NCBI RefSeq assembly: GCF_015712165.1
Contig: NZ_JADPZX010000001.1
Span: 4,724,001-4,788,000, forward strand
Length of the DNA: 64,000 nucleotides
Source of the DNA: Streptomyces spinoverrucosus
Lineage (GTDB): Bacteria > Actinomycetota > Actinomycetes > Streptomycetales > Streptomycetaceae
Direction of reading: 5' to 3'
The notes under the pieces were generated by a model that saw nothing but the letters and a program-made list of their open reading frames with translations, was not told where the DNA came from and did not search any database. A program made the translations under genes and the position numbers. Positions 1 to 64,000 of this stretch are shown here, piece by piece. Within the stretch, counting starts at the first letter, position 1; the number at the start of each line of letters is the position of its first letter.

Positions 1-660
1 CACGTCCTTCCACTGCAACCCCAAGATCTCCCCCCGTCGCAGACCGAGCGCGACCGCCAGGACGAACGCCGTGTAGAGGGGATCGGTCCGAGCTGCTTCC
101 AGGAACGTTAAGGTCTCGTCCAGCGTCCAGGGGCGCAGTTCGCGCGGCTCGACTCGTGGAGCGGGCACCAGTTGCACGACGTTGCGACTGATCAGCTCCT
201 CACGGCATGCGGCCGTAAGAGCCGTGCGCAGCACGCGGTGGGACTCCTTGGCAGTTGCCGCCGACGCCTGCCTGGTCACCTCGGAGATCATCCGGCGCAC
301 GTTCGCCGTGGTCAGCGACTCCAGTCGGCGACTGCCGAGCAAGGGTACGAGGTACCGCCGGACGTGCATCTCGTACTTGATGTACGTGGTGCGCTTCCGG
401 TGGGGCCTGATGTATTCCTCCAGCCAGTACGGCAGCCATTCCGAGAGCTTCGCGGATCGGGAAGGCGTCGGGATCCCCTGGCGGTCGCGGCGCACGAGTT
501 CCTGACGCTTCTCATCGCACTCTTCCCAGGTGGCCCCGTACACCGTCTTGCGCTTGCGGGTGCCGTCAGGCTGCGGGACGTAGACGCGCGCTTCAAAGCG
601 CCCGTCCTTGCGCTGCCAAATGCTGCCGGCGCCGTTGGGGTTCCTCTTTCGCGGGGCCAT
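1..660 (-). CDS. int: Tyrosine site-specific integrase of the AICE (3' part beyond the window)
   Basis: The frame is open from the ATG at 660 to the window edge, giving the first 220 residues. Seen: an arm-type DNA-binding region (about residues 10-60, with SIWQRKDGRFEARVYV), a SAM-like core-binding domain (about 70-130), and the start of the catalytic domain with the box I arginine context LGLRRGEILGLQW near residue 210. Integrases of this family are about 390-460 residues, so roughly half is missing. The ATG overlaps the stop of the excisionase gene (ATGA), which suggests translational coupling. It should integrate and excise the element at the tRNA site whose right-hand copy is at 10629-10672. 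The gene reads towards the unseen left attachment site, as is normal for AICEs. Confidence 0.93.
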   Translation of the reverse strand, partial: MAPRKRNPNGAGSIWQRKDGRFEARVYVPQPDGTRKRKTVYGATWEECDEKRQELVRRDRQGIPTPSRSAKLSEWLPYWLEEYIRPHRKRTTYIKYEMHVRRYLVPLLGSRRLESLTTANVRRMISEVTRQASAATAKESHRVLRTALTAACREELISRNVVQLVPAPRVEPRELRPWTLDETLTFLEAARTDPLYTAFVLAVALGLRRGEILGLQWKDV

Positions 661-860
661 CAGGCTGCGTTCTCCTCAAGTCGGTCTTGCATGTAGTGAC
701 GGACGGCGTCGACCGGGATACGGCGGGCACGGCCGGACGTGTAGCTCGGGAGTTGCTTGGAGCGGATCAGGTCGTAGACCTTGCTGCGGCTCAGCTTCAG
801 CGCGGTCATGACCTCCGGGACGGTGAGGGCTTGCGGGTCGCTCGGGACGACGGTCAGCAC
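660..860 (-). CDS. xis: Excisionase-like helix-turn-helix protein
   Basis: A 66-residue protein with an HTH_17/MerR-like excisionase fold. It begins MLTVVPSDPQALTVPEV and carries the recognition helix context SRSKVYDLIRSKQLPSY, followed by RARRIPVDAVRHYM. The length is typical of AICE Xis proteins. The stop codon overlaps the integrase start by 4 bases, so both are made from one message. Inferred role: it bends the attachment site DNA and directs the integrase to excise. It lies just downstream of the iteron-like repeat region. Confidence 0.9.
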   Translation of the reverse strand: MLTVVPSDPQALTVPEVMTALKLSRSKVYDLIRSKQLPSYTSGRARRIPVDAVRHYMQDRLEENAA

Positions 861-912
861 GTGGAAACCTCCGGGAGGGGGCGGGGCCTGCGTCGCGGCC
901 CCCTTCTGAGGG

Positions 913-1103
913 GCGCTACTTCCGCTACCGCCGCTACCGCGCAGGTCAGGGGCCTGTTCGGGGTAGCGGGAGGGGGTAGCGGTAGCGGCGGGGTAGCGGC
1001 TGGCAATGCCGGTTGCCGCTACCCCGTTGTTGCTGGTCAGGCCGCGTTTTCAGTGCCGGGTAGCGGAAGTAGCGGACTTTCCGGGGGTGGGGGGCAGTAG
1101 CGG
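913..1103. repeat. Cluster of GGTAGCGG / CCGCTACC repeats (candidate iterons or origin)
   Basis: Eight exact copies of the octamer GGTAGCGG or its complement start at 922, 931, 962, 975, 981, 992, 1016 and 1059. One-base variants start at 913, 1068 and 1096. The cluster spans the gap between the rep and xis genes and runs into the 3' end of rep. Short directly and inversely repeated sites beside a replication gene are typical of replication-protein or regulator binding sites, so this may be the element's origin. That function is inference; the repeats are seen directly. Confidence 0.6.
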
Positions 1104-2182
1104 GCCCACGCGTCGTGGAGATCTGCGGCGTAGTAGCCCTTGAGGACGCTCCCGGCGGTCTTGATGTTGCGGGAGGCGATCGGCTCGTTGTCCGCCGTCA
1201 TGTACTCCGCGAGCATCTTCGACAGGCGCCGGTTGTCGAGCGGCTTGCCGTGCAGGTCCGCCCACGGGGCGTCGTCGAGCGCGTTGAGCCTGTCGAGGAT
1301 GGCGACGGTGGGCAGGCGATCGATGCCGACCATGACGTGATCGCGCAGGTCGGTCAGCAGCCGGACTCCGAGGCTGCCTTTGTCGTTGGCCTTGGACGCG
1401 GTCACCAGCGTCACGCACGCCTTCCGTGCCCGCTCGGGCCAGTCGCCGCCGGCCGCGTCGGCGACGGCAAGCAGGGGTTCCCACACGTCCGCCGGGCGGT
1501 CGCTGACCCCGTCGGGCATGTCCGGCCACGCACCCATGACGAACCCACGGGCGTGTTCGGCCCACTGCGCGAGTCGGTCGCGCAGGGCGTGTCCCTGCGC
1601 TTCGTGGATGCGGGCGCGGAAGGCTTCCACGCGTTCGTTGCGTGCCCGTCGGCGCATGCGGATCACGACGGAGCGGGTCATGATCGTGTCCGGTAGGGAG
1701 CCGAGTCCGGCGACCGCGACGCCGCAGTACGAGGGGAAGGCTTGTACGGTCTGGTTGCCGCCGTCGCCGATGCACCGGTAGGTGACTCCGGTGCGGCGGT
1801 GGCCGGCGTTGAGGAAGCCGCGTAGTTCCTCGTTGTCTCCTGCCTTGGGCCCGAAGATCGTGTCGATTTCGTCGAACAGGATCGTGGGCCGGCCGTTGGG
1901 GCTGGACACCGACCGGAACAAGGCGGCGGCGGACGCGTTGACGGCGGTCATGGGCTGCGGCACGAGGGTCTCTACGATCTCCAGCGCCCGCGACTTGCCC
2001 GACCCCGGCTCCGGGGACAAGAAGGCGAGGCGGGGGGTGGAGTCGAAGCAGTCGAGCAGGTGAGCATGCGCGTCCCACAAGGCGACGGCGACGTAGGCGG
2101 CCTCGTGGGGGAAGACGTTGAAGCGGCGGTGGAAGGCTTCCACCTCGTCGAGCAGTGCGGCCCCGTCGATGGTTCCGGTCAT
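1037..2182 (-). CDS. DUF3631-type replication ATPase of the AICE
   Basis: A 381-residue protein. It has a Walker A motif, PGSGKSR, at about residues 59-65 and a Walker B, ILFDEID, at about 101-107, followed by a DUF3631-like C-terminal half. Proteins of this type sit beside primase-polymerases in actinomycete conjugative elements and act in autonomous replication, probably as a helicase-like ATPase. The ATG at 2182 is chosen because it overlaps the upstream stop (ATGA). A longer frame to 2302 exists but would overlap the upstream gene heavily. The 3' end lies in the GGTAGCGG repeat cluster. Family assignment is good; the exact biochemical role is inferred. Confidence 0.85.
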   Translation of the reverse strand: MTGTIDGAALLDEVEAFHRRFNVFPHEAAYVAVALWDAHAHLLDCFDSTPRLAFLSPEPGSGKSRALEIVETLVPQPMTAVNASAAALFRSVSSPNGRPTILFDEIDTIFGPKAGDNEELRGFLNAGHRRTGVTYRCIGDGGNQTVQAFPSYCGVAVAGLGSLPDTIMTRSVVIRMRRRARNERVEAFRARIHEAQGHALRDRLAQWAEHARGFVMGAWPDMPDGVSDRPADVWEPLLAVADAAGGDWPERARKACVTLVTASKANDKGSLGVRLLTDLRDHVMVGIDRLPTVAILDRLNALDDAPWADLHGKPLDNRRLSKMLAEYMTADNEPIASRNIKTAGSVLKGYYAADLHDAWARYCPPPPESPLLPLPGTENAA

Positions 2183-2526
2183 GCGGCGGTCCTCCCTTCC
2201 TGGGGGCTGGCGCAGTGGGGGCAGACGCCGACGCGTACGCGTGCGATGAGTTCGGTGACGGCGGCGCGGCCACGGGCCCGTTCGTGGTGGCCGCAGGAGC
2301 ACAGCCAGTCGGCGGTCTCGATGCGGCCGGCGTGGATGTGGAGGCCGGGGATGATGCCGGTCACCGTGACCGTGTGCGGGTCAGAGCGAAGGGCAGTTCG
2401 GACGCCCTTACGGGCGGCGCCTTTCGGCACGCCTACGGCCGCCGTGTCCACAGCCTGTGCGGCGGCGGACGGGCCGGTCGGGGTGGAGGGGATGCTCTTC
2501 AGGCAGGGGCGAGTGGGGGCGCTCAT
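2179..2526 (-). CDS. Small zinc-ribbon-like protein of the element, function unknown
   Basis: 115 residues, starting MSAPTRPCLKSIPSTPTG. The C-terminal half carries CSCGHHER and later CPHC, a likely four-ligand zinc site. The N-terminal 45 residues look disordered. Both ends are joined by ATGA overlaps, to the primase-polymerase upstream and the rep ATPase downstream, so it is part of the replication operon. I do not recognise a named family. A DNA- or protein-binding accessory to replication is a reasonable guess from position only. Confidence 0.75.
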   Translation of the reverse strand: MSAPTRPCLKSIPSTPTGPSAAAQAVDTAAVGVPKGAARKGVRTALRSDPHTVTVTGIIPGLHIHAGRIETADWLCSCGHHERARGRAAVTELIARVRVGVCPHCASPQEGRTAA

Positions 2527-3428
2527 GCCGCATCCCGCCTGACCGCGTTGTGGGTGATGGACCAGTTGAGGGCGCTGCGCAGGGTTGAGCGGCACTCGGA
2601 GACGGTGAGTCCGGCCGTCTCGCCTGCCTCCTGAAGAGCCTGCTCGACCACGTGCCGGGGGAGGTCGCCCCACGCGACGAACCGTCCCAGGGCGCGCGCG
2701 GCCCGGAACAACGCGGCTTCCCGCGAGCCGCGTTGGGCGGTGGCGACGTTCCGCGTCTCGTTGGCGAGTGCTATCTCCGCATATCGGCGGGATTGCCCCG
2801 CTACGGCCATAGAGGGCGCCTGAGGCGCCTTGGGGGCGGGTTGCAGGATGGTTTGCAGCCACGAGGGCAGAGCGGCCGTCTTGGGGCCGCACAGAGCCTC
2901 GTAGTGTCCGGCGGGAGTGGTGCTGCCGGCCGCGACGACGTAGCCGCCCCATGCGCGGGTGTCGACCGAATCGGCAACGGTGCCAGCCGTGTTGGCCAGT
3001 CGGACGCCGTGCGGGGCGGTGAAGTACAGGTGGGTTCCGCCGCTCGGGGTGCGCACGCGGTAGGTGTCGGGGACGGCATGGCCGGCGCGCTCGCAGAGCG
3101 CTGCAAAGGTCGTCGCGCCGTCAGGCGCGTCCGAACTGCCTTTGTGCTCTGGCGTGTCCAGGTCGACCACGACCAGCCCGGAGGGGCCGGTGGCGATGCC
3201 GACGTTGAACGGCGCCCGCGACCAGGCGGCGCGGATGCGGTCGGGGTCGGTGGTGGCGCGCTGTTCCCACTTCAGGTGCCCGTCGGCGCACTCACCGGTG
3301 AGGGTGCAGGACTTCTCCCCATGCAGCGCCGGCGGCTTGCCGCCGGGGCGGAGGGGGAAGACGTGCCAGCCGCGTTCGGCGGCGTCCAGCGCTGTGCGCA
3401 GCAGCGCTAAGCGGGGGTCATGGGTCAT
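2523..3428 (-). CDS. Bifunctional DNA primase-polymerase (archaeo-eukaryotic primase family)
   Basis: 301 residues with a Prim-Pol domain over about residues 5-200. The metal-binding aspartates are in VVVDLDTP (D89 and D91) and the nucleotide-binding step is in SGGTHLYF. The C-terminal 90 residues have no motif I recognise. AICE Prim-Pol proteins prime and extend DNA during element replication. It overlaps the small zinc-ribbon gene by 4 bases and starts just below a strong hairpin at 3468-3510. Upstream of the ATG at 3428 the sequence GGAACTGGAGACATCC offers a GGAG ribosome site. Confidence 0.9.
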   Translation of the reverse strand: MTHDPRLALLRTALDAAERGWHVFPLRPGGKPPALHGEKSCTLTGECADGHLKWEQRATTDPDRIRAAWSRAPFNVGIATGPSGLVVVDLDTPEHKGSSDAPDGATTFAALCERAGHAVPDTYRVRTPSGGTHLYFTAPHGVRLANTAGTVADSVDTRAWGGYVVAAGSTTPAGHYEALCGPKTAALPSWLQTILQPAPKAPQAPSMAVAGQSRRYAEIALANETRNVATAQRGSREAALFRAARALGRFVAWGDLPRHVVEQALQEAGETAGLTVSECRSTLRSALNWSITHNAVRRDAA

Positions 3429-3467
3429 GCTGGATGTCTCCAGTTCCTTGATGGGTGACTGGCTAGC

Positions 3468-3510
3468 AAGGGCGGCCCCGCGACTTTGGCGAGACGAGGG
3501 GGCCGCCCTT
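3468..3510. terminator. Strong GC hairpin between the transfer and replication genes
   Basis: AAGGGCGGCCCC at 3468-3479 pairs perfectly with GGGGCCGCCCTT at 3499-3510 across a 19-base loop. It lies 8 bases beyond the stop of the small membrane protein and about 40 bases before the primase-polymerase start. It may terminate the long upstream transcript, making the replication genes a separate unit. It has no U tract, which is usual in Streptomyces. A replication-structure role cannot be excluded. Confidence 0.6.
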
Positions 3511-3517
3511 GGCGTAG

Positions 3518-3829
3518 CTAGGGGTTCTTGCGGCGGGCCAGCCTGAGCGTGATCCCGCCGACGCCGATGGGTCCGGCGGCGGCGCCGATGACGGCGGCGG
3601 TGTGGGCGGCGAGGTCGAGCAGGGCGAGGAACGCGGCGACGACGCCGAAGATGCCGATTGCGCCGGCACCCGCCACGACGATGGGGAACAGGTAGGCGCG
3701 CAGGGGCCGTCCGTTGGGTTCGGTGGTGTGGACGACGATGACGATGGGTTGTCCGGTGGCTTCGGCACGCCGGTAGGCGTCGGCGGGGATGTGCGGGGCG
3801 ATGATCCCCGGCGGGTCACGATGGGTCAT
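3518..3829 (-). CDS. Small membrane protein of the element, function unknown
   Basis: 103 residues starting MTHRDPPGIIAPHIP. There are two hydrophobic segments, about residues 46-66 (YLFPIVVAGAGAIGIFGVVAA) and 70-95, ending in a basic tail LRLARRKNP. The ATG at 3829 has AAGG at a suitable distance. It stands alone between the repeat block at 3855-4033 and the hairpin at 3468-3510. Small membrane proteins are common in AICE transfer regions and may help spreading. No specific function can be assigned. Confidence 0.7.
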   Translation of the reverse strand: MTHRDPPGIIAPHIPADAYRRAEATGQPIVIVVHTTEPNGRPLRAYLFPIVVAGAGAIGIFGVVAAFLALLDLAAHTAAVIGAAAGPIGVGGITLRLARRKNP

Positions 3830-3854
3830 GTGGAATCCCTTCCGGTGCTCGGGT

Positions 3855-4033
3855 GGGGAGGTGGAGGCACACCCTTGGGGGTGGCGTGTGGAGGGGGTTT
3901 TCGGGGGTCTGACCTGCGCGCCTCCCCGCCTCCCCGAAGAGGCGTTTTCGCTGATCAACGTGGGGGAGGCAGGGGTGGGGAGGCGGTTGGGGAGTTCTCC
4001 CCGCCTCCCCGGCACGCGGCGGGGTTCCTCCCC
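3855..4033. repeat. GGGGAGG / CCTCCCC repeat cluster downstream of traB (candidate clt/TRS)
   Basis: Seven copies of the heptamer GGGGAGG in either orientation start at 3855, 3921, 3929, 3963, 3977, 4004 and 4027. A perfect palindrome GGGGAGTTCTCCCC sits at 3989-4002. The block fills the roughly 200-bp gap just after the traB gene. In Streptomyces conjugation, TraB binds short repeated 8-mers (TRS) in a cis-acting clt locus usually found near traB. Position and repetition fit; the function is inference, and GC richness raises the chance background. Confidence 0.5.
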
Positions 4034-4034
4034 G

Positions 4035-6161
4035 CTACTCGACGGCGGAAGCGGAATCGTCCGCGTCGCGGTTGGCGAGCGCGCGGAAGACGTGATCGCG
4101 GTGGACGACCATGCGTCCGTGGGACTTCTTCGGCTCCTCGCCCGCCGCCTCCAGCACGCGCTTGAGGTCGGCGAACGTCCAGCCGCCGTAGGCGTCCGCG
4201 TCCAGGGTGGCCAGTCGCTGGATCACGTCCTGGGTGAACAGGCGCGGGGCGTTGCCGAGCACGGCGGCGATGTCGGTAAGCGGGTCGCGCTGTTCGCCGC
4301 GTTCGATGGTGTGGAGGGTGGTGACGCCGTCGCGAAGTGCCTTGGCACGGGCGGCGATCACCTTCGCGTCATCGGTGCTGATGTAGTGCGTACGCACATT
4401 GACGAAGGACTGTCCGGCCGGCATCTCGATGCCGTCGGAGGCGACGACGACCTGTCCCTTGTCCAGCCCCTGACGCAGCAGGTTGGGGGCGGCGCCGCCG
4501 TCGACGGCCTTGTCTCCCAGTGCCATGCGGGCCTGGGACTCGGTGCCCAGGGCGAGGGCGGCGCGGGTGTGGGCGCCCTCGCGTACGAGCTTGGGAAGGT
4601 TCTGGTCGGTGGGGTCCTGGGTGCCCTGCCACAGCAGCACGTCGACGGCACGGCCCTGGTTGTGGATCTTCCGGGCGGCCATGAAGTACCGGGAGGTGGA
4701 GCTGGACCCGCCGTAGGGCCGCTTCTGCTCATCCTTGACCGGGCACATGAAGGCGAGCTGAGCCTCGTCGACGATGATGATCAGCGGCGGGAACTCGGTG
4801 CCGGGCGGCGCCAGGATACGGCGGTTCATCTCCTCCACCCCGTCCTCCAGCATCTCGGTCACCTGGATGACGTGGTCGTCAGTCGGGCCCTGGATCAGCC
4901 TGGTGGCCAGCCCGTCGAACATGGCCCAGTCACCGACGCCCTTGAGGTCGCCCAGCCAGAACTCCACCGTGCGGTCCAGCGCCAGCCACAGCGCCAGGGA
5001 GCGCAGGGCTGCGGTCTTGCCTTGGTTGGACAGGCCGGTGATGAGCAGGTGGCGCTGATACAGGCTGATCGCCGCCGCGTCGCCGCGCAGGTCCTGACCC
5101 CACGGCGCCTTACCCGTTGAGTAGTTCGCGGTCAGCGTCTCGTCGGTGACCAGCGGCGACGGGCCGATCGGCTCATCCAGCGCTCCCGAGTCGGCGACCC
5201 ACAGCCGCACCGTGCGGGCGGCCTTGGGGATCGTGATGAATACCTCGTGCTCGTGACGGGTGAGATTCTCGGCAAGCTTGCGGCGCCGCTTTTGGATCTC
5301 GTCGGTGGACACCCCGGACGGCAGGGTGACGTCGACCTCGACGCCGCATCCGGCGATCACGATCGGGGACAGCATGGATGCGCCGGCGTCGCCCATGTCC
5401 TTGATGGCGTTGCGTAGCGCGGGCACCCCGAGGTCGCGCAGGGCCTTGACCACGATCGACGGGGTGATCGGCTCACCCTCGCCGTTGCGGACGCGGTCGG
5501 GCAGTGCCCAGTTCGGTGCGGCCTGCTGCTTGCGGCCGACCGACCACAGCGCGAGCAGCGCGAGCAGCGGACCGACGGTGACCAGCGGCCCCCACACCAC
5601 AGAGACGATGGTGATGACCAGGGCGATGAACTCGATGACCGCCGTCAGCGGAGTGACGACGTCGGTGACGTCCTTGTTGGCGATCGCCATGACGATCCCG
5701 AGTGCCACCAGGCCACCGATGCCCATGCCCGTTCCGACCAGCACGCCCTTGGCCGCGTCCACGGGGGAGGTGAGCAGGTCCATGCGGCGGCGGTGGCGTG
5801 CCTCGCGGAAGCGCTGCAGGCGCTCCTCCCACTCAGTGGCCATCTCATGGTTCCCGGCAGCCTCAGCGGCGCGGAGCATGCGCTCGTAGCGGGCGCCGGT
5901 ACGGCCGTCCCAGGTGCGGCGGGCAGCAATCTTCGCCCCGCCGACGACGTAGGCGCCGTGGCGGACGACGATGCGGGCGGTGGTCTTGGTGTTGTCGTGG
6001 GTGACGGCCGTGCGGATGGCGCGGCCGGATCGCACCCACAGCGGCACCGGCCGTGCGGGCGCAGGGGCCGACACCACGGTGAGCACGGTCGGGGTGTCCC
6101 TGTCCGTCGCGGTGGCGGGCGGGGTGTGGTGCTTGTGCAGGTGCACGACGTTGTCGCTCAT
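4035..6161 (-). CDS. traB: TraB-type FtsK/SpoIIIE conjugal DNA translocase
   Basis: 708 residues. The N-terminal region is hydrophilic. Membrane segments lie at about 137-220, including VLVGTGMGIGGLVALGIVMA and further hydrophobic stretches. The RecA-like motor has Walker A GLSNQGKT at about 372-380 and Walker B IIIVDEAQ at about 460-468. The C-terminal 70 residues (starting near YGGWTFADLKRVL) look like a winged helix, as in TraB proteins that read clt repeats. It should form a membrane hexamer that pumps double-stranded element DNA from donor to recipient mycelium. The ATG at 6161 has AGGAG nine bases upstream, which decides the start over an in-frame upstream ATG. Confidence 0.92.
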   Translation of the reverse strand: MSDNVVHLHKHHTPPATATDRDTPTVLTVVSAPAPARPVPLWVRSGRAIRTAVTHDNTKTTARIVVRHGAYVVGGAKIAARRTWDGRTGARYERMLRAAEAAGNHEMATEWEERLQRFREARHRRRMDLLTSPVDAAKGVLVGTGMGIGGLVALGIVMAIANKDVTDVVTPLTAVIEFIALVITIVSVVWGPLVTVGPLLALLALWSVGRKQQAAPNWALPDRVRNGEGEPITPSIVVKALRDLGVPALRNAIKDMGDAGASMLSPIVIAGCGVEVDVTLPSGVSTDEIQKRRRKLAENLTRHEHEVFITIPKAARTVRLWVADSGALDEPIGPSPLVTDETLTANYSTGKAPWGQDLRGDAAAISLYQRHLLITGLSNQGKTAALRSLALWLALDRTVEFWLGDLKGVGDWAMFDGLATRLIQGPTDDHVIQVTEMLEDGVEEMNRRILAPPGTEFPPLIIIVDEAQLAFMCPVKDEQKRPYGGSSSTSRYFMAARKIHNQGRAVDVLLWQGTQDPTDQNLPKLVREGAHTRAALALGTESQARMALGDKAVDGGAAPNLLRQGLDKGQVVVASDGIEMPAGQSFVNVRTHYISTDDAKVIAARAKALRDGVTTLHTIERGEQRDPLTDIAAVLGNAPRLFTQDVIQRLATLDADAYGGWTFADLKRVLEAAGEEPKKSHGRMVVHRDHVFRALANRDADDSASAVE

Positions 6162-6223
6162 GCGGGAATCTCCTGAACTGCCCCCTGAGTCGGGGCGGAA
6201 GTGAGGGAAGGTGGGGTGTCGGC

Positions 6224-6781
6224 TCACGCGGCGGCAGCGGAGGGAACGAGGTGGGCGGCGAGGTGCTCGCGGCCGTACGCCTCGCGTTCGTCCTGCTCCA
6301 ACGCCCGCTCGAACTCGCGGGCGTGACGGCGGGACTGACGCTCGATACCGAGGCGGTCACGCAGGTCAGCCACGATCCGCTCGCGGACGTTCTTGCGGCT
6401 GAACTGCATGACGTGCACCAGCTCATGCACGAGCGTCACGGCGAACTCGGCCGGCGTCGGGTGGCGGTCGGCGTTGATCAGGACCAGCGCGCTGCCGTCC
6501 GGGCGGGGGATGGCGGCGGCCTGGATGTTGCGGGCGGTCCGCTTGGCGTCGCGCTGCGCGCGCTGGAGGGCGCGTCGGTCGGCGCTGCCGGCGAGGGCGA
6601 TGTCTGCGGCGGTCATCAGGTCGGCCATGCCGCGTTCGTTGGTCAGGATGACCTCGACGTCGCACATCGTGCCGGGTACCGACCGGTTCACCAGCCGTGC
6701 GGCCTGCTCGGTCAGCCGCTTCGCGGTGCGCAGGGTCGAGCCGTAGCCGGGGATCTTGTGCGTCGACGTGGTGGTCTTCAC
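6224..6781 (-). CDS. HExxH putative zinc metallopeptidase-like protein of the element
   Basis: 185 residues from a GTG start at 6781 with GGAG five bases before it. The centre has VTLVHELVHVMQF, a classical HExxH zinc motif at about residues 119-123, preceded by LVLINADRHPTPAEF. It is followed by a charged helix-rich tail rich in Arg and Glu. The start overlaps the stop of the RRQL gene (GTGA), so it is made with the transfer genes. The fold resembles SprT-like or other small zincins, but I cannot name the family. Possible roles are processing of transfer or anti-defence proteins; this is inference. Confidence 0.75.
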   Translation of the reverse strand: MKTTTSTHKIPGYGSTLRTAKRLTEQAARLVNRSVPGTMCDVEVILTNERGMADLMTAADIALAGSADRRALQRAQRDAKRTARNIQAAAIPRPDGSALVLINADRHPTPAEFAVTLVHELVHVMQFSRKNVRERIVADLRDRLGIERQSRRHAREFERALEQDEREAYGREHLAAHLVPSAAAA

Positions 6782-7143
6782 GGAGTCTCCGTTCCGGTAC
6801 TGCCGGGCGCGGACAGGGAGGTGTCGGGGTAGGCGCAGGGCGCGCACATGCCGAGCGAGGCGGGGATGACGTATCCGGCATCCCGCTGGCACTGGGGACA
6901 GGTGCGGCGGGCGGCGTTGGCCTTGGCCAGAGCCGCCCATTTCGCGGCCGTCATGGGCCGCACCGGTAGGGCGAGGTCGACGCGGTAGAGGTAGGCGACC
7001 AGGGGTTCGCGCCGTCGGCGGGGACGTTCGAGTTGAGCGGCCACGTCCTGACCACCGGGGCGCAAACCTTGGGCCCGGAGTTGGCGGCGGGTGGCGTATC
7101 CGTCCGGGGCGAGGCGCCACCGGAACACCGGCAGCGCCGCCAT
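6778..7143 (-). CDS. RRQL-motif zinc-binding protein
   Basis: 121 residues. The N-terminus has RRQLRAQGLRPGGQDVAAQ, the signature of a Streptomyces mobile-element family named for the RRQL motif. The C-terminal half carries CPQCQ and CAPC, a zinc ribbon. A helix between them contains MTAAKWAALAKANAARRTC. Both ends use 4-base overlaps (ATGA upstream with the Spd-type gene, GTGA downstream). It is conserved in AICEs and linear plasmids, but no biochemical role is known to me. Confidence 0.85.
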   Translation of the reverse strand: MAALPVFRWRLAPDGYATRRQLRAQGLRPGGQDVAAQLERPRRRREPLVAYLYRVDLALPVRPMTAAKWAALAKANAARRTCPQCQRDAGYVIPASLGMCAPCAYPDTSLSAPGSTGTETP

Positions 7144-7997
7144 CAGGCGACGCGCTTCCAGGAAGCCCTGAGCCGGACCTCGGACGCGGAGTGACCGGCC
7201 GCCCGGAAGCGGGCGGCCATCTCGCGGTAGGACAGGGCCGGGTCCTCGCTGGTACGGATGGCGTCGACCACGGCGTCCAGCGCGTCATCCGTGAGCGCCG
7301 GGCCCGACTCCAGTGCGGGAACCTGCTCGGTGGGCCCCCACACCGGGAGCTCCCAGCGGGGCGTGACACCGGGCGTGACCCGGTGCGTCACGCTGGTCAG
7401 CGCCCGCCCTGTCTCCTCACCGGCACGCGCCTTCTCCAGGGTCGACCACGCCCCCGCGAGGGTGTCAGCGGTCCTGGCCTGGACACGGGCCACGCGGGCG
7501 CCGGCCTCGGTCACGGCCGTCAACCGCGTCTCCTCAGTCGCCGCTTCCGCCCGCAGCCGGGCGCGGGCCACCGCCGCCTCATCGCGGGCCTCCTGCTGAA
7601 TTCCCCGGATCGCTCCCAGCGCCGCCGGGGTGAGCGCGGTGCGCTCCCACAGCCCGTGCACCAGCCACAGCGCTTTGGCCGCGACCGGCAGCCAGGCCAC
7701 GGCCAGCCACGCGCCGGCGGAGTGATCGGCGGTGAGCGCGTGCGCCACCAACACGCCCGTGGCGATCAGGCCGAACGACCAGCCGACGGCGGTGACCGCG
7801 TTGCTGTGGTCGCCCTGCGCCGCGAGGCGGCGCTCGTAGGCGAGGGTGGCCAGCCATCCGCCGTCGATCCCGAGTCCGACGACCACGGCCACCGGCCATG
7901 GCACGGCCGTGCCCAGCCACATCACCACCACGGCCAGAGTGAGGACCATGGACACGGCCGTCATCGCGACGGCGGGCAGAACGGTCTTGGCGTTCAT
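7143..7997 (-). CDS. SpdB-like multi-spanning spread protein
   Basis: 284 residues. Four hydrophobic segments fill about residues 8-120, including AVAMTAVSMVLTLAVVVMWL and ATGVLVAHAL. They are followed by a coiled-coil-like region rich in Ala, Arg and Glu (about 130-200) and a C-terminal helical domain with SYREMAARFRAAGHSASEVRLR, which looks DNA-binding. Spd proteins act with TraB in intramycelial spreading of the element. The order GntR-small genes-Spd-TraB supports this. Starts and stops overlap both neighbours by 4 bases. The Spd label is by topology and position, not strong sequence identity. Confidence 0.78.
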   Translation of the reverse strand: MNAKTVLPAVAMTAVSMVLTLAVVVMWLGTAVPWPVAVVVGLGIDGGWLATLAYERRLAAQGDHSNAVTAVGWSFGLIATGVLVAHALTADHSAGAWLAVAWLPVAAKALWLVHGLWERTALTPAALGAIRGIQQEARDEAAVARARLRAEAATEETRLTAVTEAGARVARVQARTADTLAGAWSTLEKARAGEETGRALTSVTHRVTPGVTPRWELPVWGPTEQVPALESGPALTDDALDAVVDAIRTSEDPALSYREMAARFRAAGHSASEVRLRASWKRVA

Positions 7998-8317
7998 GCC
8001 GCACCCCCGTCCGCAGCCGGCACGTCGGTGTAGCCGTGCAGGTGGACCACTGCGCCCGCGTAGTCGGTGGACGCCTTCAGCACGCGCGTCATGCCGTCGC
8101 CCTGCACCCCGTGCGTCACCTTCTCCGGCGGCACGGCCAGGGCTTCCCGCCACGCTTCGAATGCGTCCAGACCCTCGTGGAAGCGCAGGGTCAGCCGGTC
8201 GGGGTAGATGCGGGAAAGGTCGACGTCCGGGGCGGGCAGATGCCCGAAGTCAGCGACCAGCAGTCGCAGCGCACGCAGGGGTACGGCCAGGCCGTCCAGC
8301 GTCAGCGGCTCGTTCAC
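7994..8317 (-). CDS. Conserved small protein of the transfer operon
   Basis: 107 residues from a GTG at 8317 that overlaps the upstream stop as GTGA. It begins MNEPLTLDGLAVPLRALRLL and includes RLTLRFHEGLDAFEAWREAL and a His-rich strand AVVHLHGYTDVP. It is soluble with no membrane segment or metal motif. The fixed position between DUF6284 and Spd in this kind of element suggests a transfer accessory. I do not recognise a characterised family. Confidence 0.75.
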   Translation of the reverse strand: MNEPLTLDGLAVPLRALRLLVADFGHLPAPDVDLSRIYPDRLTLRFHEGLDAFEAWREALAVPPEKVTHGVQGDGMTRVLKASTDYAGAVVHLHGYTDVPAADGGAA

Positions 8318-8583
8318 GCCGCACCCCCGGGCAGGCTCGCGCCGGCGGTGCGGTTGGCCAGGTCCACCCGGGCGGCCAGCGCCCGGCGGCGGGCCCGGCG
8401 GATGCGGCGGGCGTCCAGCTCGGTCGGCGTGCGGTCGAGGGTGATGATGTGCGCGTCCAGCAGGTCGACGTCCGCGAGGATCAGCGGCATCTCCTGCTCG
8501 ATCGCGTCCAGTTCCGCGTCCGTGGGTTCGATCCAGTCGGCGAACGCGGTAACAGCGTCCTGAACAGTGACGATGTGGCTCAT
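8314..8583 (-). CDS. DUF6284-like small protein, first gene of the transfer operon
   Basis: 89 residues, starting MSHIVTVQDAVTAFADWIEPTDAELDAIEQEMPLI-type helical sequence, then RTPTELDARRIRRARRRAL, a strongly basic helix. It resembles the DUF6284 family common in Streptomyces mobile elements. The ATG at 8583 follows GAGAGGAAC. It is the promoter-proximal gene of a run of overlapping genes that continues to 6224. Regulation by the divergent GntR protein is likely because the intergenic region carries repeated operator-like motifs. Confidence 0.8.
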   Translation of the reverse strand: MSHIVTVQDAVTAFADWIEPTDAELDAIEQEMPLILADVDLLDAHIITLDRTPTELDARRIRRARRRALAARVDLANRTAGASLPGGAA

Positions 8584-8622
8584 TGGGTCGTGTTCCTCTC
8601 GAAGGGTGGAACGGCCCGAACA

Positions 8623-8652
8623 GCGGCTCCCGGGAGGCACCCCGGGAGCCGC
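8623..8652. repeat. Perfect 12-bp inverted repeat in the leader of the transfer operon
   Basis: GCGGCTCCCGGG at 8623-8634 and CCCGGGAGCCGC at 8641-8652 pair perfectly around a 6-base loop. It lies 40 bases upstream of the DUF6284 start. A second hairpin, CACGCGGG/CCCGCGTG, is at 8781-8799. Either could attenuate transcription into the transfer operon or act as a protein-binding site. Nothing in the sequence decides between these. Confidence 0.5.
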
Positions 8653-8827
8653 GCGCCGTTGAAGTCGGGAATCCGGCTCCCCACACCCCGCCCGTACGGC
8701 GCCGCGCTACACACGCGCCGGACGGGCGAGGGAGGCAACCGGCCGCAGCGGCGCTGCGGAGATTGGGTCGCGCTGTACCTCACGCGGGAGACCCGCGTGG
8801 TCGCCTACTTGGCCGAGGAGAGGCGAC

Positions 8828-8905
8828 GTGATCCCCATTCAGTTTTCAAAGAACGCCCAGTTCAGGGACCTACGAGGTTCCGTAGGCAGCCCCTGTCCGG
8901 CATAA
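8828..8905 (+). CDS. Possible 25-residue ORF upstream of the GntR gene
   Basis: A GTG at 8828 preceded by GAGGAGAGGCGAC opens a 25-codon frame (VIPIQFSKNAQFRDLRGSV, then six residues) ending in TAA at 8903-8905. The ribosome-binding site is good, and the stretch is less GC-rich than its surroundings. It could be a leader or a small element protein. There is no family evidence, so this is a weak call. Confidence 0.3.
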   Translation: MIPIQFSKNAQFRDLRGSVGSPCPA

Positions 8906-8917
8906 GGACTGACTCGT

Positions 8918-9025
8918 CGGTGTTGGTGGTGTTGTACCAACAACCAACTGCCTTGAGTTTGACCACAGTTGTTGGGTCGGTCAAGCCAGAGGGCGTATGT
9001 TGTTGGCACAAGTCAGCCAACTGTC
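8918..9025. promoter_or_regulatory. Divergent promoter region with repeated TTGTTGG / CCAAC operator-like motifs
   Basis: The AT-richer stretch before the GntR gene holds an imperfect inverted repeat around GTTGGTGGTGTTG and ACCAACAACCAAC (8922-8948), a direct copy CAGTTGTTGG near 8965-8975, another TGTTGTTGG near 8998-9006 and GCCAACTG near 9016-9023. GntR repressors of AICEs (KorSA-like) bind such sites in their own promoter and so hold transfer genes silent. The motifs are seen; the binding is inferred. Confidence 0.55.
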
Positions 9026-9036
9026 GGGGAGGAACC

Positions 9037-9798
9037 GTGAGGGAGCAACGCCCGAGGTATCACCGCATCGCTGATGACCTGCGAGGACAGATCGAGCGAG
9101 GGGAGCTTGAACCCGGTGAACAGCTCCCGACTGAGTTCGAGTTGGTGGAGCGCTACGAGGCCAGTCGGAATACGGTCCGGCTCGCCCTGCGGCGCCTGAC
9201 CGAAGAAGGGCTCATCATTGCTGGTCAGGGGCGGGGTAGCTTCGTTCGCCGCAGCCTCACGCCAGCGGTCTGGGACTGGTCGGTTCTGGAGTCTCGCGCC
9301 CGGCATCAGACGGACAAGCAGGGTGACCAGTGGGCCAGCATCGTGGCCGAAAGTGGTCGCCAACCACGGCAGGAAGTCCGTGTATCCATCCGGCGACCGC
9401 CGGCGGAGGTCGCTGAGCGGCTGGAGTTGGATCCCGAGACAGGCATCACCGTTGTGCGGGAGCGGGTCCGCATAGTCGACCATGACCCTTACGCCTTGGC
9501 TGACTCCTACTTCCCTGAGGAGTTGGTTCGTGGCACGCCCTTGATGCTGCCTGAGGACGTGTCAGCGCCGGGCGGTGTGCTGGCGAGCGTCGGGCTCATC
9601 CAGGCTCGTTATCGAGATGAGATCACCGTGCGGATGCCGACTCGTGCCGAGATCGAGAAGCTGTCCCTGCCCGCTGCCACGCCTGTGGCTGTGCACATGC
9701 GTACGGGCTACGACGAAAACAACCGTCCCCTACGAGTAATGATCACAGTCCTTCCGGGAGACCGTCATGTCATCAGGTACGACGTATCCGCCGAATAG
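9037..9798 (+). CDS. GntR-family regulator of the element (KorSA-like, HutC subgroup)
   Basis: 253 residues from a GTG with GGGGAGG close upstream. The winged helix is at residues 5-75 (IADDLRGQIERGELEPGEQLP, ELVERYEASRNTVRLALRRL). A UTRA ligand-binding domain of about 150 residues follows, ending PLRVMITVLPGDRHVIRYDV. It is divergent from the transfer operon. KorSA of pSAM2 is the closest functional model: it represses replication, transfer and its own gene. Three or four TTGTTGG/CCAAC motifs lie directly upstream. Its 3' end overlaps the next gene by 32 bases. Confidence 0.88.
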   Translation: MREQRPRYHRIADDLRGQIERGELEPGEQLPTEFELVERYEASRNTVRLALRRLTEEGLIIAGQGRGSFVRRSLTPAVWDWSVLESRARHQTDKQGDQWASIVAESGRQPRQEVRVSIRRPPAEVAERLELDPETGITVVRERVRIVDHDPYALADSYFPEELVRGTPLMLPEDVSAPGGVLASVGLIQARYRDEITVRMPTRAEIEKLSLPAATPVAVHMRTGYDENNRPLRVMITVLPGDRHVIRYDVSAE

Positions 9799-10492
9799 CC
9801 CCGTCTCCCAGGAGCCGACGCGTGTGAAAGCGCTCAGCAGCATTGATCCAACGTTGCCCGACGACCGGGAGCCAAAGGAGGTTTGGTACACCTCTTATGG
9901 CTCAAACATGCACCTTGATCGTCTTGCCTGTTACATCCGGGGCGGTCGTCCGCTGGGTGCGACCAGGGAGTATCCCGGTTGCAGAAACCCGGTAATGCCT
10001 CCCCGGTCACTCGCGGTTGAGCTTTCCGGCGCGATGTACTTCGCCACCGAGTCGCCAGTGTGGGGAGGCGGAAGAGCCTTCTACGATCCCGAGGGGTCAG
10101 GCCGCGTGTTGGCTAGGGCACACCTGGTGACTACTGAGCAGTTCTCGGACATCGCTGCTCAAGAGATGTACAGGGAGCCGGGGACGAACCTGAAGCTTGG
10201 CGAGGCTCTGGAACACGGGCGCGCCGTTTTGGGCGAGGGACGCTATGAGACGTTGGTTTGCGTAGGCCAGATTGACGGCTTGCCTGTTCTAACCTTCACT
10301 GCCCCCTGGGGAATGAACGACGTGCCATGGATTCCGCCTTCGCTGCCCTATGTGGAGTTCCTCGCCTCGGGGCTATTGTCGGCTGGCACTTGGGATGTGG
10401 ATGCGATTGCCGAGTACGTCGCAGCCTGTCCAGGGGCGTCCGGCCATTGGTCCGAGCAGGATATTGCCGCCCTCCTCACGGGTGACTCCTGA
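9767..10492 (+). CDS. Gamma-glutamylcyclotransferase-like fold protein (element cargo)
   Basis: 241 residues from an ATG at 9767 inside the 3' end of the GntR gene. An alternative GTG lies near 9823. The diagnostic YTSYGSNMHLDRL, a YGSN nucleotide/substrate-loop motif of GGCT-like proteins, is at about residues 41-53. It is followed by CRNPVMPPRSLAVELSGAMYF. Members are often misannotated as histone deacetylase. The substrate is unknown; GGCT-fold enzymes release 5-oxoproline from gamma-glutamyl compounds. It is the last gene before the attachment site, the usual cargo position, and its base composition is less GC-rich than the flanking chromosome. Confidence 0.7.
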   Translation: MSSGTTYPPNSPVSQEPTRVKALSSIDPTLPDDREPKEVWYTSYGSNMHLDRLACYIRGGRPLGATREYPGCRNPVMPPRSLAVELSGAMYFATESPVWGGGRAFYDPEGSGRVLARAHLVTTEQFSDIAAQEMYREPGTNLKLGEALEHGRAVLGEGRYETLVCVGQIDGLPVLTFTAPWGMNDVPWIPPSLPYVEFLASGLLSAGTWDVDAIAEYVAACPGASGHWSEQDIAALLTGDS

Positions 10493-10628
10493 GGACGGCT
10501 ACGACGCGCCCTGACGGCAACACCTGACGGCAACACGGGTGCACGTTGCCGTATCGCGAGGAGCGGCCGTGGACCCTACATAGCGGGCCGGAACGCCAAC
10601 ATCCCTGTCACGCGATCGCTGGTGGGAA

Positions 10629-10672
10629 CTTGTAAAGCGAAGGTCGTCGGTTCGAATCCGACAGGGGGCTCT
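10629..10672 (+). other. attR: Right attachment site: 3' half of a tRNA gene (TGT anticodon loop, probably Thr)
   Basis: The stretch reads CTTGTAA (anticodon loop with TGT), the 3' anticodon stem AGCGA, a variable loop, a canonical T arm GTCGG-TTCGAAT-CCGAC, and a 3' acceptor strand ending GGGGGC. There is no 5' half of a tRNA immediately before it. This is the duplicated 3' end left when an AICE integrates in a tRNA gene. The intact tRNA and the left site should lie left of the window beyond the integrase. The extent of the duplicated core is estimated from the tRNA structure. Confidence 0.85.
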
Positions 10673-10688
10673 TCTCCTGAGCAGCACA

Positions 10689-10720
10689 AACGCCCCGGCC
10701 GATGATCGGTCCGGGGCGTT
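10689..10720 (+). terminator. Hairpin after the tRNA 3' end
   Basis: AACGCCCCGG pairs with CCGGGGCGTT across an inner CCG/CGG stem with a GATGAT-type loop. It lies 17 bases downstream of the tRNA fragment. It was probably the terminator of the tRNA gene before the element inserted, so it marks the chromosomal side of the junction. Confidence 0.7.
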
Positions 10721-10738
10721 CGACATCTACGGGGGACA

Positions 10739-11152
10739 TCAACCGCGGCGGTCTGTTGCGGTGCGAGGATCACCGGCTTCCAGAGCAGAAATGACGGCCG
10801 CAGCGTCGCCGTCGTACGTGAGGAGCCGAGTGCGGTACCGCTGGAGGTCGCCCTCACTCCTGCGCAGGTGGCCTCTCCGCTCGCCCACATCCCGTACGAC
10901 CAGAGCCTCGCCGAGACTGCCCGGCGGGCCGGCCGGCGCGGAACTGTTCCGCTGACACTTGTGCAACCCGGCGACCGTTCTGGTCGGCTTGCTCAGCGCT
11001 GATCCGTCGCTGTGGCCGGGGCGGTGGGCGATCACCTTGACGGTGATCTTCTTGCCCTTCTGGGCCGACTTCAGGACCAGCGAGGACTTGGTGGCCCCGC
11101 TGATGGCCTTGCCGTTCGCGTACCAGCGGTACGAGTACGACGTCGCGTCTTC
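10739..11152 (-). pseudogene. Remnant of an extracellular Ig-like repeat protein fused to an unrelated tail
   Basis: On the minus strand the frame reads SYSYRWYANGKAISGATKSS, then SAQKGKKITVKVIAHRPGHS, typical of C-terminal Ig-like repeats in secreted Streptomyces proteins. After GLHK it continues as a different hydrophilic sequence (GDLQRYRTRLLTYDGDAAAV) to a stop at 10739. No credible start or upstream domain exists, because the frame runs straight into the oxidoreductase gene that ends at 11154. This looks like two gene fragments joined by deletion next to the integration site. Confidence 0.55.
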
Positions 11153-11153
11153 T

Positions 11154-12560
11154 TCAGCGTCGTCCCGCCACCCGGTCCGCCAGTCGTGCCAGTCGGGACG
11201 ACTCGGCGCTGTGCGTGGTGTGTTCGTGGCGGTCGGCGGTGCGGTAGGTGGCGTACATGCCGTGGACGCCCAGCCAGCGCAGCGGCTCCGGTTCCCACTT
11301 GCGGACCTTGTGATCGACCCACGGCAGGTCCGTCAGGTCCGTGCGGGTGCCCTGGCCGGAGTCGAGTTGGACCAGGTCGCGCAGGGTGCGGGCGGCGAGG
11401 TTGGCGGTGGCGACGCCGGAGCCGACGTAGCCGCCCGCCCAGCCGAGGCCCGTGGCGCGGTCCAGGGTGACCGTGGCGCACCAGTCGCGGGGTACGCCGA
11501 GCACGCCGGACCAGGCGTGTGTGATGCCGACGCCGGTCAGGGACGGGAAGAAGCGTTCCAGGATCTCCCGCAGTGCCGCGATCGTCGTTTCCTGGGTGCG
11601 GCCGTCGTTGTCGGTGCGGGAGCCGAAGCGGTACGGCACTCCGCGGCCGCCGAGTGCGATCCGGCCGTCGGCGGTGCGCTGGGCGTACATGTAGGCGTGC
11701 GCCATGTCGCCGAGCGTCTCGCGGCCCGCCCAGCCCACCGCCTCCCACTGCTCCTCGGTGAGCGGCTCGGTCGCGATCATGGAGGAGTTCATGGGCAGCC
11801 AGGTGCGCTTCTGGCCCTTCAGGGACGCCGTGAATCCCTCCGTGCAGCGCAGGACGTAGGGCGCGCGGACCGTGCCGTACGGGGTGACCGCGTGCTTCGG
11901 GCGGATCTCCGTCACCGGGGTCGACTCGTGGATGGTCACGCCCAGGGACTCGACGGTCCGTGCGAGGCCGGTCACCAGCTTCACCGGGTGGATGCGGGCT
12001 CCGTGCGGGGTCCAGGAGGAGCCGACCGCGCCGGCCACCCTGATCCGCTCGGCGGTCTCGCGGGCGCCGTACAGCTCGCGGTCCTTCTCGCCGTACGACA
12101 GCTCGTGCTCGTGGAAGGCCTTCAGGCGGGCCAGCTGGGCCGGGGTGCAGGCGACTTCGAGGACGCCGCCCTTGTGGACGTCGGCCTCGACGCCCTCCTC
12201 CCGGGCGGCCCTGATGACCTCGTCGACGGTGTCGTTCATGGCCCGCTGGAGGCGTACGGCGGCCTCGTGGCCGTGCACGCGCGCGTACCGGTCGCGGCCC
12301 GCGATGCCGTTGTAGAGCCAGCCGCCGTTGCGGCCGGAGGCGCCGTAGCCGCAGAACTTCTGCTCCAGGACGGTGATCCGGAGGAAGGGCGCGGCCTTCT
12401 TCAGGTAGTACGCCGTCCACAGTCCCGTGTAGCCGCCGCCGACGATCACGACGTCCGCGGACGCGTCGCCGGAGAGGGGCTCCCTGGGGGCGGGGAAGCT
12501 TTCCTGGGCGTACCAGAAGGAGACGCCGCCGTTCACGACGCTGCTGGGCGAGCTGCTCAT
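11154..12560 (-). CDS. FAD-dependent oxidoreductase (DAO family, amine/amino-acid type)
   Basis: 468 residues. The dinucleotide-binding motif VVIVGGGYTGLWTAYYL is at about residues 37-54. There is a typical second element ASGRNGGWLYNG for covalent or tight FAD binding, and a C-terminal GWAGGYVGSGVATANLAARTL FAD contact. DAO-fold enzymes with this layout (gamma-glutamylputrescine oxidoreductase-like) oxidise secondary or primary amines. Here the substrate is unknown. The ATG at 12560 is chosen because the protein aligns from MSSSPSSVVNGG with the family start. Its 3' end abuts a broken gene fragment. Confidence 0.85.
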   Translation of the reverse strand: MSSSPSSVVNGGVSFWYAQESFPAPREPLSGDASADVVIVGGGYTGLWTAYYLKKAAPFLRITVLEQKFCGYGASGRNGGWLYNGIAGRDRYARVHGHEAAVRLQRAMNDTVDEVIRAAREEGVEADVHKGGVLEVACTPAQLARLKAFHEHELSYGEKDRELYGARETAERIRVAGAVGSSWTPHGARIHPVKLVTGLARTVESLGVTIHESTPVTEIRPKHAVTPYGTVRAPYVLRCTEGFTASLKGQKRTWLPMNSSMIATEPLTEEQWEAVGWAGRETLGDMAHAYMYAQRTADGRIALGGRGVPYRFGSRTDNDGRTQETTIAALREILERFFPSLTGVGITHAWSGVLGVPRDWCATVTLDRATGLGWAGGYVGSGVATANLAARTLRDLVQLDSGQGTRTDLTDLPWVDHKVRKWEPEPLRWLGVHGMYATYRTADRHEHTTHSAESSRLARLADRVAGRR

Positions 12561-12677
12561 GGCCGCGACGTTAACCCGCGCGCGCGGGGATGTCTCCTTC
12601 GGATTTCGTCGTTGTGGCGGGCCGGAGGTGGGGAAATTGGGTCGAGCACGCGCGCGTACGCCCATAGGGTCCCGTAT

Positions 12678-13568
12678 GTGATCGAGATTCCGGAGGAACT
12701 GGCGGCGTCTCAGGCGTTGTACAACGGCGAGCAGGGCCGCGCCTTCATCGCCGGGCTGCCGGAGCTGGCGGCCTGCTTCCTGGACCGCTGGGAGCTGCGG
12801 ATCGACGGGCCGTCGATGTACGGCGTGTGCGCGCTGGTCCTGCCGGTCGTGCGAGCCGACGGCACGCGCGCGGCGCTGAAGTTGCAGCTGCTCGACGACG
12901 AGAGCGAGGGCGAGCCGGTCGCCCTGCGCGTGTGGGACGGCGAGGGGGCGGTACGGCTGCTGGACCACGACCCGGAGACCTGCGCGCTGCTCCTCGAACG
13001 CCTCGACCCCGCCCGGATGCTGTCCCACGTGCCCGACTCCCGTGAGGCCGTGCTGGTCATCGCCCGTCTGCTGGGCCGTCTGACCTCCGTACCGGCCCCT
13101 GAGGGCATGCGCGGGCTCGGCGACATCGCGCGGGCGATGCTGGAGCAGACGCCGTGGGCGCTTCGGCGGGTCCCGGCCCCGGAGGCCCGCCGTCTGCTCT
13201 CCGACTGCGCCGCCGCCGTACGGGAGGTCGTGGACGAGCCGGGGGACCGGCTCCTGCACTGGGACCTGCACTTCGAGAACGTCCTCGCCTCCGACCGCGC
13301 CCCCTGGCTCGCCATCGACCCCAAGCCCCTCGCCGGTGACCCCGGCTTCGACCTGCTGCCCGCCATCGACAACCGCTTCGACGCGGACGAGGTCCGCTGG
13401 CGGTTCGACGCCATGACGGACGTACTGGGGCTGGAACGCGCGCGTGCACGCGCCTGGACCCTCGCGCGCGTGCTGCAGAACTGCCTGTGGGAGATCGAGG
13501 ACGGCCGGCCGGTGGAGGACGAGCAGCTGGAGATCGCCCGGCGGCTGCGAGCTAGCCTGCCGGCATGA
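12678..13568 (+). CDS. APH(6)/hydroxyurea-kinase family phosphotransferase
   Basis: 296 residues from GTG 12678. The kinase core has the ATP-lysine strand AALKLQLL near residues 74-81, the signature ALRVWDGEGAVRLL, and the catalytic loop LLHWDLHFENVLA (H-D-N) with the metal-binding AIDPKPLAGDPGFD. This is the streptomycin 6-phosphotransferase-like family (PF04655). Many chromosomal members phosphorylate unknown small molecules, so antibiotic resistance is not assured. It is coupled to the following acetyltransferase by an ATGA overlap. Confidence 0.85.
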   Translation: MIEIPEELAASQALYNGEQGRAFIAGLPELAACFLDRWELRIDGPSMYGVCALVLPVVRADGTRAALKLQLLDDESEGEPVALRVWDGEGAVRLLDHDPETCALLLERLDPARMLSHVPDSREAVLVIARLLGRLTSVPAPEGMRGLGDIARAMLEQTPWALRRVPAPEARRLLSDCAAAVREVVDEPGDRLLHWDLHFENVLASDRAPWLAIDPKPLAGDPGFDLLPAIDNRFDADEVRWRFDAMTDVLGLERARARAWTLARVLQNCLWEIEDGRPVEDEQLEIARRLRASLPA

Positions 13569-14068
13569 TCCGTACCGCCACACCCGACGACATCCCCCTC
13601 ATCCACACGCTGGTGCGCGAGCTCGCCGAGTACGAGAAGGCTCCCCAGGAGGCGAGGGCCACGCAGGAGCAGCTGCGGGAGGCCCTCTTCGGTGAGCGCC
13701 CCGCCGCGTACGCGCACATCGCCACCGACGACGTCACCGGGGAGGGCGTCGGCTTCGCGCTGTGGTTCCTCAACTTCTCCACCTGGCGCGGAGTGCACGG
13801 CATCTACCTGGAGGACCTGTACGTACGCCCACGCGCGCGGGGCGGCGGTCACGGCAAGGCACTGCTGCGGGAGCTGGCACGGATCTGTGTGGAGCGCGGC
13901 TACGAGCGCCTGGAGTGGTCGGTACTGAACTGGAACCGGCCCGCGATCGACTTCTACGAGTTGCTGGGGGCGCGGCCCCAGGACGAGTGGACGGTGTACC
14001 GCCTGACGGACGGGCCGTTGGCCGCGCTGGGGGCAACACCCCGCCCGTCGGCCGAGCGTGGCGTCTAG
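13565..14068 (+). CDS. GNAT acetyltransferase, diamine/polyamine type
   Basis: 167 residues with the GNAT fold. Motif A is YLEDLYVRPRARGGGHGKALL (about residues 80-100), with the acetyl-CoA pyrophosphate loop RARGGGHGKA. Motif B is ERLEWSVLNWNRPAIDFYELLGA. The pattern resembles spermidine/spermine N1-acetyltransferases. It overlaps the kinase gene by 4 bases, and both may modify the same class of amino compound. The stop codon lies inside the first arm of an inverted repeat (14065-14128). Confidence 0.85.
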   Translation: MIRTATPDDIPLIHTLVRELAEYEKAPQEARATQEQLREALFGERPAAYAHIATDDVTGEGVGFALWFLNFSTWRGVHGIYLEDLYVRPRARGGGHGKALLRELARICVERGYERLEWSVLNWNRPAIDFYELLGARPQDEWTVYRLTDGPLAALGATPRPSAERGV

Positions 14069-14128
14069 GGCCTGTTGGCCGCGCGGCCGCCCTCCGGGCG
14101 ACGAGGCCACTTTCGCAACAGGCCCTAG
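14065..14128. repeat. 64-bp element with perfect 12-bp inverted ends, abutting the IS
   Basis: CTAGGGCCTGTT at 14065-14076 is the exact inverse of AACAGGCCCTAG at 14117-14128. Between them are GGCCGCGCGGCC and CGCCCTCCGGGCG hairpins. It follows the acetyltransferase stop and ends at the left target duplication of the IS701 element. It is either a bidirectional terminator or a MITE-like remnant: its ends resemble the GGGCCTGTTG ends of some Streptomyces IS5-type elements. Confidence 0.55.
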
Positions 14129-15530
14129 TAGTGCTTCGTTACGTCGAGTGATCTCGCCTGGTGGTGGGCATCTTCGTGGTGTGAAGCTGGGGGAAGTGGA
14201 ACGGCTCCGCGGTGAGTTAGCAGAGTTCGTTGCCGATGTCTTGGGGTCGTTGCCGCGGCGGGATCAGCGGCGGTGGGGCGATTGTTATCTGCGGGGTCTG
14301 ATGCTGGACGGCCGGCGGAAGTCGATCCAGCCGATGGCCGAGCGGCTGCCGGACGGCAACATGCAGGCCCTGCAGCAGTTCGTGAACCAGTCGCCGTGGG
14401 ACCCGCTGCCGGTGCGGCGGCGGATCGCCCAGCGGTTGTGCGAGGCGATCCGCCCTGAGGTGTGGGTGGTCGACGATGTGTCGTTTCCCAAGTGCGGCAC
14501 GGCGTCGGTCGGGGTGGCCCGGCAGTACTGCGGAGCGCTGGGCAAGCGGGCGAACTGCCAGGTCGCGGTCAGCGTCCACGCGGCCACCGACACAGCATCG
14601 TGCCCGTTGGAGTGGGAGCTGTTCCTGCCCCAGGAGTGGGCGCACGACGATGGTCGGCGGCAGCGCGCTGGGATACCCGTGGAGGTCGGGCATGTCTCCA
14701 AGACGCACCTGGCTCTGGGCCTGTTGGACCGGCTGGCCGGGCAGGGATTGGCGGTGCCGGTGATCGTGGCCGATGCCGGCTATGGCCGCAGCGTCTCCTT
14801 CCGGCTCGCACTGGAGGAACGCGCCTGGACCTACGTCATGGCCGTCGACCCGAAGGAGATCGCGCGGCCTGCCGACGCCGAGCCGTATCAGCCGGCTTAT
14901 GGCGGGCTGGGACCACCGACCCTGCCCCGCTACCGCGAGAAGCCCTGCCCGTTGCCCGGCCTCGTTGATGAAACCGCCGTGTTCGAGGAGGTCACCTGGA
15001 GGCAGGGCAGCAAGGGGGCGATGACCTCGCACTTCGCGGTGCTTCCGGTGCGGCCCTCGGGCAAGGAGGCCTGCCGCACCGCCCAGGAACAGGCCGGGGG
15101 ACGCAGCCGGTGGGACGGTGTGCTGCCGCTGCGGACCCTGCTGGTCGAACGGCCCGAAGAAGCCGACGAGCCGACCGGCTACTGGATGACCAACCTGCCC
15201 GCCACCACTCCGATCGCCGACCTGGTGCGGTGGGCCAAGATGCGCTGGCGGATCGAGCACGACTACCGCGAACTCAAACACGGCCTGGGCCTGGACCACT
15301 TCGAAGGCCGCACCTGGCGCGGCTGGCACCACCACGTCACCCTCGTCACCGCCGCCCAGGCCTTCCTCACCCTCAGGCGGCTCGACCCAAAAGCCCAAGC
15401 GCCGGCCTGACCCTCTACCAGGTCCTTGGTGCCCTTCAGGACCTGCTGAGGTGCTGGACCGGCACCTGCACCACCTGCGGCCGCCCCCTCACCACACCCC
15501 GAAGCAGAGCCAGAACCTAACGAAGCACTA
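14129..15530. mobile_element. Complete IS701-family insertion sequence, 1402 bp
   Basis: Perfect 13-bp terminal inverted repeats (TAGTGCTTCGTTA at 14129-14141 and its complement at 15518-15530) enclose one transposase gene. The element is flanked on both sides by CTAG (14125-14128 and 15531-15534), the 4-bp target duplication and preferred target of IS701 elements. Intact ends, target duplication and a full-length transposase indicate a recent insertion. Confidence 0.93.
14181..15410 (+). CDS. IS701-family DDE transposase
   Basis: 409 residues from GTG 14181. The N-terminal region includes LDGRRKSIQPMAERLPDGN. The DDE core has VVDDVSFPKCG (first Asp), VIVADAGYG (second Asp) and the C-terminal YRELKHGLGLDHFEGR (Glu). 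All catalytic residues are present, so it is likely active. It reads rightwards inside the IS. The last 120 bases of the element are non-coding. Confidence 0.93.
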   Translation: MKLGEVERLRGELAEFVADVLGSLPRRDQRRWGDCYLRGLMLDGRRKSIQPMAERLPDGNMQALQQFVNQSPWDPLPVRRRIAQRLCEAIRPEVWVVDDVSFPKCGTASVGVARQYCGALGKRANCQVAVSVHAATDTASCPLEWELFLPQEWAHDDGRRQRAGIPVEVGHVSKTHLALGLLDRLAGQGLAVPVIVADAGYGRSVSFRLALEERAWTYVMAVDPKEIARPADAEPYQPAYGGLGPPTLPRYREKPCPLPGLVDETAVFEEVTWRQGSKGAMTSHFAVLPVRPSGKEACRTAQEQAGGRSRWDGVLPLRTLLVERPEEADEPTGYWMTNLPATTPIADLVRWAKMRWRIEHDYRELKHGLGLDHFEGRTWRGWHHHVTLVTAAQAFLTLRRLDPKAQAPA

Positions 15531-17033
15531 CTAGCGGGCCGCCTCGGGAAGCGGCGCCTTCGTCGGTGCGCCGTGTTTCGGGGCCCTCGCCGTGACCAGT
15601 AGGGCCGTGACCAGGGCGGCCACGAGCATGAGGCCGGCGGCGCACCAGTTGGCGACCGTGTAGCCGTGGACGAAGGCCTCGCGGGTCACCTCCGCGGGCC
15701 AGGCGGAGTCGGTGAGGTGGGCGGCGAGGAAGCCGGCGGTGCTGGTGTTGGCGATGGTGTTCAGCAGGGCCGTACCGATGGAGCCGCCCACCTGCTGCGA
15801 GGTGTTGAGGGTCGCCGAGGTGACGCCCGAGTCCTGCGGGGCGACACCGGCCGTCACCGTGGCGAACACCGGCATGTAGGTCAGGCCCATCCCGAAGCCC
15901 GCCAGGATCAGGCCGGGGAGGATGTCGGTGGTGTACGAGGAGTCCACGGTGAGCCGGGTGAGCATCACCATTCCGGTCGCGGACAGGACCATGCCGGGGG
16001 CCATCAGGGTGCGCGGCGGGACGTGCTGCAGCAGACGGCCCGCGATCTGGGTGGAGCCGATGACGGTCGCGGCCGTGACGGGGACGAAGGCCAGACCGGT
16101 CCGCGCCGGCGAGTACCCCAGGACGACCTGGAAGTAGTAGGTCATGAAGAGGAACAGGCCGAACATGCCCATGATCGCCAGCATCATCGTCAGGAAGCAG
16201 CCCGCGCGGTCGCGGTCCTTGATGATGTGCAGCGGGAGCAGCGGCAGGGGCGCCCTGGCCTGCCACCACACGAAGGCCACCAGTAGTGCGACGCCTCCCG
16301 CGAGCAGGCCGAGGACCAGCGTGTCGGTCCAGCCGCGGGACTCGGCCTCGCTGAAGCCGTAGACGATCGGGACCAGGCCGCCGCAGCCGAGCAGCACGCC
16401 GGGCACGTCGAGGCGGGCGCCCGGCCGGCCCGGCCGGTCGCGCAGGACGACGAAGGCGCCGATCAGCGCGAGGATCGCGATGGGGGTGTTGACGTACAGG
16501 CACCAGCGCCAGTTGAGGTACTCGGTGAGCAACCCGCCGACGATGAAGCCCGTGGCGGAGCCGCTGCCTGCCAGGGCCCCGAAGATACCGAAGGCCTTGC
16601 CGCGCTCCCTGGGGTCGGTGAACGTCGTGGCGAGCAGGCTCAGCGCGGACGGAGCGAGCACGGCGGCGAACGCGCCCTGCAGCGCGCGGGCGCCGAACAG
16701 CATCCCCGGGCCGACGGCGGCGCCGCCCAGCGCGGAGGCGCCTGCGAAGCCGATCAGCCCGATGACGAAGGTCCGTTTACGGCCCACCAGATCGGCGATC
16801 CGGCCGCCGAGCAACAGCAGACCGCCGAAGGCGACGGTGTACGCGGTGATCACCCATTGGCGGTTGCTGTCGGACATCCCCAGCTCGTCCTGGGCGGACG
16901 GCAGCGCGATGTTCACGATGGTCGAGTCGAGGACGACCATCAGCTGGGCGAGGGCGATCACCACCAGCCCCCACCAGCGGTGGGGGTCGGCAGCCGCAGA
17001 AGCCCCGGGGGCACCAGTCCTAGGCACGGTCAT
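15531..17033 (-). CDS. MFS drug transporter, DHA2 (14-segment) family
   Basis: 500 residues. Motif C and A features are visible: LDSTIVNIALPSAQDELGMS, then GGRIADLVGRKRTFVIG, and GARALQGAFAAVLAPSALSLL, all typical of EmrB/QacA exporters. About 14 hydrophobic segments are present. The ATG at 17033 gives the usual short hydrophilic N-terminus; an upstream in-frame start is less likely. The stop codon TAG is part of the right CTAG target duplication of the IS, so the coding sequence is intact even though the IS sits on its last bases. The proton-driven efflux substrate is unknown. Confidence 0.88.
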   Translation of the reverse strand: MTVPRTGAPGASAAADPHRWWGLVVIALAQLMVVLDSTIVNIALPSAQDELGMSDSNRQWVITAYTVAFGGLLLLGGRIADLVGRKRTFVIGLIGFAGASALGGAAVGPGMLFGARALQGAFAAVLAPSALSLLATTFTDPRERGKAFGIFGALAGSGSATGFIVGGLLTEYLNWRWCLYVNTPIAILALIGAFVVLRDRPGRPGARLDVPGVLLGCGGLVPIVYGFSEAESRGWTDTLVLGLLAGGVALLVAFVWWQARAPLPLLPLHIIKDRDRAGCFLTMMLAIMGMFGLFLFMTYYFQVVLGYSPARTGLAFVPVTAATVIGSTQIAGRLLQHVPPRTLMAPGMVLSATGMVMLTRLTVDSSYTTDILPGLILAGFGMGLTYMPVFATVTAGVAPQDSGVTSATLNTSQQVGGSIGTALLNTIANTSTAGFLAAHLTDSAWPAEVTREAFVHGYTVANWCAAGLMLVAALVTALLVTARAPKHGAPTKAPLPEAAR

Positions 17034-17118
17034 CCGGACAGAAGACCACGAATCCGGGCGTACTGTACGGCATGCCACGCCCCACCTGGTCAGGTCTTTA
17101 CGGTGCGGGCTCTTCCGG

Positions 17119-18090
17119 TCAGGGCTCCAGGACCACCTTGCCGGTCGTGCCGCGGTTCTCCAGCTCGCGGTGCGCGGCCGCGGCCTCGGTGAGCGGGAAG
17201 CGGTGCACGGCGGGGGTCAGCCGGCCCGCGGCGGCCTCGGTGAGGGACCGGAGTTCCAGGGTGCGCATCGGGTTCGGGCCGCCCGCCTTCTGCAGCATCA
17301 CCGGGCCCAGGACCTGCACGGTGACGCCCTCGACAACGAGCGGCTCGCCGCCCTGGATGCCCTCGGCGGACCAGCCGAAGACGATGTGCCTGCCGCCGGG
17401 GGCGAGCATGCCGACGGCCGTGCGGGCGGTGTCGCCGCCGACCCCGTCGTACACGATCGTGACCTTGCCGTCGTACGCCCGGACCTTCTCCGGCCAGGAG
17501 GGGTCCCGGTAGTCGACGGCCAGGTCGGCGCCGTTCGCGGCCACCCGCGCCGTCTTCTCCGGGCCGCCGGCCAGGCCGATGACGGTGGCGCCCGCGTTCT
17601 TGGCGTACTGCACGAGGAGGGTGCCGATACCGCCGGCCGCGGCCGGGATCACGACCACGTCACCCGGGCCCGGCTCGGCGAACTGCACGATCCCCATCGT
17701 CGTCCGCCCCGTGCCGATCATGGCCACGGCCTCGGCGAAGTCGAGGCCCGCGGGGACCTCGTGCAGGCGGTCGGCGTCGGTGACGGCGAGTTCGGCGTAG
17801 CCGCCGGGGACGAAGCCGAGGTGGGCGACGACCCGCTTGCCGAGCCACGCCTCGTCCGTGCCCTCCCCGAGCGACTCGACGACTCCGGCGACCTCGCGGC
17901 CGGGAATGGTGGGCAGGTCGGGCGCGGGGCCGGGGCCCGGGTGGCCGGCGCGGATGGCCGTGTCGAGCAGGTGTACGCCGGCGGCGGCGACGGCGATACG
18001 CACCTGGCCGGGGGCGGGTACGGGATCCTCGACCTCCTCCGGAGTGAGGTTCTCGGCGGGGCCGAAGGCGTGGAGGCGGATGGCGAGCAT
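17119..18090 (-). CDS. NADPH:quinone reductase-like, zinc-free MDR family (SoxR target)
   Basis: 323 residues. A GroES-like N-terminal domain is followed by the Rossmann motif AAAGGIGTLLVQYAKNAGATV at about residues 150-170, and GAGHP-type cofactor loops. No zinc-binding cysteines are seen, as expected for quinone oxidoreductases. The ATG at 18090 is preceded by GGGGGGACCCC. About 65 bp upstream is a perfect 20-bp palindrome matching a SoxR box. In S. coelicolor, an oxidoreductase of this type is a known SoxR target (recalled, SCO4266), so induction by redox-active compounds such as actinorhodin-like quinones is likely. Confidence 0.88.
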   Translation of the reverse strand: MLAIRLHAFGPAENLTPEEVEDPVPAPGQVRIAVAAAGVHLLDTAIRAGHPGPGPAPDLPTIPGREVAGVVESLGEGTDEAWLGKRVVAHLGFVPGGYAELAVTDADRLHEVPAGLDFAEAVAMIGTGRTTMGIVQFAEPGPGDVVVIPAAAGGIGTLLVQYAKNAGATVIGLAGGPEKTARVAANGADLAVDYRDPSWPEKVRAYDGKVTIVYDGVGGDTARTAVGMLAPGGRHIVFGWSAEGIQGGEPLVVEGVTVQVLGPVMLQKAGGPNPMRTLELRSLTEAAAGRLTPAVHRFPLTEAAAAHRELENRGTTGKVVLEP

Positions 18091-18152
18091 GGGGTCCCCC
18101 CGTGGTTGGCGGTTGTCTGGCTGCCTGGCTGTGTTTCCACCCTCACTGTTCA

Positions 18153-18172
18153 ACCTCAAGCGCGCTTGAGGT
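18153..18172. promoter_or_regulatory. SoxR box (perfect palindrome)
   Basis: ACCTCAAGCGCGCTTGAGGT is a perfect 20-bp palindrome that matches the SoxR operator pattern CCTCAAG-N4-CTTGAGG. On the minus strand it sits between a TTGACC -35-like hexamer and a weaker -10, the over-long spacer position where MerR-family activators work. It controls the quinone reductase and overlaps the last codons of the upstream FAD oxidoreductase gene. Confidence 0.85.
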
Positions 18173-19319
18173 CAAGCACGCGCCTGCCACCCAGGGCCAG
18201 CGATACGGCGGTCAGCGCGCTGTTGAAGGACACCTCCGACAGGACACCGGGCGCGGCGACCTGGTCGCCGGCCAGGTACACGCCGTCGCCACGGTCCACG
18301 GCGGGCCGGTCACGCCAGGTAGTACCGGGCAGGTCGACGGCGCCCGTACGGCCGCCCGCGATCGCCTCGCGCCGCCAGGTGACGCGGTCGCGCCAGCCGT
18401 CGAACCCGAGATCGAGCAGCTGCTCGGCGCGGGCCATGCCGTCGGCGCGGGACTCGTGCGGGGCGATCGGGATCTGGCCCTGGATGAGCTGCTCGCCGGC
18501 CGGGGCGAGGGTGCGGTCCTGCGCCGTGAAGCGTTCGAGCCAGCCGGGCGCGTCCAGGTCGGAGACGATGAAGGCGTCGCCGCGCCGGGTGCGTACGGCC
18601 AGGTCGATCAGGGCCGTACGACCGCTCGGCCAGGTCAGCGAGTCGTCGCCGAGGAGACGGCGGGCGGCGTCGAGGGAGGTGGCGACGATGACGGGCGTGT
18701 CGGTGGGGAGGGTGTCGACGCGGGACAGGGTCTCGATGCGGACGCCGAGGTTCCAGGCGCGGGCGGCCATCCGGTCGACGACGCTTGCCCAGCCCCCGCG
18801 CGGATAGTGCGCCTCCGGCGGCAACTTGGTGGACCGGCGCAGCCGTTCCTGCACGAACGCGGCGGACAGGATGCCGGGGTCGTGGTGGAAGAGGGCCACG
18901 GCGGAGTAGTGCGCGGCGGCCCGTGCGCCCTCCTCGCCCGCCTGTTCGGTGGCCCAGGTCAGGAAGTCGATGTCGACAGGGGCCTGTCGGGCGGCGCGGC
19001 GCAGCAGCTTGAGCATGGCGAAGGGCGGGGTGCGGCGCAGGACGCCCTGGTGGCGCAGCCGCAGCCGGGCGGCCTCCAGGGGCGGGACGGGGGCGAGGGG
19101 GCCGATCAGGTCGCGCTGCGTCAGCCAGGTCCAGTGCGGGCCGCCGTTGTACAGGGCGTGCGGGCCCTCGTTCGTCCGGTACGGGCCGTCGGCGGTGCGC
19201 GCCCGGCCGCCGAGGGTGTGGTGGGCTTCGTGGACGGTGACCTTGGCGCCCGCTTCGGCTGCGGCGATGGCGGCGGTGAGGCCGGCGAAGCCGCCGCCGA
19301 TGACGGTGAGGTGGGGCAT
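18156..19319 (-). CDS. NAD(P)/FAD-dependent oxidoreductase, phytoene desaturase-like
   Basis: 387 residues from ATG 19319. It has the N-terminal FAD motif LTVIGGGFAGLTAAIAAAEAG, then HEAHHTLGGRARTADG, the typical GGRA FAD contact of the desaturase/amine-oxidase fold. The C-terminal VYLAGDQVAAPGVLSEVSFNSA is the second FAD-binding stretch. The substrate is unknown. Its last seven codons overlap the SoxR box of the next gene downstream. Upstream lies a 13-bp tandem repeat. The frame extends further upstream through that repeat, but ATG 19319 fits the family start. Confidence 0.82.
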   Translation of the reverse strand: MPHLTVIGGGFAGLTAAIAAAEAGAKVTVHEAHHTLGGRARTADGPYRTNEGPHALYNGGPHWTWLTQRDLIGPLAPVPPLEAARLRLRHQGVLRRTPPFAMLKLLRRAARQAPVDIDFLTWATEQAGEEGARAAAHYSAVALFHHDPGILSAAFVQERLRRSTKLPPEAHYPRGGWASVVDRMAARAWNLGVRIETLSRVDTLPTDTPVIVATSLDAARRLLGDDSLTWPSGRTALIDLAVRTRRGDAFIVSDLDAPGWLERFTAQDRTLAPAGEQLIQGQIPIAPHESRADGMARAEQLLDLGFDGWRDRVTWRREAIAGGRTGAVDLPGTTWRDRPAVDRGDGVYLAGDQVAAPGVLSEVSFNSALTAVSLALGGRRVLDLKRA

Positions 19320-19335
19320 GGGGTCGGTCTCCTTT

Positions 19336-19387
19336 GGCTCGGGTTCGTGGCTCGGGTTCGTGGCTCGGGTTCGTGGCTCGGGTTCGC
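19336..19387. repeat. Four tandem copies of a 13-bp unit
   Basis: GGCTCGGGTTCGT is repeated four times head to tail, the last copy ending in C. It lies 17-68 bp upstream of the FAD oxidoreductase start, in its 5' leader. Copy number is likely to vary between strains. It has no obvious dyad, so a slipped-strand microsatellite is the simplest explanation. Confidence 0.8.
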
Positions 19388-19528
19388 CTGGGTTGCGGTT
19401 TCTGGGAGTACGACTCCGTGCGGGCCCCGAATGTGACATCGAGTGCCGGATCCGGGTCCTCGACGATTGAGATATCGGCGTCTTCGCAGGTCAGGGCGAT
19501 TGTCAGTGGTGCCGTGCAGCATGGGGGC

Positions 19529-20203
19529 ATGGCGAGGCGAGCGGCGGGCGGTGTGAGGGCGGCACGGCGACCGGAGGTGCGGCTGCCGGAGTTGGCGGAG
19601 TACGGAGGGGGTGGTCTGGAGCCGGACGGGGACTACGACGGGCTGGAGTTCCGGGATGCGGAGCTGGCGGGACAGGACGGCGGCGGCGCCCGCTTCATGG
19701 ACTGCGCGTTGACGGGGTGCGCGCTGGACGAGACGCGGCTGCACCGGGCGCGCTTGTTGGACTCGGTCCTCACCGCCCCGCGCGGAGTGGGCACGAACCT
19801 GTCCGAGGCGACCCTGCGCGACGTCGAACTGCGCGACGCCCGCCTGGGCGGTACGCAACTGCACGGTGCCGCACTGGAACGCGTCCTGATCCGGGGCGGC
19901 AAGCTCGACTACCTGAACCTTCGGGGGGCTCGGCTGAAGGACGTGGTCTTCGACGGATGCGTGCTGGTGGAACCGGACTTCGGGGGCGCGTCGCTGGAGC
20001 GCGTCGAGTTCACGGACTGCGCGCTGAAGGGGGCGGACTTCAGCGGGGCGACTCTGGCGGACGTGGACCTGCGGGGCGCGGCTCCCCTGGAGATCACGCG
20101 CGGGGTCGACCGGCTGTCGGGGGCGGTGATCAGCACGGGGCAGTTGGTGGAGCTGGCGCCGGTGTTGGCAGGGGCGTTGGGGATCAGGGTGGAAGGGGGG
20201 TGA
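19529..20203 (+). CDS. Pentapeptide-repeat protein
   Basis: 224 residues. From about residue 40 the sequence shows the A(D/N)LXX pattern: LEFRDAELAG, CALTGCALDETRLHRARLLD, TNLSEATLRDVELRDARLGG, LNLRGARLKDVVFDG and GADFSGATLADVDLRGA. This folds as a right-handed quadrilateral beta helix. Some members mimic DNA and protect gyrase; most Streptomyces copies are uncharacterised. The ATG at 19529 is chosen after a spacer following GGGGGC. A minisatellite starts five bases after the stop. Confidence 0.88.
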   Translation: MARRAAGGVRAARRPEVRLPELAEYGGGGLEPDGDYDGLEFRDAELAGQDGGGARFMDCALTGCALDETRLHRARLLDSVLTAPRGVGTNLSEATLRDVELRDARLGGTQLHGAALERVLIRGGKLDYLNLRGARLKDVVFDGCVLVEPDFGGASLERVEFTDCALKGADFSGATLADVDLRGAAPLEITRGVDRLSGAVISTGQLVELAPVLAGALGIRVEGG

Positions 20204-20207
20204 CCGT

Positions 20208-20328
20208 GACTGCTTGAGCGAGGGCGACTGCTTGTGCGAGGGCGACTGCTTGTGCGAGGGCGACTGCTTGTGCGAGGGCGACTGCTTGTGCGAGGGCGAC
20301 TGCTTGAGCGAGGGCGACTGCTTGAGCG
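20208..20328. repeat. Minisatellite: nearly seven copies of an 18-bp unit
   Basis: The unit GACTGCTTGTGCGAGGGC (T/A variable at position 10) repeats head to tail from 20208 to 20315, followed by a partial seventh copy. It lies between the pentapeptide-repeat gene and the convergent hypothetical gene. Because 18 is a multiple of three it stays open in several frames, but no gene start or ribosome site supports translation. Confidence 0.9.
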
Positions 20329-20348
20329 CCCGTAACCGCCCCACCGCG

Positions 20349-20849
20349 TCACGGCACTCGCGGGAACCGCGCCTGAAGCGACCAGATCGCCGGATTCTCC
20401 GCCAGGTCCTCGTGCAGGTCGCACAGGTCGGCGATCAGATCGTGCAGGAAGTCCCGGGCCTCGCGGCGGAGCTCGGTGTGGGAGAACGTGAGCGGGGGCT
20501 CCTCGGCCGGCTGCCAGTCGGACTCGATGTCGACCCAGCCGAAGCGGCGCTCGAAGAGCAGGCGGTCGGTGGACTCGGTGAAGTCCAGCTCCGCGTGCTG
20601 GGGGCGGGCGGCGCGGGAGCCCGCCGGGTCGCGGTCCAGCCGCTCGACGATGTCGCACAGCGCCCACGCCAAGTCGAGCACCGGCACCCATCCCCAGGCT
20701 GTGGACAGCTCCCGGTCCTTCTCGGTGTCGGCGAGATAGACGTCACCGCAGAACAGGTCGTGCCGCAGGGCGTGCACGTCAGCGCGGCGGTAGTCGGTCT
20801 GGGGCGGGTCCGGGAAGCGGTTGGAGAGGGCGTAGCCGATGTCGAGCAC
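20349..20849 (-). CDS. Conserved hypothetical protein, soluble
   Basis: 166 residues from a GTG at 20849, the only start in frame before an upstream stop. It is acidic and aromatic-rich: DYRRADVHALRHDLFCGDVYLAD, then GWVPVLDLAWALCDIVERL and a C-terminal helical stretch TELRREARDFLHDLIADLCDL. No catalytic motif is recognised. It is divergent from the M1 peptidase gene with about 40 bp between starts, so the two may share a regulatory region. Confidence 0.75.
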   Translation of the reverse strand: MLDIGYALSNRFPDPPQTDYRRADVHALRHDLFCGDVYLADTEKDRELSTAWGWVPVLDLAWALCDIVERLDRDPAGSRAARPQHAELDFTESTDRLLFERRFGWVDIESDWQPAEEPPLTFSHTELRREARDFLHDLIADLCDLHEDLAENPAIWSLQARFPRVP

Positions 20850-20887
20850 GTACGCGATGGTGTCATGCCCCTCGTAGGATCACTGAC

Positions 20888-22300
20888 GTGTCCCGTTTCG
20901 CACCGGTTGTCCCCGCCGCGGCCCTGCTCGCGCTTGCCCTGACCGCATGCTCGAGCAGCGGCGTCGACGGCACGCCGGGCGGATCCGGGGTACGCGACCC
21001 GTACTTCCCGAAGGCCGGCAACGGCGGCTATGACGCCACCCACTACGACCTGACCCTGTCCTACACCCCCGGCGCCCGCCCCCTCACCGCCCGCGCGACG
21101 ATCACCGCTCGCGCCACCCAGGACCTGTCCGCCTTCAACCTCGACCTCCAGGGACTCGACGTCGAGAAGGTCACCGTCGACGGCACCACCGCCCGCTTCA
21201 ACCGCGCAGGCCAGGAGCTGACCGTCCGCCCCCGTGACGACCTCGCCGAGGGCCGCACCTTCCGCGTGACGGTCCGCTACTCCGGCACCCCGGCCACCAT
21301 CACCGACCCCGACGGCTCGGAGGAGGGCTGGTTGCCCACCGACGACGGCGCGCTGACCCTGGGCCAGCCGGTCGGTTCGATGGCGTGGTACCCCGGCAAC
21401 CACCACCCCTCCGACAAGGCGACGTACGACATCAAGGTCACCGTGCCGCGGGGCCTGCGGGCCGTGTCGAACGGGGAGTTGCGCACCGAGAGCACCACCG
21501 GCGGCCGTACCACCACCTCCTGGCACACCGCCCAACCCATGGCGAGCTACCTCGCCACCCTCGCCATCGGCCGCTACGAGATCAGCCGCACGGCGACCCC
21601 GGACCGCCTGCCCGTGTACACCGCCGTCGACCCGACCGAGGCCGACGCCAGTCGCAGGGTCCTGGCCCGGCTCCCCGAGGTCATCGACTGGGCGGAGGGC
21701 CTCTTCGGCCCGTATCCCTTCACCACCGCGGGCGCGATCGTCGAGCGCCCGGGCGACTTCGGCTACGCCCTGGAGACCCAGACCCGCCCTGTCTTCCCCG
21801 GCGCCCCCAATATGGACCTCCTCGTCCACGAACTGGCCCACCAGTGGTACGGCAACTCCGTCACCCCCGAGTCCTGGCAGGACATGTGGCTCAACGAGTC
21901 CTTCGCGACGTACGCGGAGTGGCTGTGGGCGGAGGACCACGGCGGCGACACCGCCCAGCAGATCTTCGACGAGCTCTACGCCGGCACCCACTACCCCCTG
22001 CCCGAGGACAACAGGGCCGTCTGGTCCTTCCCTCCCGGTGATCCTCCCGACGCCGCCCGCATCTCCGGTCCTCCCGTCTACGACCGCGGCGCGATGGTCC
22101 TGCACAGGATCCGTCAGATCCTCGCCGACGACACCGCCTTCCGCGCCCTGCTGCGCGGCTGGGCCGGCACCCACCGGCACGGCAACGCGAGCACCGAGGA
22201 CTTCACTACGTACGTCGAACGGCGAGCGCCGGACAAGGACTTCGACGGCGTCTGGGAGGACTGGCTGTACGGGGAGGGGAAGCCGGAGCGGCCCCGATGA
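20888..22300 (+). CDS. M1-family zinc metallopeptidase lipoprotein
   Basis: 470 residues. The lipoprotein signal peptide ends in the lipobox LTAC at about residues 17-20. The M1 domain has HELAHQWYG near residue 314 and the third zinc ligand in LNESFATYAEW 18 residues on. The exopeptidase loop is GDFGYALETQ instead of GAMEN, so aminopeptidase specificity may differ. The long C-terminal helical domain of full aminopeptidase N is absent, as in other short bacterial members. It should act at the outer membrane face on peptides. GTG start at 20888. Confidence 0.88.
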   Translation: MSRFAPVVPAAALLALALTACSSSGVDGTPGGSGVRDPYFPKAGNGGYDATHYDLTLSYTPGARPLTARATITARATQDLSAFNLDLQGLDVEKVTVDGTTARFNRAGQELTVRPRDDLAEGRTFRVTVRYSGTPATITDPDGSEEGWLPTDDGALTLGQPVGSMAWYPGNHHPSDKATYDIKVTVPRGLRAVSNGELRTESTTGGRTTTSWHTAQPMASYLATLAIGRYEISRTATPDRLPVYTAVDPTEADASRRVLARLPEVIDWAEGLFGPYPFTTAGAIVERPGDFGYALETQTRPVFPGAPNMDLLVHELAHQWYGNSVTPESWQDMWLNESFATYAEWLWAEDHGGDTAQQIFDELYAGTHYPLPEDNRAVWSFPPGDPPDAARISGPPVYDRGAMVLHRIRQILADDTAFRALLRGWAGTHRHGNASTEDFTTYVERRAPDKDFDGVWEDWLYGEGKPERPR

Positions 22301-22327
22301 CGGCGAGGCGCGCGCCCCGTCGCACGC

Positions 22328-22368
22328 GCCGGGCCCCTCGATGCGGCGTCCGCGTCGAGGGGCCCGGC
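22328..22368. terminator. Bidirectional hairpin terminator between the M1 peptidase and terD
   Basis: GCCGGGCCCCTCGA at 22328-22341 pairs exactly with TCGAGGGGCCCGGC at 22355-22368 around a 13-base loop. It lies between two convergent stop codons (22300 and 22394), so it probably ends both transcripts. Confidence 0.85.
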
Positions 22369-22393
22369 GTCAGGCTGCTGGAGTGGGCGTCGC

Positions 22394-22969
22394 TCAGACG
22401 TTCACACCGAAGTCCTGGGCGATGCCGACCAGGCCGGAGGCGTAGCCCTGGCCGACGGCGCGGAACTTCCACTCGGCGCCGTTGCGGTAGAGCTCGCCGA
22501 AGACCATGGCGGTCTCGGTGGCGGCGTCCTCCGACAGGTCGTAGCGGGCGATCTCGGTGCCGCCGGCCTGGTTGACGATGCGGATGTAGGCGTTGCGGAC
22601 CTGGCCGAAGTTCTGCGAGCGGGACTCGGCGTCGTAGATCGAGACCGGGAAGACGATCTTGTCGATGTCGGCCGGGAGACCGGCCAGGTTGACGTTGATC
22701 GCCTCGTCGTCGCCCGCGCCCTCGCCGGTGCGGTTGTCACCGGTGTGGACGATCGTCTGGTCCGGCGTCTGCTTGTTGTTGAAGAACACGAAGTGCTGGT
22801 CCGTGTAGACCTTGCCCTGCGCGTTGACCGCGATCGCGGACGCGTCGAGGTCGAAGTCGGTGCCGGTGGTGGTGCGGACGTCCCAGCCGAGGCCCACGGT
22901 GACGGCGGTCAGGCCCGGAGCCTCCTTGGTGAGCGAGACGTTGCCACCCTTGGACAGGCTTACAGCCAT
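22394..22969 (-). CDS. TerD-family calcium-binding stress protein
   Basis: 191 residues. It opens [20 protein letters not shown], the exact TerD start pattern. Acidic calcium-binding loops are [27 protein letters not shown] and VSIYDAE. The rest is the TerD beta sandwich to AQDFGVNV. Streptomyces carry many TerD paralogues linked to stress responses, development and calcium homeostasis; tellurite resistance itself is not implied. It is a single gene with a strong terminator shared with the convergent M1 peptidase. Confidence 0.95.
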
Positions 22970-23141
22970 GGTCGGGAGTTCCTTCCCTCGATGCGTGCGC
23001 TATGCGTGTGTGGTTGCTGAACCTACAGCTACCCCAATGAACGTCGAGGGTGGTGCCACGGGTTCCCCGCGCTTTACTTTCTTTACCCGGTTGCCGTGTC
23101 CGGCGATATTCGGATGACTCCCACGGCGTCCAGGCGGGAAC

Positions 23142-23579
23142 ATGTCAGCCATGGCCGGTCCTCACGTCATCCGTGGCTCCGTCTCGCTTCCCGAGGCCGA
23201 GCTCCAGTGGCGTTTCTCGCGTTCCTCCGGCCCGGGCGGCCAGCACGTCAACACCAGCGACACCAGCGTGGAGCTGCGGTTCGACCTCGCCGCCACCGAG
23301 GCCCTGCCCGAGGTGTGGAAGCGGCGCGCCCTGGAGCGGCTGGCGGGCCGGCTCGTCGACGGGGTCGTCACCGTACGTTCCTCCGAGCACCGGTCCCAGT
23401 GGCGCAACCGCGAGGCCGCCGCCGTACGCCTGGCCGCGCTCCTCGCCGAGGCCACCGCACCCCCGCCCAAGCCCCGCAGGCCGACCCGCATCCCGCGCGG
23501 TATCAACGAACGCCGGCTGCGGGAGAAGAAGCAGCGCTCCGAGACCAAGCGTGGGCGGACCGGTCGCGACTGGCAGTGA
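23142..23579 (+). CDS. arfB: Alternative ribosome-rescue factor ArfB (GGQ peptidyl-tRNA hydrolase)
   Basis: 145 residues. The RF-like catalytic loop FSRSSGPGGQHVNTSDT carries the GGQ motif at about residues 31-36. The C-terminus is a basic tail (PRRPTRIPRGINERRLREKKQ) that enters the empty mRNA channel of stalled ribosomes. Length and layout match ArfB/ICT1. It frees peptides from ribosomes on truncated mRNAs. A second ATG three codons later is an alternative start. Confidence 0.92.
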   Translation: MSAMAGPHVIRGSVSLPEAELQWRFSRSSGPGGQHVNTSDTSVELRFDLAATEALPEVWKRRALERLAGRLVDGVVTVRSSEHRSQWRNREAAAVRLAALLAEATAPPPKPRRPTRIPRGINERRLREKKQRSETKRGRTGRDWQ

Positions 23580-23679
23580 CGGACGACCGGCGGCTCCCGC
23601 CGCTGCCACGCGTCACATGTGCCGCGCCCCGTCCGTCATAGTCCTGACGGCATCCACGACGAGGCTGGTGACGGGGCAC

Positions 23680-24534
23680 ATGAGTGAGCACGACTTCCTT
23701 GCCGAGCGCTTCGAGGCGCACCGCACGCACCTGCGCGCCGTCGCCTACCGCATGCTCGGTTCCCTGGCCGAGGCCGACGACGCCGTGCAGGAGGCCTGGT
23801 TCCGGCTGAGCCGCAGCGACACGCGGGAGGTCGACAACCTCGGCGGGTGGCTCACCACCGTCGTCGGGCGGGTCTGCCTCGACCTGCTTCGCTCCCGCAA
23901 GTCCCGTGCCGAGGAGTCGCTGGACCAGTCCCTGGACGCCGGCGCCACCGTCCCCGCCGCCACCGACCCCGAGCGCGACGCCCTCCTCGCCGACTCCGTC
24001 GGCGTCGCCCTGCTCGTCGTACTGGACACACTCACGCCCGCCGAACGGCTCGCCTTCGTGCTGCACGACATGTTCGCCGTGCCGTACGAGGAGGTCGCAG
24101 GCGTCGTCGGGCGGACGCCGACGGCGGCGCGGCAGCTGGCCAGCCGGGCGCGGCGGCGGGTGCGGGGCGCCCCGGCGCCGGACGCGGATCTCGCGCGGCA
24201 GCGGGAGGTCGTCGACGCCTTCCTGGCCGCCGCGCGGGCCGGTGACTTCGACGGGCTCCTTCAGGTGCTCGATCCGGATGTGGTCGCCCGCACGGAGGTC
24301 GGCGTGACCACCGGTGCGGCCGCGGTCGCCTCCGGCGCCACCCGCTTCGCGCACCTCGCGCGCGCCTCCCGGCTCGCTCTGGTCGACGGGGTGCCGGGCC
24401 TGGCGATGCTGTCCGACGACGGCCGGCGGCTGGTGCGGGTGCTGCGATTCACCTTCGTACAGGAGCGAATCGCCGTCATCGAGATCGTCACCGACGCGGC
24501 ACGCCTGTCCCGGCTCGACGTCACCCTGCTCTGA
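23680..24534 (+). CDS. ECF sigma factor, SigJ/ECF41-like with SnoaL-type C-terminal domain
   Basis: 284 residues. Sigma region 2 is at about 10-80 (RAVAYRMLGSLAEADDAVQEAWFRL) and region 4 at about 110-165 (PAERLAFVLHDMFAVPYEEVA, TPTAARQLASRARRRV). A C-terminal domain of about 110 residues (VVDAFLAAARAGDFDGLLQVL) has the SnoaL-like fold that replaces an anti-sigma factor in ECF41/SigJ proteins. There is no anti-sigma gene adjacent, consistent with self-regulation by the C-terminal domain. The usual COE-type partner gene is not next to it; the neighbour is a convergent flavin reductase. Confidence 0.9.
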   Translation: MSEHDFLAERFEAHRTHLRAVAYRMLGSLAEADDAVQEAWFRLSRSDTREVDNLGGWLTTVVGRVCLDLLRSRKSRAEESLDQSLDAGATVPAATDPERDALLADSVGVALLVVLDTLTPAERLAFVLHDMFAVPYEEVAGVVGRTPTAARQLASRARRRVRGAPAPDADLARQREVVDAFLAAARAGDFDGLLQVLDPDVVARTEVGVTTGAAAVASGATRFAHLARASRLALVDGVPGLAMLSDDGRRLVRVLRFTFVQERIAVIEIVTDAARLSRLDVTLL

Positions 24535-24540
24535 GGAGCC

Positions 24541-25179
24541 TCACCCCAGGTGACGGTAGCGGCCCTTGAAGTACAACAAGGGGCCCCCGTCCGCACTCGG
24601 CAGCCGAGCCGTCAGTACCCGCCCGATCACCAGCGTGTGGTCCCCGGCCGTCACCCGCTGCTCGGTCCGGCACTCCAGGGTGGCCAGCGCGCCGCCCACC
24701 AGCGGCGCGCCGCTCGCCTCGCCGCGGACGTAGGGGATGTCCTCGAAGAGCAGCCGGTCGCTGATGCGGCCCTTCATGGCGAACCGGCCGGCGATGTGCC
24801 GCTGGCTCTCGGCGAGGACGGATACCGCCCACAGGGGCTGTTCGGCGAGCAGGTCGTCCATGCGGGCGCCCTCGCGCAGGCTGACCAGGACCAGGGGCGG
24901 GTCGAGGGAGACGGACATGAACGCCGTCGCCGTCATGCCGACGTCCTCGCCGCTCGGCGCCTGCGGGTCGTCGGGGTCGAGTGCCGGCTCGCGCGCGGTC
25001 ACCAGAACCACCCCTGCGGCCAGCCGGGACATCGCGGCACGGAACTCGTCGTTGGTCACCCCCACAGCATGCCCAAGGGGCGATGCCGGGGACGGCTGGG
25101 CGGGCACGGTGACGGGCGGTGCGGATGCGTGTGTGTGTTGCACATACGAAACGCTAATCTCCGTGCGTGCGCGCCGCAT
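24541..25179 (-). CDS. Flavin reductase-like FMN-binding split-barrel protein
   Basis: The core (about residues 40-210) shows DEFRAAMSRLAAGVVLVTARE, ATAFMSVSLDPPLVLVSLREGA and GDHTLVIGRVLTARL, typical of short-chain flavin reductases (PF01613) that reduce FMN with NAD(P)H for partner oxygenases. Length is 212 residues from ATG 25179, which has GAGG five bases upstream. A GTG at 25059 (VTNDEFRAAM) is an alternative that gives a family-standard length. The gap to the convergent sigma factor stop is 6 bp. Confidence 0.85.
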   Translation of the reverse strand: MRRARTEISVSYVQHTHASAPPVTVPAQPSPASPLGHAVGVTNDEFRAAMSRLAAGVVLVTAREPALDPDDPQAPSGEDVGMTATAFMSVSLDPPLVLVSLREGARMDDLLAEQPLWAVSVLAESQRHIAGRFAMKGRISDRLLFEDIPYVRGEASGAPLVGGALATLECRTEQRVTAGDHTLVIGRVLTARLPSADGGPLLYFKGRYRHLG

Positions 25180-25304
25180 CGGACCTCGGCCCGAAGGCGG
25201 TCCTAGGACCTGCGACGGACACTTGATGGGCATCCGCACAAATTTTGCGTTCGGTAAACGCACGGGAAAAACGCAGAAACTCCACTCAATTGTTCAGGTT
25301 TAGC

Positions 25305-25320
25305 TGTGACTTGAGTCACA
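25305..25320. promoter_or_regulatory. Near-palindrome upstream of cdgB (possible BldD-type site)
   Basis: TGTGACTTGAGTCACA is a near-perfect dyad (7 of 8 pairs) about 150 bp upstream of the cdgB start, in a locally AT-rich stretch. cdgB is a known BldD-c-di-GMP target in S. coelicolor. The half-sites TGAC and GTCA resemble the BldD box, but the spacing is 4 rather than 5, so this is only a candidate. Confidence 0.4.
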
Positions 25321-25470
25321 AGGGGCATTAATTGTTGACCCTGTGTACCGAGTGGGCAGCGCGCTGTGATTCAGTGGCGGGAAGCTGTAGAAGCTGTAAG
25401 AGCACCACTGAGGCAAAGGGCGCCGAAGACAACCCTTGATTCGCTGCGAGGTCTCGGGGGGAGGGCGAGC

Positions 25471-27135
25471 ATGGAGACCGAGTCGGAGCCGTATGTCCGC
25501 CTTGCGTCCCTGCGACAGCTGCACCAGGTCATGGCCGACATGAACACGGCCCGCAGCCTGGCGGACACATTGCAGACGGTCGCGGACGGGGTCGTCAGCG
25601 CCCTCGGCTACGAGCTGGCGTGCGTCAACCTCGTACGCCCCGACGGCGACCTGGTCGTCGCCGCCTTCTCCGGCAACCCCGCCGCCGAGGCGCTGATCAC
25701 CGGCCGGGTCGGCTCCCGCGATTCCTGGGAGCGGCGGCTGAGCATGGGCGAGCAGTGGGGCGACCTCGTCTTCATACCGCACACCGAGGGCTGGGTCCTC
25801 GACGACGACGACGTCCCGCAGTGGTACACCGAGGGGCCCGCGCCGCGCTTCGAGGGCGAGTGGCACCCCTCCGACCGCCTCTTCGCCCCCATGTACGCGC
25901 CCGGTGCCCAGGGCGGCCCCGCCTCCGGCGAGCTGATCGGCGTCCTGTCCGTGGACCGGCCGCGCAACGGCCGGCGGCCGGGCGCGTGGGGCCGCGAGGC
26001 GCTCCAGATGTACGCGTTTCAGGCGGCCATCGCCATCAGCAACGCGCGTCTACGCGCGAATATGCAGCGCGCCCTGGTCCGGCTGGAACGCGAGCAGCAG
26101 GCCCTCAGGGCGAGCGAGGAGAGCTTCCGGCAGGCGTTCGAGTACGCCCCCTCCGGTATGGCCATCGCCGAGATGGGCGGCGACCAGCACGGCCGCATAC
26201 TCCGCACCAACGACGCCCTGTGCCGCCTGCTCGGCCGCCCTGCCTCCGCGATGCGCCGCTACTCCTTCTCCGACCTGGTCCACCCCGAGGACATAGGCAC
26301 GCTCCTGCGCACCTCCGCCGAGGGCGGCCGGGCCGAGCTGCGCCTCGGGCGCCGGGACGGCAGCTACGTGTGGGTGTCGCTGCGCAACTCCGTTGTCGCC
26401 GACGCCGCCGACGGCCCCCGCTTCCTGCTCACCCACGTCGAGGACATCGAGGAACGCAAGCGCCGCGAGCTCCAGCTCGCCCACCGCGCCTCCCACGACT
26501 CCCTCACCGGTCTGCCGAACTCCGCCGAGCTGCGCTCCCGCCTGGCCGCCCGGCTCTGCCAGCGCCCCCAGACCGGCTACCCCGGCGCCTTCGAATCCCA
26601 GGACACGGCCTTCGGCCACCCCGTCTACGACGCCGGCGGGCACGGCTTCGACTTCGTGCCGGGCGGCACGGACACGTACGACGTCTACGACCACCATGTG
26701 CACACGGTCGCCCCCGAGGGTGATCGTGACGACGGCACCAAGGGGCTCGCGGTGCTCTTCTGCGACCTCGACGGCTTCAAGTCGATCAACGACCGGTTCG
26801 GGCACAACGCGGGCGACACCGTGCTCATCGAGGTCGCCCGGCGGCTCAGCAACGGCGTCCGGGACGGCGACACGGTCGCCCGGCTCGGCGGCGACGAGTT
26901 CGTGATCCTCGCCGACGGGCTCGGCCGGGCCGACGCCCAGGATCTCGCCGTACGGCTGCGCAACGAGATCATCCAGCCGATCCGGGCCGAGGGGCGGGCC
27001 GTACGGGTCGGGGCCAGCTTCGGCATCGGCTGGGCGCACTGCGGGATGACGGCGGACGAGGTGTTGAAATCCGCCGACGAGCGGATGTACGTCGAGAAAC
27101 GGTCTCGTCCCAAACAGCATCGGCGTGCGGGATGA
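25471..27135 (+). CDS. cdgB: Diguanylate cyclase with GAF-PAS-GGDEF domains (CdgB)
   Basis: 554 residues from ATG 25471 with GGGGGGAGG upstream. A GAF domain (about 10-200) and a PAS/PAC domain (about 215-340, FRQAFEYAPSGMAIAEMG) precede a cyclase domain. Its active-site motif is RLGGDEFVILA (about 473-477) and it has an inhibitory I-site RDGD exactly five residues before. All catalytic residues are intact, so it should make c-di-GMP from GTP, which in Streptomyces binds BldD and holds back sporulation. About 60 residues inserted between the SLTGLP start of the GGDEF domain and the core (EVARRL) are Gly/Asp/His-rich. Confidence 0.93.
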   Translation: METESEPYVRLASLRQLHQVMADMNTARSLADTLQTVADGVVSALGYELACVNLVRPDGDLVVAAFSGNPAAEALITGRVGSRDSWERRLSMGEQWGDLVFIPHTEGWVLDDDDVPQWYTEGPAPRFEGEWHPSDRLFAPMYAPGAQGGPASGELIGVLSVDRPRNGRRPGAWGREALQMYAFQAAIAISNARLRANMQRALVRLEREQQALRASEESFRQAFEYAPSGMAIAEMGGDQHGRILRTNDALCRLLGRPASAMRRYSFSDLVHPEDIGTLLRTSAEGGRAELRLGRRDGSYVWVSLRNSVVADAADGPRFLLTHVEDIEERKRRELQLAHRASHDSLTGLPNSAELRSRLAARLCQRPQTGYPGAFESQDTAFGHPVYDAGGHGFDFVPGGTDTYDVYDHHVHTVAPEGDRDDGTKGLAVLFCDLDGFKSINDRFGHNAGDTVLIEVARRLSNGVRDGDTVARLGGDEFVILADGLGRADAQDLAVRLRNEIIQPIRAEGRAVRVGASFGIGWAHCGMTADEVLKSADERMYVEKRSRPKQHRRAG

Positions 27136-27255
27136 ACCCGGGTCTGCGGGATGATGCGATCCTGGTCACCCGTTTGGGTCATGGCGAACGGGTAGGCTCG
27201 CCATTCTCACCACACGTACCGCATCCGTTCCGCACCTGTTGAGGAGTACCTAGGG

Positions 27256-28191
27256 ATGACGCCCGGCAACAACGGCGCGAGCACGCCCGAGGACGACGAC
27301 CCGTTCGGCTATCTGTACGCCGACGGTCAGGCCAACGGCGCCCAGCCCCCGTCCGGCGGCTACGGCTACCCGAACTCGGTCAGCAGGGTGCGTACGGTCG
27401 GCGACCGGCCGTACGGCCAGCAGGCGTACGGCCAGCCGAACGTGCCGCAGCAGCAGGGCACGTACGGCCGGCCGAACGCGCACTACGCCGCACCCGAGAC
27501 GTTCCCGGGCAGCGCGCCGACCACCCAGCAGCCGATGCCCGGTCACGGGTCCGGCGGCGGCCGGGGCCGCGGGCCCAACACCAAGGGCCTGCTGATCGGC
27601 GCGATCGCGGTGGTCGCCGCGGTCGTCATCGGCATCAGCGTGGCCATGCTGGGCGGCGACGACGACAAGAACGCGGGCGGCGACCAGCCCGCCACCACCC
27701 CGACCGCCGAGCAGAGCGCGGAGTCGACGCCGTCGGGGGAGAGCAGCGCGGAGAGCGAGGCCGAGCTGCCGACGATCGACGCCAAGGCCCTCCAGCTCGC
27801 GCCCGGCATGACGACCGCCTCCGACATCCCGGGCGCCCAGGCGGACGGCGGCGTCTACGTGACCGGCTTCAACGCCGTCGGCGCCTCGGCCACCTGGACC
27901 GTCAACGGCATCCCCGAGTCCGGCAAGTACACCCTGTACGTCGGCTACGGCGTGCCCGGCAAGGACGCCAACGCCACCCTCACGGTCAACGGCACCGCCT
28001 CGACCACGCCGGTCAACATGAAGAACTACGCGAAAGCCGCCGAGGGCGACTACGCCAAGGGCTGGACGCGCACCTACAACTACGTCGAGCTCAACAAGGG
28101 CACCAACACCATCAAGGTCTCCTGCGAGCAGGGCAACCAGTGCGACGCCAACCTCGACCAGATGTGGCTGGTCAAGGGCTGGGTCGAGTAG
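27256..28191 (+). CDS. Membrane-anchored protein with C-terminal CBM/galactose-binding-like domain
   Basis: 311 residues. The cytoplasmic N-terminal 100 residues are rich in Gly, Pro, Gln and Tyr (YGQQAYGQPNVPQQQGTYG). A single membrane segment, GLLIGAIAVVAAVVIGISVAML, is at about residues 112-133. It is followed by a Ser/Glu/Thr linker and a C-terminal beta domain (about 180-311) with VYVTGFNAVGASATWTVNGI and YAKGWTRTYNYVELNKGTNTI, like CBM6/35 carbohydrate-binding modules. It lies directly after cdgB. It may display a sugar-binding module outside the membrane; there is no catalytic domain. Confidence 0.78.
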   Translation: MTPGNNGASTPEDDDPFGYLYADGQANGAQPPSGGYGYPNSVSRVRTVGDRPYGQQAYGQPNVPQQQGTYGRPNAHYAAPETFPGSAPTTQQPMPGHGSGGGRGRGPNTKGLLIGAIAVVAAVVIGISVAMLGGDDDKNAGGDQPATTPTAEQSAESTPSGESSAESEAELPTIDAKALQLAPGMTTASDIPGAQADGGVYVTGFNAVGASATWTVNGIPESGKYTLYVGYGVPGKDANATLTVNGTASTTPVNMKNYAKAAEGDYAKGWTRTYNYVELNKGTNTIKVSCEQGNQCDANLDQMWLVKGWVE

Positions 28192-28203
28192 GGCGGCCGG
28201 GCT

Positions 28204-29133
28204 TCAGGCCGCGGTGACCTCCCCGGTCACCGCGACCCGCCCCAGCAGCTCCTCGTAGGTCCCCCGGTCGAACTCGCCCGCGACCGGGGCGTGCACCGTG
28301 GCCGTCGCCAGTGCGACCGCGCGGGTCAGGCGCTCCGGCCACGGGCGGCGCTCCACCAGCGCGGCCAGCAGGCCCGCCGTCGCGGAGTCACCTGCGCCCG
28401 TCGGGTTGCCGTGCACACGACCCGGCGGGGTGGCGCGCCAGGTGCCGTCCGGTGTGGCCGCCAGCAGGCCCTGAGGGCCCAGGGAGGCGACGACCGCGTG
28501 GGCACCCCGGCGACGGGCGGCGTGCGTGGCGCGCAACGGCTCGTGGGAGCCGGTGAGTTCGGCCAGCTCGTCGGCGTTGGGCTTGACGATGTCGGGGCGG
28601 GCGGCGACCCCGCGGCGCAGCGGCTCGCCGCTGGTGTCCAGCAGCACGGGCACACCGGCCGCGCGGGTGGTACGTATCAGGCCCGCGTACGCACCGACCG
28701 GCACGCCCGGTGGCAGGCTGCCGCACAGGGCGACCGCCGACGCCGACGCGAGCAGATCCTCGTAGGCCTCCTGGAAGGCGGACCACTCGGGCGGTGCGAT
28801 CGCCGGGCCGGGCTCGTTGAGCTGGGTCGTGTCGCCGGTGCGCTCGTCGACCACGGCTATCGTGCGCCGGGTCGCGCCGCCGATCGGGACCAGCGCGTCG
28901 ACCACGCCCGGCGTGGCCGTGAGCCGGTCCTGGACGGTCCGCCCGGTGGCGCCGCCGACGAACCCGGTGACCGTCACCTCGTGGCCGAGCGCGGCCAGCA
29001 CACGGGCCACGTTGACGCCCTTGCCGCCGGGGCGTTCGGTCACGTCGGACACCCGGTGGGTGGCGTGGGGGCGCAGCGACCGTACGCGATACGTGATGTC
29101 GAGAGCGGTGTTCAGCGTGACCGTGAGGATCAC
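28204..29133 (-). CDS. PfkB-family hexose-phosphate kinase (1-phosphofructokinase-like)
   Basis: 309 residues from a GTG at 29133. The N-terminal GG motif is ERPGGKGVNVARVLAALGHEV. The C-terminal ATP-binding and catalytic signature is GNPTGAGDSATAGLLAAL, with the catalytic Asp in GAGD. The 1-phosphofructokinase/tagatose-6-phosphate kinase subfamily fits best. Position beside nagA and a ROK kinase suggests use in amino-sugar breakdown, for example phosphorylating fructose- or tagatose-phosphate derived from GlcN-6-P or GalN-6-P. It is separated from nagA by 115 bp. Confidence 0.87.
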   Translation of the reverse strand: MILTVTLNTALDITYRVRSLRPHATHRVSDVTERPGGKGVNVARVLAALGHEVTVTGFVGGATGRTVQDRLTATPGVVDALVPIGGATRRTIAVVDERTGDTTQLNEPGPAIAPPEWSAFQEAYEDLLASASAVALCGSLPPGVPVGAYAGLIRTTRAAGVPVLLDTSGEPLRRGVAARPDIVKPNADELAELTGSHEPLRATHAARRRGAHAVVASLGPQGLLAATPDGTWRATPPGRVHGNPTGAGDSATAGLLAALVERRPWPERLTRAVALATATVHAPVAGEFDRGTYEELLGRVAVTGEVTAA

Positions 29134-29248
29134 CTGGGTCGACCTCCCCCGAGGGTTCGTTCTCGATTTCCGGAGGGTCGATCATGCCAAAGAGACGGCG
29201 GACCGCCCAGTCCCCGGGTCGGCCACCGTCTCCCTACTGGCGGCGAAA

Positions 29249-30478
29249 TCAGGGCAGTTGGGGATCGACCACCCATTCGCCCTTGCGCATCACGCCCTTG
29301 AGGTCGAAGTTCGCGTCCAGCACGACGAGGTCGGCGTCCTTGCCGGGCTCCAGGGAGCCGATGCGGTCGGCCATGCCGAGCAGCCGCGCCGGGTTGGCGG
29401 ACAGGGCCTTGACGACGTCCTCGACCGGGAGCCGGTCGACGGTCACCGCCCGCTTGAAGGCGCGGTCCTGGGTGAGCGTGGAGCCCGCGATCGAGCCGCC
29501 CTCCACCAGCCGGGCCACGCCCTCGCTGACCTCGACCTCCAGCGGGCCCAGCATGTAGCGGCCGTCGCCGAAACCGGCCGCGTCCATCGCGTCCGTGATG
29601 AACGCGACCCGCTCCGGGCCCGCGTGACGGAACGCCAGTTCCAGGGCGGCCGGATGCAGATGCGTACCGTCGTTGATCAGCTCGACCGTGACGCGCTCGT
29701 CCTGAAGGAGGGCGGCGATCGGGCCGGGGGCGCGGTGGCCGAGCGTGGGCATCGCGTTGAAGAGATGCGTGGCGACCGTCGCGCCCGCGTCGATCGCCTC
29801 GACCGTCTGCTCGTAGGTGGCGTCCGTGTGGCCCACCGCCGCGATCACGCCGTGCTCCACCAGCAGCCGCACCGACTCGATGCCGCCGGGGAGTTCGGTG
29901 GCCAGCGTCAGCATCCGGGCGTGGCCGCGTGCCGCGTCGATCAGCTTGCGCACCTGCGCCGGTTCCGGGTCGCGCAGCAGCTCCTCGGAGTGGGCGCCCT
30001 TGCGGCACGGCGAGATGAACGGGCCCTCGAAGTGGATGCCGGCGATCTCGCCCTGCTCGGCCAGCTCGGCGAGCAGGCCGGCGCGGTGGGTGAGGAAGTC
30101 CATGTCGCCGGTGACCGTGGAGGCGACGAGGGTGGTGGTGCCGTGGAGGCGGTGGGTGTGGATGCCGGCGAGTACGTCGTCCGCGGTGCCGGAGGTGAAG
30201 CTGGCGCCTCCTCCGCCGTGGTTGTGGATGTCCACGAAGCCGGGGACTACGTAGTGGCCGGTGAGGTCGATCACCTGGGCGTTTTCCGGAGCCTTGGCGG
30301 CGATGCGGGTGCCCTCGATGGCCACTCGGCCCCCGTCCACGACTCCCGTGGGGAGGGCTACGCGGGCACCTGTGAGGACCGTGACGTCGTGTGGCGTCTG
30401 CGGGCCGGTGGGGGTTGTTCGCGCCCCGCGGCGGAGCCGCATGTGAGCGCTGTCCCGCGCCCCTGGGTCGGCGGCCAT
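29249..30478 (-). CDS. nagA: N-acetylglucosamine-6-phosphate deacetylase
   Basis: 409 residues. The metal site HNHGGGGASF is near residue 73, EGPF is in the middle, GHTDATYEQ and HLFNAMPTLGHRAPG follow, and the catalytic Asp is in FITDAMDAAG. It removes acetate from GlcNAc-6-P, giving GlcN-6-P. The ATG at 30478 overlaps the ROK kinase stop (TGATG), so translation is coupled. The first 28 codons are mostly encoded by a dispersed repeat (30395-30469) and are absent from typical NagA proteins. An internal ATG at codon 13 is an alternative start. DasR control is likely (see 31454-31483). Confidence 0.93.
   Translation of the reverse strand: MAADPGARDSAHMRLRRGARTTPTGPQTPHDVTVLTGARVALPTGVVDGGRVAIEGTRIAAKAPENAQVIDLTGHYVVPGFVDIHNHGGGGASFTSGTADDVLAGIHTHRLHGTTTLVASTVTGDMDFLTHRAGLLAELAEQGEIAGIHFEGPFISPCRKGAHSEELLRDPEPAQVRKLIDAARGHARMLTLATELPGGIESVRLLVEHGVIAAVGHTDATYEQTVEAIDAGATVATHLFNAMPTLGHRAPGPIAALLQDERVTVELINDGTHLHPAALELAFRHAGPERVAFITDAMDAAGFGDGRYMLGPLEVEVSEGVARLVEGGSIAGSTLTQDRAFKRAVTVDRLPVEDVVKALSANPARLLGMADRIGSLEPGKDADLVVLDANFDLKGVMRKGEWVVDPQLP
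30395..30469 (+). repeat. Dispersed repeat, copy 1 (inside the 5' end of nagA)
   Basis: It begins CGTCTGCGGGCCGGTGGGGG and ends with CCCGCGCCCCT after an inner GCGGCGGAGCCGC dyad. Copies 2 (38015-38091) and 3 (52213-52277, inverted) share the same order of blocks. It encodes about 25 residues of the NagA N-terminal extension on the opposite strand. The blocks pair (GGGGTT/GCGCGGGG-type arms and GCGGC/GCCGC), so the RNA forms a long imperfect hairpin. Confidence 0.75.
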
Positions 30479-31422
30479 CAGGTTGTTACCTCCGTACTGT
30501 CGGTCATGTCGACGAGATCCCAGGCCAGGAGGCCGGCGCCCAGGCAGCCGGCCGTGTCCCCCAGGGCCGCCGGGACGATGGACGGCAGCTTCTGGAAGGT
30601 GACGCGCTCGCGCACCGCGTCCCGCAGTGGTGTGAACAAGGTTTCTCCTGCCTCGGCCAACCCGCCACCGATGACCAGCGTGCGCGGGTCCAGCAGGGTG
30701 AGGGCGGTGACCAGGCCGTCGGCCAGGGCGTCGACGGCCTGCTGCCAGATCCGTGCGGCCCGAGGGTCGTCGGACTCGACCGCCTTCGCGCAGTCCGCCG
30801 CGTCGGCCGCGGCGTCGCCGGTCGCCGCGGCCCACGCCTCGCTGACCGCCGACGCCGACGCGAACCGCTCCAGGCAGCCCCGCTGGCCGCAGGGACAGGG
30901 GGTTCCTCCGGGGCGTACGACGACATGGCCGATCTCGCCCGCGAAGCCGTGCGCGCCCGACTCCACCCGGCCGTCGATGCCGATCGCGCCCGCTATGCCG
31001 GTGCCCAGCGCCACGAACAGGAAGCGGTCCGTGCCCCGGCCCGCGCCGATCCGGCCCTCGGCGAGGCCGCCGGTGCGCACGTCGTGGCCGAGGGCGACCG
31101 GGATGCCGTCGAGCCGCTCGGTGAGCAGCGTGCGCAGGGGTACGTCACGCCAGCCGAGGTTGGCCGCGTAGGCGGCGATGCCGTGCCGCTCGTCGACGAT
31201 GCCGGGGACGGCGACTCCGGCGGCGCTCGCGGGGGCGCCGAGGTGCTGCTCGCCGTAGGCGCGGAGCTCGGCGGCGAAGTCGAGGATGCCGTCGACCACC
31301 GCCTCGGGCCCGCGCTCGCGGCCGGTCGCGCGGCGCGCCCGGTGCAGCAGGGCGCCGTCCGCCCCGACCAGGGCGGCCTTCATCCCGGTGCCGCCCACAT
31401 CGAGGGCGATGACGTGTTTCAC
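30478..31422 (-). CDS. ROK-family sugar kinase (N-acetylglucosamine/glucokinase type)
   Basis: 314 residues from GTG 31422. The ATP phosphate-binding strand ALDVGGTGMKAALVGADG lies at the N-terminus. The ROK signature includes ALGTGIAGAIGIDGRV, GEIGHVVVRPGGTPCPCGQRGCLE with the zinc-binding CxCGxxGC, and GHDVRTGG. It is a kinase rather than a ROK repressor because it lacks an N-terminal helix-turn-helix. Coupling to nagA by TGATG suggests it phosphorylates free GlcNAc. Glucose or ManNAc are alternatives. Confidence 0.88.
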   Translation of the reverse strand: MKHVIALDVGGTGMKAALVGADGALLHRARRATGRERGPEAVVDGILDFAAELRAYGEQHLGAPASAAGVAVPGIVDERHGIAAYAANLGWRDVPLRTLLTERLDGIPVALGHDVRTGGLAEGRIGAGRGTDRFLFVALGTGIAGAIGIDGRVESGAHGFAGEIGHVVVRPGGTPCPCGQRGCLERFASASAVSEAWAAATGDAAADAADCAKAVESDDPRAARIWQQAVDALADGLVTALTLLDPRTLVIGGGLAEAGETLFTPLRDAVRERVTFQKLPSIVPAALGDTAGCLGAGLLAWDLVDMTDSTEVTT

Positions 31423-31453
31423 GGGAGACAGTGTGGCCCGAGGACCCGGAAGA

Positions 31454-31483
31454 GGTCTAGTCCACTTGCGTGGTGTAGACCTT
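31454..31483. promoter_or_regulatory. Two DasR responsive element (dre)-like sites
   Basis: GAGGTCTAGTCCAC (about 31453-31466) and GTGGTGTAGACCTT (31470-31483) both resemble the dre consensus built around TGGTCTAGACCA. They fill the divergent promoter between the ROK kinase/nagA operon and the sugar-binding lipoprotein. DasR, a GntR regulator released by GlcN-6-P, controls nag genes in Streptomyces. The sites are seen; DasR binding is inferred. Confidence 0.7.
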
Positions 31484-31522
31484 AATCCGGAATTCGGACT
31501 GACATGAACAGGGTGGGACAGC

Positions 31523-32797
31523 GTGCAGCGGCGGCGCAGGACAGGAATGATCGCGGTGATGTCCGCACTGGGCATGACGGCGGTCCTCGGCGGCTGCGGC
31601 CTCACCGGAGGCTCCGACGACGTCACGCTCAGACTGGTCGCCGCGGACTACGGCGACAGCGCGGCGAACAGCTCCAAGAAGTACTGGGCGAAGCTGGTCG
31701 ACGCCTACGAGGCCGACCACCCCGGCGTCCAGGTCGAGGTCAGCGTGTACTCCTGGAGCGACGTCGACCGTGAGGTCAAGGAGATGGTCGACGCCGGGAA
31801 GGCGCCCGACATGGCGCAGATCGGGGCGTACGCCGACTACGCGGCCGACGATCTGCTCTACTCCGCCGACGACCTGCTCTCCATACCCGTCCAGGCCGGC
31901 TTCTCCTCCGCGCTCGCGGGGGCGGGGCAGGTCAACGGGGTGCAGTACGGCATGCCGTTCGCCGCCTCCACCCGGCTGCTCTTCTACAACAAGAAGCTCT
32001 TCGACGAGGCCGGCGTCACCCCGCCGACCACCTGGGACCAGCTGGCCGACGCCGCCGAGGCGCTGAAGGCGGAGGGCGTGAAGTACCCGTACGCGCTGCC
32101 GCTCGGCTCGGAGGAGGCGCAGGCCGAGACCATGCAGTGGCTGCTCAGCGGGGGCGGCGGCTACACCGACGCGGTCGGCACGTACACCATCGACTCCGCG
32201 GAGAACGTCGAGACGTTCACCTGGCTGCGCGACGAGCTGGTCGGCGAGAAGCTCACCGGGCCGGTCGCGCCCGGCAGGCTCGACCGGGCCGACGCCTTCG
32301 CCGCGTTCGCCAAGGGCGAGGTCGGCATGCTGAACGGGCACCCGTCCCTGATGAAGATGGCCGAGAAGCAGGGCGTGGACTTCGGCATGGTGCCGATGCC
32401 CGGCGTGGACGGCGAGTCCAAGGCCACCATGGGCGTCGCCGACTGGATGCTCGCCTTCAAGCAGAACGGCCACAAGGAACAGGTCGGCGACTTCCTCGAC
32501 TTCGTCTACAGCGAGGAGAACGTGCTCGACTTCTCCCGCGAGTACGACCTGCTGCCGGTCACCAACTCCGCCTCCGAGGTGATGAGCGCGGCGGCGGAGG
32601 ACCGGGACCTCAAGCCCTTCCTGGACGAGCTCACGCTGTCCGAGCTCTACCCGGTCGGCAAGACGTCCTGGGCGTCGGTCAGCGCGGAGGTCAAGAAGCG
32701 GATCGGCTCCGCCGTGGAACCGGGCGGCAGCCCGGCGGCCATCCTGAACCAGCTGCAGTCGACGGCCACGACGGCGGAGAGCTCGGCGGCCGGGTAG
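31523..32797 (+). CDS. ABC-type extracellular sugar-binding lipoprotein (orphan)
   Basis: 424 residues from GTG 31523. A signal peptide ends in the lipobox VLGGC near residue 25. The mature part is a cluster B/D solute-binding protein: VYSWSDVDREVKEMVDAGKAPDMAQIG, PFAASTRLLFYNKKLFDEAG and a C-terminal WASVSAEVKKRIG. No permease or ATPase genes follow, so it must work with a transporter encoded elsewhere (MsiK-type ATPases are shared in Streptomyces). Location next to nagA and the dre-like sites suggests an amino sugar or chitooligosaccharide ligand. Confidence 0.87.
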   Translation: MQRRRRTGMIAVMSALGMTAVLGGCGLTGGSDDVTLRLVAADYGDSAANSSKKYWAKLVDAYEADHPGVQVEVSVYSWSDVDREVKEMVDAGKAPDMAQIGAYADYAADDLLYSADDLLSIPVQAGFSSALAGAGQVNGVQYGMPFAASTRLLFYNKKLFDEAGVTPPTTWDQLADAAEALKAEGVKYPYALPLGSEEAQAETMQWLLSGGGGYTDAVGTYTIDSAENVETFTWLRDELVGEKLTGPVAPGRLDRADAFAAFAKGEVGMLNGHPSLMKMAEKQGVDFGMVPMPGVDGESKATMGVADWMLAFKQNGHKEQVGDFLDFVYSEENVLDFSREYDLLPVTNSASEVMSAAAEDRDLKPFLDELTLSELYPVGKTSWASVSAEVKKRIGSAVEPGGSPAAILNQLQSTATTAESSAAG

Positions 32798-32833
32798 GGG
32801 CCGGTGTCAGTGGCGGCGGCTACCGTGCACGGC

Positions 32834-33067
32834 ATGGACCAGGAGCAGCTCGCCCGACGGGAACAGGACATCCTCGCCCTGGAGCGCCGTGGCCTCTCGG
32901 GCCCCGGCGCCAAGGAGCGCGCGATACGCGAGGAGCTGGGCCTGGCCCCGGTCCGCTACTACCAGCTGCTCAACGCCCTGCTCGACGACCCGCGGGCGCT
33001 GGCGCACGACCCGGTGACGGTGAACCGGCTGCGGCGGATACGGGAGCGGCGACGGGCGGAACGGTAG
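32834..33067 (+). CDS. DUF3263 helix-turn-helix-like small protein
   Basis: 77 residues from ATG 32834; a GTG at 32804 would add ten residues. The DUF3263 pattern is clear: REQDILALERRGLSGPGAKERAIRE, then LAPVRYYQLLNALLDDPRAL and NRLRRIRERR. The fold is a sigma-region-4-like helix bundle conserved in actinobacteria. Biochemical role is unknown. It lies 32 bp upstream of otsB and is probably cotranscribed with it. Confidence 0.85.
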   Translation: MDQEQLARREQDILALERRGLSGPGAKERAIREELGLAPVRYYQLLNALLDDPRALAHDPVTVNRLRRIRERRRAER

Positions 33068-33099
33068 GGCCTGGCATTCCCGGTGGATAGGGTCGCCGT

Positions 33100-33960
33100 A
33101 TGGGCAGCCACGAGACCGAAACCGGCAAGACTCTCCCGACGCCCGCCACCTCCGCCGGGCGGGCCGGGCTCGACGCGATTCTCGCGCGGCCCGGCAAGGC
33201 GGTGATCGCGCTCGACTTCGACGGGACCCTCGCCCCGATCGTGCCCGACCCCGAGCAGGCCCGCGCCCACCCGGACGCCGTACCGGCGCTCGCCGCCCTC
33301 GCCCCGAAGGTGGCCGCCGTCGCGGTGATCACCGGCCGCCCGGCCGACGTCGCCGTACGCCACGGCGGCTTCGCGGGCGTCGGCGGCCTGGAGCACCTCG
33401 TCGTCCTCGGTCACTACGGCGCCGAACGCTGGGACGCCGTCAGCGGCGAGGTCAGCGCCCCCGCCCCGCACCCCGGCGTGGCGGCCGTGCGCGAGGAACT
33501 GCCGGGACTGCTCGACCGCGTCGGCGCCGGGCCGGGCGCGTGGATCGAGGACAAGAGCCGTGCGATCGCCGTCCACACCCGCCGTGCCGGCGACCCGCAG
33601 GCCGCGTTCGAGGCCCTCCGCGAACCCCTCTCCGACCTCGCCGGCCGCCACGGCCTGATCGTCGAGCCCGGCCGCATGGTCCTGGAACTGCGCCCGCCGG
33701 GCATGGACAAGGGCATGGCCCTCCTGGAATACGTCCGGGAACTCGGCGCCGAATCCGTCCTCTACGCCGGCGACGACCTCGGCGACCTGCCCGCCTACGC
33801 GGCCGTCGACAGGCTCCGCGCCGACGGCACCCCGGGCCTGCTGGTGTGCAGCGGCAGCGACGAGGTGACCGAGCTGCGCAACCGCGCGGACGTGGTGGTC
33901 GACGGCCCGGAGGCGGTCGTGGGACTGCTCGCGGGACTCGCGGCTCAGCTGGCGGGCTGA
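33100..33960 (+). CDS. otsB: Trehalose-6-phosphate phosphatase
   Basis: 286 residues. HAD superfamily motif I is IALDFDGTLAPIVPDP (about residues 35-50), motif II is VAVITGRP, and motifs III/IV are in GMDKGMALLEYV and YAGDDLGDLPAY. The TPP family features are complete. It dephosphorylates trehalose-6-phosphate made by OtsA. The two genes are convergent with their last 16 bases overlapping (33945-33960), an arrangement that could give mutual transcript interference. Confidence 0.94.
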   Translation: MGSHETETGKTLPTPATSAGRAGLDAILARPGKAVIALDFDGTLAPIVPDPEQARAHPDAVPALAALAPKVAAVAVITGRPADVAVRHGGFAGVGGLEHLVVLGHYGAERWDAVSGEVSAPAPHPGVAAVREELPGLLDRVGAGPGAWIEDKSRAIAVHTRRAGDPQAAFEALREPLSDLAGRHGLIVEPGRMVLELRPPGMDKGMALLEYVRELGAESVLYAGDDLGDLPAYAAVDRLRADGTPGLLVCSGSDEVTELRNRADVVVDGPEAVVGLLAGLAAQLAG

Positions 33961-35345
33961 TCGCGCAGGGCGTTCAGCTGGTCCAGGAACCACCGGGCCG
34001 GGGGGAGCGCGGTGGCGGACGCTGCCAGGCGCTTGGTGCGCTCGGCGCGTTCCCCGGCCCGCATCGACAGTGCCTCATGCAGGGCGTCGGCCGTGCCCCC
34101 GATGTCGTACGGGTTCACCCCGATGGCGTCCTCGCCCAGCTCCTCGTACGCGCCCGCCTCCCGGGACAGCACCAGCGCGCAGCCCTCGTCGGACACGACC
34201 GGCACCTCCTTGGCGACCAGGTTCATGCCGTCCCGGATCGGGTTCACCAACGCCACGTCCGCGAGCCGGTAGGCGGCCAGGGAGCGGGCGAAGTCGTCCT
34301 TCACATGCAGCACCACCGGCGTCCAGCCCGGTGTCCCGTACCGCTCGTTGATCTCCTCGGCCACCCGCCGCACCTCGGCCGTGTAGTCGCGGTACACGGC
34401 GAGGTCCTGCCGCGAGGGGTAGGCGAAGGCGACGTGCACGACCCGCTCGCGCCACTCGGGGCGGTCGTCGAGGAGCTGCCGGTAGGCCAGCAGCCCGCGC
34501 ACGATGTTCTTCGACAGCTCGGTCCGGTCGACGCGGACGATCGCCTTGCGCCCCTCGCCGATCTCCGCCCGCAGCGCGGCCATCCGCTCCTCGACGTCGG
34601 CCTCGTGCGAGCGCTTGCGCAGGAAGTCGGCGTCGGCACCGAGCCCGTGCACCCCGACCCGCGTGTCCCCGAGCCCGCCGGCGAACGCCTCGCAGCACGC
34701 CGTGAAGGCATTCGCCCACCGATGGGTGAGGAACCCGAGCCGGTCCGCGCCCAGCATGCCCCTCAGCACCTGCCCGGCGACCTCGTCCGGCAGCATCCGG
34801 AAGTACTCCGGCGGCGCCCACGGCGTGTGCGAGAAGTGGCCGATCCGCACGTCCGCCCGCAGCTCACGGAGCATCCCCGGCACCAGCGTCAGGTGGTAGT
34901 CCTGCACCAGCACCGCCGCCCCCTCGGCGGCCTCGGCCGCCAGCGCCTCGGCGAACGCCCGGTTGTACGCCTCGTACGAGGCCCACTGCCGCCGGAACTC
35001 CGCGTCGAACACCGGCTCCAGCGGCGTCTGGTACAGCATGTGGTGCACGAACCACAGCACCGAGTTGGCGACCCCGTTGTACGCGTCCGCGTGCACGTCG
35101 GCCGGAATGTCCAGCATCCGCACACCGGACTCACCGACCCCGCGCCGCACCGCCTCGCGGTCACCGTCACCGAGCGCCGAGCACACCCACAGCGCACCGG
35201 CGTCCGGACCGATCGCGGACAGGCCGGAGACGAGCCCGCCGCCACCGCGTTTGGCGTGCAGCGAGCCGTCGTCGCGCACCTCGTACGACACCGGGCCACG
35301 GTTGGAGGCCACCAGTACCTGCGCAGGACCGTACGTCGAAGCCAT
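33945..35345 (-). CDS. otsA: Trehalose-6-phosphate synthase, GT20
   Basis: 466 residues from ATG 35345 with GAGG upstream. It has the N-terminal LVASNRGPVSYEV, YHLTLVPGMLRELR and GHFSHTPWAPPEYFRMLP, and the UDP/GDP-glucose site VDRTELSKNIVRGLLAYRQLL and later NPIRDGMNLVAKE. It joins glucose-6-phosphate and a nucleotide-glucose to form trehalose-6-phosphate, a spore and stress protectant. It is slightly shorter at the N-terminus than E. coli OtsA but complete in motifs. Its 3' end overlaps otsB tail to tail. Confidence 0.95.
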   Translation of the reverse strand: MASTYGPAQVLVASNRGPVSYEVRDDGSLHAKRGGGGLVSGLSAIGPDAGALWVCSALGDGDREAVRRGVGESGVRMLDIPADVHADAYNGVANSVLWFVHHMLYQTPLEPVFDAEFRRQWASYEAYNRAFAEALAAEAAEGAAVLVQDYHLTLVPGMLRELRADVRIGHFSHTPWAPPEYFRMLPDEVAGQVLRGMLGADRLGFLTHRWANAFTACCEAFAGGLGDTRVGVHGLGADADFLRKRSHEADVEERMAALRAEIGEGRKAIVRVDRTELSKNIVRGLLAYRQLLDDRPEWRERVVHVAFAYPSRQDLAVYRDYTAEVRRVAEEINERYGTPGWTPVVLHVKDDFARSLAAYRLADVALVNPIRDGMNLVAKEVPVVSDEGCALVLSREAGAYEELGEDAIGVNPYDIGGTADALHEALSMRAGERAERTKRLAASATALPPARWFLDQLNALRDQPAS

Positions 35346-35418
35346 ACGCCTCAACCTAGCCCTCCGTGGATCCGCTCAAACGTACGGTTCGAGCCCGGCG
35401 CGCGGCTGTATACAACGG

Positions 35419-36417
35419 TCAGGCCACCTTCCGGGCCGCGTACTCCGCGATCTCCACCATCGGCGGCCGCTCCTCCGTGTCCACGGAGTACGTCCTTGGC
35501 TCGAACCCGTCCTCCACCCGCTCGAACTGGGTGAGAGACGGCCGGACCATATGGCCCCGGGCCAGCCGCAGCTGAGCCGTGCGGTAGATCGCCGCCGCCA
35601 TCCGGCCGAGCGCCTGCCCGTCCTGATGCCGGTGCTTGCGCACCCCGACGTCCACCTGGGCGAGGGCGTTGAGGCCGACCAGATGCAGGGAATCCACCAG
35701 CATGCCCAGCTCCACCCCGTACCCGACCGGGAACGGCAGCTGCTCCAGCAGCGAGCGCCGGGCCGCGTACTCCCCGCCGAGCGGCTGGACGAAACCGGCC
35801 AGCTGCGGCCAGTGCAGGTTCAGCAGCGGGCGGGCCATCAGCTCGGTCACCCGGCCGCCCTGCCCGGCAGCGCCACCCAGGGGACGGTCGTACATCCCCT
35901 TGACGAGGTCGACCTCCGGGTCGGTGAGCAGGGGGCCGACGATGCCCGTGACGAAGTCCGAGGAGAACTCCTTCAGGTCCGCGTCGATGAAGCAGATGAT
36001 GTCGCCGCGCGTGACGAGCAGTGAGCGCCACAGCACCTCGCCCTTGCCGGGCACGGCCGGGATCCGCGGGAGTATCTCGTCGCGGTGCACCACCCGGGCG
36101 CCCGCCGCGGCGGCCACCTCGGAGGTGCGGTCGGTGGACCCGGAGTCGACCACGACGATCTCGTCGACCAGCGGGACCTGCTCCACGAGGTCGCGCCGGA
36201 TCACGGCGACGATGTCGCCGACGGTCTGCTCCTCGTTGAGCGCGGGCAGCACGACACTGATCGACTGGCCCGTGCCGCGCTTCGCGGCCAGGATCTTGTG
36301 GAGCGGGCGATCGGCCAGCGACCAGGAGCGGGTGCTCAGCCAGCGCTCGACTTCTTCCAGCACGGTCGGCGGCTCCTTAGCGTTCTCTCGGCGAGCGGGA
36401 CGTGGTCTGTGATCCAT
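35419..36417 (-). CDS. gpgS: Glucosyl-3-phosphoglycerate synthase, GT81
   Basis: 332 residues. The GT-A fold has SVVLPALNEEQTVGDIVAVI, VVDSGSTDRTSEVAAAAG, the metal-binding FIDADLKEF (DxD-like) and GGEYAARRSLLEQLPFPVGYGVELG, closely matching mycobacterial GpgS. It transfers glucose from UDP-glucose to 3-phosphoglycerate, first step towards glucosylglycerate and methylglucose lipopolysaccharides. A GTG at 36363 (VLEEVERW) is a possible later start. It lies 73 bp upstream of otsA in the same direction and may form a compatible-solute operon with it. Confidence 0.9.
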   Translation of the reverse strand: MDHRPRPARRENAKEPPTVLEEVERWLSTRSWSLADRPLHKILAAKRGTGQSISVVLPALNEEQTVGDIVAVIRRDLVEQVPLVDEIVVVDSGSTDRTSEVAAAAGARVVHRDEILPRIPAVPGKGEVLWRSLLVTRGDIICFIDADLKEFSSDFVTGIVGPLLTDPEVDLVKGMYDRPLGGAAGQGGRVTELMARPLLNLHWPQLAGFVQPLGGEYAARRSLLEQLPFPVGYGVELGMLVDSLHLVGLNALAQVDVGVRKHRHQDGQALGRMAAAIYRTAQLRLARGHMVRPSLTQFERVEDGFEPRTYSVDTEERPPMVEIAEYAARKVA

Positions 36418-36537
36418 CTCGCGGTTCGGACGACTATCTCAACTGTCCTGGCCTTCGGTTACAGTCTTGAACAACGCTGATGACCATCGCATGTCGGGGG
36501 TCGTTCGCGCCCACAACCGCATAACAACCACATACAG

Positions 36538-36690
36538 CTCATCCAGAGGGGCAGAGGGATACGGCCCGTTGAAGCCCCGGCAACCCTCCAGTCGGTTCTC
36601 GTAGATCGTTTCCGATCGTTCCGCGAGGCTCCCGGCTAGGGAAGGTGCCAATTCCGTCTCACGGCGAGATGCGTCGTGAGGAAGATGAGG
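36538..36690 (+). promoter_or_regulatory. SAM-I riboswitch upstream of thrC
   Basis: The S-box core is readable in order: AGAGGGGCAGAGGGATACGG, CCGTTGAAGCCCCGGCAACC and, after a variable stem, GGTGCCAATTCC. P1 can form between CTCATC at 36538-36543 and GATGAG at 36684-36689. The P1 3' strand runs into GGAG at 36687-36690, the best ribosome-site candidate for thrC, so S-adenosylmethionine binding may hide it and block translation. Threonine and methionine branch from homoserine, so SAM control of thrC is metabolically sensible. Confidence 0.9.
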
Positions 36691-36709
36691 AGAAAGGGCC
36701 TCGCCTCAC

Positions 36710-37999
36710 ATGGCTGTGCAGACTGTCGCAAGCAGCACCAGCAATCCCACCGTCGACCTCGGTCCCGCCGCGGCGCTCTCCTGCCGCGAATGCGGCCACC
36801 GCGTCCCGCTCGGCCCGGTCTTCGCGTGCGAGGAGTGTTTCGGCCCGCTGGAGATCGCGTACGACTTCTCCGCGTACGACGCCGAGGAGCTCCGTCGGCG
36901 CATCGAGGCGGGCCCGTCGAACATCTGGCGTTACGCGCCCCTGCTGCCCGTCCCCGCCGACGTGGCCGACAAGCCGAACCTGAACCCCGGTTGGACCAAG
37001 CTGGTCCAGGCCGACAACCTCGCCCGTGAACTCGGCGTCGAGCCCGGCAAGCTGTTCGCCAAGGACGACTCCGGCAACCCGACCCACTCCTTCAAGGACC
37101 GCGTGGTCGCCCAGGCCCTGGAGGCCGCGCGCGCCTTCGGCTTCACCACGCTCTCCTGCTCCTCCACCGGCAACCTCGCGGGTGCCGTCGGCGCCGCCGC
37201 CGCCCGGGCGGGCTTCCGCTCCTGCGTGTTCATCCCGCACGACCTGGAGCAGGGCAAGGTCGTCATGGCCGCGGTCTACGGCGGCGAGCTCGTCGGCATC
37301 GAGGGCAACTACGACGACGTGAACCGCTTCTGCTCCGAGCTGATCGGCGACCCGGCCGGCGAGGGCTGGGGCTTCGTCAACGTCAACCTGCGGCCGTACT
37401 ACGCGGAGGGGTCCAAGACCCTGGCGTACGAGATCTGCGAGCAGCTCGGCTGGCGGCTGCCCGACCAGATCGTGGTGCCGATCGCGTCCGGCTCCCAGCT
37501 GACGAAGATCGACAAGGGGTTGCAGGAGCTGATCAAGCTCGGGCTCGTGGAGGACAAGCCGTACAAGATCTTCGGGGCGCAGGCGGAGGGCTGCTCGCCG
37601 GTGTCGACCGCGTTCAAGGCGGGGCACGACGTGGTGCGGCCACAGAAGCCGAACACCATCGCCAAGTCGCTGGCCATCGGCAACCCGGCCGACGGTCCCT
37701 ACGTCCTCGACATCGCGCGCCGCACGGGTGGCTTCGTGGAGGACGTGACGGACGAGCAGGTCGTGGACGCGATCAAGGTGCTGGCGCGGACCGAGGGGAT
37801 CTTTGCGGAGACCGCGGGTGGGGTGACCGTCGGGGTTACGCGCAAGCTGGTCGAGGGCGGGGTGCTGGATCCGTCGCTGACGACCGTGGTGCTGAACACC
37901 GGGGATGGTCTGAAGACGCTGGACGCGGTGGCCGGTACGGGTCTGACGGCCACCATTCGCCCGAGCCTTGAGTCGTTCCGTGAGGCTGGGCTCGCGTAA
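36710..37999 (+). CDS. thrC: Threonine synthase
   Basis: 429 residues. An N-terminal zinc-ribbon-like region (CRECGHRVPL, CEECFGPLEI) is followed by the PLP fold. The Schiff-base lysine is in NPTHSFKDRVVAQAL (about residue 129), the phosphate loop is CSSTGNLAGAVGAAAAR, and the C-terminal part includes ETAGGVTVGVTRKLV. It converts O-phosphohomoserine to threonine. It is under the SAM-I riboswitch. A dispersed repeat separates it from the carrier-protein gene 120 bp downstream. Confidence 0.95.
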   Translation: MAVQTVASSTSNPTVDLGPAAALSCRECGHRVPLGPVFACEECFGPLEIAYDFSAYDAEELRRRIEAGPSNIWRYAPLLPVPADVADKPNLNPGWTKLVQADNLARELGVEPGKLFAKDDSGNPTHSFKDRVVAQALEAARAFGFTTLSCSSTGNLAGAVGAAAARAGFRSCVFIPHDLEQGKVVMAAVYGGELVGIEGNYDDVNRFCSELIGDPAGEGWGFVNVNLRPYYAEGSKTLAYEICEQLGWRLPDQIVVPIASGSQLTKIDKGLQELIKLGLVEDKPYKIFGAQAEGCSPVSTAFKAGHDVVRPQKPNTIAKSLAIGNPADGPYVLDIARRTGGFVEDVTDEQVVDAIKVLARTEGIFAETAGGVTVGVTRKLVEGGVLDPSLTTVVLNTGDGLKTLDAVAGTGLTATIRPSLESFREAGLA

Positions 38000-38014
38000 G
38001 AGAGCTTTGTACTT

Positions 38015-38091
38015 CGTCTGCGGGCCGGTTGGGGCTGGTCGCGCCCACGCGGCGGTAGCCGCATATTCAGCACAGCCCCGCGCCCCTAGGT
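38015..38091 (+). repeat. Dispersed repeat, copy 2 (between thrC and the MoaD-like gene)
   Basis: The same block order as copy 1: CGTCTGCGGGCCGGTTGGGG, CTGGTCGCGCCCACGCGGCG, GTAGCCGCATATTCA, GCACAGCCCCGCGCCCCT. It starts 16 bp after the thrC stop. Pairing of the GGGGCTG and CAGCCCC blocks would give a long hairpin that could act as a partial terminator or protect the thrC transcript 3' end. Confidence 0.8.
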
Positions 38092-38118
38092 AAGTCACCT
38101 GACCGGAGGTCACAAGTT

Positions 38119-38394
38119 ATGAGCGTTACCGTCCGCATCCCTACCATCCTGCGCACCTACACGGGTGGCCAGGCCGAGGTGTCCGCCGAGGGGACGACCC
38201 TCGCGGAGGTCATCGCCGACCTGGAGAAGAACCACACCGGTATCGGCGCCCGTGTCCTGGACGACCAGGGCAAGCTGCGGCGGTTTGTCAACGTGTACGT
38301 CAACGACGATGACGTCCGTTTCGAGCAGGGGCTGGAGACGGCCACCCCGGACGGTGCCGGTGTGTCGATCATTCCGGCGGTGGCCGGCGGCTGA
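38119..38394 (+). CDS. MoaD/ThiS-family sulfur-carrier protein
   Basis: 91 residues with a ubiquitin-like beta-grasp fold (VTVRIPTILRTYTGG, LRRFVNVYVNDDDVRF) and the C-terminal di-glycine GAGVSIIPAVAGG required for thiocarboxylation. It is closest in pattern to CysO/MoaD2-type carriers used in cysteine biosynthesis in actinobacteria. Ribosome site GGAGG lies 11 bp upstream of ATG 38119. Placement after thrC suggests a link with sulfur amino acid metabolism. The partner activating enzyme is not in the window. Confidence 0.9.
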   Translation: MSVTVRIPTILRTYTGGQAEVSAEGTTLAEVIADLEKNHTGIGARVLDDQGKLRRFVNVYVNDDDVRFEQGLETATPDGAGVSIIPAVAGG

Positions 38395-38441
38395 ACCGCC
38401 CGCGCGTTACCGTGAGTAACGCGAGTTACTCATTGTTCATC

Positions 38442-38480
38442 GAATTGCCCCCTCCGTGAGAGAAGCGGAGGGGGCAATTC
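38442..38480 (+). terminator. Rho-independent-type terminator after the carrier gene
   Basis: GAATTGCCCCCTCCG at 38442-38456 pairs perfectly with CGGAGGGGGCAATTC at 38466-38480 around a 9-base loop. A smaller hairpin GCGTTAC/GTAACGC precedes it at 38404-38422. Confidence 0.88.
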
Positions 38481-38833
38481 AGTGTGGTTGAGCGCGGTAG
38501 AGTTGGGGAACGCGTTGCGGATCGACATGCCGGACGCATATGAGTTCCGGCTCCGATGCGATGAGAAGTAGCCAAAGTATGTGGCTCTTTTGCGTCTTTC
38601 ATTCCTTTTATGGGGCCCGACTTGCCCTGAATTCGGGTGAATTCTCCATAAATTACCGACCGCCCGCGCCCAGATTTCTCGTCCGATTGACCTGTTGCAG
38701 ACGGCAGTTGGACAGATACATTCAGCCGCGGTCGACGCGTTCCGGCGCACGCCCCCAACAAATGGGGGGTGAGGTCTGACCCGGATCCGCGAAGTGTGGA
38801 TCTGTGCAAGGGCCAGTAATAGGGGAGTTAGGC
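38481..38833 (+). promoter_or_regulatory. Long AT-rich upstream region of the cold-shock gene
   Basis: 350 bp with no credible gene. It is much more AT-rich than its surroundings (for example 38574-38665). A TTGACC hexamer at 38687-38692 could be a -35 element. This would leave a 5' untranslated leader of about 110 bases, as is common for cspA genes, where the leader folds as a temperature-sensitive RNA. An inverted repeat AATTCGGGTGAATT occurs at 38631-38644. Confidence 0.5.
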
Positions 38834-39037
38834 ATGGCTCAGGGCACCGTCAAGTGGTTCAACGCGGAGAAGGGGTACGGCTTCATCGCGGTCGACGGTG
38901 GTGCGGACGTCTTCGTCCACTACAGCGCGATCCAGATGGACGGCTACCGGACCCTCGAAGAGGGCCAGCGGGTCGAGTTCGAGATCTCGCAGGGCCAGAA
39001 GGGCCCGCAGGCCGACATGGTTCGCGTCACCGCTTAA
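38834..39037 (+). CDS. Cold-shock domain protein
   Basis: 67 residues covering one complete cold-shock domain: [20 protein letters not shown] (RNP1 KGYGFI) and [10 protein letters not shown] (RNP2 VFVHY). It binds single-stranded RNA/DNA and acts as an RNA chaperone. Streptomyces express this type (SC7.0/CspA-like) abundantly at normal temperature. Ribosome site GGGGAG precedes ATG 38834. A strong terminator follows at 39068-39104. Confidence 0.97.
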
Positions 39038-39067
39038 GCGCGCGACCACCGTATGTGACGTTCTGTT

Positions 39068-39104
39068 CGAAGGGCCCGCACCTCTCCGGGGTGCGGGCCC
39101 TTCG
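39068..39104 (+). terminator. Terminator after the cold-shock gene
   Basis: CGAAGGGCCCGCACC at 39068-39082 pairs exactly with GGTGCGGGCCCTTCG at 39090-39104 around a 7-base loop. Confidence 0.9.
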
Positions 39105-39155
39105 GCGTGTACGCGACGAGGCCCTCGCCCGTCCCGCGTCGGATCCCGGGAGCCG

Positions 39156-39200
39156 CTTGCACTCGGCAGGGGCGAGTGCTAATCATTGGCGTTAGCACTC
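39156..39200 (+). promoter_or_regulatory. CIRCE element with three half-sites (HrcA operator) before groEL2
   Basis: CTTGCACTC (39156-39164), a 9-bp spacer and GAGTGCTAA (39174-39182) form a canonical CIRCE with two mismatches in the left arm. After a further 9-bp spacer an exact TTAGCACTC follows at 39192-39200. The middle half-site can therefore pair with either neighbour. HrcA should bind here and repress groEL2 until heat shock. Confidence 0.9.
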
Positions 39201-39313
39201 TGAAGGTGAGAGTGACAAAGATGGACCGGGTCGGTGAGGCCGCAGGCCGGGTGGGGCAAGGAACCACAGGCAGGCGAGCCGTCCGTCGCGGGCGCGGGCG
39301 CGGTCCGAAGTAA

Positions 39314-40966
<1,653 letters not shown>

Positions 40967-40997
40967 TCCTCCCGAGGATCGGATCCGTCCGTAAGTA

Positions 40998-41039
40998 CCG
41001 AGGGCGGCACTCCCTGGAGACAGGGGGTGCCGCCCTCGG
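40998..41039 (+). terminator. Terminator after groEL2
   Basis: CCGAGGGCGGCAC(T)CCC at 40998-41015 pairs with GGGGTGCCGCCCTCGG at 41024-41039 around a short loop. It begins 32 bp after the groEL2 stop. Confidence 0.88.
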
Positions 41040-41180
41040 GCGTGTCCGGGATCACATCGGAGACGGGAGGGGGGCGGAATGCGGTGGCCGATGAAGCAGT
41101 TAATGCTGTGGAAGTATGCGCATGCATTAATTCGCAAGTGTGTGCCCACCGTTTGTCGGCCATTTCCGAGGAGCCCCCAC

Positions 41181-42311
41181 GTGACCGTCACCGCGTCCTC
41201 CGACCTCTCCCGAGCAGCCCAGGTTCTGTCCCGGCCCTTCAACGTGGGCGGGCTCACCGTCCCGAACCGGATCGTGATGGCGCCGATGACCCGCCAGTTC
41301 TCCCCGGGTGGCATCCCGGGCGCGGACGTGGCGTCGTACTACTCCCGTCGCGCCGGCGCGGGCGTCGGTCTGATCGTCACCGAGGGCACCTACGTCGGCC
41401 ACGAGTCGGCCGGGGAGAGCGACGCCATCCCGCGGTTCCACGGTGCGGAGCAGTTGGCCGGGTGGGCGAAGGTCGTCGAGGAGGTGCACGCGGCGGGCGG
41501 GAAGATCGTGCCGCAGCTGTGGCACATCGGCATGGTGCGCAAGCAGGGCGCCCCGCCCGTCGCCGAGGCCCCGGCGGTCGGCCCGTCCGGGCTGCGGCTG
41601 GACGGTACCGAGGGCACCGGCAAGGCGATGACCCAGCAGGACCTGGACGACGTCGTCGCCGCCTTCGCCGAGGCGGCCGCGGCGGCCGAGCGGATCGGCT
41701 TCGACGGGGTCGAGCTGCACGGCGCCCACGGCTACCTCATCGACCAGTTCCTGTGGGCCGGCACCAACCGCCGTACGGACGCCTACGGCGGTGACCCGGT
41801 GGCCCGTACCAAGTTCGCGGCGGAGATCGTGGCGGCGGTACGCGCGGCGGTCTCGCCGGAGTTCCCGGTCATCTTCCGCTACTCGCAGTGGAAGCAGGAG
41901 GCCTACGACGCGAGGCTCGCCGAGACCCCGGAGGAGCTGGAGGCGATCCTCGCCCCGCTCGCGGCGGCCGGTGTCGACGCCTTCCACGCCTCGACGCGTC
42001 GCTACTGGCTGCCGGAGTTCGAGGGCTCGGACCTCAACCTCGCGGGCTGGACCAAGAAGCTCACCGGCAAGGCCGCCATCACGGTCGGGTCCGTGGGTCT
42101 GGACGGGGAGTTCCTCAAGGCGTTCCAGGGCGAGGGTGCCGGTGTGGGCAGCATCGACAACCTGCTGGACCGGCTGGAGCGCGACGAGTTCGACCTGGTG
42201 GCCGTGGGGCGGGCGCTGCTGCAGGACCCGCAGTGGGCGGCGAAGGTGCTGGCGGGCCGGTTCGAGGAGCTGGCGCCGTACGACGTGGCGTCGCTGAGGT
42301 CGCTGAGCTGA
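41181..42311 (+). CDS. Old Yellow Enzyme-family NADH:flavin oxidoreductase
   Basis: 376 residues from GTG 41181, with GAGGAG upstream. The TIM-barrel FMN site includes NRIVMAPMTRQFSPGG, VPQLWHIGMVR, GFDGVELHGAHGYLIDQFLW with the substrate HGAH pair, and the C-terminal VAVGRALLQDPQWAAKVL. It reduces activated C=C bonds or nitro groups with NAD(P)H. The upstream region is AT-rich and has an inverted repeat TTAATGC...GCATTAA (41101-41131), a possible operator. The downstream hairpin at 42330-42365 separates it from the MFS gene. Confidence 0.9.
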   Translation: MTVTASSDLSRAAQVLSRPFNVGGLTVPNRIVMAPMTRQFSPGGIPGADVASYYSRRAGAGVGLIVTEGTYVGHESAGESDAIPRFHGAEQLAGWAKVVEEVHAAGGKIVPQLWHIGMVRKQGAPPVAEAPAVGPSGLRLDGTEGTGKAMTQQDLDDVVAAFAEAAAAAERIGFDGVELHGAHGYLIDQFLWAGTNRRTDAYGGDPVARTKFAAEIVAAVRAAVSPEFPVIFRYSQWKQEAYDARLAETPEELEAILAPLAAAGVDAFHASTRRYWLPEFEGSDLNLAGWTKKLTGKAAITVGSVGLDGEFLKAFQGEGAGVGSIDNLLDRLERDEFDLVAVGRALLQDPQWAAKVLAGRFEELAPYDVASLRSLS

Positions 42312-42329
42312 GTCCCGGCGCGCGCGAGT

Positions 42330-42365
42330 GAAGAGGCGGTGTCCGGATCCGGGCACCGCCTCTTC
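42330..42365. terminator. Hairpin terminator after the Old Yellow Enzyme gene
   Basis: GAAGAGGCGGTG at 42330-42341 pairs exactly with CACCGCCTCTTC at 42354-42365. The loop itself contains CCGGATCCGG, so the whole 36-bp stretch is one near-perfect palindrome. Confidence 0.88.
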
Positions 42366-42457
42366 GCATGCCGCTCGACCCGGCTTTCTTGAGTAAGTCA
42401 ATCAACTGGCTTAAGGTTGCCTGAGTCAAGCACTTGCTCATGCGACGGAGGCCACCC

Positions 42458-43939
42458 ATGTCCGACACCCCTGCCCGACCCGCCTCGGCAGGATCAGCCC
42501 CGCCGAGGTCGAACGCCGTGGTGGCGGTGCTGGCCTTCGCGGGGATCGTCGTATCCCTGATGCAGACCCTGGTCATCCCGATCGTCCCGGAGCTGCCCCG
42601 GCTGCTGAACGCCTCCTCGTCCAACACCGCCTGGGCCGTCACGGCCACGCTGCTCGCCGCCGCCGTCGCCACGCCCGTCATGGGCCGGCTCGGCGACATG
42701 TACGGCAAGCGCCGGATGCTGCTGGTCAGCGTGGTGATGCTGGTGGCGGGCTCGGTCACGGCCGCCCTCAGCGACTCGCTCACCCCGATGATCGTCGGCC
42801 GGGTACTCCAGGGCCTGGCGGCGGGCGTGATCCCGCTCGGCATCAGCATCATGCGCGACGAACTCCCCGCCGAGCGCCTCGGCTCCGCCACCGCCCTGAT
42901 GAGCGCGTCCCTCGGCGTCGGCGGCGCCCTCGGCCTGCCCGCCGCCGCGCTGATCGCCGACAACTTCGACTGGCACGTCCTGTTCTGGACCTCGGCCGCT
43001 CTGGGCGTCGTAGCCGGTGTTCTGGTCCTCACCCTGGTGCCCGAGTCGCAGGTGCGCACCGGCGGCCGCTTCGACCTGGTCGGCGGCGTCGGCATGGCGG
43101 CCGGCCTGGTCTGCCTGCTGCTCGGCATCTCCAAGGGCGCCGACTGGGGCTGGACCAGCGGCACCACGCTCGGCCTGTTCGGCGTGGCCGTCGTGGTCCT
43201 GCTCGTCTGGGGCTGGTGGGAACTGCGCGTCGGGCAGCCGCTGGTGGACCTGCGCGCCACGGCCCGCCGCCAGGTCCTGGTCACCAACCTCGCCTCGGTG
43301 GCCGTCGGCTTCGCGATGTTCGCGATGTCCCTGGTGATCCCGCAGATGCTGCAACTGCCGTCGGAGACGGGCTACGGCCTCGGCCAGTCGATGCTCGCGG
43401 CGGGCCTGGTCATGGCCCCGTCCGGCCTGGTCATGATGGCCACGGCACCGGTGTCCGCGGCGGTCTCCAAGGCGAAGGGTCCCAAGGTCACCCTGATGAT
43501 CGGCGCCCTGATCGTCGCGGCGGGCTACGCGCTGAACATCATGCTGATGGACCAGGTCTGGCACTTCGTCCTGGTCTCCTGCGTCATCGGCGCCGGCGTC
43601 GGCTTCACGTACGGCTCGATGCCCGCGCTCATCATGAGCGCCGTACCCGCGTCGGAGACGGCCGCGGCGAACAGCCTCAACACGCTGATGCGTTCCATCG
43701 GTACGTCGGTGGCGAGCGCGGTGGCGGGCGTGATCCTGGCCCAGCTGACGACGCGGTTCGGCGCTTTCTCGCTGCCCTCGCAGGACGGCTTCCGTACGGT
43801 CCTGGCGGTGGGCGCGGGCGCCGCGCTGCTCGCCTTCGTGGTGGCGTCGTTCCTGCCGCGCCAGAACGCCGCCGGTCAGGCGCCCGGGTCGGCACTCCCG
43901 GCGGAGCCCGAGCCGATCCCGGCATCCGCGAAGGCGTAG
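42458..43939 (+). CDS. MFS transporter, DHA2 type
   Basis: 493 residues, about 14 hydrophobic segments. Motifs: VSLMQTLVIPIVPELPRLLN, GRLGDMYGKRRMLLVSVVML (motif A) and GRVLQGLAAGVIPLGISIMRDELP (motif C region). ATG 42458 is preceded by GACGGAGG. Upstream (42390-42440) is an AT-rich segment with imperfect repeats around TTGAGTAAGTCAA and GAGTCAAGCACTTGCTCA, typical of a TetR/MarR operator, but no regulator gene is adjacent. The substrate is unknown. Confidence 0.87.
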   Translation: MSDTPARPASAGSAPPRSNAVVAVLAFAGIVVSLMQTLVIPIVPELPRLLNASSSNTAWAVTATLLAAAVATPVMGRLGDMYGKRRMLLVSVVMLVAGSVTAALSDSLTPMIVGRVLQGLAAGVIPLGISIMRDELPAERLGSATALMSASLGVGGALGLPAAALIADNFDWHVLFWTSAALGVVAGVLVLTLVPESQVRTGGRFDLVGGVGMAAGLVCLLLGISKGADWGWTSGTTLGLFGVAVVVLLVWGWWELRVGQPLVDLRATARRQVLVTNLASVAVGFAMFAMSLVIPQMLQLPSETGYGLGQSMLAAGLVMAPSGLVMMATAPVSAAVSKAKGPKVTLMIGALIVAAGYALNIMLMDQVWHFVLVSCVIGAGVGFTYGSMPALIMSAVPASETAAANSLNTLMRSIGTSVASAVAGVILAQLTTRFGAFSLPSQDGFRTVLAVGAGAALLAFVVASFLPRQNAAGQAPGSALPAEPEPIPASAKA

Positions 43940-43949
43940 CGGCAGCCGC

Positions 43950-44519
43950 TCACAGATTCCCCATCGGCTCGATGTCGACCCGCACCGGCGTACCCCACAC
44001 TCGAAGCACCTCGTAGTCGGTGAACTCGTGCACGAGCCGATACGCCATCGCGGGCCGCGAACCGCGTCGCTGGGCCGCCAGATACAGCTCGGCCTCCCGT
44101 CGGTCCCGGCGCGGGGTGCCGCACAACTGCCAGTCCTGCCCGTTCCACAGCTCCGGCAGCCACCGCTGCTGGGGCTGTGGCCGGTCACCGCGCACGCCGT
44201 ACCGGGAGGGCGCGGACTCGGTGGGCTGGGCGGGCGCGGCCGGCCCGTTGTACTCGGCACGCCGGGCGGCGCGGCGCCGGGTCTCGCACAGCAGACACAG
44301 GTCGGGCGCGCTCTCGTCGACGGGACCTGTCGGATGCTCCGCGCAGCGGGTGCTGGGCGCGGCGCTGGTCACGCTCTCCTCCAGCAGATCGAGCGCACGC
44401 CGCAGATCGGCCTTGACCTCGTGCAGCCGGGCGTCCGGGGTGTCGGCGGTGAGGGCCTCACCATGCTCGCCGAGCAGCCGAAGGGCGCGTCCCAGGGCGG
44501 TGAGCTGGGCGTGGTTCAT
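43950..44519 (-). CDS. Hypothetical protein with a short CxxC segment
   Basis: 189 residues from ATG 44519. The N-terminal 55 residues are helical (LTALGRALRLLGEHGEALTA). A central CAEHP...CLLCETRR looks like a zinc knuckle. The C-terminal part is a compact domain (LPELWNGQDWQLCGTPRRDR, RLVHEFTDYEVLRVWGTP). No catalytic motif is recognised. It is convergent with the MFS gene with 10 bp between stops. Family unknown to me. Confidence 0.7.
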   Translation of the reverse strand: MNHAQLTALGRALRLLGEHGEALTADTPDARLHEVKADLRRALDLLEESVTSAAPSTRCAEHPTGPVDESAPDLCLLCETRRRAARRAEYNGPAAPAQPTESAPSRYGVRGDRPQPQQRWLPELWNGQDWQLCGTPRRDRREAELYLAAQRRGSRPAMAYRLVHEFTDYEVLRVWGTPVRVDIEPMGNL

Positions 44520-44573
44520 GATCGGTCGCCGGTCCTTCCTGAGTGCCGAGGGGCCTTGCGATGGTACGGAGCA

Positions 44574-44735
44574 ATGGTGGACGAACGCGATCAGGAGCCC
44601 CACGGCGACTCACGCGGCCGTATGCGCCACGAACGCCACCTCCTCGCGGTGGCAGCGTCGGCACGGTGTCGGCGGCACCGGTTGCGGCGGTCCAGCAATT
44701 GCCCACCAGGCTCGGCGACGGCGGGCCGTTCGTAA
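44574..44735 (+). CDS. Possible small protein divergent from the hypothetical gene
   Basis: 53 codons from ATG 44574 with ACGGAG just upstream: begins MVDERDQEPHGDSRGRMRHE and ends in TAA at 44733-44735. It is very basic and His/Arg-rich. Codon bias is only moderately coding-like and no family is recognised, so it may be spurious. The rest of 44520-44831 holds only the hairpin at 44778-44807. Confidence 0.25.
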   Translation: MVDERDQEPHGDSRGRMRHERHLLAVAASARCRRHRLRRSSNCPPGSATAGRS

Positions 44736-44777
44736 TGGCGGCGGGCGGGCCCGTTGAGCGGGCCGACGGGGCTGTGC

Positions 44778-44807
44778 ACGGGGCGGAGCGCCGGACCCCG
44801 CCCCGTA
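44778..44807. terminator. Hairpin after the RidA gene
   Basis: ACGGGGCGG and CCGCCCCGT flank a short loop at about 44778-44807, just beyond the minus-strand stop of the RidA gene at 44832. Confidence 0.7.
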
Positions 44808-44831
44808 CGTTTCTCAGCCGGGCGTCACCGG

Positions 44832-45476
44832 TCAGCGTTTCTTGTACGCCGCGGTGACCTCGACCTCGACCAGCCAGCCCGCGACGGGCAGCGAGGCGAC
44901 CTCCACCGACACACGGGCCGGGCGGGCCTTGTTGGCGAGCAGCGGAGCCTTGGCGGGTGAGGTACCCATGGGTACCGGCACGACCTCGCGCGTCTTCAGA
45001 TCGATGTTGGCGAAGTACTGCCGGTACGCGCGGTTCCAGCCCGCGTAGTCGGCGGTCTCCGCGCCCGGCGGGTTGGCCAGATACGCCTTCATGGTGATGA
45101 CGTCGGCGGGGGTGAGCCCCGCGGCCTCCAGGTTGGTCCTGATGTTGCGCAGTACGACGAGGGCCTGCGCCTCGGTGATCGTGACGCCGGTGGCGCCCTC
45201 GGTGAGGGACGGGTCGGTGTAGCGCTCCGGGGTTCCGTCCGGCGCCGAGGGGTTGAGCGCGGAGGGTCCGAGACCGCTGGCCTGGTAGACGGCCACCTCC
45301 CCGCCCGTCGCCACGCCGTTCGCGATGGCCGGGTTGGACTGGCCTTCGGGCAGCATGACGCGTACGTCCCTCGGGCCGGGCTGCCACCACCCGCGGGCGT
45401 CGGCGAGTGCGGTGCCGCCCGTGAGGAGCGCGGCGGTCAGGGCCGTACCGATGACAGTCTTCGTACGCCGGTTCAT
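44832..45476 (-). CDS. Secreted RidA/YjgF-family protein
   Basis: 214 residues. It has an N-terminal Sec-type signal peptide (MNRRTKTVIGTALTAALLTG, cleavage near ALADA). The mature part is RidA-like: NGVATGGEVAVYQASGLGP, ITEAQALVVLRNIRTNLEAAG, DVITMKAYLANP and a C-terminal RPARVSVEVASLPVAGWLVEVEV. The key RidA arginine is present in the KARPARVSVEV strand. RidA enzymes hydrolyse reactive enamines/imines. The start overlaps the stop of the exported amine oxidase (ATGA), implying one joint pathway outside the membrane. Confidence 0.87.
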   Translation of the reverse strand: MNRRTKTVIGTALTAALLTGGTALADARGWWQPGPRDVRVMLPEGQSNPAIANGVATGGEVAVYQASGLGPSALNPSAPDGTPERYTDPSLTEGATGVTITEAQALVVLRNIRTNLEAAGLTPADVITMKAYLANPPGAETADYAGWNRAYRQYFANIDLKTREVVPVPMGTSPAKAPLLANKARPARVSVEVASLPVAGWLVEVEVTAAYKKR

Positions 45477-47083
45477 ACGGACATCACCCTCTCGTGGATG
45501 TCGGTCACGACCTTGCGGGCCGAGGTGAACGCGCCGTGCTGCCAGGCGATGACGTGGCTGAGCCAGTCCCCGGCGAAGTACACGTGTCCGGCCGGCTGGT
45601 TGAGGAGCTTGTACTCAGGGCCGTTCTGCGAGGTCCAGCCCACCCAGCCGCCCTCGATGTACGGGGTGCGGTGCCAGGCCACGCTGAAGGAGTGGGCGAG
45701 TTCCGTGCGGTACTTCTCGCCGTGGATCTTCACACCGCGGCTCACCGCCCGTGCGAGGCGCTCCTTGTGCGGAAGTGCGCTGTAGGCGAGGGCGTTCGCG
45801 CCGAAGTTGTAGTAGCCGATGAGGGTGCCGCGGCGGCCGTGGTAGCCGTACGACGGGTACCAGATGGTGGCCAGGTCCGTGTCGGTGGGCGTGATCCCGC
45901 CGTAGATGTGCTCGTCGGTCTCCCACCAGCGGCTGCGGTACTCCAGGCCGATCTTGCCGACGGGTGTGGCGACCGGGTACTTGAGCGCGGCGGTGATGTC
46001 GGCGCCGAGGTTGTGCTTGATGCGGGCCATGACCATGGGCGGCAGGGCGGCGACGACGAAGTCGGCGTGCCGGGTGCGGGTACGGCCCCGGGTGTCCTTG
46101 TAGGTGACCTCGGCGCCGTCCGGCAGGTTCCTGACCTCCAGCACCTCCGCGCCGTACGTGATCCGGTCCCGGCCGATCGCCTCGGCCAGGGCGTACGGGA
46201 TGGCGTCCATGCCGCCCACCGGCTGGAACATGAGCATGGCCTGGTCGTAGCCGAGTTCGAAGGAGAAGCGCTGTCCGACGCCGCTCGCGATGACGTCGGA
46301 CAGCGAGGGCACCGGCCCCAGCACCGTGCCCTCCTCGAAGGCGGCGCCCGGCTCGACGGAGTAGCCGCGCCGGTCGGTGCCGGTGTAGGCGTAGCCGTCC
46401 GCCTTGCCCTTGATGGCGCCGAAGTTCTGCAGGAAGGCGATCAGCCGTTCCTTGTCGGCGGCGGTGAGCTCCGCGTCCAGGGCGCCCTGGTCGGTGGCCT
46501 TGGCGAGGAGTTCGGAGACGTATCCGTAGACGTCGGCCTTCGCGGTGCGCCAGCGGATCGGCTGCCCGGCGAGGGCGGCGCTGTTCTCGTGGTAGATGTA
46601 CGCGTTGGCGTTCTGGTTGGTGAACACCTCGAGGGGGACGCCGAGTTCTCGGCAGTACTCGAGCGTGACGTGCGACTGGGGCAGCCGGGCGGGCCCGGCG
46701 TTCATGTACTGGCCCTTGGAAAAGGACGCGGTCTGTTCGCGGCCGTCCAGGTCGGTCAGCGAAGTGCCGCCGCGGACCGTCCAGTTACGGCCCCCTGGGC
46801 GGTCCTTCGCTTCCAGTATCCGGCAGTCGTAGCCTGCCTTGCCGAGTTCGTAGGCGGTGGCCAGGCCGGCTATGCCGCCACCGAGCACCAGGACCTTCTT
46901 GGCACTGCGCCCGCTGAGCGCGAAGTCGCTCTCGCGCGGTGCCCGGTACTCCGAGGCCCGTACGTCCGGCACCGGCGCGAGCCCCAGCGCGCCCATCGCC
47001 GAGTAGAGCACTCCCGCGCCGCCCGCGACGCCGACGTTGCGCAGGAAGTCACGCCGTGATGCCGTGGATCTCTCCGCAGCCAT
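45473..47083 (-). CDS. Tat-exported flavin amine/L-amino-acid oxidase
   Basis: 536 residues. A twin-arginine signal, STASRRDFLRNVGVAGGAG, lies at the N-terminus. The FAD motif VLVLGGGIAGLATAYELGKAG is at about residues 64-84, ILEAKDRPGGRNWT follows, and the C-terminal FAD contact is YFAGDWLSHVIAWQHGAFTSARK. This is the flavin monoamine oxidase/L-amino acid oxidase family. Folded export by Tat with bound FAD fits. The product imine is a natural RidA substrate, and the RidA gene overlaps by 4 bases. Confidence 0.9.
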   Translation of the reverse strand: MAAERSTASRRDFLRNVGVAGGAGVLYSAMGALGLAPVPDVRASEYRAPRESDFALSGRSAKKVLVLGGGIAGLATAYELGKAGYDCRILEAKDRPGGRNWTVRGGTSLTDLDGREQTASFSKGQYMNAGPARLPQSHVTLEYCRELGVPLEVFTNQNANAYIYHENSAALAGQPIRWRTAKADVYGYVSELLAKATDQGALDAELTAADKERLIAFLQNFGAIKGKADGYAYTGTDRRGYSVEPGAAFEEGTVLGPVPSLSDVIASGVGQRFSFELGYDQAMLMFQPVGGMDAIPYALAEAIGRDRITYGAEVLEVRNLPDGAEVTYKDTRGRTRTRHADFVVAALPPMVMARIKHNLGADITAALKYPVATPVGKIGLEYRSRWWETDEHIYGGITPTDTDLATIWYPSYGYHGRRGTLIGYYNFGANALAYSALPHKERLARAVSRGVKIHGEKYRTELAHSFSVAWHRTPYIEGGWVGWTSQNGPEYKLLNQPAGHVYFAGDWLSHVIAWQHGAFTSARKVVTDIHERVMSV

Positions 47084-47423
47084 CCACTCCTCCTCACCCG
47101 CGCCCGCGGTCCGACGGGACGGCCTGGACGCGATGTCCGATCAACCCGGTCACGTGGGGGGTGAGTTGCTGCTGAGACCGGAGGTGCTGCAGGAGCCTCC
47201 GACAGGGGAGTTACGACGCCATGCCAGTGACGTATCCGTGGCATGAGAATGTCAGCCAGACCCCGGCCGGTGTCCGCGGTGAGGCGACGGCGACGACGAA
47301 CGTCCCGGAGTACGCGCTGGACCCGGCCGACGTCGCCAGGCGGGCAGCGCCACGGCGCGGTAGTCGTCGTCGGGCATGGGACGTCGGCCTTTCCGGTCGG
47401 GAAGCTGTGGGTCGGGTTCGGGT
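47084..47423. promoter_or_regulatory. Intergenic region with an inverted repeat at 47220-47245
   Basis: 340 bp between the ABC-F stop and the amine oxidase start; no credible gene was found on either strand. CATGCCA at 47220-47226 and TGGCATG at 47239-47245 form a 7-bp inverted repeat with a 12-bp spacer, about 140 bp upstream of the amine oxidase start, a plausible operator. Confidence 0.4.
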
Positions 47424-49073
<1,650 letters not shown>

Positions 49074-49327
49074 GCTTTCTTCCTCCATGAAGAAGGCACA
49101 CTTCACCCCAGTCCGGAAGAAACCCGAAGAAAGCCGGAAGAGGCCCAGAAAGGGACATTCCGGAAGGGGGAAGGGGAGAGCGGCCTTCGGTCTGACGAAC
49201 AGCCACCCGGCTCACGGGGCGGCCTCGGACAACGCCACGGCTCCCGCTGCCTCGACCACGAGGGGAGGAGCGGGGCCGGTGGGGCCCGTCAGACGAACAG
49301 GAAGATGCAGTAAACGCCGTGTCTCAC
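49074..49327 (-). promoter_or_regulatory. Leader region with probable ribosome-mediated attenuator for the ABC-F gene
   Basis: 254 bases from the leader peptide start to the ABC-F ATG. The minus-strand segment CTGTTCGTC occurs twice: in the leader peptide end (near 49293-49301) and again about 97 bases downstream (near 49195-49203). GTCTGACG at the leader end is complementary to CGTCAGAC downstream (49190-49197), so a drug-stalled ribosome could change which hairpin forms. The later part is pyrimidine-rich (CTTTCTTCGGGTTTCTTCCGG-type). Arrangement fits attenuation control of antibiotic resistance. Confidence 0.55.
49289..49327 (-). CDS. 12-residue leader peptide of the ABC-F gene
   Basis: GTG at 49327 opens VRHGVYCIFLFV and stops with TGA at 49291-49289. 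The peptide is short and hydrophobic, ending in aromatic and branched residues of the kind that stall ribosomes in the presence of macrolides or related drugs. It lies 215 bp upstream of the ABC-F start. The frame and position are seen; expression is inferred. Confidence 0.5.
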   Translation of the reverse strand: MRHGVYCIFLFV

Positions 49328-49376
49328 GTTTCCACGGTAACAGCCCATCGCGCGGACCAACGAGGGCCGCCCGCCC

Positions 49377-51218
49377 TCAGGCGCGGAGCGCGGCGTCGAC
49401 CCCCTCGCGAGGGCGGGTGTCGGCCCGCAGCCCCACCACATACGTCGTCAGGAACCCGACCACATACCCCGTGACCAACCCACCCGCATAGACCGCCAGC
49501 GCCATCCCCATCCCCCCGCTCCCCGCCAGCAGCGGAAACAGTGCCCACCCCGACGGGCCGATCGCCGTCGCGCCCACCGTGTCGCCGAGCATCGCGAACA
49601 CGCCGACGAAGGCGCCGCCCGCCGCGCCGCCCACGCAGGCGGTGAGGAACGGGCGGCCGAGGGGGAGGGAGACGCCGTAGATCAACGGCTCTCCCACCCC
49701 CAGCAGCCCGGCGGGGAGCGCGGACCTGATGGTCGTACGGATGGAGGTGTCGTGGCGCAGCCGGACGTACACCGCGACCGCCGCGCCCACCTGGCCCGCG
49801 CCCGCCATGGCGAGGATGGGCAGCAGGACGGTGTGGCCCTGTTGTTCGATGAGGGTGGCGTGGATGGGGATCAGGGCCTGGTGCAGGCCGAGCATGACGA
49901 GGGGGAGGAACAGGCCGCCCAGGATCAGGCCGGCGAGGGCTCCGGTCGTGGTGAGGAGCCAGTTCGCGGCGGTGCCGATCGCCGTCGAGAGAGCCCCGGC
50001 CGCGTACATGAGGCCGTACAGGGTCGCCAGGCCGGCCAGCAGGACCGTCAGGGTCGGGGTGAGGAGGACGTCCAGGGTCTGCGGGATCCGGCCGCGGCAC
50101 CACTTCTCGATGTACGTCCCCAGCAGGGCCGCCGCCAGCGCGCCCAGCACCCCGCCCTGGCCGGGGGACAGGGCCACACCGAACGCCGTCACCTTCGCCA
50201 CCCCCGGGTAGACGACGATCGCCGCGACCGCGCCGCCGAGGATCGGTGTGCCGCCGAACTCCTTCGCCGTGTTGTGCCCGACGAACACCGCGATCAGGGC
50301 CATGAAGGCGGAGGCGATGGCGCTGAGGGCGGGCGTCACGCCGGGTAGCCAACGGGCGTTGACCAGCAGGCCGTTGACGCCCGCGAGGGCCCCGCAGCCG
50401 ATCAGGGCGGGGATGAGCGGAACGAAGATGTTCGCCACGCGCCGCAGCGCCAGCTTCACCGGGGTCGCGTTGCGCCGCCGCCGGTCCTCCCGCAACGCCT
50501 CCCCTCGGCGGGCAAGTTGTTCCGCCGCCGACCGGCCCAGCGGTGTCTCGGCGGGGTTCGGCTGTTGTTCCGCCGTCGATCGATCCCGCAGCGCCCTGCC
50601 CGGCTCCGCCTGTTGTTCCGCCGCCGACCGGCCCAGCGGTGTCTCGGCGGGCTCCGCCTGTTGTTCCGCCGCCGACCGGCCCAGCAGCGCCCTGCCCGGC
50701 TCCGGCTGTTGTTCCGCCGCCGACCGGCCCAGCGGTGTCTCGGCGGGGTCCGGCTGTTGTTCTGCCGCCGACCGGCCCAGCAGCGCCCTGCCCGGCTCCG
50801 GCTGTTGTTCCGCCGTCGATCGGCCCAGCGGTGTCTCGGCGGGGTCCTGCTGTTGTTCTGCCGTCGATCGATCCCGCAGCGCCTTGCCGGGGTCCGCCTG
50901 TTGCTTGGCCGTCGACCGGCCCGGCAGTGTTTCGCCGGGCGCGGCTCGTTGCGCCTCCGTCCACCGCTCCCGCAGCGTCTCGAACTCCGCCGTCACCCGC
51001 GCCACCGCCCCCGGCCCGAGCACGATCTGGTACGAGTCGCCGTCCACGACCACCCCCAGCACGCCCGGCACCCTCCGCAGCGCCTCCTCCGCCACCCGGG
51101 CCGGGTCGGCCAGGGCCAGGCGGAGGCGGGTCATGCAGTGGGCGACGGAGGTGACGTTCGCGGGGCCGCCGACACTCGACAGGATCGCGGCGGCGACTTC
51201 GGCAGGGTCAGTGCGCAT
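49377..51218 (-). CDS. murP: PTS EIIBC permease, probable N-acetylmuramic acid specific (MurP) with repeat linker
   Basis: 613 residues. The EIIB domain (1-85) carries the phosphocysteine in VTSVAHCMTRLRLAL (Cys28). The EIIC domain (about 250-600) has about ten membrane segments and the substrate-site motif GVGEPLIYGVSLPLG. No EIIA domain is present, so a separate EIIA (Crr) must phosphorylate it, as for MurP. It lies 16 bp after murQ, which strongly supports MurNAc uptake as MurNAc-6-P. Between the domains, residues 101-244 are nine tandem 16-residue repeats, not found in ordinary PTS permeases. Confidence 0.88.
   Translation of the reverse strand: MRTDPAEVAAAILSSVGGPANVTSVAHCMTRLRLALADPARVAEEALRRVPGVLGVVVDGDSYQIVLGPGAVARVTAEFETLRERWTEAQRAAPGETLPGRSTAKQQADPGKALRDRSTAEQQQDPAETPLGRSTAEQQPEPGRALLGRSAAEQQPDPAETPLGRSAAEQQPEPGRALLGRSAAEQQAEPAETPLGRSAAEQQAEPGRALRDRSTAEQQPNPAETPLGRSAAEQLARRGEALREDRRRRNATPVKLALRRVANIFVPLIPALIGCGALAGVNGLLVNARWLPGVTPALSAIASAFMALIAVFVGHNTAKEFGGTPILGGAVAAIVVYPGVAKVTAFGVALSPGQGGVLGALAAALLGTYIEKWCRGRIPQTLDVLLTPTLTVLLAGLATLYGLMYAAGALSTAIGTAANWLLTTTGALAGLILGGLFLPLVMLGLHQALIPIHATLIEQQGHTVLLPILAMAGAGQVGAAVAVYVRLRHDTSIRTTIRSALPAGLLGVGEPLIYGVSLPLGRPFLTACVGGAAGGAFVGVFAMLGDTVGATAIGPSGWALFPLLAGSGGMGMALAVYAGGLVTGYVVGFLTTYVVGLRADTRPREGVDAALRA
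50487..50918. repeat. Nine tandem 48-bp units inside murP
   Basis: The units encode 16-residue repeats such as RSTAEQQPEPGRALLG and RSAAEQQPDPAETPLG, alternating so that a 96-bp higher-order period is visible. All nine are in frame. Units 3-7 are nearly identical in DNA, showing recent expansion or homogenisation, and outer units are more diverged. Copy number probably varies between strains. Confidence 0.93.
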
Positions 51219-51234
51219 GACCCGAGGGTGCGGG

Positions 51235-52170
51235 TCAGCGGGCCGCCGCCCCGAGCGCCGCGCGCAGATGGCCGCCGGACTCCTCCAGAAGGCGGGCGGC
51301 CGTCCCGCCGTCCACCCCGCCGACGATCGTCAGGATGGCCGCCTTGACCTCGCCGTCGGTGGCGACGAGGGCCCGCTCGATCTCCTCGTCCGACGCGCCC
51401 GTGGCCAGGGCGACGATACGGCGGGACCGGGCGCGCAGCTTCTCGTTCGAGGCGCGTACGTCGACCATGAGGTTGCCGTACGTCTTGCCCAGCCGGATCA
51501 TCGTGATCGTCGAGAGCATGTTGAGGACCAGCTTCTGGGCCGTGCCGGCCTTCAGGCGGGTGGAGCCGGTGAGCAGTTCGGGGCCGACGACGATCTCGAT
51601 GCCGTGGTCGGCGGCGGCCGCGAGGGCGCTGTGCGCGTTGCAGGCCAGGCCGACGGTCAGGGCGCCGCGCGCGCGGGCGTGCTCGACGGCGGCGACGGCG
51701 TACGGGGTGCGGCCGGAGGCGGAGACGCCGACCACCGTGTCGTCGGGGGTCAGCTTCAGCGCGTCCAGGTCCCGCCGGGCCAGGTCACCGGAGTCCTCGG
51801 CGCCCTCGACCGAGGTGACCATGGCCTCGGGGCCGCCGGCGATCAGGCCGACGACGCGGGTCGGGTCGGTGTTGAAGGTGGGCGGGCACTCGGAGGCGTC
51901 CAGCACACCGAGGCGGCCCGCGGTACCGGCACCGGCGTAGACGAGGCGGCCGCCGTGGGCCATACGGGCGGCGATGTCGTCGATCGCCGCGGCGATCTGC
52001 GGCAGCCGCTCGGCCACGGCGGCGGGCACGAGGGCGTCCTCGCCGTTCATCAGCCGCGCGATCTCCAGGGTGGGCAGCCGGTCGATCTCCGACAGCTCCG
52101 GGCGGAACGCCTCGGTGGTCAGAGACTCCAGCTGGGCTTGCACTGCACGGGGGTCTGACATGGAGGTCAT
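51235..52170 (-). CDS. murQ: N-acetylmuramic acid 6-phosphate etherase
   Basis: 311 residues. The SIS domain carries GGRLVYAGAGTAGRLGVLDASECPPTF near residues 73-98, the hallmark of MurQ, then VGVSASGRTPYAVAAV and KLVLNMLSTITMIRLGKTYGNLMVDV. It cleaves the lactyl ether of MurNAc-6-P to give GlcNAc-6-P and D-lactate. The product enters the nagA pathway encoded at 29-31 kb. Start at ATG 52170 with GAAGAGAG upstream; a second ATG three codons later is possible. Confidence 0.95.
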   Translation of the reverse strand: MTSMSDPRAVQAQLESLTTEAFRPELSEIDRLPTLEIARLMNGEDALVPAAVAERLPQIAAAIDDIAARMAHGGRLVYAGAGTAGRLGVLDASECPPTFNTDPTRVVGLIAGGPEAMVTSVEGAEDSGDLARRDLDALKLTPDDTVVGVSASGRTPYAVAAVEHARARGALTVGLACNAHSALAAAADHGIEIVVGPELLTGSTRLKAGTAQKLVLNMLSTITMIRLGKTYGNLMVDVRASNEKLRARSRRIVALATGASDEEIERALVATDGEVKAAILTIVGGVDGGTAARLLEESGGHLRAALGAAAR

Positions 52171-52212
52171 GAGAAGTGGCTCTCTTCAGTACGGGTTCAG
52201 GTCACGCCGAAC

Positions 52213-52277
52213 AGAGGCGCGGGGCTGTGTCAATGTGCGGCTTCGCCGCGTGGGCGCGACCAGCCACAGACGGCATG
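52213..52277 (-). repeat. Dispersed repeat, copy 3 (between murR and murQ)
   Basis: Read on the minus strand it has the shared blocks CTGGTCGCGCCCACGCGGCG, AAGCCGCACATTGACA and CAGCCCCGCGCC in the same order as copies 1 and 2. It fills most of the 137-bp gap between murR and murQ, which lie in the same direction, so any terminator or mRNA-stability effect would fall inside this operon. Confidence 0.8.
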
Positions 52278-52307
52278 CAGACAAACCACGGCATCAAGCC
52301 CAACGGC

Positions 52308-53240
52308 CTACCGGGGCCCACCCCGATGCCGATGAGCCAACGCCTCGTACGACGCGGACAGCGCCGGCGCCGCCGTCTCGTACGTCCGCTGCGCCACCCC
52401 TACGAACAGGCAGTCCACCACCAGCAACTGACTGGTCCGGGACGACATCGCCGCGGGCCGCAGCTCACTCTCCCGTGCCGTGGACGTCGTCAGTACGTGG
52501 TCGGCGTACTGCGCGACGGGTCCGTCCGGACGGCCGGTGATCGCCACCGTCGTGGCCCCGTGTTCGAAGGCGACCCGCAGCGGTTCGATGACGTCCACCG
52601 TCGACCCGGAGTGCGTGATCGCGATGGCGACATCCCCCGCCCGCAGTTGCACGGCATTGGTGACGGCCAGGTGGGGATCGCTGTGCGCGTGGGCTATGAG
52701 GCCTATGCGCAGCAGCTTCTGCGTCAGGTCCTGCGCGACCAGTCCGGACGCGCCGATGCCGTACACGTCGGTGCGGCGGGCGGCGGCGAGCGCGGTGACC
52801 GCCGCGCCGAGTTGCGCGGTGTCCAGTCCGGCCGCCGTGTCGGCGAGGGTCTGCTGTTCGTCGTAGGCGAGTTTGGCGACGACGTCGGCGATCGGGTCGT
52901 CGACCGCGATGTCGGTCGTTATGGCGGGGGCGCGCCCGGACTGCTGCTGGGCGGCCAGGCCGGCGAGGGCGAGACGCAGGTCGCGGTAGCCGGGGTAGCC
53001 CAGCAGGCGGGCGGTGCGCACGACGGTCGCCTCGCTGGTGCCGGTGAGCTCGGCGAGGCCGGTGACCGTGAGGGCCGCGCAGCTGGCCGGGTCACTCGCC
53101 ACCGCCTCGGCGACGCGCTGCATGGAGCGGGTCATGGACGGGGCGAGCGTGCGCACCTTGGCGGCGAGGGCGGCGGGCGCGGGGGGAGTCGAGCGGGATC
53201 CCCCGCCGCTGCCGAAAGTTTCCTTCACGTCACGGGTCAC
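52308..53240 (-). CDS. murR: RpiR-family regulator of the MurNAc cluster (MurR-like)
   Basis: 310 residues from GTG 53240. The N-terminal helix-turn-helix of RpiR type (MQRVAEAVASDPASCAALTV, TGTSEATVVRTARLLGYPGY) is at about 35-100. A SIS sugar-phosphate domain follows (TDVYGIGASGLVAQDLTQKLLRIG, AITHSGSTVDVIEPLR). MurR of E. coli represses murQP and is released by MurNAc-6-P. A GAAA-N5-TTTC palindrome lies just before the start codon at 53245-53257, likely its autoregulatory site. Confidence 0.88.
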   Translation of the reverse strand: MTRDVKETFGSGGGSRSTPPAPAALAAKVRTLAPSMTRSMQRVAEAVASDPASCAALTVTGLAELTGTSEATVVRTARLLGYPGYRDLRLALAGLAAQQQSGRAPAITTDIAVDDPIADVVAKLAYDEQQTLADTAAGLDTAQLGAAVTALAAARRTDVYGIGASGLVAQDLTQKLLRIGLIAHAHSDPHLAVTNAVQLRAGDVAIAITHSGSTVDVIEPLRVAFEHGATTVAITGRPDGPVAQYADHVLTTSTARESELRPAAMSSRTSQLLVVDCLFVGVAQRTYETAAPALSASYEALAHRHRGGPR

Positions 53241-53244
53241 CGTT

Positions 53245-53257
53245 GAAAGATATTTTC
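53245..53257. promoter_or_regulatory. RpiR-type operator palindrome
   Basis: GAAAGATATTTTC, a GAAA-N5-TTTC dyad in an AT-rich island, 5 bp from the murR start and 39 bp before the divergent gene at 53296. RpiR-family regulators commonly bind GAAA/TTTC dyads. Binding is inferred. Confidence 0.6.
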
Positions 53258-53295
53258 GGCTCGGCGTTGTGGTCAAGAGTGCGCACAATAGGGTC

Positions 53296-53679
53296 ATGGA
53301 CCCCATCAGCCCCCTGGAGCAGGCGTTGCACGCTGCCCGCGCCCTGGTGCTCGCCGACCTCGTCGCGGGCCAGGTCGCCGAGGCGGACGTCGTCTCGCTG
53401 GTCGAGGAGTCCGTCGTTCAGCGGCGCTGGTGGGTGGAACAGTGGCCGGACGGCGTGGAGTACGTCGCCGGGCTGGTCGCCCAGGACGTACAGGACGCCC
53501 TGCTGGAGCGCTACGGCCGCTGGCCCCTGTGCCCCGTCTGCGGCTCCGGCGACCCGCACGCCCTGGACGTCGAACCGGAACTCGGACCCGACCCGCACTG
53601 GGTGTGCGCCAAGGCCGGCGTGAAGGTCGCGGCGGTCGGCTCCCTGGGGTCGTGTTCGGGCGGGCCGCCGCCGTCGTGA
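53296..53679 (+). CDS. Hypothetical zinc-ribbon protein
   Basis: 127 residues from ATG 53296. The N-terminal 75 residues are helical (LEQALHAARALVLADLVAGQ, QRRWWVEQWPDGVEYV). A C-terminal CPVCGSGDPH, then HWVC, suggests a small zinc site. It overlaps the DUF4031 gene by 4 bases (GTGA), so the two are cotranslated. It is divergent from murR and shares its promoter region. No function is known to me. Confidence 0.8.
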   Translation: MDPISPLEQALHAARALVLADLVAGQVAEADVVSLVEESVVQRRWWVEQWPDGVEYVAGLVAQDVQDALLERYGRWPLCPVCGSGDPHALDVEPELGPDPHWVCAKAGVKVAAVGSLGSCSGGPPPS

Positions 53680-53936
53680 CCGTCTACATCGACCCGCCGA
53701 CCTGGCCCGGCCACGGACGTATGTGGTCGCACCTCGTCAGCGATGTCTCGTACGACGAACTCCACAAGTTCGCCGAGGAGTTGGGCGTCCCCCGGCGCGC
53801 CTTCGAGCGCGACCACTACGACATCCCGTCCCATCGTTACGCCGACGCGGTCGCCGCCGGCGCGGTGGAGGTCAGCAGCCGGGAAGTGGTGCGGCTGTTG
53901 CAGGAGGCGGGGTTGCGCAGGCCGAAGGGGCGGTAG
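53676..53936 (+). CDS. DUF4031 domain protein
   Basis: 86 residues from GTG 53676. It matches the DUF4031 pattern: VTVYIDPPTWPGHGRMWSHL, SYDELHKFAEELGVPRRAFERDHYDI, then HRYADAVAAGAVEVSSREVV. It is a small soluble alpha-beta domain of unknown function, widespread in actinobacteria and often found with an upstream partner like the one here. Confidence 0.88.
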   Translation: MTVYIDPPTWPGHGRMWSHLVSDVSYDELHKFAEELGVPRRAFERDHYDIPSHRYADAVAAGAVEVSSREVVRLLQEAGLRRPKGR

Positions 53937-53959
53937 GTCCCCGCGCCTGCGGCGAGCGG

Positions 53960-54601
53960 TCAGGACAGCAGATCCAGCTCCGAGGTGATGTTGTAGCGGG
54001 CCGTCGCCTCCCAGTGCTCGGCGCCGTACGGGGTGCGGAACAGGTGGGGCAGGGCGAGCAGGTCGCGCAGGACGGCGGAACGGCCCGCGCGGAAGGCGTC
54101 GGACGGGACGAAGCCGTACTCCTCGCGGACGGCGGCCGTGTAGGCGGCGTACGCCGACGGCGGCGAGGCGAGGATCGCGAGGTCGGCGTCGCACAGGACC
54201 TGGCCGTTGCGGTCGTCGTCGGCCGGGGCGTGGCCGGCGGTGAGCCGGACCAGTCGGGCGACCTCGGCGGTCTTCGCGGCGGACACACCGGCCTCGGGGA
54301 GCGCGCGTTCGGCGAGCCGGGCCGAGCGTTCCTCGTTCTCGGAGCGGTCGGGGAGGTAGACCGCGTCGTGGAACCAGGCGGCGAGGCGGACGAGATCGGC
54401 GTCGTCGGCGTACTTCTCCAGCACGTCGATGTGGTCGAGGACCGCGGTCAGGTGGGTCGCCGTGTGGTAGTGGCGCTGCGGCTCCTGCCAGCGGGCGAGC
54501 AGGTTGTCGGCGTACGGCGCCGGATCGGGGCCGCCCTCGGGAGCACGGGCGGCTTCCAGCGTGCGCACGAAGCGGGCGCGGAGGGTGTTGGGGTCGGGCA
54601 T
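53960..54601 (-). CDS. HD-domain metal-dependent phosphohydrolase-like protein
   Basis: 213 residues. HD motif residues are visible: RHYHTATHLTAVLDHID, AAWFHDAVYLPDRSENEERSA (the HD pair), RLTAGHAPADDDRNGQVLCDADLAIL. This is the predicted HD-superfamily group common in actinobacteria; substrates are unknown, with nucleotides likely. The start at 54601 has no strong ribosome site. It is convergent with the DUF4031 gene and divergent from the next gene by 29 bp. Confidence 0.87.
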   Translation of the reverse strand: MPDPNTLRARFVRTLEAARAPEGGPDPAPYADNLLARWQEPQRHYHTATHLTAVLDHIDVLEKYADDADLVRLAAWFHDAVYLPDRSENEERSARLAERALPEAGVSAAKTAEVARLVRLTAGHAPADDDRNGQVLCDADLAILASPPSAYAAYTAAVREEYGFVPSDAFRAGRSAVLRDLLALPHLFRTPYGAEHWEATARYNITSELDLLS

Positions 54602-54630
54602 GTCCCCAATTCTGGCCCTAGCTTGGACGC

Positions 54631-55308
54631 ATGACTTCTGCTGACGTGCACGGCGAGGTACGGGACCCGGAGCTGCCGGGGCGGTTGCTGGTGGTGGAGC
54701 GGGATCAGCTGATCCCCTGGTTGCGAGGGCGGACCGACGGGGACTTCGCGACGCCGACGGACGCGTGTCCGGGGTGGACGGTGCGGGATGTGCTGGCGCA
54801 CTGTTCGTCCGCGCTCGTGCGGGCGGTCGAGGGGCGTTTCGAGGAGGGCGTGTTCTCGCCCGAGTCGAACGAGCGGGACATCGCCGAGCGCGCCGACTGG
54901 ACGAACGCGCGGGTCGTCGACGAGCTGGAGCGCGGCATGACCGAGGCGGGCCCGGTGATCGCCGAGGCGGGCGGCGCGCTGGACGGGCTGGCGCTCGGGG
55001 AGTGGGTGCATGCGGGGGATGTGCGTGAGGCGCTGGGGGCGCCCGGGGCGTACGCGGGGAAGGGGCTGCCGTACGCGCTCGATCTGCTGGTCCGGATCAC
55101 GCGCGAGCGGGGGCATGTGCCGCTGCACGCCGACCTCGACGACGCCGACGAGCCGCTGAGGTTCGGGGACACGAACGGGGAACGGACGCCGGGGCGGTAC
55201 ATCGGGGACGCCCCGACGCTCGTACGGCTGTACGCGGGGCGGTCGGTGGACGCGGCGGCGTTCGAGCTGGCGGGGGCGGGGGTGGGGGAGCTGAACATCT
55301 TCGGCTGA
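54631..55308 (+). CDS. Mycothiol-dependent maleylpyruvate isomerase-like (DinB/MDMPI) protein
   Basis: 225 residues. The N-terminal MDMPI/DinB helical bundle has VVERDQLIPWLRGRTDGDFATPTDACPGWTVRDVLAH, with metal-ligand histidines in VRDVLAHCSS and LGEWVHAGDVREALG. The TIGR03083-like C-terminal region ends AFELAGAGVGELNIFG. Proteins of this fold use mycothiol, the actinobacterial thiol, in isomerase or S-transferase reactions. The substrate is unknown. A hexamer repeat follows the stop at once. Confidence 0.83.
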   Translation: MTSADVHGEVRDPELPGRLLVVERDQLIPWLRGRTDGDFATPTDACPGWTVRDVLAHCSSALVRAVEGRFEEGVFSPESNERDIAERADWTNARVVDELERGMTEAGPVIAEAGGALDGLALGEWVHAGDVREALGAPGAYAGKGLPYALDLLVRITRERGHVPLHADLDDADEPLRFGDTNGERTPGRYIGDAPTLVRLYAGRSVDAAAFELAGAGVGELNIFG

Positions 55309-55311
55309 GCG

Positions 55312-55415
55312 GTGCCGGTGCGAGTGCCTGTGCCTGTGCGAGTGCCTGTGCCGGTGCCGGTGCGAGTGCCTGTGCCTGTGCGAGTGCCTGTGCCGGTGCT
55401 GGCGTCCGTGCCGGT
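55312..55415. repeat. Hexamer-based tandem repeat (GTGCCT / GTGCGA / GTGCCG)
   Basis: About 100 bp of degenerate 6-bp units such as GTGCGAGTGCCTGTGCC arranged in a larger period of about 30-36 bp, starting 3 bp after the preceding stop. It would read as a Val-Pro/Arg repeat, but there is no start site and no gene. A further hairpin CGCGGG/CCCGCG at 55464-55482 follows and may be the real terminator. Confidence 0.8.
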
Positions 55416-55496
55416 GCTGTGCGTCCGTGCCGGTGTCGGCGTCCCTGCCGGTGGACGCCGTCTCGCGGGCTCGATTCCCGCGGGCGTACCCTGATA

Positions 55497-55510
55497 TTGG
55501 ACTAGACCTG
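55497..55510. promoter_or_regulatory. DasR-like dre half-palindrome before the CutC gene
   Basis: TTGGACTAGACCTG differs from the dre core TGGTCTAGACCA at two positions. It lies 52 bp upstream of the CutC start in the likely promoter. If real it would place this gene in the amino-sugar regulon with nagA. Evidence is pattern only. Confidence 0.45.
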
Positions 55511-55561
55511 TAGCCGCTTCGGGGAATGCCCATTCGGGGAGTGCCCAAGGAAAGGGGTGCC

Positions 55562-56254
55562 ATGAGCACGCGTGCAGTCCTGGAGGTGATCGCCCTCGAC
55601 GCCGAGGACGCGGTCGCCGCCCAGGCCGGAGGCGCGGATCGCCTCGAACTGGTCACCGACATGGCGGCGGACGGGCTGACGCCGTCCGCCGAGACCGTCG
55701 CCGCGATCCGGGCCGCCGTCGACATTCCGCTGCGCGTGATGCTGCGGCTGGCGGACGGGTTCGCGGCGGGGGACGTCAGGCGGCTCGTCGAGGTGGCGGG
55801 GCGGATGCGGGAGGCCGGGGCCGAGGAGTTCGTGCTCGGGTTCCTCGATGCCGACGGCGGGGTGGACCTGGACGCCGTGGAGCGGGTGGTCGGCGTGCTG
55901 GACGGGTGCCGGTGGACGTTCCACCGGGCGATCGACCGGGCGGCGGACCGGGACGCCTTGCGGAAGCAGCTCGACGGGATGCCGGGGTTGGACACGTATT
56001 TGACGGCCGGTTCCGCGACCGGCGTCGACGACGGGCTTCCCACGCTGCTCGCGGAGGCGGCGCGGGGCGCGGAGCCGGGGTACGAGCAGCGGGTTCTCGT
56101 GGGCGGAGGGCTGCGACTCGACCACGTGCCGGTGCTGCGGGCCGCCGGAATCGACGGCTTCCACATCGGCGGCGCGGCCCGTCCCGGGGGCTGGGCGGGC
56201 CCGGTGTCGGCGGCGGCCGTCGGGGAGTGGCGCCGCGCACTCGACGGCCCCTGA
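55562..56254 (+). CDS. CutC-family TIM-barrel protein
   Basis: 230 residues from ATG 55562 with AAAGGGG upstream; an in-frame ATG 36 bp earlier lacks a good site. CutC features: GGADRLELVTDMAADGLTP, VMLRLADGFAAGDVRRLVEVA, CRWTFHRAIDRAADRD, TAGSATGVDDGL, VGGGLRLDHVPVLRAAGIDGFHIGGAARP. The family was named for copper homeostasis but is likely a TIM-barrel enzyme of unknown reaction. The dre-like site upstream hints at amino-sugar metabolism. Confidence 0.88.
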   Translation: MSTRAVLEVIALDAEDAVAAQAGGADRLELVTDMAADGLTPSAETVAAIRAAVDIPLRVMLRLADGFAAGDVRRLVEVAGRMREAGAEEFVLGFLDADGGVDLDAVERVVGVLDGCRWTFHRAIDRAADRDALRKQLDGMPGLDTYLTAGSATGVDDGLPTLLAEAARGAEPGYEQRVLVGGGLRLDHVPVLRAAGIDGFHIGGAARPGGWAGPVSAAAVGEWRRALDGP

Positions 56255-56268
56255 GCAGGCGGTGCCTG

Positions 56269-59200
56269 TCAACGCCGGTCGCACGGCGGGTCGTAGTCCA
56301 GTTGCGGGATGTACGTGTCCCAGAGCTCGGGGGTCAGAAGGTTCCCGGTCGCCCGGCACACGTGGTCGACGGCGGTGCGGACGGACAGCGGCAGGATGTG
56401 CACGGTGGCCTCGCCGGTGCCGATGAAGAGGAAGCGGCCGTCAGGGGAGAACGTGGCGTCGTTGACGTAATTGGTGACGCCGGTCAGCGGCAGACCGTGC
56501 GCCCGTGCGCGGCCCCGCTCGTCGACGTCCCACAGCCGCACCGTCGTGTCGAAGCTGCCGCTGACCAGCGTGCGCCCGTCCGGGCTGAAGGCCAGGGTGT
56601 AGACGGTGTCCTTGTGGCCGGTCAGCGGGCGGCCCGCAGGCGTGGGGCGGGTGCGGTCGGCGAGGTTCCACAAGCGGATCGCGGCGTCGTTGCCGGAGGT
56701 GGCGAGGGTCCGGCCGTCCGGGCTGAAGACGACCCCGATGGCTCGGCCGCCACTGGCCTGCAGGGGTTCGCCCAGCGGAGCCGGGCGCTCGGGCCGGGCG
56801 ATGTCCCACAGGCGGACGGCGCCGTCCTGGGCCACGGCGGCGAGCGTGTGGCCGTCCGGGCTGACGGCCACACGCCACACCTCGCCCGCGGCGGCCTTCA
56901 ACGGTCGTCCCAGGGGCGCGGGCCGGGACGGATCGGACACGTTCCACAGGGCGATGGTGCCGTCCCCGTTGCTCCCTGCCAGGGTGCGCCCGTCCGGGGT
57001 GAACCGGACGTCCGTGAAGTTCCCCCGCGAGTTGCGCAGCGGCTTGCCGAGCGGTCGGGGCGTGGCCGGTTCGGTGACGTCCCACAGCCGGACGTCCGTG
57101 CCGGCCGCGACGGCCAGACTCCTGCGATCAGGGCTGAAGGCGACGGCGTTGACGTACGGTGTGGCGCCCCGGATCGACGAGCTGACCGGGCGCGCGGCGG
57201 CCGGGTCGCGGACGTCCCAGAGCCGGACGGTGTTGTCCTCGGAGCCCGAGGCGAGCAACCGGCCGTCGGGGCTGACGTCGACGGTGTCGACGTAACTGGT
57301 GTGTCCGCTCAGGATCGTGCGCGGGATCGTCCACAGCCGCACGGTGTGGTCGGCGCCGGCACTGGCCAGCATGGTGCCCTTCGGGTCGAAGGCCAGTGCC
57401 CGCACAGGGCCGGAGTGGCCGTTCAGGGGCTGGGTGAAGGTCTGGACGTTGCCCGGATCGGTCACGTTCTCGAGCCGGATCGTGTGGTCGTCCCCGCCGT
57501 AGGCCATGAGGGGGCCGGTACGGGAGAAGGCGACGGTGTTGACGACGTTGTTGCTCTCCCGGGCGGCGCGCGGGACCGGCTTGGCGGGGTTCTTCACGTC
57601 CCACAGGTGGGCGGTCTGGTCGCTGCCCGCCGCGGCCAGCGTGCGGCTGTCCGGGCTGAACGCGACGGCCTGCGCGTAGCCCGGGAGACCGGCCCGGAAC
57701 GCGATGTCGGGCGTCCGCCCGACCGGCGTCGGCTTCCGTCGGTCCGTCACCTCCCACAACCGCACCGACGCATCGCTGCCGCCGCTCGCCAGCAGCTTGC
57801 CGTCCGGACTGAAGGCCACGCCGTTCACCTCGTCCGTGGAGGCGGGCAGCGGCTTGGAGAGGGCGCGCGGGCGCGCGGGGTCGGTGACCTCCCACAGGTG
57901 GACGTGGCCGTCGCCGCCCGCCACTGCGAGGGCCCGCCCGTCCGGGCTGAAGGCGAGCGTCTTCAGCGCCCCGCTGCCCGCACCGCCGGCGGAGCCCAGG
58001 CCCTTCGGGCGACGCGGGTCGCGGACGTCCCACAGGCGTACCGTGCCGTCGTCGCCGGCGACGGCCAGCACCTGTCCCCGAGGGCTGAAGGCGAGCGCCC
58101 GTATCGGGCCCCGGGGGCCGCGCAGCGGATCACCCAGCGGTACGGGGCCACCCGCACGCCCGGTCTGCCACAACCGGATCGTGCCGTCGTCGCCCGTGCT
58201 GGCCAGCAGGCGTCCGTCCGGGCTGAAGTCCACGGCGTTCACCCGGCCCGTATGACCGGTCAGCACGGAGGCCAGCGGCACGTTCTGGGCACTGAGCAGC
58301 CGGGTCTGCGTCGACGCGGCCGGGGACATCCGGTGCGCGACCAGATCCAGCTGGGCGGCCAACGACGTGTCGCTCGCCCGCACCAGGTCGGCCTGCGCCC
58401 TGATCTCGCCGAGGATCGCCGCGTTCCGTTCCTGCTGGGCGGTGTCGCGCTGGTGGAAGGCGAGCGCGGCGGAGACCGCGGCGAGGACGGCCAGCGCCGT
58501 CAGTCCCGCGATGACGCCCTGACGGATCCGGCGCGCGCGGCGCCGCTGCCGGAGCGAGGCGGCCACGAACGCGGCCACGACCGGATCCGGCTCCCCCGCC
58601 CCGCCGTCGCCGGCCGTGCCGCAGACCTCTTCCAGCCGCTGGCCCCGGTACAGCAGCCCCGGGTCGCGACCGGCCTCCTGCCACGCGGTGGCCGCGTCCT
58701 CCAGCCGCTGGCGGGCCATGTACTGGACGCGGTGCGCCTCGATCCACTCGCGCAGGCGCGGCCAGGCGCGCAGCAGCACCTCGTGGGTGATGGTGACCGT
58801 GTCCCGCTCTCGGGTCAGCAGCCGTCCCCGGGTGAACGTCTCCACCACCTCGGCCGTTTCACGGGAGCGCCCGCAGTGGTCCAGCAGTTCGGCGTACCGC
58901 ACCGGGCGTCGCGTGTCCTGGGTGCCGTCGCCGAACTTCACCAGGCGCAGGAACACGGACTGCGCCGTCCGCCGCGCCCGTGCATCCAGCCGCTCGAAGC
59001 AGCGGTCCGCCTCTGCCGTCACGCTGTGCGCGATGCCGCCGGTGGACTCGTAGCCGTCCACGGTGAGGACGTGGCCCGACCGGCACAGCCAGGTGGCGCG
59101 CAGCGCGTGGGCGAGCAGCGGCAGCCGGCCGATCTCGTAGGCGTCGGTTTCGTCCCTGCCGGGGTGTGCCACGTCCGGTTCCCGTGCGCCGAGGTCGCGC

Positions 59201-60111
59201 AACAGGACCTGCACGAGGCCCGGTTCCACGTCCAGCCCGACCGCGCGGGCCGGGTGGAGGATCGCCTCCCGCACCCCGGACCGGGACAGCGGGCCCACGA
59301 TCACCTGGTTGCGCTCCACCGCTTCGAGAAGCCCCGGGTGGGCCGCGCAGTGCGTGTAGAAGTCCGAGCGCAGACCGAGGACGACCAGGCCGACGCTCGG
59401 TTCGCCGCCGGGGCCCGGCTCCGCCAGGCGCAGCACCGCGTCGAGGAAGTCCCGTCGGGCCCGCTCGTCCGCGCAGAGCGTGAACAGCTCCTCCAACTGG
59501 TCCACGACCAGCACCAGACGACGTCCCCTGCCGCCCGCGGCGAGCGCGCGCCGCAGGACGGCTGGCGCCCACACCGGCCCATCCGGCCCATCAGGCCCGT
59601 CCGCCCCATCACCCGACGCTCCCGGCCCCGCGCGCACCACCTCCGACAGGCAGGAGCCGAGGGCCGCCATCGGGCGGGCGGTCGGGGTCAGCCACAGCCG
59701 GGGCCAGGACGCCGAGCCCGGCAGGGCGCCTCGGGCGATCTCCGGCACGAGCCCCGCTCTGAGCAGCGAGGACTTCCCGGCCCCGGAGGGTGCGACGACG
59801 ACCAGCGCCCCGCCCATCGCGAGGCAGGCGTCCAGCCGGACCAGCAGCTTGGCCACCAGCGCGTCCCTGCCGAAGAACCACTGCGCCTGTTCCGCGCTGA
59901 AGGCGGCCAGCCCGGGATACGGGCACTCCTGGGACCGGGCCGAGGTGAGCACGCGACGGGCCGTGCGCACGCCGTCCTCGTAGTGCAGGTGCAGGTCACG
60001 CTCCGAGACGTACAGATCCCGGTGCGCCTGGTAGATCCTGGCCCGGTCCGAGGCGTGCGCCTGCCACCGGACGGTCTCGCCGCGCGAGTCCGGTCCGCCG
60101 GCGGGGCTCAT
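56269..60111 (-). CDS. nSTAND NTPase with transmembrane segment and C-terminal WD40 propellers
   Basis: 1280 residues. An N-terminal motif RIYQAHRDLYVSERD (about 25-39) precedes a STAND NTPase with Walker A APSGAGKSS (107-115) and Walker B LVLVVDQLEELF (about 199-210). A helical region and a hydrophobic segment (IAGLTALAVLAAVSAALAF, about 527-546) follow. From about 610 to 1240 there are about 13-14 WD40 repeats (SPDGRLLASTGDDGTIRLW and similar), enough for two seven-bladed propellers. STAND proteins switch on by ligand binding to the repeat domain and oligomerise. ATGA overlap couples it to the small upstream protein that shares the QA(G/H)RD motif. Confidence 0.92.
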   Translation of the reverse strand: MSPAGGPDSRGETVRWQAHASDRARIYQAHRDLYVSERDLHLHYEDGVRTARRVLTSARSQECPYPGLAAFSAEQAQWFFGRDALVAKLLVRLDACLAMGGALVVVAPSGAGKSSLLRAGLVPEIARGALPGSASWPRLWLTPTARPMAALGSCLSEVVRAGPGASGDGADGPDGPDGPVWAPAVLRRALAAGGRGRRLVLVVDQLEELFTLCADERARRDFLDAVLRLAEPGPGGEPSVGLVVLGLRSDFYTHCAAHPGLLEAVERNQVIVGPLSRSGVREAILHPARAVGLDVEPGLVQVLLRDLGAREPDVAHPGRDETDAYEIGRLPLLAHALRATWLCRSGHVLTVDGYESTGGIAHSVTAEADRCFERLDARARRTAQSVFLRLVKFGDGTQDTRRPVRYAELLDHCGRSRETAEVVETFTRGRLLTRERDTVTITHEVLLRAWPRLREWIEAHRVQYMARQRLEDAATAWQEAGRDPGLLYRGQRLEEVCGTAGDGGAGEPDPVVAAFVAASLRQRRRARRIRQGVIAGLTALAVLAAVSAALAFHQRDTAQQERNAAILGEIRAQADLVRASDTSLAAQLDLVAHRMSPAASTQTRLLSAQNVPLASVLTGHTGRVNAVDFSPDGRLLASTGDDGTIRLWQTGRAGGPVPLGDPLRGPRGPIRALAFSPRGQVLAVAGDDGTVRLWDVRDPRRPKGLGSAGGAGSGALKTLAFSPDGRALAVAGGDGHVHLWEVTDPARPRALSKPLPASTDEVNGVAFSPDGKLLASGGSDASVRLWEVTDRRKPTPVGRTPDIAFRAGLPGYAQAVAFSPDSRTLAAAGSDQTAHLWDVKNPAKPVPRAARESNNVVNTVAFSRTGPLMAYGGDDHTIRLENVTDPGNVQTFTQPLNGHSGPVRALAFDPKGTMLASAGADHTVRLWTIPRTILSGHTSYVDTVDVSPDGRLLASGSEDNTVRLWDVRDPAAARPVSSSIRGATPYVNAVAFSPDRRSLAVAAGTDVRLWDVTEPATPRPLGKPLRNSRGNFTDVRFTPDGRTLAGSNGDGTIALWNVSDPSRPAPLGRPLKAAAGEVWRVAVSPDGHTLAAVAQDGAVRLWDIARPERPAPLGEPLQASGGRAIGVVFSPDGRTLATSGNDAAIRLWNLADRTRPTPAGRPLTGHKDTVYTLAFSPDGRTLVSGSFDTTVRLWDVDERGRARAHGLPLTGVTNYVNDATFSPDGRFLFIGTGEATVHILPLSVRTAVDHVCRATGNLLTPELWDTYIPQLDYDPPCDRR

Positions 60112-60524
60112 GACTCGTGGATGATCTGGTCACGCCCGGCCTGGTAGACCCGGCCGTGTCCGGACGCCTCGGCCCGGAACTCGTGCGATCCGGTGCGGGG
60201 GCCGGCCTCGCGGCGCAGCAGCGGGGCGATCTCCTCGTCGACCAGCCGCCGCAGCTCGCCGCTCAGCGCGGGGTCGTCCCGCAGCAGTGCGGTCAGCCGG
60301 GACCCCCAGGCCGCCACCAGCCGGGATTCCTCGGTCTCGTCGTTCGTCAGACGGGCGGTCAGCGCGCGTTCCCGGGACTCGGCCAGGGCCGCTTCCACCC
60401 GGTTCGCCTGGCGGGGACGTACGTGCCGCCACCAGCCGACGAGGACCGCCCGTACCTGTTGCCATGCGTCGGTGGTCATGGCCCCCACCAAGGCCGTGGC
60501 TGCCGACGACGCGAGTTCGTCCAT
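60108..60524 (-). CDS. Small helical partner protein ending in a QAGRD motif
   Basis: 138 residues from ATG 60524 with TTGAGGACG upstream. It begins MDELASSAATALVGAMTTDA, has a short hydrophobic/aromatic part (VRAVLVGWWRHVRP), then long charged helices. It ends GRVYQAGRDQIIHES, a motif like the N-terminal one in the nSTAND protein (RIYQAHRDLYVSE). The genes overlap by 4 bases. Shared short terminal motifs between an adaptor or effector and an NLR-like protein are typical of motif-templated signalling. The N-terminal domain's function is unknown. Confidence 0.82.
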   Translation of the reverse strand: MDELASSAATALVGAMTTDAWQQVRAVLVGWWRHVRPRQANRVEAALAESRERALTARLTNDETEESRLVAAWGSRLTALLRDDPALSGELRRLVDEEIAPLLRREAGPRTGSHEFRAEASGHGRVYQAGRDQIIHES

Positions 60525-60623
60525 CGTCCTCAACCTCGCTGGTCGTGCCCTGTAACCAACGTACTCAGTGGGTGGCTTTTGGGGTAGTCTGTCGCAATTC
60601 GTTGAATCCTGAAGGAAGCGCCC

Positions 60624-62663
60624 TCAGGTGAGTTGCTGCGGCAGCGGCGCCATGTGGGTGACGATCAGCCCGGACACGGCTCGGGTCAGCACCACGTACA
60701 GACGCCGCAGGCCGGTCCCTTCGTCCGGCTCGCCGTCGACCACGGCCCGGGGTTCGTCCAGGACCACGTAGTCGTACTCCAGACCCTTGGCCAGTGAGGC
60801 CGGGACCAGGGTCAGACGGGTTTCGTACGACGTCTCCTCGCCGGGGGCCAAGTAGCCGATCCCGGCTGCCGTGAGCGCCTCCGCGAGCGCCGGGACGCGG
60901 GCGTCCGCCGCGATCAGGCCCACCGAGCCCTCGTTCGCGAGCGATTCGGCGCAGGCGGCCACCACGTCCGCGTCGCCCGCCACCTGCCGGACCTCGAACG
61001 CACCGGGATTCTCACGCACCGACGCCACCGGCGTCAGGCCCGGCGCGATGTGCGGCAGCAGCCGGGAGGCGTACGTGATGACGTCCGTCGGGACGCGGAA
61101 ACCCGCCGTCAGCTCCTCGATCAGCGCGTCGCCCTTGCCCAGGTGGGCCAGGGCCTCCTGCCAACTGCCCGTCGCCCAGGGCGTGGTGCCCTGCGCCAGG
61201 TCGCCGAGGACCGTCGCGGAGCCGGTCGTGCAGCGGCGGCCGACCGCTCGGTACTGCATGGGCGACAGGTCCTGCGCCTCGTCGAGGACGACATGGCCGA
61301 GCGACGGCGTGCGGTCGATCAGGTCCCTCGCCTCGTCGATCAGCACCGCGTCCGCCGCCGACCACTTCGCCGACTTCACCGACCGCGCCGGTCTCGCCCA
61401 CAGGACCGTCTTCTGCTCGTCCTCGCCCAGTACGCCCTCCGCGTGTACGGCGAGAAAGTCCGCGTCGGTCAGCAGCCGCAGCACCAGCTTCGCCGGATCG
61501 ACGGCCGGCCAGATCGCCTTGACCGCCGCCTTCACGGCACTATTGCGGGCCACCGCGTCCTGCACCCGGTCGTCCGGCGCCTCACCCGACCGTTCCATCT
61601 GCACCAGCACGGCATGCGCGATCCGCTGCGGCAGGGCCTCGCGGGCGGCGCCGTACCGGATGCCCCGGTCCAGCAACTCCCGCACGATCTCCTCGACTTC
61701 GTACGCCGGCACCCGCCACCGACGCGACCCCCGCACCACGACCACCGGCTCCGTGGGCATGGTCACGTGCGCGTACAGCGCCCGGCGGACGACCTCCGCC
61801 ATCCTCGCGTCCCCCTTGACGAGGGCGGCCGCCGCGTCGTCCGTGCCCCGCACCTCCACATGCGCCACCAGGTCGTCGACCGTCGCCTGTCGTACCGTCA
61901 ACTCGCCCAGCGCCGGGAGCACTTGCTCGATGTAGTGCAGGAAGGAGCGGTTCGGGCCGATCACGAGGGTGCCGGTGCGGGCCAGCCGCTCGCGGTGGGC
62001 GTAGAGGAGGTACGCCACGCGGTGCAGGCCGACCGCGGTCTTCCCGGTGCCGGGACCGCCCTGCACGCACACCGTGCCGCCCAGCCCGCTGCGCACGATC
62101 TCGTCCTGCTCCGGCTGGATCGTGGCGACGATGTCCCGCATCGGGCCCACACGCGGGCGCTCGATCTCCTGCTGGAGCAGCTTGCTGGTCCGCGCCGCCT
62201 CGGCCGGGTCGGAGAGGTGCTCGTCCTCGTACGCTGTCAACTCCCCGCCGAGGTAACCGAAACGGCGGCGCAGCGCGATGTCCATCGGGTCCTTCTTGGA
62301 CGCCCGGTAGAAAGGCTGCGAGACCGGCGCACGCCAGTCGATGACCATCGGGTCGCCGTCCGCGTCGTGCACATGCCGGCGCCCGATGTAGAAGCGTTCA
62401 CCGTGTGCGCCCTCGGCCTGCTCGACGCCGGGCGCGCGCAGATAGTCGAGGCGGCCGAAGAACAGCGGGGTGTCGCTGAGGTCGGCGAGGGCCTTGATGC
62501 GCTCGTCGATCTGGCGTTCCAGGATCTGGGCGTTGACCCAGTTCGCGGTGACGTCGCTGATGTCGAGCGACTCGACGTCCTCCCGCATCGCCCGCAGCGC
62601 GGAACGGGACGCGGCGAGGTGGGAACGCTCATGGGCGAGCGGATCGTCGGCGGGCGTGGCCAA
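60624..62663 (-). CDS. HelD-type UvrD/Rep-like helicase, RNA polymerase associated
   Basis: 679 residues from a TTG at 62663 with GGAGG eight bases upstream. The N-terminal coiled-coil arm (about 1-75) would reach into the RNA polymerase channel. It is followed by RRHVHDADGDPMVIDWRAP, typical of HelD. The superfamily 1 motifs are VCVQGGPGTGKTAVGLHR (Walker A, about 200-208), HVVLDEAQDLSPMQ (motif II) and EYDYVVLDEP plus LYVVLTRAVSGL (motif VI). HelD releases stalled polymerase, and some actinobacterial forms (HelR) give rifampicin tolerance. No rifampicin-associated element was found upstream. Confidence 0.9.
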   Translation of the reverse strand: MATPADDPLAHERSHLAASRSALRAMREDVESLDISDVTANWVNAQILERQIDERIKALADLSDTPLFFGRLDYLRAPGVEQAEGAHGERFYIGRRHVHDADGDPMVIDWRAPVSQPFYRASKKDPMDIALRRRFGYLGGELTAYEDEHLSDPAEAARTSKLLQQEIERPRVGPMRDIVATIQPEQDEIVRSGLGGTVCVQGGPGTGKTAVGLHRVAYLLYAHRERLARTGTLVIGPNRSFLHYIEQVLPALGELTVRQATVDDLVAHVEVRGTDDAAAALVKGDARMAEVVRRALYAHVTMPTEPVVVVRGSRRWRVPAYEVEEIVRELLDRGIRYGAAREALPQRIAHAVLVQMERSGEAPDDRVQDAVARNSAVKAAVKAIWPAVDPAKLVLRLLTDADFLAVHAEGVLGEDEQKTVLWARPARSVKSAKWSAADAVLIDEARDLIDRTPSLGHVVLDEAQDLSPMQYRAVGRRCTTGSATVLGDLAQGTTPWATGSWQEALAHLGKGDALIEELTAGFRVPTDVITYASRLLPHIAPGLTPVASVRENPGAFEVRQVAGDADVVAACAESLANEGSVGLIAADARVPALAEALTAAGIGYLAPGEETSYETRLTLVPASLAKGLEYDYVVLDEPRAVVDGEPDEGTGLRRLYVVLTRAVSGLIVTHMAPLPQQLT

Positions 62664-62931
62664 GGCGGTGCCTCCGGAGAGCTACGGGTGCGGTGAGGGA
62701 TGCCCCCGGTTTCCGTCCGGGCGGCGGCACTCCCCGAGGGAGGCGGGCAAGAGCGGAGATTCTAGGTGAGCGGCAGAGGACGGACCAACGAGTTTTTCTC
62801 CCCGTACGGCCCCTAGGGGACGAGCCCTCCTCCCTCAGGGCCACGGCTCCCTCTTCAGGGCTACCCAAGGGCTACGCAGGTTCGGCCCCGAGACCGATGC
62901 CCCTTCACGGTGCGAAACCCACCATGGACAC

Positions 62932-63114
62932 ATGAGTGCAGCGACCTTCCACCCGGCCCCCGCCCCGGCCCACCCCGGCGCCACATCCCTCACCGGCAGC
63001 CACCGTCACCGCCTCGGCGAAGCCCTGCGTGCCGTGAGGGTGTTCGCGGGCGCCGCGTTCGATGTGATCGTCCTCGGCGAGTACGGCGAGGAGGCGGGCG
63101 TCCGCCGCAAGTGA
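62932..63114 (+). CDS. Small conserved-looking hypothetical protein
   Basis: 60 residues from ATG 62932. It has a Pro/Ala/His-rich N-terminus and a hydrophobic helix VRVFAGAAFDVIVLGEYGEEAGVRR at the C-terminus. Similar short proteins ending in a VLGEY-type motif occur in Streptomyces, as far as I recall. There is no domain. The region from 62664 to 62931 upstream holds the divergent helD promoter and a CCCCTAGGGG palindrome near 62811. Confidence 0.55.
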   Translation: MSAATFHPAPAPAHPGATSLTGSHRHRLGEALRAVRVFAGAAFDVIVLGEYGEEAGVRRK

Positions 63115-63131
63115 GCGTCTAGTGTCACGGC

Positions 63132-64000
63132 GTGACGAGACGACAACGCTCGGCAGCTTCCGCCACACTCCTCGCCGTCTCCGTCGCGGCCTTCGCCGCC
63201 CTGTGCGTCGTACAACGCCCACCCATGGCCGACGCCCTGGTGTACCGGGCCGAGGGCGCGGCCGTCCTGCACGGCCATGACCTCTACGGCTTCACCGTCA
63301 CCAGATGGCGGCTCCCCGCCACCTATCCTCCCTTCGCCGCGCTCCTCTTCACCCCCGCCGCCTGGATCCCCGTAGCGGCCCTGAAGGCCGGTTTCCTCGC
63401 GGCCAACACCCTGCTCACCGCCTGCCTGGTCCACCTCTCCGCCCGACTCGCCGGCCGCCCCCTGAGCCTCCCCGCCCTCTGCGCCGCCACCGCCCTCGCC
63501 CTGTGGCTGGAGCCGGTCTTCCAGACGCTCCTCTACGGCCAGATCAACCTCGCCCTCGCCTGCCTGGTCCTGTGGGACCTCACCCGCCCGCCCGGCGCCC
63601 CGGGCAAGGGCGTGGCCATCGGCATCGCGGCCGGCATCAAGCTCACGCCGGCCGTCTTCATCGCGTATCTGCTCCTGCGCGGCCGCTACCGGCAGGCCGC
63701 CACCGCGACGACCGCCTTCGCGGTGACCGTCGCCCTCGGCGCGCTGGCCCTCCCCGCCGCCAGCGCGGACTTCTGGCTGCGCCGCCTGTACGAGACCGAC
63801 CGGGTGGGCAAGCCCTGGATCGTCGACAACCAGTCGCTCCAGGGGCTGGTCGCCCGCACCCTGGGCGACCAGGCGCCGGGCCTCGCCTGGGTGGTGCCCG
63901 CCGCCCTGATCGCGGCCACCGCCCTGTGGCTGATCCACCGCACGCCGGACGACCGCCACGCCCTGCTGCTGACGGCCGTCACCGCGCTGCTGATCTCGCC
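63132..64000 (+). CDS. GT87-family membrane mannosyltransferase-like protein (3' end beyond the window)
   Basis: 289 codons from GTG 63132 to the window edge. The N-terminal membrane helix (LLAVSVAAFAALCVV) is followed by the periplasmic catalytic loop with DALVYRAEGAAVLHGHDLYG (the conserved acidic region of GT-C enzymes) and ATYPPFAALLFTPAAW. Further helices include LYGQINLALACLVLWDL and GVAIGIAAGIKLTPAVF, a GT87 (DUF2029) hallmark. The family adds mannose from polyprenyl-phosphomannose to lipoglycans. About 100-130 residues are missing. Confidence 0.85.
   Translation, partial: MTRRQRSAASATLLAVSVAAFAALCVVQRPPMADALVYRAEGAAVLHGHDLYGFTVTRWRLPATYPPFAALLFTPAAWIPVAALKAGFLAANTLLTACLVHLSARLAGRPLSLPALCAATALALWLEPVFQTLLYGQINLALACLVLWDLTRPPGAPGKGVAIGIAAGIKLTPAVFIAYLLLRGRYRQAATATTAFAVTVALGALALPAASADFWLRRLYETDRVGKPWIVDNQSLQGLVARTLGDQAPGLAWVVPAALIAATALWLIHRTPDDRHALLLTAVTALLIS

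Follow-up and report, generated by a model that had tools for sequence, protein, structure and literature searches.

Gene pair and domain architecture

The two genes described here lie next to each other on the minus strand of the window (i.e. the whole 64,000-nucleotide stretch of DNA that was analysed, to which all coordinates refer unless otherwise stated). The smaller gene encodes a putative effector or adaptor and the larger one a candidate receptor. Their features are as follows.

60108–60524, minus strand: small effector/adaptor gene, 138 aa (ORF list; homologue family)
56269–60111, minus strand: nSTAND1-WD40 receptor gene, 1280 aa (ORF list and Pfam)
60108–60111, minus strand: stop/start overlap of both genes, 4 nt (ORF list; equal overlap on plasmids NZ_CP030074.1 and NZ_CP109318.1)
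60207–60518, minus strand: predicted five-helix bundle, residues 3–106 of the small protein (AlphaFold2 model)
60114–60182, minus strand: effector-side copy of the shared motif, at the C-terminus and modelled as disordered (profile match, E 1.1e-14, and conservation)
59998–60072, minus strand: receptor-side shared motif, N-terminal (profile match, E 3.9e-6)
58660–59922, minus strand: nSTAND1 NTPase, residues 64–484 (PF20703, E 1.9e-116)
58459–58515, minus strand: hydrophobic segment, residues 533–551, likely one membrane span (hydropathy 2.36)
56362–58269, minus strand: 13 stretches of WD40 repeat, beginning near residue 615 and with an approximate end (Pfam)

The open reading frame of the small gene extends from 60108 to 60533 on the minus strand; the ATG at 60524 gives a protein of 138 residues, and an equivalent start is found in most of the aligned homologues (MDPI, MDEL and similar). 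The ATG of the receptor gene, at 60111, overlaps the stop codon of the small gene by 4 nt, which is the overlap that the initial annotation had reported. Pairs on NZ_CP030074.1 and NZ_CP109318.1 overlap to the same extent.

The receptor matched nSTAND1 (PF20703) with 390 bits against a gathering cut-off of 27.1 (E 1.9e-116), and both a P-loop (APSGAGKSS) and the sequence VVDQLEEL can be read in its NTPase. Together with the 13 WD40 stretches, this agrees with the earlier description of an nSTAND-WD40 protein. A membrane segment had also been placed after the NTPase and before the WD40 part; it is plausible because there is a hydropathy peak in that interval, with a 19-residue mean of 2.36 at residues 533–551. 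Of the PADLOC models, HEAT-ARM_XIII was matched in part by the WD40 region and mads_8 weakly by the P-loop, and none of the defence models matched over a specific part of either protein. The same genome carries a second full-length nSTAND1-WD40 protein (C1:3864336-3865529), with a different N-terminal region that we read as possibly DNA-binding; this protein, the sole other full-length nSTAND1 match of the genome, gave no match to the motif profile described below.

A motif shared by the two proteins

The C-terminal end of the small protein, FRAEASGHGRVYQAGRDQIIHE, and the N-terminal end of the receptor, WQAHASDRARIYQAHRDLYVSE, align without gaps over about 22 residues, so that the shared stretch (hereafter the tag) is longer than the QA(G/H)RD motif noticed at the outset. 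For searches we used a profile of 25 columns built from 28 effector-side rows, namely the window's own tail, 17 database homologues and 10 loci of 150 congeneric genomes; rows 2 and 24 contained typing errors, and there was no receptor-side sequence among the rows. Since the profile was built from effector tails, its effector-side matches arise partly by construction.

When the whole genome of 8.85 Mb was searched, only two sites had an E-value below 0.2: the small gene (1.1e-14) and the N-terminus of the receptor (3.9e-6). The next two matches listed had E-values of 0.21 and 2.0. The receptor side scored 26.0 bits, or 26.3 bits when profile rows 1 and 2 were left out, which removed the window's own tail. 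The gap-free alignment and these matches confirm the earlier claim of a motif common to both proteins.

Motif pairs in congeneric genomes

In the 150 congeneric genomes the profile gave at least 98 matches at E 0.01 or better, in at least 47 genomes; 57 candidates per genome were scored, and 98 is thus a lower bound. Sixty-four of the 98 matches form 32 adjacent pairs, on the same strand and within 400 nt of each other, in 30 genomes including the one studied here, where uniform placement would be expected to give approximately 0.003 pairs. The 34 unpaired matches include some at contig ends (G120:C175 and G120:C177), some whose partner missed the threshold, and a few that look like chance (L133 and L140). 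Conservation of the motif in homologous pairs had been named beforehand as one half of the test of the idea, and these 32 pairs in 30 of 150 genomes, with the pair-specific matching described next, show that it is conserved.

We compared the two tags within each pair by permutation, using the 37 pairs, out of 95 loci, in which the tags on either side passed score thresholds. The effector tag scored 49.1 against its own receptor tag and 41.0 against those of permuted pairs (p 5e-5). After exclusion of similar motifs, which left 27, 20 or 12 pairs, p ranged from 5e-5 to 1e-4; some effect of shared ancestry may persist in this permutation test. The smallest p values for single positions (0.0005–0.002, 29 pairs, uncorrected for the 25 positions) were seen at motif positions 14, 15 and 20, which are the Y, the Q and the second Q of YQAGRDQ. 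In a separate alignment-based pairing a downstream ORF was identified in 44 of 66 loci, a figure partly owing to a strict filter. A raw score of 40 or more was reached by 30 of these 44 own pairs, but also by 35% of swapped pairs, so this cut-off is unspecific and the permutation test is preferred.

The small protein

The AlphaFold2 model of the small protein consists of five predicted helices (residues 3–15, 21–35, 37–59, 63–83 and 87–106), with block pLDDT values of 90–98 up to residue 100, followed by a disordered tail that bears the tag. Disorder of the motif in such a model neither shows nor excludes amyloid. Searches with Pfam, NCBIfam and PADLOC gave no meaningful match for the small protein (best Pfam E 0.057), and Foldseek and VIA-align gave no useful fold match to its model in the PDB, where a missing HeLo match is no evidence of absence.

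The domain family was matched at E 0.001 in 75 of the 150 congeneric genomes, the own genome included, with no identity above 54% to the small protein among the other matching genomes of that set. Homologues of 70–89% identity are present in other Streptomyces, and relatives also occur in Nonomuraea, Herbidospora, Kitasatospora and Embleya. A phylum-wide search was positive for at least 2 of 296 genomes, each from this genus; as 28 candidates per genome were scored, this says little on spread. A single-sequence search for related loci gave three. Across 46 aligned homologues W21, W73 and D132 are invariant, and tag residues 120–122, 125–132 and 135 are at least 90% conserved, as are part of the residues of the helical region. 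Some relatives of the small protein carry other tails, e.g. of the TISGGVQHGTVIQA types.

The predicted arrangement, a small alpha-helical bundle N-terminal to the motif, is that of a Bell domain. Passages of PMC7889193 describe Bell with a hydrophobic transmembrane helix. Hydropathy did not reveal a convincing membrane helix in the protein of the window: its best 19-residue mean is 0.83, with a median of 1.22 in its family. The test is a weak one for a Bell-like helix, because the RHIM-type set that stood in for Bell reaches only 1.55. This stand-in, some members of which are named RHIM-containing, is not the Bell profile itself; hhalign detected no homology between it and the small domain (Prob 2.2 and 1.1). 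The model of one RHIM-type protein (L111), which is less confident than that of the small protein, has five main helices and a short additional one, together with a disordered tail.

A weakly similar helical domain (E 4e-9 to 3e-4) precedes NB-ARC in five of the six fusion ORFs scanned (L089, L090, L093, L096 and L099, not L092), which argues that the helical domain is an output domain of NB-ARC-type receptors. Some of these five fusions have a different motif between the helical domain and NB-ARC.

Related tags on other receptors and effectors

Nineteen tagged receptors were scanned with Pfam. NB-ARC accompanied by TPR was found in eight and nSTAND1 in four, while the other seven gave no match to either above the cut-off. 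Among the last group, one has AAA_16 only (L058), one a sub-threshold nSTAND5 (L126) and one TPR only (L033), while four (L132, L142, L060 and L044) gave nothing.

On the effector side, a related tag is found at the end of TIR proteins at three loci of congeneric genomes (L123, L124 and L125). TIR_2 (PF13676) was matched at E 1.5e-9 in L123, and the proteins of L124 and L125 were assigned to TIR by similarity. Each of these three loci resembles an operon, and related tags occur there on the TIR protein, on a protein of the helical-bundle type and on an nSTAND1-type receptor. The gene order in L125 is TIR, a protein with a repeat-rich C-terminus that we read as kinase-like, the helical protein and the nSTAND1-like receptor. 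In another genome, at L072, which overlaps L124, the place that matches the L125 receptor is occupied by nSTAND1 according to Pfam.

Two further loci (L127 and L141) encode, beside tagged receptors, short proteins in which the tag is repeated and hydropathy shows two peaks; they are possible membrane effectors. At L132 a tagged protein of unassigned family adjoins a tagged receptor that has no Pfam match. We read the former protein as resembling a class III nucleotide cyclase; searches of Pfam and the PDB found nothing.

Genomic setting

On one side the pair is flanked by cutC and on the other by a gene for a UvrD/HelD-like helicase, as assigned by Pfam (window positions 56254–60624). Both flanks were found together in 22 of 24 congeneric genomes; in the remaining two, one contig ended and in one genome no helicase gene was detected nearby. 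The gap between the flanks is empty (about 240 nt or less) in 10 of the 24 relatives and holds 0.65–4.5 kb of other DNA in 12. Neither gene of the pair was matched by tblastn in these 22 gaps. Within the genus, the cutC–helD junction, seen also in L173–L185, is a site of variable insertions.

Relatives of the small protein occur on eight plasmid records. Seven plasmid loci were searched for the tags, and matches of at least 9 bits were accepted: L202, L203, L205, L206 and L208 have both tags, the weaker side being marginal in L206 and L208, and in L204 and L207 the effector tag alone was found, with the receptor-side tag not reaching 9 bits. At L204 the Streptomyces plasmid NZ_CP108083.1 has a small-gene relative and a WD40 gene directly adjoining a Tn7-like set of TnsA-like, Mu-transposase, AAA and TniQ genes, and the relative on NZ_CP109318.1 is flanked by IS5 transposases. 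From the empty or variable junction and the plasmid and transposon settings it follows that the pair, judged by its gene neighbourhoods, behaves as accessory, mobile cargo.

Interpretation of the locus

We consider it probable that the locus is a two-gene NLR signalosome with amyloid-type templating. The nSTAND1-WD40 protein would be the sensor, in which some ligand releases the NTPase. The receptor would then oligomerise, and its clustered N-terminal motifs could adopt an ordered, probably amyloid-type (beta-arch) structure that serves as a template for the corresponding motif in the small protein's tail and so clusters this protein. Clustering would switch on the helical domain, most likely damaging the membrane, and the infected hyphal compartment would be killed or arrested. 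Oligomerisation, amyloid templating, membrane killing and the role in phage defence are steps that we infer, and they are of unequal strength. Receptor and effector are very probably paired through the motif. An amyloid-type structure of the motif is somewhat favoured, by analogy: resemblance to a described class makes amyloid templating the best available mechanism. Killing at the membrane by the small protein is a tentative suggestion, and a weakened one because the small protein shows no clear membrane helix.

Could the similarity be due to chance, or to a recent duplication across the gene boundary, and have no function? Neighbouring genes can share short repeats, and local duplication can give adjacent genes such repeats. 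However, this reading is contradicted by the 32 adjacent pairs and by pair-specific matching that is strongest at positions 14, 15 and 20, and the tag is among the best-conserved parts of the small protein; we regard it as extremely improbable. We also think it unlikely that the pair serves development or stress signalling in place of phage defence, the small protein then being an adaptor and not a killer. Such a role would suit a pair for which PADLOC has no model as such, and a small protein that has neither a known enzyme domain nor a clear membrane helix. Against it, the pair is patchy in distribution, sometimes plasmid-borne and near transposition genes, as expected for conflict systems, and a related tag is also found on a TIR domain, a common immune effector.

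A somewhat better case, although still one that we doubt, can be made for the shared stretch as a homotypic docking motif, acting by ordinary beta-augmentation or as a small oligomer, with receptor clustering gathering the effectors. All of the genetic evidence fits any homotypic interaction, and the tag contains R, D and H and has no similarity to BASS3/RHIM. What tells against simple docking is that the layout matches the amyloid-signalosome class set out in passages of PMC7889193, and that peptides of this class (BASS3 and an archaeal NLR-side peptide) are described in parts of PMC8086366 as forming amyloid-like aggregates. We retain templating by an amyloid-type motif as the preferred reading.

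The initial annotation had regarded the system as poorly described. That view finds no support: the gene layout is already published, and passages of PMC7889193 put forward, for exactly such a layout, the hypothesis that a motif shared by an NLR and the protein of an adjacent gene acts as an amyloid-like template. Useful additions to that layout are the pair-specific matching, the related tags on several effector types and the clear accessory insertion site. Among the titles listed from open-licence literature, those for the motif string were unrelated, and none dealt with an experimental test of phage defence by bacterial NLR amyloids. The pair is a compact and well-supported candidate for testing amyloid templating by bacterial NLRs, a question in immune evolution, and the combination of pair-specific tags with operons that have both helical and TIR carriers leads to predictions on signalling specificity and cross-talk. 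More speculatively, and with rather low expectation, the YQAGRD-type tag may be a hub motif outside the ten BASS families, borne by helical effectors unrelated to Bell, such that one receptor motif per operon recruits both helical and TIR effectors. If true, it would be a bacterial counterpart of a multi-effector inflammasome.

Comparison with known systems

Avs and other STAND anti-phage NTPases combine, as here, a STAND NTPase, C-terminal sensor repeats and presumed oligomerisation. Their sensors are of the TPR type, compared with WD40 in the receptor of the window, and here, in contrast to Avs, the effector is a separate protein coupled through a short motif; no Avs model was among the PADLOC matches. 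In metazoans the RHIM of RIPK1/RIPK3 is likewise a short homotypic motif that couples a sensor to an effector, whereas profile comparison showed no relation of the tag to the RHIM-type motif of bacteria.

The BASS motifs were reportedly defined by Dyrka et al. in 2020. In the parts of the literature drawn on here, BASS1–10 motifs with Bell-domain effectors are described as bacterial amyloid NLR signalosomes (PMC7889193, PMC8086366, PMC9815663). The present pair has the corresponding arrangement, with a motif at an NLR-type N-terminus that recurs at the C-terminal end of the protein encoded by an overlapping gene. The resemblance extends to the small alpha-helical protein that carries the C-terminal copy, the adjacent or overlapping genes, the filamentous actinomycete hosts and the TIR proteins as alternative carriers. 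Unlike BASS/Bell pairs, the small domain has no detectable homology to the RHIM-type stand-ins and no clear membrane helix. With regard to aggregation, PMC8086366 in part reports that three peptides (BASS3, fungal sigma and archaeal NLR-side) formed amyloid-like aggregates and that a fourth did not.

The tag showed no similarity to RHIM/BASS3 in profile comparison (Prob 0.1–0.2), and HMM bit scores were no better than those of shuffled tails; its assignment as a BASS3/RHIM motif is ruled out by this comparison, in which BASS3 was the only BASS family. BASS2 is a possible home for the tag, since the 3-mer ARD occurs at the BASS2 C-terminus (PMC9815663, in part), and fits loosely. Two relatives (L115 and L116) combine the small-protein domain (domain-only HMM, E 7.7e-9 and 4e-8) with a RHIM-like tail, VQVGDHN, which links the helical family to a known amyloid motif class. 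In seven of eight BASS3-pattern loci, L117 being the exception, a plausible protein ends with the motif or carries it close to its C-terminal end; a strict pattern detected no further RHIM-like motif in about 1.5 kb to each side at L111–L118. At L113 a RHIM-like tail is carried by a protein that we read as resembling a TIR/SEFIR domain.

Fungal NLR-HeLo/HELL signalosomes (HET-s, PP and sigma motifs) differ from the present pair in their motif and in having NACHT where the bacterial receptor has nSTAND1. The layout is alike in several respects: neighbouring genes encode an NLR and a helical effector that have a short motif in common, and the fungal receptors, as here, include WD40 proteins.
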